A DNA stretch of 17,531 bases from Thermococcus sp. (GTDB taxonomy: Archaea; Methanobacteriota_B; Thermococci; Thermococcales; Thermococcaceae), in NCBI GenBank assembly GCA_027023165.1, contig JALVWX010000023.1, positions 1 through 17,531 of the forward strand. The letters are read 5' to 3'. Each line of letters starts with the position of its first letter. Within the stretch, counting starts at the first letter, position 1. Under the pieces are notes generated by a model that saw only the letters and a list, made by a program, of their open reading frames with translations, was not told where the DNA came from and did not search any database. The translations under genes were made by a program, and so were the position numbers. Shown here in pieces: positions 1 to 17,531 of this stretch.

Positions 1-41
1 GCGAGTCTTTCGGCGTTGCTTTCAAGGGGCTTGACCCTCAC
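1..41 (-). CDS. Start of an unidentified gene (partial)
   Basis: A GTG codon at 41-39 overlaps the TGA stop (40-38) of the upstream GNAT gene in a GTGA arrangement typical of translationally coupled archaeal genes. The frame stays open to the window edge and reads MRVKPLESNAERL. Only 13 codons are visible, so no family can be assigned. The call rests on the stop/start overlap and uninterrupted frame and could be chance. Confidence 0.45.
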   Translation of the reverse strand, partial: MRVKPLESNAERL

Positions 42-661
42 TCCAGCCATCCCTCCAGTGCCGAGTTCACCAGCTTTAGGAACTCCTTTTTCGTTCCACC
101 CTTTTCGTAGAAATTCTCCAAAAGCTCAATGAAGCGCTTTTCCTCGTCGGTGAACCTCTCGTCCTTCCATCTGAAGATCTTGAAACCTTCACCTAGGAAC
201 TCGACGGTGTGAAAGCTCGTCTGCCTCGTGGACTTCAGGTCCTTCGTCAGCTCGATGGTGTTTATCACGTCGTAGCCGAGCCTTTTCCAGAAGGCTATGG
301 CGTCCTTATCCTGCGGCAGGACGAGAAGGTACACGGAATCATCGTGCTTTTTTACCTCTTCCTCCGCTTTTTCGACGAGCATCCTGCCGATTCCTCTCCC
401 CCTAAAGTCCGGTTTTACATAGATCTCCTCTACCTTGAAGTATCCTTCCCGCGAAGAAACCCGTATGAAGCCCACGGCTTTTGCTTCCTCCAGGGCAATG
501 AGAATCAGGTCTCCCCTTTTGGAGTACTCTTCAGCCTCTCTTTTGTAGGATTCCTCATCGCCCGGTTTCCAGCCCTGCTTTCCGCGAAGTTCCACGAAGA
601 ATTCGGTGTAGAGGCTCTGAAACTCCGGCAGATGTGAAGCGTCAAGGGGCACTACCTCCAT
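38..661 (-). CDS. GNAT family N-acetyltransferase
   Basis: Predicted cytoplasmic acetyl-CoA-dependent N-acetyltransferase of 207 residues. The acetyl-CoA-binding motif A is clear: beta strand VEEIYVKPDF followed by RGRGIG at about residues 87-92, then a helix. Motif B follows as DAIAFWKRLGYDV. About 60 residues after the fold form a charged helical tail (EEKRFIELLENFY), longer than a minimal GNAT domain, which may be for dimerisation or substrate binding. A GTG at 670 in frame is possible, but the ATG at 661 is preferred because GGTG lies six bases upstream and a weak TATA (CTTTTTAGGA, 691-700) would start the RNA near 671. It is followed by a GTGA-overlapping gene at the window edge. The substrate is unknown. 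Confidence 0.88.
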   Translation of the reverse strand: MEVVPLDASHLPEFQSLYTEFFVELRGKQGWKPGDEESYKREAEEYSKRGDLILIALEEAKAVGFIRVSSREGYFKVEEIYVKPDFRGRGIGRMLVEKAEEEVKKHDDSVYLLVLPQDKDAIAFWKRLGYDVINTIELTKDLKSTRQTSFHTVEFLGEGFKIFRWKDERFTDEEKRFIELLENFYEKGGTKKEFLKLVNSALEGWLE

Positions 662-710
662 CGTGAACACCGTGAAAAGTTTGGCCTTGGTCCTAAAAAG
701 TTGCCGTGGG

Positions 711-726
711 AAAAGGCAAAAAGAAA
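711..726 (-). terminator. T-rich terminator after amt
   Basis: Just downstream of the amt stop, the minus strand reads CTTTCTTTTTGCCTTTT, a pyrimidine run with two T tracts. Archaeal RNA polymerase terminates at such U-rich tracts without needing a hairpin. It also separates amt from the GNAT gene promoter at 691-700. Confidence 0.5.
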
Positions 727-731
727 GGGGT

Positions 732-1937
732 TCAGAGGGCGTAGGTCTGCTCCGCCCACTCGTATTCGTCGAGACCGGTCTTTTCGGCCGCCTCCGGGAC
801 GCGGACGGGCGTTATCCTGTCCGTTATCCAGAGGAGGATGTAGCTGACAACGAAGGCGTAGATGGCAACGAAGATGGCCGCGGCAGTCTGCTTGAGGAAG
901 AAGGTCGTTCCGCCGTAGATGAGACCGTTGCTTCCTAGTATTGCCGAGCTTCCGAAGATTCCGAGGAGGATTATACCGGTGAAGCCGCCCATTCCGTGGA
1001 CGCCCCAGACGTCGAGCGCGTCGTCCCAGCCCTTTTTGTTCTTGTAGTCGACCATGAGGTGCAGGACCACCGCGGACGCGACACCGACCACCATCGCCGC
1101 CTGCGGGCTTATGAACCCAGCCGTCGGCGTGACCGTTGCGAGGCCCGCTATCGAGCCGGTCATGAAGCCGATCGCGCTCCACTTCCCTGTCTTCCAGTAG
1201 TCCCAGAACATCCAGGTCACCGCGGCGAAGGCGGCCGCCTCCATGGTGTTTACAAAGGCCACCGCGGTGTCGGCGTCGACCCTTAAAGCCGAACCTGCGT
1301 TGAAGCCGAACCAGCCGAACCAGAGGAGGGCGGTTCCGATCAGGATCAACGGCAGGCTGTGGTTGCCCTCCTTCGGGAACTTCCTCCTTCCGAGGTAGAA
1401 CACGGCCGCGAGGGCACCGAAGCCGGCGCTCGTGTGGACGACCAGTCCACCGGCGAAGTCCTCAACGCCCCACTTGGCCAGGAAACCGTTGCCCCAGACC
1501 CAGTGGGCGAGCGGGAAGTACACAACGACCAGCCAGAGCGTCAGGAAGACTATGAACGCCTTGAAGCGCATCCTGTCGGCGAATGCCCCCGTCATGAGAA
1601 CCGGCGTGATTATCGCGAACATGAGCTGGTAGACCATGAAGGTCAGCATGCTTATCTGGTCGTTGCCCGGGTAGAGCGTTCCGGGAGAGATGTTGGAGAG
1701 GAACGCGTAGTGGAGGTTGCCGACTATTCCCTTCACATCCGGTCCGAAGGCGATACTGAAGCCGAAGAACACCCAGAGTATCGTTGTCCATCCGGCGGAG
1801 AAGAAGTTCTGCATCATCATCGTTACCGCGTTCTTCTTGTTCACCATTCCCCCGTAGAACAAAGCCAGACCGGGGGTCATAATAAAGACCAGAGCGGCCG
1901 CTATCAACATGAACCCATCGCTGCCCGTGTTGAACAT
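732..1937 (-). CDS. amt: Ammonium transporter Amt
   Basis: Integral membrane ammonium channel/transporter of the Amt/Mep/Rh family, 401 residues, with the expected eleven or so hydrophobic helices. Counting from the ATG at 1946, the twin pore histidines are H171 (VVHTSAG) and H317 (GVHGMGG). The vestibule/gate residues F110, W151 and D163 also match AmtB landmarks, so the pore looks functional. The C-terminal tail (GLDEYEWAEQTYAL) resembles the region that contacts PII proteins, but no glnK lies beside it in this window. The start at 1937 is preferred over 1946 because GGGGATGAGG sits just upstream of 1937, while the 1946 codon would have its GGGG immediately adjacent. Likely role: ammonium uptake under nitrogen limitation. 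Confidence 0.95.
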   Translation of the reverse strand: MFNTGSDGFMLIAAALVFIMTPGLALFYGGMVNKKNAVTMMMQNFFSAGWTTILWVFFGFSIAFGPDVKGIVGNLHYAFLSNISPGTLYPGNDQISMLTFMVYQLMFAIITPVLMTGAFADRMRFKAFIVFLTLWLVVVYFPLAHWVWGNGFLAKWGVEDFAGGLVVHTSAGFGALAAVFYLGRRKFPKEGNHSLPLILIGTALLWFGWFGFNAGSALRVDADTAVAFVNTMEAAAFAAVTWMFWDYWKTGKWSAIGFMTGSIAGLATVTPTAGFISPQAAMVVGVASAVVLHLMVDYKNKKGWDDALDVWGVHGMGGFTGIILLGIFGSSAILGSNGLIYGGTTFFLKQTAAAIFVAIYAFVVSYILLWITDRITPVRVPEAAEKTGLDEYEWAEQTYAL

Positions 1938-1946
1938 GTCCCTCAT

Positions 1947-2256
1947 CCCCTTCTGTTTGCAAACTTAAAGGTCTTCGAAGAATTTTCGAGACACTGCGTT
2001 ATTAATGATTGTGGTTCAATTCCCTATATGTTGTGTTGCAGTGCAACTTTTTGTTATAATGTTGCGTCAATCTGGCCAGATGCTGACCTTTGGTGATTAG
2101 AAACTCGGTTTATATGATATTGCGTTCTAATGTTAGCTGTCCCTATGATGGCTCCCTGGGGGAACAATTAAAGGAAAAGCTTGAATACTTGAGGTTCAAA
2201 CAGCTCGGAGGATGGAACGTAAGGTGCCCGAGTTTCCACATGTGGGAACCTTTTCC
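1947..2256 (-). promoter_or_regulatory. amt upstream region with candidate operators
   Basis: This 310-base gap between the GNAT gene and amt has no convincing gene. A minus-strand TATA-like element CTTTAAG (about 1965-1971) lies at a plausible distance from the amt start. Upstream of it is an imperfect inverted repeat at 1971-1992 (GTCTTCGAA against TTCGAGAC). Farther upstream is the perfect 6-1-6 palindrome GTTGCA-G-TGCAAC at 2035-2047, with an extra GTTGC half-site at 2061-2065. These could bind a regulator of amt; none is identified. A plus-strand TATA-like GGTTTATATG near 2108 has no clear gene to serve. Confidence 0.4.
2232..2249. repeat. Inverted repeat after GNAT gene stop
   Basis: GTTTCCACATGTGGGAAC is an 18-base palindrome with one mismatched pair, centred on ACATGT. 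It begins a few bases after the stop codon of the upstream minus-strand GNAT gene. The minus strand has no T tract after it, so it is not an obvious terminator. It could be an RNA 3'-end hairpin or a protein-binding site. Confidence 0.4.
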
Positions 2257-3060
2257 TCAGATCTTCCTCCCGAACACTAAGACGTTCGGTTCTTCAGTCT
2301 CGTCCCACGGTCTCAAGCCTATCCTGCGCAGGCTCGGCAGAACCGCGCTCATGGCCGATGGAATCATCACGTCGAAATGGTCGAAGCCTCGCTCCTTCGC
2401 CACCCACCCCATTGCGGGCATCAGCTCCCTCAAGACTGCCGGTCCGGGATCGAGAGCCGCGAAGGTTGCCCCGCTCTTCTGCCCGATGAATCTCAGCCCG
2501 TTAAGCTCGTAGAGAACCGCGTTTTTTCTGAGCCATTCGAGGGTGTCATCACAGCGGCGGGGGAATCTCCAGCCGACGGGAATCCTTCCGAGGGTTATAT
2601 CGCTCATCGAAGGCTCGATCACTGCCGGTTCATCTGTTTTGCCAACGGGTGCCCTCATGACGAAGAACTTTGCCCTAACGCGGAAGCCCACTTTTTCGGC
2701 CATCCCTATGCTCTTCCTGAAGAGGAAGTATGTCGAGAACTCGAGGGACTCTATCTTGCCTTCTTTCGCGAGCTTCTTTCCGTATTGGATCATAAAATCC
2801 TGGAGCATCCTTCCAAACCCTCTACCTCTGTAATCAGGGTGGACCCTCAGCCCCTCAAGCCAGCCGACTTTGCAGGGCAGGATTGTAAGCTTCGCGGTTC
2901 CTACTGCTTTGCCGTCGACCTCGAGAACGTAGAAGCCGCCGTCTTCGACCCACTCATCGAAGACACTTGCTATGTAATCCTCCCCGCCCCACGTCAGCTT
3001 CGCTATTTCCTCGATGAATGGCTTATCATCCGGTTTGGCCTCGCGTATAACATGTTCCAT
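2257..3060 (-). CDS. Tandem GNAT acetyltransferase
   Basis: Predicted acetyl-CoA-dependent acetyltransferase, 267 residues, about twice the length of one GNAT domain. The N-terminal half has a clear motif A (EGLRVHPDYRGRGFGRML, RGRGFG at about residues 78-83) and motif B (MAEKVGFRV). The C-terminal half looks like a degenerate second GNAT lobe ending HFDVMIPSAMSAVLPSLRRIG, without a second RGxGxG pyrophosphate loop. The ATG at 3060 is preferred to the in-frame GTG at 3069, because GGTG lies six bases upstream. A strong TATA (AGTATAAAAT, 3091-3100) would start the RNA near 3068. That promoter lies inside the last codons of the MFS gene, so this gene probably has its own transcript. Substrate unknown. 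Confidence 0.9.
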   Translation of the reverse strand: MEHVIREAKPDDKPFIEEIAKLTWGGEDYIASVFDEWVEDGGFYVLEVDGKAVGTAKLTILPCKVGWLEGLRVHPDYRGRGFGRMLQDFMIQYGKKLAKEGKIESLEFSTYFLFRKSIGMAEKVGFRVRAKFFVMRAPVGKTDEPAVIEPSMSDITLGRIPVGWRFPRRCDDTLEWLRKNAVLYELNGLRFIGQKSGATFAALDPGPAVLRELMPAMGWVAKERGFDHFDVMIPSAMSAVLPSLRRIGLRPWDETEEPNVLVFGRKI

Positions 3061-3090
3061 GGTTTTCACCGGTGGTGTTTCGGCGGCGAG

Positions 3091-3100
3091 ATTTTATACT
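3091..3100 (-). promoter_or_regulatory. TATA box for the tandem GNAT gene
   Basis: The minus strand reads AGTATAAAAT preceded by a purine-rich GGGAA stretch resembling a BRE. It is about 35 bases from the chosen ATG at 3060, the right spacing for a short leader that includes the GGTG site. It overlaps the stop region of the MFS gene. Confidence 0.6.
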
Positions 3101-4257
3101 TTCCCATTCCTGAGGAGTTCTTCAAAGAGGAGGGAAGCGGTCAGCGCAAGGGAAAACGCCACAATCGCTAAAACATAGATTTCACTGCTCTTCTCAATCC
3201 CCCACGCAAAGACCAGCTGCGACAGCGGAATAACGAGCGTCGCGAGGGCATCAAAGATGCCCCTCGCCGTCCCGAGGCTTTTGAGTGGGGTAACCTTCTG
3301 CATCAGGCTGTCGAAGGAGACGTTGAGGAGTTCACCGCCGAAGCCCACCAAGAGAACCGCAGGGAAGAGGGCCACCACCGCCGGAATTCCCACGAGGAGT
3401 AGCGCCCCACTTTGGAGGATCATTCCGGTAATAAGCGGCCGTTTCAACCTGACTCCCCTCCTGCCTGCAAGATACGTTAGCCCGGCCACCGCCACAAGGC
3501 TTCCAGCCGTCGTGAGGGACTGGAGAATGCCATAGATGACTTCGCCTTCCTCGAGGGTTCTCAGCGAGGCGAAAACAAAAATCCTGAATGAGCCAAGGGC
3601 GAAGTTGAAGAGCAATACCGAAACTAAAACCCCAAGAATTAGTTTTCTGCTGAAGACAAAAGGCCTGTGAGTTGCCTTAATCTCACCTGTACGCTCCGAT
3701 GTAAGCTCAATGCCGAGGTAAGGGAGCAGGCTCACGGCTCCAATGAGGAGGAGAACCGCATCGAGGAGCATCGCTTTAATCCCGAAGCGATACGCCAGAA
3801 ACCCCACAACTGGAAAGGCCACCAGCGAGACCGCGTTTCCGATGGTTGCCAGCGTTGCGTTCAGCCTTTGAAGTTCACTTTCCTCAAGGGTCATGGTCGC
3901 TATCAGAGAGAGGCCGTAGTAGCGGTGGAGTATGTCGAGGGCCGAGATGCCCGAAACGAGGAGGTAGAATGCCCAGACGTTCCCGGAGAGCGGGATTATT
4001 AGAATGGCGAAAGAGGCCTGAAGGAGCAAAGCTAAGAACGCCAGTCGAACTTTCTTCTTAGTTTTATCAAGGGTTCTGCCGAGGAAAGGGGGAAGGATAA
4101 CCCACGGAAGGTGCGTGAAGAGCGCAAAACCGCCTATGCTCACAAGCGAGCCTGTACTCTGAAGGAGGCTCCATGGCAGGGCAACGCTCTCGATGGAATC
4201 GCCAGCGATCCTGAATGCAGAGGTGAGGGTATAAACGTTGTAGAGGCGGCGGTTCAT
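3094..4257 (-). CDS. MFS transporter, probable efflux type
   Basis: Major facilitator superfamily protein of 387 residues, hydrophobic almost throughout, consistent with about twelve membrane helices in two halves. Loop 2-3 carries a motif A-like sequence at residues 60-70 (GRTLDKTKKKV: Gly, Arg, Asp then basic residues). The overall look is of the macrolide/drug-efflux branch (MFS_3 type), inferred from general pattern and not from a substrate-specific motif. It is transcribed divergently from the membrane-protein gene at 4357. A TATA-like CTTTTTAATC at about 4279-4288 lies close enough to the ATG for a very short or absent leader. Substrate unknown. Confidence 0.87.
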   Translation of the reverse strand: MNRRLYNVYTLTSAFRIAGDSIESVALPWSLLQSTGSLVSIGGFALFTHLPWVILPPFLGRTLDKTKKKVRLAFLALLLQASFAILIIPLSGNVWAFYLLVSGISALDILHRYYGLSLIATMTLEESELQRLNATLATIGNAVSLVAFPVVGFLAYRFGIKAMLLDAVLLLIGAVSLLPYLGIELTSERTGEIKATHRPFVFSRKLILGVLVSVLLFNFALGSFRIFVFASLRTLEEGEVIYGILQSLTTAGSLVAVAGLTYLAGRRGVRLKRPLITGMILQSGALLLVGIPAVVALFPAVLLVGFGGELLNVSFDSLMQKVTPLKSLGTARGIFDALATLVIPLSQLVFAWGIEKSSEIYVLAIVAFSLALTASLLFEELLRNGKV

Positions 4258-4316
4258 GGCGAAAAGTTGGGCGGGGGATTAAAAAGTCTAACTTTGTTCT
4301 CCAAACTTTCAACCGA

Positions 4317-4325
4317 TTATAAATA
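4317..4325 (+). promoter_or_regulatory. TATA box of the membrane protein/wHTH/CPBP cassette
   Basis: TTATAAATA matches the archaeal TATA consensus. Transcription would start near 4346, about ten bases before the ATG at 4357 and just upstream of the GGTGGTGGG ribosome site. This rules out the in-frame GTG at 4327, which lies upstream of the expected RNA start. Confidence 0.65.
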
Positions 4326-4356
4326 GGTGGAGCGCGAAGTTGTAACGGTGGTGGGA

Positions 4357-4992
4357 ATGGAGAAGGTTGAGGAGCTTGCTGAGGCTCTTAAAGCCGTTGA
4401 GGACGAGTTGAACCTAGCCAAGAGGGTTTACCTGGCTTTTCCCTTCATCTTCTGGGGGGCCGTGTTGCCGATGCTCTACCTTCTGAGCAATGTCCTTTCA
4501 TGGACTTCAGAATGGTTCCAAGGTTCATTCGGCGGCAATGGGGGAATGATACTCTCTACCCTTGCAATAATCTGGTTCTTTACAGAGGAAAAACGCATAT
4601 TCAAAAAAATCGAGGCCCTTGAGAGGATACTGGGTGTTCCTTCGAGAAAAAGCCGAAGGTACATGCTCTCTCAGATTGCTGGCTGGTTCCTCGCCGGAAT
4701 GCTCGCCTTCGTATTTTCGCTCTCTACGCCTACTCAGTATGAGTTCAAGACGGCAGAATTCATGCTCCTTCTCGTGGGCCTCGGCGTCGGCTTCATAGTA
4801 CTGTCTACTTTGTTCTTCCTTAGACGGATCGAGTGGCCGCAGGTGCTTGCCTCGCTGATGAACCTCTCCGCGCTGTACCTCTTGAACCATCTAAACGGCA
4901 CCATGAATCCTCAGACCTTCTCTGTCATGGTGGTCTCGGCGTCCTTTACCTTTACTGCCTTTCTCTACATAAGAAGGGCCATGAGGGAGTGA
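4357..4992 (+). CDS. Six-helix membrane protein, unknown function
   Basis: I do not recognise the family. The 211-residue product starts with a charged amphipathic helix (about residues 1-23), followed by roughly six hydrophobic segments near residues 22-42, 62-77, 105-125, 136-156, 160-180 and 187-205. A basic/charged cytoplasmic loop (EEKRIFKKIEALERILGVPS) lies between helices 2 and 3. No catalytic motif is visible. The start is ATG 4357 because of the TATA at 4317-4325 and the GGTGGTGGG site. Its stop is one base from the winged-helix gene start at 4994, so the two are co-transcribed; a membrane protein paired with a regulator suggests a sensing or self-regulated membrane function, by inference only. 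Confidence 0.85.
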   Translation: MEKVEELAEALKAVEDELNLAKRVYLAFPFIFWGAVLPMLYLLSNVLSWTSEWFQGSFGGNGGMILSTLAIIWFFTEEKRIFKKIEALERILGVPSRKSRRYMLSQIAGWFLAGMLAFVFSLSTPTQYEFKTAEFMLLLVGLGVGFIVLSTLFFLRRIEWPQVLASLMNLSALYLLNHLNGTMNPQTFSVMVVSASFTFTAFLYIRRAMRE

Positions 4993-4993
4993 A

Positions 4994-5293
4994 ATGAAGG
5001 CTGAAAGGCTCAGGGAGCTTGCCGATTCGCCCCTCGGAAATCCCACGAGGTTGGCGATAGCCCTCTACCTCCTCTCCCGCGAGAGGACTACCTTTATCGA
5101 GCTTGCCAAGGCCTTGAAGCTCACCCCGGGAAACCTCGACTTCCACCTCAAGGCCCTCGAAAAGGCCGGAATGGTAAAAACCTACTACGGCTTCGGCAAA
5201 AGACCGAGGAAGTTCGTTGAGCTGAGCGAGAAAGGTACAGAAGAGCTGGAGAGGGCCATGAGGATCCTCCGCGAGGTGATAAGAGGTGATTGA
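4994..5293 (+). CDS. Winged-helix transcriptional regulator
   Basis: A 99-residue DNA-binding protein of the small archaeal winged-helix type (ArsR/HTH_34-like). Residues 34-60 form the helix-turn-helix (FIELAKALKLTPGNLDFHLK). Residues 61-84 form the wing (GMVKTYYGFGKRPRKFVELS). There is no separate ligand-binding domain and no cysteine metal site, so signal input would have to come through dimerisation or a partner. It starts one base after the membrane-protein stop and overlaps the CPBP gene by eight bases, so all three are likely translated from one mRNA. Autoregulation of the 4317 promoter is a reasonable guess but no operator is proven. Confidence 0.88.
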   Translation: MKAERLRELADSPLGNPTRLAIALYLLSRERTTFIELAKALKLTPGNLDFHLKALEKAGMVKTYYGFGKRPRKFVELSEKGTEELERAMRILREVIRGD

Positions 5294-5927
5294 GTACCTC
5301 CATGCCCTCCTCCTCTGGCTTGCCGTCTTCCTGCCCTCCTCAGGTCTCGGCTCGCTCCTGGCGAAGAGGAGAAAGGGCTTAGCCGGTGCTGGAATTCAGG
5401 GGGCTTTCCTAGCCCTGTCGTTTGTCTTAATCTCGCTCCTTGGAATTCCGTTCGGCTGTGGATTAGCTTACATTCCTCAGGCAGTGGTAACTGGGTTTTC
5501 CGTTTCTCTAGCCCTAAACTTCGGGGAAAAGCTCCTCTCGGAGAAAAAGAACGGAGAGAAAGCGGAAACGCTGGAGTTTCTTCCCGATGGCTTCCTCTGG
5601 AAGGCCTTACTCCTCCTCATTTTAGCTCCCCTCGCAGAGGAAAGCCTCAACAGGGGTCTGGTTGAGGGTTATCTTTTAAGCCACGGCCAGTTCTGGGGCG
5701 CGATCCTGTTCTCGGCTCTTCTCTTTGCAATTCCTCACTTGATGGCCTTTGAAAGAGCCTCCGCGGGGGAGAAGGCCTACGTAACAGCTGGGGCTTTCGT
5801 CATGGGGCTAACCGCTGGCTACCTTTTCGCGGTCAGCGGTTCCCTTCTCACGGCCTTCGCCTTCCACTCGTCGGCGAACCTTGCGGGGATTTTACTGGGT
5901 GAGTTAAGGTCTGAGCATAACCTCTGA
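5286..5927 (+). CDS. CPBP family intramembrane protease (CAAX-type)
   Basis: A 213-residue polytopic membrane protein of the CPBP/Abi family of intramembrane glutamyl proteases. All three signature motifs are present: EESLNR at residues 118-123 (EExxxR), FAIPH at 147-151 (FxxxH) and HSSAN at 194-198 (HxxxN), so the active site looks intact. The GTG start overlaps the end of the winged-helix gene by eight bases. Family members include CAAX-processing proteases and bacteriocin-immunity proteins; the substrate here is unknown. A T tract (5929-5935) right after the stop is a likely terminator. Confidence 0.9.
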   Translation: MIEYLHALLLWLAVFLPSSGLGSLLAKRRKGLAGAGIQGAFLALSFVLISLLGIPFGCGLAYIPQAVVTGFSVSLALNFGEKLLSEKKNGEKAETLEFLPDGFLWKALLLLILAPLAEESLNRGLVEGYLLSHGQFWGAILFSALLFAIPHLMAFERASAGEKAYVTAGAFVMGLTAGYLFAVSGSLLTAFAFHSSANLAGILLGELRSEHNL

Positions 5928-5928
5928 C

Positions 5929-5935
5929 TCTTTTT
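5929..5935 (+). terminator. T-tract terminator after the first CPBP gene
   Basis: The stop TGA is followed within two bases by TCTTTTT, a U-rich tract suitable for archaeal termination, before the separate promoter of the next CPBP gene. Confidence 0.45.
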
Positions 5936-5947
5936 AACCCTCAACCG

Positions 5948-5962
5948 GTTCCGACTCGGAAC
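5948..5962. promoter_or_regulatory. Perfect palindrome upstream of second CPBP promoter
   Basis: GTTCCGA-C-TCGGAAC is a perfect 7-1-7 inverted repeat about 20 bases upstream of the TATA-like GATTTTAAG at 5981-5989. Outer CAAC (5943-5946) and GTTG (5967-5970) extend the symmetry across a gap. Its place just upstream of the BRE/TATA suits an activator or repressor site. The winged-helix protein encoded at 4994 is one candidate binder, by proximity only. Confidence 0.45.
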
Positions 5963-6010
5963 GATTGTTGAAGGGTAAAGGATTTTAAGGAAGATGAGGA
6001 TACCCAATGG

Positions 6011-6856
6011 ATGCCTATGAGTCCCCTAACTGCCTTCATCCTGGCGTTCCTGCTCTACATAACGCATGGACTATACCTCGGCGGCTTTATAAGGGCCTTT
6101 CAGAGGCGTTTTGGAAGTATTAAAGGCTACTGGGTGGCGATGTCAATATTTACAGTCGTTTTCGCAGTGCTCATAACCCTCCTGTGTCCGGAACTCTACT
6201 TCGTCCGCTGGAGCTTTCCAGTTGATTACTTCCTGCTCTTCCTGTCTCTGAGCATTCTTACGTTTGTTCCTGCACTTTTTGAAGTTAAGAAGTCATCAAG
6301 CCCTGAAATTAGTGATGAGGAAGTTAAATCGGTCAAAAGCATGGGCTTCAAAGATGTGGCACTCCTCCAGATAATAAGCGCCGCCCTTCCAGAAGAGCTC
6401 GTCTTCCGCTACGTCTTTTTGGGTCTTCTCTCGCTCTGGAACCCATTTGCGGGATTAATGGCCATCTCCATTTTCTTTGGACTCTCCCATAAGTTTTCCC
6501 ATCCCAACAGGAACTGGAACGTGCTGATGTCAAACACGTTGGTAGGTTTCGTTCTTGGGCTTGCGTATCTATACACGAAAAGCCTTCTCGTCGTTATGGC
6601 AATACACTGGCTTTGTGACATGATTCCCTGGGCCTTCATAGAGTACGAGAAAGCCAGAGAAATCATAGCCGGTGCGACCATCCTCTTAGCGGTTTTACCG
6701 CTGGTTCTCCTTCAGGACGGGCTCATCTCAATCGGTAGGTACTTAGAGGGGATTTACTCCAACGAAGGCCTCCTCTTGGGTGCCGGAGTGGCCATCGCAA
6801 CCCTCGGCGTCGTTTACCTCGGCATGAATCTTTTGGAGGGCAGGGGTAATAGTTAG
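6011..6856 (+). CDS. CPBP family intramembrane protease (second)
   Basis: A 281-residue membrane protein with the CPBP signature: PEELVFR at residues 127-133 (EExxxR), FFGLSH at 155-160 with a further H164, and HWLCD at 199-203 (HxxxD). It is longer than its neighbour, with about three extra N-terminal helices, a charged loop (residues 92-112) and two C-terminal helices. The TATA-like element at 5981-5989 implies an RNA start near 6011, so the ATG at 6011 or the in-frame ATG at 6017 could be used; 6011 is kept. It has its own promoter and is not in the upstream operon. Substrate unknown. Confidence 0.87.
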   Translation: MPMSPLTAFILAFLLYITHGLYLGGFIRAFQRRFGSIKGYWVAMSIFTVVFAVLITLLCPELYFVRWSFPVDYFLLFLSLSILTFVPALFEVKKSSSPEISDEEVKSVKSMGFKDVALLQIISAALPEELVFRYVFLGLLSLWNPFAGLMAISIFFGLSHKFSHPNRNWNVLMSNTLVGFVLGLAYLYTKSLLVVMAIHWLCDMIPWAFIEYEKAREIIAGATILLAVLPLVLLQDGLISIGRYLEGIYSNEGLLLGAGVAIATLGVVYLGMNLLEGRGNS

Positions 6857-6861
6857 CCAGC

Positions 6862-6990
6862 TCAATCCTTGAAACGCTCGTAAATCGGCTCGTTGTTATC
6901 CATCACTCCACACGTGCTTTCTGTGAAATCTCCCCCATTTTGTCTCTCACTTAATCCAGCTGAAGCCCCTCTGAACCACTCGCATAGATT
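6862..6990 (-). pseudogene. Decayed RimJ/RimL-like GNAT C-terminus
   Basis: This gap between two convergent genes holds the tail of a lost acetyltransferase gene on the minus strand. HVWSDG is encoded at 6916-6899, then in another frame NNEPIYERFKD-stop ends at 6862. Upstream, a GGDFTE stretch lies at about 6936-6919. Together they parallel the tail of the intact GNAT at 8152-8697 (GGRFREHVWNDG...DELIYEKFR). Two frame changes are needed to join the pieces, and the rest of the gene is missing, cut off at the metallopeptidase stop. This supports a disabled paralogue, not an active gene. Confidence 0.6.
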
Positions 6991-6996
6991 CCTTAC

Positions 6997-8159
6997 CTAA
7001 AAATATCTCTCGAAGAAATCCTGGAGGTTCCTTTCGCTCAGCTCTTCGGCGAGTTTTCTGAACGTCTCGAAGTCAATGGCATCGGCACTTACGATAGCTT
7101 TCAACAGGTCATAGAAGGAGTCACCCATAAGGTCGTGGAGTTCCTTCAGTATGAGGGCTCCCTTGCTGTAGGAAAGTAAGTGAAGGCCTTTGCGTCCCCA
7201 CTCGGGAACCTTAAGGTTCTCAACCTCTGGGTTCTTCTTTAAGATGTCTTTGTACCACCACTCCAAATTCGCCATGAACTTCTTGTACTCATATTCCCCG
7301 TGAATTTCTTTAACTGCTAACGCCGTTAGGTAGTTAGCAAAGGCTTCATCGAAGAATCTGCTTAGATGCGCTTCAGGTGTCGCTTTCGGATTCCAGAGGT
7401 GAGCAAGTTCGTGATAGATGTTGGTTGGAACTTCAGAGCGTAAAGAACTTCCAGAGACGAGGGCATAACACTTCCCAGCCTGCCCACCGTAGTTTTCAGG
7501 GGTTTCGATAACCGTGTAAATTAAGTTTTTCTGCCCAAGGATTGAGAAATAGAAGTCATAAGCTCTTCTGAGGAGTTCAACGGTTCTTTCAATGCCCTCA
7601 TCCCTGAGGACAAAAAACCGGAACGGCTTCTCTTCAATAACCTTAAAGGGTGCTATTGCAATGTCGAGCCTGTTAGTTCCTTCGATTCTCAAAAGGTCTC
7701 CCTGAATTTCTCCGCCGAATGCCACCGTTAGGTCGTCTGGAACTCCCTCAATGATTATCTCTGCGTCAAACTCAGAACTAACAACGGATTTAACGAGGCT
7801 TTCAAAGCTCAGCTCTGCAGGAATGGGGTAAAAGAGAGAATCAGTTCTCAACAGCGTGTATTCCCGGTTTATCGAGTCCTTTAGGTAGGGAAACACTTTC
7901 TCGTAGCTTCTGAACGTTCCAGAATATTTCAACTCGAGTTCCTCGACGGGCTTTTCCAGGTTAACTACTGCTACTTTAAATGCCTCAACACCCTTCAGCC
8001 CTCTGATTCCCTGAGAAAATCCAATGGACGTGTCTTCCACCTTTAATCCCCTGTTCAAAAGAAAGGTCTTGGTTCTCCATTTAGGCTCTCGTGAGATACT
8101 CCGGTTAGTGTTCCAGCTTTAAAGTCGAGGATAAGCTTGAGTTTCAACTCACTAATCAT
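6997..8159 (-). CDS. M1-like zinc metallopeptidase, N-terminus split by a -1 frame break
   Basis: The main frame (8058-6997, 353 codons) encodes a gluzincin peptidase. The zinc motif HELAH is at residues 216-220, the third ligand is probably E238 (FFDEAFANY), and the family tyrosine motif is YSKGALIL at 297. This frame has no good start: only a TTG at 8058 with no ribosome site. An upstream frame begins at ATG 8159, overlapping the TAG stop of the GNAT gene, and runs 34 codons (MISELKLKLILDF... to PFF) before a TGA at 8057-8055. Re-reading one T joins it to LNRGLKVED, giving a 387-residue product. The break is at TTTCTTTTGA. It may be a real mutation, programmed -1 frameshifting or a sequencing error. 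No GAMEN-type exopeptidase loop is seen, and the HExxH to Glu gap is 17 instead of the usual 18. Confidence 0.78.
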
Positions 8160-8697
8160 CGTTTTCTCTCCTAAACTTTTCATAAATCAGCTCGTCTATG
8201 TATCTCCCATCGTTCCAGACGTGCTCCCGGAAGCGACCGCCCAGCGTAAAACCGTTCTTTTCGAGAACCCGTATGGAGGCCTTATTGTCCTCGTGCACCT
8301 TAGCCCAGACCTTTCTTAGATTGAGGTGCCTGAAGGCGTACTCGCAAAGGAGTTTGACTGTCTCGGTGCCGTAGCCCCTTCCCCTCTCCTCAGGAGCGAG
8401 GTAGTAAAGTATCTCCGCCCACCGGGCCTGCCAGTTAATCCAGTTGAAGCCCCCTATGCCGACGAGCTTCCCAGTTTTGTTCTCAATCACGGCAAACGTC
8501 GGCATCTTGTCCTTGTTCTTCTTCAGCTCCTCATAGAACTCCTTTTCTTCCTCCGGAAGTGTGAAGTAAGCCGAGTTGAAGAGATGTTTAACGGTGCTCC
8601 TGTCGTTGAACCACTCCCAGCTTTTGCTTAAATCTTCCTTCAGGAGAACACCAAGCGAGATTTTCTCGCCTTTGAGGACGATTGCCCTCATCGGCAT
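8152..8697 (-). CDS. RimJ/RimL-like GNAT N-acetyltransferase
   Basis: A 181-residue acetyltransferase of the Acetyltransf_3 (RimJ/RimL/SpeG-like) branch, which acetylates protein N-termini or small amines. Motif A is EILYYLAPEERGRGYGTET (RGRGYG at 105-110). Motif B is HEDNKASIRVLEKNGF. The family tail is GGRFREHVWNDGRYIDELIY. A TATA element at about 8716-8728 puts the RNA start close to the ATG at 8697, so translation is probably leaderless. Its TAG stop overlaps the ATG of the metallopeptidase gene (ATGATTAG), suggesting a two-gene operon. A decayed relative lies beyond the peptidase gene at 6862-6990. Confidence 0.9.
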   Translation of the reverse strand: MPMRAIVLKGEKISLGVLLKEDLSKSWEWFNDRSTVKHLFNSAYFTLPEEEKEFYEELKKNKDKMPTFAVIENKTGKLVGIGGFNWINWQARWAEILYYLAPEERGRGYGTETVKLLCEYAFRHLNLRKVWAKVHEDNKASIRVLEKNGFTLGGRFREHVWNDGRYIDELIYEKFRRENDD

Positions 8698-8715
8698 CGC
8701 GGGGTTATAGGGCAG

Positions 8716-8728
8716 AAATATTTTAAAG
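8716..8728. promoter_or_regulatory. Shared symmetrical TATA element, GNAT / third CPBP
   Basis: AAATATTTTAAAG reads as a TATA-like box on both strands. On the minus strand it predicts an RNA start near 8698, right at the GNAT ATG (8697). On the plus strand it predicts a start near 8751, ten bases before the CPBP GTG (8761), placing GTGAT in the leader. No second TATA was seen in the 63-base gap that fits better. Confidence 0.5.
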
Positions 8729-8760
8729 ATTTTTCAACAAAGCCACGCCAGTGATGTAGG

Positions 8761-9432
8761 GTGGAGCGATGGCTCAGGGGAGTATTCCTGACGCTGGCTT
8801 TAACCACGATGGTAATATCGAACAAGTTCATCAACCTAGGCCAAGTTCAGAGACTCTTGGATCTCGGAGAATTAATCTTCCTAATCTTTGCCGTTTTAAG
8901 GCTCTCGGGCTACACCAGGGAGGAGCTTGGCCTTGGTGGTGACTTTAATTTCGTCAAACACATCTTGTTCCCCTTTGTTTTCTTCATGCTCCCGCTTATC
9001 GTTGTGTTGTTTCTCCCCCACAACTCCATGCCGCTCTGGAAGTTTGCCCTCTATTTCCTGAACTTTCTTATCATAGCGGGTCTCGTCGAAGAACTGCTTT
9101 TCAGGGGTCTGCTCTTCGCCTCCCTTGAGGAAAGGTTCGGCGGATGGCCTGCCCTCATTGGAAACTCTGTGATATTCTGGTTCGCTCACTTCGCCGCCGG
9201 TCTCAACTTATCCCAGCTTATCGCGGCGTTGGTGCTGTCCTCCTACCGGCTCGCCTTCAGGAGGATAGAACCCCTGATAGCGGTTCACGCGCTATGGGAT
9301 GCTGTCTTCATAGCACTGGAGCCCCGGTTTCCGGGTTCGTGGGGGCTTATAATCCTCTTCCCCCTCGGGGGAGCCATTCTCTCAATGGTGATTTACGCCT
9401 CCGGGGTTTCCTTAAAATCTGGGACCTCATGA
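8761..9432 (+). CDS. CPBP family intramembrane protease (third)
   Basis: A 223-residue membrane protein with intact CPBP motifs: VEELLFRG at residues 109-116 (EExxxR), FWFAHF at 139-144 (FxxxH) and HALWD at 176-180 (HxxxD). About six to eight hydrophobic helices flank these motifs. It starts at GTG 8761 with GTGATGTAGG just upstream, and is divergent from the RimJ/RimL-like GNAT. It is the third CPBP gene within 4 kb and is clearly diverged from the other two, so this is not a recent tandem duplication. Substrate unknown. Confidence 0.88.
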   Translation: MERWLRGVFLTLALTTMVISNKFINLGQVQRLLDLGELIFLIFAVLRLSGYTREELGLGGDFNFVKHILFPFVFFMLPLIVVLFLPHNSMPLWKFALYFLNFLIIAGLVEELLFRGLLFASLEERFGGWPALIGNSVIFWFAHFAAGLNLSQLIAALVLSSYRLAFRRIEPLIAVHALWDAVFIALEPRFPGSWGLIILFPLGGAILSMVIYASGVSLKSGTS

Positions 9433-9736
9433 TATTGTAGTCACCAGCCAAATAGATATCGGAACCTTGAGGATTATCCTTTCCTAACGGCCCGGAACAT
9501 TAGGAGAACAAGGATCATCACTTAGATTTTGGGAATGCTCTCTATCAAAGGAAGTTCATTACATTAAGAGTATAGATGAAGCAGTAGCGACGGTTCATAG
9601 GATCTATGAAGTAGGTCGAAGAGGCTGTCCTTTCCAAGAGCCTAATCGACTCCCACCTTTCCTAACTGGAAGAACCATTTTATATCCTCTTTTGATAGAC
9701 AGAAGTCTGTTTAGTGGAAATGGCTCTGTTGAGTAG
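9426..9736 (+). pseudogene. Possible decayed gene, family unknown
   Basis: The 247-base gap after the third CPBP gene has a plus-strand frame that looks protein-like but lacks a start and is broken by a TAA at 9485-9487. Before the stop it reads DIVVTSQIDIGTLRIILS. After it, 82 codons stay open to a TAG at 9734-9736, including KEVHYIKSIDEAVATVHRIY. I cannot name the family. The 3' part overlaps the truncated GNAT on the other strand. The open frame could be chance; the call is tentative. Confidence 0.25.
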
Positions 9737-10114
9737 TTTTGTTCCAATGCCCCTACCGCGATATCTGGACTCAACCGCTATGAAGTCGATAAAACGATCT
9801 CCTTTCCCAGGCATGCTCTTTATTAGTTGCCACAGCAAGAGGGACTTCAGGAACTTTATCCCCCTGTATTTTAAAACAACCGCGGGGGTTACGTTTAGGG
9901 ATCTCTCCTCCTTTGATGCAATCCCCACGACACCGGCAACCTTGTCTTCAATCATTGCCACGAATATCATTTTATCGTTGAGACTCGCTTCCAAGATATT
10001 GAGAGCATCTTTTCCAAATATCCTCCTAAAAATAACCGGATCCACGGAATAAATCAAAGCTGAAATATCGCGCCTTTTCCCATCGGGTATGCCACACACT
10101 ATTCGAATGTCCAT
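9680..10114 (-). CDS. Truncated GNAT acetyltransferase, probably non-functional
   Basis: A 144-residue frame with a good ribosome site (GGGGGTG, seven bases before ATG 10114) and a normal GNAT start up to motif A (FIDFIAVESRYRGRGIGTKLL, RGRGIG at 119-124). Only about 20 residues follow, ending SVYQKRI-stop, so the usual strand 5/motif B region is missing. One base removed near 9690 would continue the frame as RGYKMVLPV, which resembles the GNAT 'LYxxxGYK' segment, with about 20 residues apparently deleted before it. This points to a gene decayed by an internal deletion and a frameshift. The upstream gap 10115-10200 shows only this ribosome site and a weak promoter. Confidence 0.6.
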   Translation of the reverse strand: MDIRIVCGIPDGKRRDISALIYSVDPVIFRRIFGKDALNILEASLNDKMIFVAMIEDKVAGVVGIASKEERSLNVTPAVVLKYRGIKFLKSLLLWQLIKSMPGKGDRFIDFIAVESRYRGRGIGTKLLNRAISTKQTSVYQKRI

Positions 10115-10200
10115 TCTAACACACCCCCTCTTAGATTTTGAAACTTCTTTCGATTGTGAAAGCTAGCCTACCTCTACCTCCGGAGTAACTGAGCTTATGT

Positions 10201-11136
10201 CTATTGACTAGTGTCCTCAACGACCATAACAGTCTTCCCCTCCTCTTCCCTAACCCCAAGCGCAAAGCTCTTACTCAAAACCTCGACCCAGCCACGCTCC
10301 CATAGTTCTCTCTTCCAGAGGATTTCTCCTTTCGGGTCGAGCTTTATCACTACAGCTTTTCCCTCGACTTCACCCCCAGCGAGGAGGCCGTTCTCAACTG
10401 GCAGGAGAGAAGTAACCACGCCGTTCGGGAGCGTTGCCTCCCAGCTCTCGCTCCAAACCCAGAGGTCGCTCCCTTTGTAACCGCCCAGGACTATTTTTCC
10501 ACCTATTTCGATGGCCGTTAGGGCCGTCCCATCGGCGAGCTCCCTTTCCGCCACCAGCTCCCCGTTCCCGGTGAACTCGAAGGTCTTAACCTTCCACTTC
10601 CTTTCCTTCACGCTCCCAACAAGGAAAAGCCTTCCGTCGAGCTCAACGAGGCCCGAAATCACGGCATCGCTCCAAGGACCGAGTGTTCTGAGCCAGAGTA
10701 CTTCGCCTTCCAGCGTAATCCTTCCGATGAAGAAGCCCCTGTCCCTCCCATTAGAGGTCTCACCCGCTATGAAAGCACCATCTCTATCGGGCAGAATCGA
10801 GTAAACGGCCTCGTTGCCAAGGATTTCCAGCTTTCTCTCCCATAGGACTTTGAGGTTCGCGTCAAGCCTCGCTACATAGCCCTTCCATCCCTCTCCCCCG
10901 TCCGGTGTTGCAACGCCATTGACCGCCCCGCCGATGAGATAGCCGTCCTTGAGCTTTGATATACTGTGGCCTTCCCAGTCTTTTTTGCCCGAGAGGAACT
11001 TTAGCTCCTTTATTTCCCCGCCTTCGAGCCTTGCGAGCATGAGCTTGTAGGCCTTCCCATCGTGGACGCTCCCGATGAGCAGATCGCCGGCGAGTGCAAC
11101 CGGAACCGTCTCAACGCCGAAGGAGTGGGTTCTCAT
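10201..11136 (-). CDS. Cytoplasmic beta-propeller (PQQ-like repeat) protein
   Basis: About 311 residues of repeated beta-strand blades with PQQ-like signatures: LKVLWERKLE, GEVLWLRTLG and GEILWKRELW, each preceded by a G-rich 'GxxLxGG' strand (YLIGGAVNG, LLAGGEVEG). This indicates a propeller of about six or seven blades. There is no signal peptide or membrane segment, so it probably stays in the cytoplasm; no catalytic residues or cofactor-binding motifs were seen, and a binding/scaffold role is only a guess. ATG 11136 is preferred over the in-frame GTG at 11157, because the TATA at 11167-11175 implies an RNA start near 11145 and GGGG lies five bases before 11136. It is divergent from the gene at 11206. 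Confidence 0.8.
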   Translation of the reverse strand: MRTHSFGVETVPVALAGDLLIGSVHDGKAYKLMLARLEGGEIKELKFLSGKKDWEGHSISKLKDGYLIGGAVNGVATPDGGEGWKGYVARLDANLKVLWERKLEILGNEAVYSILPDRDGAFIAGETSNGRDRGFFIGRITLEGEVLWLRTLGPWSDAVISGLVELDGRLFLVGSVKERKWKVKTFEFTGNGELVAERELADGTALTAIEIGGKIVLGGYKGSDLWVWSESWEATLPNGVVTSLLPVENGLLAGGEVEGKAVVIKLDPKGEILWKRELWERGWVEVLSKSFALGVREEEGKTVMVVEDTSQ

Positions 11137-11166
11137 TTCTACCCCATTGATTACCACGCGGAAAGG

Positions 11167-11175
11167 TTTTTAAGG
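11167..11175. promoter_or_regulatory. Shared TATA element, propeller / small membrane protein
   Basis: TTTTTAAGG on the plus strand (CCTTAAAAA on the minus) is the only TATA-like sequence in the 69 bases between the divergent starts. It predicts RNA starts near 11197 (plus, leading to GTG 11206) and 11145 (minus, leading to ATG 11136), both at suitable spacing. Confidence 0.5.
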
Positions 11176-11205
11176 TTATCTCACCATCTGGTTTCGGTGG
11201 GGTCT

Positions 11206-11520
11206 GTGCGAGATTCCGTCGCCGCGGTTTTGGTCGTCTTCTCCATCGTTCTCTTCTTTGCTCCCCTTCTCCTAATCGGGAGCACGTATATTCTCCTCGT
11301 CCTCATGTACTTTTCGGGCCTGTATTTGGCGGAGAAGCCGGATATTGGGTGGCTCTCTGAGGTCTTATCAGCCGCCTTTGCCCTTGTTTTTGCCTATCTG
11401 TTGATGGAGAAGCTTGGGCGGTGGGATGCCCGCCTTTTCGCGCTCTTTGCGGTTTTAGTTTCAGTCTCAACCCTTAGGAGGCTGAAAAATGAGGGTCGCG
11501 CTAATCCCGATGTGGGTTAA
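11206..11520 (+). CDS. Small four-helix membrane protein, unknown function
   Basis: A 104-residue hydrophobic protein with about four membrane segments near residues 5-25, 28-43, 51-67 and 77-92, and a short basic tail (RRLKNEGR). I do not recognise the family. GTG 11206 is chosen because GGTGGGG (11196-11202) is its ribosome site and the TATA at 11167-11175 lies upstream; longer in-frame starts lie before that TATA. It overlaps the nitrilase-family gene by 32 bases, an unusually long overlap that implies co-translation. Confidence 0.72.
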   Translation: MRDSVAAVLVVFSIVLFFAPLLLIGSTYILLVLMYFSGLYLAEKPDIGWLSEVLSAAFALVFAYLLMEKLGRWDARLFALFAVLVSVSTLRRLKNEGRANPDVG

Positions 11521-12157
11521 GACTGGAGACTTCAGCGCCAACTGGGCCGAGTTCGAGAGGCGCTTCAGCGAGGCTTTGATGTATAATCCCGACTTCGTAG
11601 TGTTTCCAGAGTACTGTCTCACCGGCTTCGAGGAGTGGAACTTCTCTGGAGCGGGGCTTTACGATGAGATAGTCGAGCGCGTAAGCTCACTCGCGAGAAA
11701 GGCCGGCGTTTACGTCGTCTTCGGCCTTCTGGAACCGTATAAAAACTGCGTTTACAACTCCGCCCTTTTAATTGGTAGAAACGGCGAGGTTCTCCTCAAG
11801 CACCGCAAGTTCCAGGAGCCGATGAAGTTCTGCACGGGCAACACAGTCAGGACGGCAAGAACGGAGTTCGGGAAGGTGGCGGTAATCATCTGCGGCGACC
11901 TTTACAACAAGCGCATTCTCAAATGGGTGAGGCGGGAAAGGCCAGACTATCTCTTCGTGCCGATGGAGTACTCACCGAGCTATGGACCGCCAAATGAGGA
12001 GGACGTTGAGGCAATGGCGGAGCGGGTTAAGCTCCTCAGCGTTAGGGCTTTCATCGTTAACAGCCATCCACCGGGCGGCGCCTGGGTCTTCGACGGGAAC
12101 GGGAACCTTCTTGCGGAAAGCAGAGAAGATGAACTGGTCGTCTGGAAGGGAGAATAA
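11489..12157 (+). CDS. Nitrilase-superfamily carbon-nitrogen hydrolase
   Basis: A cytoplasmic amidase/nitrilase-fold enzyme that hydrolyses non-peptide C-N bonds in amides. The catalytic triad is visible: E41 (FPEYCLTGFEEW), K107 (KHRKFQEP) and C135 (VIICGDLYNK). At 222 residues it is shorter than the usual 250-280, with a compact C-terminus that still has the family end strands (GGAWVFDGNGNLLAE). ATG 11489 follows the AGGAGGCTG of the overlapping upstream frame. It is co-transcribed with the small membrane protein. It ends 12 bases from the convergent DUF4405 gene. The substrate cannot be read from the sequence. Confidence 0.88.
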   Translation: MRVALIPMWVKTGDFSANWAEFERRFSEALMYNPDFVVFPEYCLTGFEEWNFSGAGLYDEIVERVSSLARKAGVYVVFGLLEPYKNCVYNSALLIGRNGEVLLKHRKFQEPMKFCTGNTVRTARTEFGKVAVIICGDLYNKRILKWVRRERPDYLFVPMEYSPSYGPPNEEDVEAMAERVKLLSVRAFIVNSHPPGGAWVFDGNGNLLAESREDELVVWKGE

Positions 12158-12169
12158 AAACGACGCTCC

Positions 12170-12412
12170 TCACCGGGCGAGCCTGCGGAAGTAGCTCTTC
12201 ATCGCGGGCCAGTTGAGGGCAAGGTGCACCACCGAGAGGCCGAAGAACGCGAAGCCTACGTACGTATGAATCGTGTCCATCAGTGCCACGGGCAACGAGG
12301 CTCCCAACCTCGCGGCGAGGGGACCTATGAGGAGGAAGACACCGCTTATGCCCGTTATCAGCCAGAGGACGAAGAGTATCAGCGACACCCACATCCTTAG
12401 CTTTGCGCTCAT
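12170..12412 (-). CDS. DUF4405-like small membrane protein
   Basis: An 80-residue protein with two or three membrane helices. It resembles DUF4405: an N-terminal helix with TGISG (residues 20-24), then IHTYVGFAFFGLSVVHLALNW. H49 and H63 are the typical conserved histidines; a 14-residue spacing on one helix is seen in b-type cytochromes, so haem binding is possible but unproven. GGGGTGAT lies three bases before the ATG, and the gene starts four bases after the stop of the secreted-protein gene, so they are translationally linked. It ends convergently with the nitrilase-family gene. Confidence 0.75.
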   Translation of the reverse strand: MSAKLRMWVSLILFVLWLITGISGVFLLIGPLAARLGASLPVALMDTIHTYVGFAFFGLSVVHLALNWPAMKSYFRRLAR

Positions 12413-12416
12413 CCGA

Positions 12417-13211
12417 TCACCCCTTGACGAACGTCTTGTCTTTGACCTTTATCTCATAGGCCTTCAATTCACCGTCCTCGTATGTGGCTTTTACCTCGAC
12501 TTTCTCCCCGACTTTGAGAATGGCGAGCATATACCGCCACGTGTATTCTTTGCCTTCGTCGTCCGTCCACCTTCCCCTGATGAAAACCTTGGTTGAATTG
12601 ACTTCTATGTAGCGTCCTGCGGTGTTTACCTCCTCGATGGTTCCAGTTATCACTTTCTCGGTCGTGTTTAGCTCCGGGATTTGGGTTGAAGTGTTGGCGA
12701 CCTCTTCCTCCGACGGCACCCCCACGTAGAAGTGAACCGTTACCCTCTCCTCGCTGCCGTAGGGGCATCCGCTCCCGTATTTGAACACGACGTCGAGTGT
12801 TCCGTTCCCGAGAACCTTGACGGTGTACTGCTTAAACGCCGTATACGGGTCGGAGAGCTTGGTTTCGCTTTCCCCGACGATCTCAACGTTTGTGGGATTT
12901 TCCGTTGTTATCTTCCAGTCCGAGTATGGGCAGGGTTGGGCATGCTTGAACTTGACGGTGACGTTGAGTGTAACCTCCGTTCCAACCTCAGGCACGTAGG
13001 CCTTGGCCGGAACAACACAGAGAAGGTCTGAACCTTCGTGTGAAACAGCTGAGCCGATGTAATAGACGCCGTTTGAGACTACGCTTTCGTTCTGAGGTTG
13101 AAGAGATAAGGGGCCTTCGGTGCCGAGGTTTTTCTCGGCGGTTCTGACGGCGAAGGGCAACGCCATTAGGAGTGCGCATATCACAAAGGCTACCATCACC
13201 CTGCGCTCCAC
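12417..13211 (-). CDS. Secreted or membrane-anchored protein, unknown function
   Basis: A 264-residue protein with an N-terminal signal peptide (basic MERRV, then a hydrophobic stretch to about residue 22, with a likely cleavage site near RTAEKN). The middle (about 50-165) is beta-rich with three cysteines in LLCVV, QPCPY and SGCPY, perhaps an immunoglobulin-like or metal-binding domain. The last 80 residues (ITGTIEEVNTAGRYIEVN... to AYEIKV) look like a small OB-like beta barrel. Several N-x-S/T sites suggest glycosylation. GTG 13211 is chosen because AGGTGAT lies five bases upstream. It lies between the double-DUF2202 lipoprotein and the DUF4405 gene. Function unknown; the company suggests an envelope redox or metal role. 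Confidence 0.78.
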   Translation of the reverse strand: MERRVMVAFVICALLMALPFAVRTAEKNLGTEGPLSLQPQNESVVSNGVYYIGSAVSHEGSDLLCVVPAKAYVPEVGTEVTLNVTVKFKHAQPCPYSDWKITTENPTNVEIVGESETKLSDPYTAFKQYTVKVLGNGTLDVVFKYGSGCPYGSEERVTVHFYVGVPSEEEVANTSTQIPELNTTEKVITGTIEEVNTAGRYIEVNSTKVFIRGRWTDDEGKEYTWRYMLAILKVGEKVEVKATYEDGELKAYEIKVKDKTFVKG

Positions 13212-13284
13212 AGGCCATCACCTGTTATTTGTAGATTTTTTCATGTTTTTCCTTCATAAATTCCTGCTTGAAGAATTTAACAAC

Positions 13285-13298
13285 AAAAAGAGAAAAAG
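13285..13298 (-). terminator. T-rich terminator after the DUF2202 lipoprotein gene
   Basis: Just beyond the lipoprotein stop the minus strand reads CTTTTTCTCTTTTT, two T tracts separated by CTC, the standard pattern of an archaeal intrinsic terminator. A TATA-like AATTTATG near 13258-13265 downstream may restart transcription for the secreted-protein gene. Confidence 0.5.
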
Positions 13299-13301
13299 AC
13301 T

Positions 13302-14714
13302 TCACGGCTTGTTGCCGTGCCCCTGGCCGTTACCGCCGGTCTCCATCGAGGCGTTTATTATCGCCTCATACTCCTCCATACTGAGGAGCTGTGGTTCGTA
13401 CGTCACCCCGTAGTTTGACAGGGTCTTTACAAAGGCCCTGAGGTGGTTCCTGCTGCCCATCATCAGGTTCTCGTAAACCGCGATGATGTCGAGCTTATCC
13501 GTCTGGTCAATCCTCTCCTGCAGGTCTATGATGTCGGTCTCTTCGATGAGCGCTCCCACCTTGAGGGCATCGATAACGCTCTTGCTCCCCTGCTCAACCA
13601 GCTGGTTGTAAAGGGCCTGAAGGTCAGGGTTAGTGAAGACACCAACTGGCTCGTCCTTCGTCGGGTCCGTAATGTTGTACTTCTCAAGGAGGGTCCTGAC
13701 CGCGTTGACGTGGGTTGTTTCACTGTCGGCTATGTTCTTGAATATCTGAAGCCCCCACTTCTCATAGAGGGTAACGTAGACGTCGTGAGCCAGTTTTTCC
13801 TCCTCAACCATGTAGAGGAGGCCGTCTATTTCCTCTTGGGTCAGCTGGCCCGTGGGAGTCGAGTTAACGTATTTCTGGAGGTCCGCTGTGTTCACTGTAC
13901 CGTTCTCATCGGTAACGGCCGGAAGTGTGTCGTTGGCGGGTGGCTGGGCGGTGCTCGGCCCGGTTTCCATCGGGCTGTTGAGGATTGCGTAAAACTCGTC
14001 CTCGCTGAGAACCTGTGGGGTGTACTTAACTCCCCTGCTCTCGAGCTGGCCCACGAAGGAGCGTAGGTGGTTCTCGCTTCCCTTCATGAGGTTCTCGTAG
14101 ACTGTTATTATGTCCACCTTGTTTGTCAGGGAAATCCACTTCTGGAGGTCTTTGATGTCTGTCTCCTCTATGAGGGCACCAACTTTCAGTGCGTCTATCT
14201 CGCTTTTCATTCCCATCTCGATGAGCTGGTTATAGAGATTCTGTATCTCTTCGTTCTGGAACTGACCTACCCCCTCGTTTGCAGTTGGGTCCGTGAGGTT
14301 GTACTTCTCAAGGAGAAGCCTGACGGCATTGACGTGGGTTGTTTCGCTGTCGGCTATATTCTTGAATATCGGCAGTCCCCATTTTTCATAGAGCTTGATG
14401 TAGACGTCATGTGCGAGCTTTTCCTCCTCGACCATGTAGAGAAGGCCGTCCTTTTCCTCCTGCGTCAGCTGGCCGGCCGGAATTGAATCGATGTAGCTCT
14501 TCAGGTCCGCCGTGTTTATTGTCCCGTTCTGGTTGACCGCCGAGGGCATCTGGTCGGCGTTGCCCTTACCTTGGCCGCCAATCTGACTTCCAGCAGCTGT
14601 ACTCGTTGTTGCAGTTCCACTAGTTCCGGTGGTTGTAGTGGTGTTTATACATCCCGCTCCGAGGACGCTCAGAAAGAGAGCCCCGATAAGGAGCAGGCCC
14701 AATATTTTCCTCAT
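13302..14714 (-). CDS. Lipoprotein with two fused DUF2202 (ferritin-like) domains
   Basis: A 470-residue envelope protein. Residues 1-22 are a lipoprotein signal (hydrophobic stretch, then VLGAGC, C22 as lipid-attachment site). A Thr/Ser/Gly linker (to about 50) follows, as is typical of Thermococcales lipoproteins. Two DUF2202 domains follow at about 60-252 and 268-460. DUF2202 is a ferritin-like four-helix family. Each copy keeps YMVEEEKLAHDVY, ADSETTH and GALIEETD, which supply Glu/His candidates for a metal site. Most DUF2202 proteins have one domain, so the tandem form is notable. ATG 14714 has GAGGGGTGA upstream and a TATA at 14761-14771. A role in metal or oxidant handling at the cell surface is inferred from the fold only. 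Confidence 0.88.
   Translation of the reverse strand: MRKILGLLLIGALFLSVLGAGCINTTTTTGTSGTATTSTAAGSQIGGQGKGNADQMPSAVNQNGTINTADLKSYIDSIPAGQLTQEEKDGLLYMVEEEKLAHDVYIKLYEKWGLPIFKNIADSETTHVNAVRLLLEKYNLTDPTANEGVGQFQNEEIQNLYNQLIEMGMKSEIDALKVGALIEETDIKDLQKWISLTNKVDIITVYENLMKGSENHLRSFVGQLESRGVKYTPQVLSEDEFYAILNSPMETGPSTAQPPANDTLPAVTDENGTVNTADLQKYVNSTPTGQLTQEEIDGLLYMVEEEKLAHDVYVTLYEKWGLQIFKNIADSETTHVNAVRTLLEKYNITDPTKDEPVGVFTNPDLQALYNQLVEQGSKSVIDALKVGALIEETDIIDLQERIDQTDKLDIIAVYENLMMGSRNHLRAFVKTLSNYGVTYEPQLLSMEEYEAIINASMETGGNGQGHGNKP
13335..14537 (-). repeat. Intragenic tandem duplication (DUF2202 domains)
   Basis: The two domain-coding segments (14537-13959 and 13913-13335) are homologous at DNA and protein level, with a register of 624 bases (208 codons). 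For example, TTGACGTGGGTTGTTTC recurs at about 13705 and 14329. The peptides YMVEEEKLAHDVY, NIADSETTHVNAVR and KVGALIEETDI are identical in both, whereas the flanking helices differ. This indicates an old duplication with constrained metal-site segments. Confidence 0.85.
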
Positions 14715-14730
14715 GTTTGTTCACCCCTCT

Positions 14731-14754
14731 ATATGTAATCTTATTATTACATAT
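14731..14754. promoter_or_regulatory. Perfect 9-6-9 inverted repeat, likely operator
   Basis: ATATGTAAT and ATTACATAT flank a six-base spacer, an exact inverted repeat of 24 bases. It lies between the TATA box and the ribosome site of the DUF2202 lipoprotein gene, covering the expected RNA start (about 14740). In archaea a dimeric regulator bound here would block RNA polymerase, so repression is the likely mode. The regulator is not identified. Confidence 0.6.
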
Positions 14755-14760
14755 GTCCAA

Positions 14761-14771
14761 CTATTTAAAAA
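14761..14771 (-). promoter_or_regulatory. TATA box for the DUF2202 lipoprotein gene
   Basis: The minus strand reads TTTTTAAATAG. Its spacing gives an RNA start near 14740 and a leader of about 25 bases containing GAGGGGTGA before the ATG at 14714. Confidence 0.6.
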
Positions 14772-15230
14772 CCTTTTGGTGTTTTGATTCGTCTATGATA
14801 TTTCGATTTCCGAACTCTTAACATTTTCTGGACTTTTAATTCCCCACGGCTCATAACCCCTATTAAATAATTGGACGGTTCTTTGAGATTATAGTGTGAT
14901 GCCCCTTGATTCTTCGCCTTTTAATAAGAAGTTGTTTTGTAGATGGCTGAAAAGAAAGCCGTATGAAAAGCGGGTTCAATTCACACTGCGATGTTGTGAA
15001 AGGGGAAACCGTTGAGTCGAATGTGAGTCATATCCCCTCATTTTCCAGATAACTGATCTTCGTAAAGCGTTGAAGAGCGTCCACTCTGTAAGGCCCGGTG
15101 CCGTCGAGACGCGGGAGCAGATAGCTGTTCTGGAGGTTCTCCGAGGAATTCCTTGGAATTGGATAAACGACAAAATGTGTGTCCATTACTCGTCTCTTTT
15201 TGCCAGATCGCCCGGATATTCTGGGACAGA
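14772..15230. other. Long spacer between the DUF2202 and his operons
   Basis: About 460 bases without a recognisable gene. The left half is AT-rich. In the right half a plus-strand frame stays open from 15016 to 15309 (97 codons) and contains protein-like text such as LRKALKSVHSVRPGAVETRE, but it has only weak TTG/GTG starts, no ribosome site, and overlaps the his leader region. It may be a gene remnant or chance. An imperfect inverted repeat (15211-15225) abuts the his promoter. Confidence 0.35.
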
Positions 15231-15238
15231 TTTATTTA
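15231..15238 (+). promoter_or_regulatory. TATA box of the his operon
   Basis: TTTATTTA, preceded by purine-rich GGACAGA as a BRE, predicts an RNA start near 15258-15262, immediately before the small leader frame and about 140 bases before hisZ. The imperfect inverted repeat CCCGGATATTCTGGG at 15211-15225 lies just upstream and could be an operator. Confidence 0.6.
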
Positions 15239-15258
15239 GGAGAACTCCAACTTGGGCC

Positions 15259-15395
15259 GGTGATGGCAATGGCCGGAAGTACAATCCCACCCAGACCGGA
15301 AAACCTTGAGATCCTAAAGCCCAACTGGGTGAGCCACTGCCATCATCACCTCTTCTGAACCGGATGTCCATTCCGCCATAATCCAGCAGGGGGTG
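15259..15395 (+). promoter_or_regulatory. Structured his leader RNA with alternative helices
   Basis: Hand pairing finds competing structures. Helix A joins 15259-15273 (leader ribosome site and start) to 15333-15350 (His codons): 14 pairs with a three-base bulge and one mismatch. Helix B, nested inside, joins CACCCAG (15288-15294) to CTGGGTG (15325-15331). Helix C joins CACCTCTT (15347-15354) to AGGGGGTG (15388-15395), the entire hisZ ribosome site, with two G-U pairs. A and C share bases 15347-15350 and exclude one another. No energy was calculated. Confidence 0.5.
15263..15358 (+). CDS. Candidate histidine leader peptide (hisL-like)
   Basis: A 31-codon frame at the 5' end of the predicted his transcript. 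It begins MAMAGST, with a second ATG at 15269, and ends WVSHCHHHLF-stop. Four of the last seven residues are histidine (CAC, CAT, CAT, CAC at codons 25 and 27-29). The GGTGAT at 15259-15264 suits the ATG at 15269; the ATG at 15263 would be nearly leaderless. The stop is 42 bases before the hisZ start. Histidine-rich leaders control his operons in enteric bacteria by ribosome stalling. Here translation-dependent control is inferred; a short His/Cys metal-binding protein or chance is the alternative. Confidence 0.6.
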   Translation: MAMAGSTIPPRPENLEILKPNWVSHCHHHLF

Positions 15396-15400
15396 TTCTC

Positions 15401-16282
15401 TTGAGGCGTTCCATAGAGGACTATCTCAGGTTAGCGGAGATTGGGAACCGTCTGAGGGGTGTTTTCGAACTCTGGGGCTACCGCGAGATGACGTTTCCGG
15501 CAATAGAGGAGTATTCGCCGGAAATAAGAAAGGGAACCAAGCTGGCCTACGACAACACATTCTATCTCTTAAACCCAGATCCAACGTCGAGGATAATGAG
15601 GGCCTTCTCAGACGAGTCGATAAGGCTGTTCTACATAACAGAGGTTCTAACCGGCTCAACGAGGGGGGAATGGCAGGCTGGAGTCGAGATGATAGGGTTT
15701 CCGAAAGAGAGTCTCGTAGAGCCGATCATCGTTGCGATAACCGCCCTCGAAGCCCTTGGCATAGAGGAGTTCTACATCGACATCGGGAGCCTTGAGGTGT
15801 GGAGAAGAGCAACCGAGGGGATCGAGGAGTTCAGGGGGGTTGTCTTCAACGCCCTCGTCAGGAGGAACTTCGAGCCGATAGACCGGCTCCCCATCCCTGG
15901 AGAAAAGAAGGAGGAACTCTGGCGCCTCTTCAACTTCCGAGGAAGGAAGAGCGGTTTTGAGAAGCTCGACTGGCTTTTGGAAGTGGTGGACGACGAAAGG
16001 GTTTTCGTAGACCTTGGAACGGTCAGGCCGCAGCCCTACTACACAGACATCATCTTCGAAATATACTCCCCGGAGGTTGGAAAGCCGATAGGCGGCGGTG
16101 GGGAATACCTGGTCAATGGAAAGCCCGCCGCAGGCTTCTACCTGGATATGGCTGCTCTCTCAAGGCTCTACACCGGGAAGAAGAGGGGGAGGACGAAGCT
16201 TTCCCTTGAGGATCCGGCGAAGGCCTACAGGGAAGCTAAGGGGCTGGTAAAACTCGGGATCCCCGTGGAGGTGGAAAGATGA
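15401..16282 (+). CDS. hisZ: ATP phosphoribosyltransferase regulatory subunit HisZ
   Basis: A 293-residue paralogue of the histidyl-tRNA synthetase catalytic core without the anticodon-binding domain. It serves as the regulatory subunit that the short form of HisG needs for activity and histidine feedback. Class II synthetase motif 2 appears as [20 protein letters not shown] (to residue 94), and the histidine-pocket region as [14 protein letters not shown], followed by GGGGEYL. It is cytoplasmic. The TTG start at 15401 has AGGGGGTG five bases upstream; no better in-frame start exists. It overlaps hisG in an ATGA. The protein contains no histidine residue, which contrasts with the preceding leader frame. 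Confidence 0.9.
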
Positions 16283-16896
16283 GGTTCGTTCTTCCAAAGG
16301 GGCGTCTCCTCAAAGGTTCCCTTGAAGTCCTGAGAAAAGCCGGTTACGATGTTCAAAAGCCCGGCGAGAGAAGGCTCATTGAGAGGTTCAACGGCAATGA
16401 AGTTTTAATCGCGAGGGCTTTCGATGTCCCTGTTTACGTTGAACACGGGGTCGATGTCGGTATTTCGGGAAGCGACGTCGTTGAAGAACGGAAAAGCGAC
16501 GTTTTCGTCCCGCTGGAGCTTCCATTCGGAAAGTGCCGTCTCAGTCTCGCAATGCCCCGGGAAAGGGTGGTCTCACCGGAAGAGATGGACGGCTATAGGG
16601 TTGCCACCAAATACGAGAGAATAACGAGGGAGTACTTCTCAAGGCTGGGAGTTGATGTGGAAATCCTGAAGCTCAGCGGGAGCGTGGAGCTGGCTCCGAA
16701 GGTCGGCATAGCCGATGCTATCGTTGACATCGTTGAGACCGGGGAAACACTGAGGGCGAACGGCCTCGTTGAAGTTGAGAAGGTCATGGACGTTTCGGCC
16801 CAGCTCCTCGTCAACAGAATTTCTCAGAAAACCAAGTTTGAGGAGATAAACGAGCTCGTTTTTTCGATAAAGGAGGTGATTAAAGATGGATTTTGA
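16279..16896 (+). CDS. hisG: ATP phosphoribosyltransferase catalytic subunit, short form HisG
   Basis: Catalyses the first step of histidine synthesis, condensing ATP and PRPP to phosphoribosyl-ATP. At 205 residues it is the short HisG(S) type that lacks the C-terminal regulatory domain and works with HisZ, which is encoded directly upstream with a four-base ATGA overlap. Visible signatures are the N-terminal LPKGRL, the [10 protein letters not shown] loop (61-70) and the PRPP-binding [15 protein letters not shown] (145-159). The 3' end overlaps hisD by 11 bases. Only one histidine (H56) is present in the protein. Confidence 0.96.
16871..16880 (+). promoter_or_regulatory. Consensus ribosome binding site for hisD
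   Basis: AGGAGGTGAT is a full-length match to the complement of the archaeal 16S 3' end, five bases before the hisD ATG, and sits inside the hisG coding sequence. It is much stronger than the AGGGGGTG plus TTG combination of hisZ. Confidence 0.75.
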
Positions 16897-17531
16897 GCTT
16901 GAAAGTTACGTCGCCGAGATACTTAGGGACATACGCGAAAGGGGAATCGAAGCCGTTAGGGAGTACTCCAGAAGGTTTGACGGTTTTGACGGCCCCTTCA
17001 GGGTCAGCGAGGAGGAGTTCCAAGAGGCGGAGGAAGTTATCCCTGAGAAGGACAGAGAAATTATCGAGAGGACAATCAAAAGGCTCTGGGACTATCACGA
17101 AAGGCAAAAACCAAAGGACGAGCTTTTCATTAAAAACGGCTCGCTTTACGGCCTCATATACCGGCCGATAAGGAGGATAGGTATCTACGTTCCCGGGGGA
17201 AAACCGCTACCTTCAACCCTCATGATGGTCGCAGTTCCAGCGAGAATAGCCGGAGTCAAGGAGATTGCCGTTACAATCCCGCCGAAGGACGGGAAGGTGA
17301 ACCCCTACGTCCTCTACGTTGCCAAAAAGCTCGGCATAAGCGAGGTCTACAAGCTCGGCGGTGTTCAAGCGATAGGGGCTATGGCCTACGGCATCGGCAT
17401 GGAAAAGGTGGACAAGATATTCGGGCCCGGAAACAGGTTCGTGAACGAGGCCAAGAGGCAGGTCTTCGGAGTTGTTGGGATAGACAGCCTCGCGGGACCC
17501 TCGGAAATAGCGGTGATAGCGGATAAAAGCG
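16886..17531 (+). CDS. hisD: Histidinol dehydrogenase HisD (partial, 3' end outside window)
   Basis: Zinc-dependent enzyme that oxidises L-histidinol to histidine with two NAD+, the last step of the pathway. The first 215 codons are visible. Family signatures are [15 protein letters not shown] (100-114), [17 protein letters not shown] (153-169), VDKIFGPGN (175-183) and [11 protein letters not shown] (197-207). The zinc ligands and catalytic His/Glu lie further downstream, beyond the edge. ATG 16886 is fixed by the AGGAGGTGAT site. It overlaps hisG by 11 bases, so hisZ-hisG-hisD are one transcriptional unit that probably continues with other his genes. Confidence 0.96.

Follow-up and report, generated by a model that had tools for sequence, protein, structure and literature searches.

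The his operon of the Thermococcaceae is preceded by a short open reading frame (ORF) that ends in a run of histidine codons. Read from sequence alone, this frame is almost certainly a real and translated leader peptide. Its natural reading is a sensor of charged tRNA-His, which we consider very probable, and a leader-peptide switch that ties his operon expression to the level of charged tRNA-His is a probable, yet less secure, extension of this reading. The anatomy of the region speaks for an output in hisZ translation or in factor-dependent termination, and not for a terminator of the bacterial type.

The his locus of the window and its leader frame

The window, meaning the whole stretch of DNA that was analysed, is 17,531 nt long and comes from Thermococcus sp. 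(GCA_027023165.1, contig JALVWX010000023.1). A preliminary description of this DNA had proposed a 31-codon frame at 15263-15358, ending SHCHHHLF-stop, with histidine codons at positions 25 and 27-29. The coordinates are exact, the translation ends VSHCHHHLF-stop, and the histidine positions were confirmed on it. The same description had set a TATA box at 15231-15238, where the TATA-like TTTATTTA is indeed present, and had counted 42 nt from the leader stop to the hisZ start, which is correct for the TTG at 15401. The features of the locus are collected in Table 1.

Table 1. Features of the his locus in the window, with positions counted from its first nucleotide.
Feature	Position	Strand	Basis
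TATA box TTTATTTA, his promoter	15231..15238	+	Sequence; first base 32 nt 5' of leader ATG
Leader peptide ORF, MAMAGSTIPPRPENLEILKPNWVSHCHHHLF-stop	15263..15358	+	Translation; equivalent ORF upstream of hisZ in 47/47 loci
WVSHC (TGG GTG AGC CAC TGC), conserved stretch just 5' of His run	15326..15340	+	Alignment; consensus CTGGTGAGCTACTGC
CAT CAT CAC, proposed stall site of a ribosome short of His-tRNA	15341..15349	+	2-4 consecutive His in 47/47 loci
CACCTCTTCT, pyrimidine element, candidate anti-Shine-Dalgarno	15347..15356	+	Complementary to hisZ Shine-Dalgarno
hisZ Shine-Dalgarno AGGGGGTG	15388..15395	+	Sequence
hisZ, first his operon gene, TTG start, without any His codon	15401..16282	+	
hisG (short form), overlapping the 3' end of hisZ	16279..16896	+	TIGR00070 above cut-off

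Because the TATA box begins 32 nt upstream of the leader ATG, the transcript would be expected to start within a few bases of this codon. The Shine-Dalgarno (SD) site of the window leader is poor (-2.6), which, together with the 32 nt between the start of the TATA box and the ATG, suggests either a near-leaderless start or the use of a second in-frame ATG at 15269; GGTGAT stands at 15259-15264. ATG 15269 may be the real start of the leader. The best NCBIfam match of the window hisZ is TIGR00443 (hisZ_biosyn_reg), under the curated cut-off (108 versus 272 bits).

Two neighbours of the locus are described here for completeness. On the 5' side of the his promoter, the window at 15040-15200 carries an apparent 3' remnant of a phosphatase-like gene, of which we take the motif HCxxGxxRSG to be the mark. 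This gene is open in L001 (1900-2190), and by eye the window copy seems truncated and frameshifted. Further upstream, on the minus strand (13302-14714), the ORF translation gives a lipoprotein-like protein of two very similar tandem halves.

Conservation of the leader in the Thermococcaceae

Of the 94 Thermococcaceae genomes searched, 46 gave a hisZ match at E<=1e-20, and the upstream regions of all 46, together with the window, gave the 47 loci that were compared. Many of these are close relatives, and so the 47 loci do not count as 47 independent cases. A leader was defined as a frame within 250 nt before hisZ that opens with ATG, runs for 10 codons or more and holds at least two consecutive His codons that end at most seven codons from the stop. 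Such a frame is present in 47/47 real loci. Among dinucleotide shuffles, of which each locus received 20, it arose in 8 of 940, and on the reverse strand it occurs in 3/47 loci. The alignment across relatives that the preliminary description had proposed as a check bears it out, as the start, frame, His run and stop are kept in all 47 loci, while the other codons vary. Leader length ranges from 12 to 43 codons. Two further Thermococcaceae genomes stand outside the 47: the contig of G092 ends within hisZ, which gave no match at the cut-off, and the leader is present there; G089 has a hisG fragment at a contig edge and no hisZ.

Typical leaders end in LLVSYCHHH-stop, LLVSYRHH-stop, VTYCHHLF-stop, LRVSLHH-stop or DSLHHPF-stop, and contig 1 of G027 offers a complete example, MVERSIKSRVLSMGASLLFKVTYCHHLF-stop at about 203460-203546, with hisZ starting at about 203598. 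The weakest are those of L012 (MSLSERPMGIKVLLVMIFHHI-stop, with the end IFHHI-stop and without the usual context), L013 (12 codons, HCHH-stop) and L050 (HHH, then CRLFYN). The exact motif CATCATTGACTNTTCT occurs in 28 places in 27/94 Thermococcaceae genomes: 26 lie before a hisZ of the E<=1e-20 search, one lies before the truncated hisZ of G092, and one, a second copy in G008 that is antisense within another ORF, was rejected as chance. A GTG codon is found four codons 5' of the His run in 34/47 rows, a count in which row L025 was read in the wrong frame. The idea of a tRNA-His anticodon mimic for HisZ or HisRS was also rejected, since by eye L034, L036 and rows like them lack the GTG element.

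The case for translation draws on the frame and on its surroundings. In the leader stretch, the +1 frame is open in 0/47 loci and the +2 frame in 9/47, the leader frame itself being open by definition of the search. Substitutions among near relatives in the part before the His run number 313, 322 and 302 at codon positions 1, 2 and 3. They are even over the codon positions, and the residues are therefore taken to be free of selection, with the open frame kept. An SD-like site (duplex <=-5 kcal, scored without a shuffle control) lies 5' of the leader ATG in 38/47 loci. A lenient scan for TATA-like octamers, which had no shuffle control, placed the start of the best one (6-8 of 8 matches) at a median of 41 nt, with a range of 26-90 nt, 5' of the leader ATG across the 47 loci. 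Gaps inside alignment A1 span 3 or 6 columns. All 18 gaps inside the ORF are multiples of three, against 7/19 outside it; this indel argument for coding was discarded, as 13 of the 18 stem from different start choices, which leaves 5/5.

The His run lies at or near the leader end in 47/47 loci and varies by whole codons, being HH in 23, HHH in 23 and HHHH in one, with L013 (HCHH) counted as HH. Its codons are CAT in 114 cases and CAC in 5 (n=119). The 13 other ORFs of the window hold 13 CAT and 38 CAC codons, and in nine regions of 12-18 kb from other Thermococcaceae CAC outnumbers CAT in every open frame of 250 codons or more. The CAT codons would presumably be read by G-U wobble, if the sole tRNA-His has the anticodon GUG. 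Histidine is also scarce in the first protein of the operon: HisZ holds 13 His in 13,863 codons (L007-L052 and the window), HisG has 62 in 9,506 over the loci that yielded its frame, and the other window ORFs 51 in 3,820. The near-absence from HisZ is what one would expect of a protein that is needed when histidine is short. HisZ is nearly devoid of histidine despite its likeness to histidyl-tRNA synthetase.

From the stalled ribosome to hisZ

The proposed mechanism would run as follows. Transcription would start just 5' of the ORF, as the positions of the TATA-like and SD-like sites suggest, and ribosomes would translate the leader, in keeping with its preserved frame. When charged tRNA-His is scarce, the ribosome would stall on the 2-4 His codons, nearly all of them CAT. 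The stalled ribosome would then cover the pyrimidine element and part of a second element about 30 nt upstream, which the complementarity described below partly supports. The pyrimidine element would otherwise pair with the hisZ SD, so that its covering would allow hisZ to be translated. In a histidine-rich cell, the ribosome would finish and depart, the SD would be sequestered, and hisZ would be poorly initiated; polarity may then reduce the rest of the operon.

The region does not resemble a bacterial terminator. No terminator-like site was found in the window at 15200-15500, the window being the one locus scanned (mean of 0.3 in shuffles). The longest T-run of the spacer is 2 in the window and at most 5 across the 47 loci, and the spacer from the leader stop to hisZ measures 24-80 nt, with a median of 72 nt. 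A terminator of the bacterial hisL type is unlikely, because of this missing site, the lack of any T-run above 5, and spacers that go down to 24 nt. At the gathering score, an Rfam search gave no match in the window and two tRNAs only in seven loci, with no leader model; the T-box model of Rfam was unmatched in the window and in these seven loci.

Masking of the SD is the output we would favour by a narrow judgement, with a pairing that is uneven and, in the window, weak. The pyrimidine element CTnTTCT is conserved after the His run, and on average the leader is most complementary to the hisZ SD region at two offsets, 0 and -30, counted from where the run ends. In group B, which was put together by hand (L016-L019, L021-L023, L026, L029), 13 contiguous pairs occur in 8/9 loci and 11 in L017. 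These pairs reach from the final His codon and the stop across the SD up to the hisZ start. The window counterpart sets CACCUCUUCUG against CAGCAGGGGGUG. The window also contains AUCACCUCUU, which resembles what we take to be the 16S rRNA tail, AUCACCUCCU.

Compared with shuffles, the post-His element is better (p<0.1) in 18/43 loci and the upstream element in 24/47. In the window neither element is better, as 16/60 (post-His) and 13/60 (upstream) shuffles were as good. Cognate post-His/SD pairs were also compared with swapped ones, in groups A (7 loci including the window) and C (14 loci), both likewise made by hand. Here 9/2000 permutations were as good in group A and 56/2000 in group C, and a control stretch further upstream gave 1847 and 1762 of 2000. 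A cognate preference was not clear over all 47 loci (241/2000 as good) or over 27 representatives (489/2000), and in group B the cognate pairing was not better than the swapped one (976/2000). The upstream element has no clear cognate preference. In group C the helix is broken, because the middle base of the element, G in 10 loci and A in 4, faces a G.

When the leader was folded at 37 C with a ribosome on the His codons, the median SD gain was 0.17-0.40 kcal with the A site anywhere from -9 to 0, and 0.76 kcal with it 3 nt past the His run. The gain is absent from some groups, and a uniform opening of the SD by the stalled ribosome was set aside, as the thermodynamic gain is weak. A different hairpin was seen in L036, L044 and L048, formed between the His codons and a UGAUG located at the stop of the leader (GCCUUCAUCA/UGAUGAGGC is one instance). 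Its two arms appear to have changed in a compensatory way in these three sequences.

On these mixed results of pairing, shuffling and folding, SD masking is held to be the most likely output, and FttA-dependent termination the main rival. The rival keeps the leader and the sensing alike, and would place the output in termination by FttA (aCPSF1) before hisZ: RNA left exposed once the leader has been translated normally would admit the factor, and a ribosome stalled on the His codons would shield it. We regard it as possible, if rather unlikely. PMC12548453 names FttA as the likely cause of polarity in archaea, and termination by this factor would agree with the absence of a terminator-like site in the window and of any T-run above 5 in the 47 spacers. 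A conserved motif, untranslated in most loci, also lies directly 3' of the proposed stall site. However, the spacers leave the factor little room, since hisZ follows the leader after only 24 nt in 3 loci and hisG after 26-28 nt in six outgroup genomes, and the model has no need of the tendency of the downstream motif to complement the SD.

It is improbable that the His reading is a coincidence in a block conserved as a DNA operator or as a protein-binding RNA site. Nucleotide conservation does extend past the stop codon (CTnTTCT), and it includes some synonymous positions (GTG, TAC, CAT). Nevertheless, an upstream ATG shares the frame of the block in 47/47 loci, 38 of them with the SD-like site, the block varies by whole codons, and the outgroup shares the His run and not the block. 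Slightly less probable still is a leader that boosts hisZ translation by coupling or reinitiation, its His codons being incidental or setting a constant low rate: the next start follows the leader after 24-32 nt in 5/47 loci and after 26-28 nt in the outgroup, yet the median spacing of 72 nt falls outside the range of coupling, which in Haloferax volcanii fades with spacing to little or none above 30 nt (PMC12548453, available part), and the conserved His run and CAT bias would be left unexplained.

Outgroup leaders, known systems and meaning

The search of the phylum covered 115 genomes, of which 21 lie outside the Thermococcaceae. A leader of different sequence, also with a terminal His run, was found in six outgroup genomes (G100, G102, G103, G105, G106, G108), for example MGIINENVKFDSSIILSCTAHHH-stop. 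It is present in 6/6 places with a strong hisG match and a long frame, a count that leaves out G108:C179, a second strong hisG at a contig start. These leaders end in HHH in four cases, HHQ in one and YHHN in one, and their stop lies 26-28 nt from the hisG start. Directly after the stop, a four-pair stem CGCC/GGCG (CGUC/GGCG in one), touching the SD GGAGG, could be drawn by eye in 6/6 sequences; it is the predicted minimum free energy structure in 3/6, and a longer overlapping stem wins in the other three. A ribosome whose A site is set 6 nt ahead of the stop gives an SD opening gain of 1.2 (L067), 2.2 (L097) and 1.7 kcal (L098), and of at most 0.4 kcal in the other three loci; set 9 nt ahead, it gives at most 0.3 kcal in all six.

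A second, weaker hisG paralogue of the outgroup has no leader in the right orientation in 8/9 places, and the HH frames near it were rejected as being on the wrong strand or far off. The HH frames of G109 and G111-G113 were also rejected, since they do not adjoin hisG. The HisG matches G111:C15, G112:C119 and G113:C27 (L109, L108, L110) each contain one in-frame TAG, possibly a recoded stop. In the phylum of the Desulfurococcales genome L006, presumably Thermoproteota, hisG occurs in 52/61 genomes. The 30 of these 52 loci that were scanned, with flanks of 1.5 kb, gave no convincing His leader; one GTG frame was seen near hisG. A double-Trp leader was absent from nine trp regions, a search that single-Trp leaders would escape, and an HHLF frame near the trp genes of G011, which crosses a TATA-like stretch before a lipoprotein-like gene, was taken as chance.

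Bacterial hisL peptides carry runs of His codons, on which ribosomes stall when charged tRNA-His is low. Like the enterobacterial hisL attenuator, the leader described here is a short ORF that places consecutive His codons ahead of the first his gene, an arrangement found in 47/47 loci, and it is proposed to sense charged tRNA-His through a stalled ribosome. The present leader differs in being archaeal, in a His run that usually stands at the very end of the peptide, and in lacking a terminator-like site (window), T-runs above 5 and a relevant Rfam match, with spacers down to 24 nt. In the translational attenuation of ermC and cat, a ribosome stalled on the leader frees the sequestered SD of the next gene, and the same freeing is proposed here. 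However, the signal would be uncharged tRNA instead of an antibiotic, the host is archaeal, and the pairing is uneven between lineages. In leaders of the tnaC and mgtL type, the stalled ribosome shields the downstream RNA from Rho. Shielding from a termination factor is also what the main rival for the Thermococcaceae leader would involve, except that archaea would use FttA; the literature search found no such leader in archaea. The fluoride and preQ1 riboswitch candidates of the Thermococcales (PMC4247193, available part) are cis-acting 5'-UTR elements of the same archaeal group, but they are predicted ligand-binding RNAs, whereas the his leader is a translated ORF.

The open-licence literature, in the portions available and with subscription papers mostly outside its scope, yielded no report of a his leader peptide in archaea. 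As far as their available text goes, PMC4247193 (2014) describes attenuators and riboswitches as being without direct in vivo experimental support in Archaea, and does not use the word 'histidine' in its main text; PMC8448881 (2021) states that no example of transcription attenuation or antitermination is known in archaea; PMC5316973, on T. onnurineus, contains none of 'histidine', 'attenuat' and 'uORF'; and PMC10219788 says in general terms that uORFs act in archaea too, with histidine unmentioned.

For the phylum of the Thermococcales as a whole, we give an even chance to an old, terminator-free form of attenuation, in which a CAU-rich His-run leader and an element that captures the SD of hisZ or hisG would turn on translation of the operon upon starvation for His-tRNA. 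That the terminal His codons are kept while the rest of the leader drifts suggests a stalled-ribosome switch of the bacterial kind in archaea. If true, Archaea would have their first demonstrated leader-peptide attenuator. With the leader present upstream of hisZ in each of the 46 Thermococcaceae genomes examined that carry hisZ, the question of archaeal attenuation can be tested directly.
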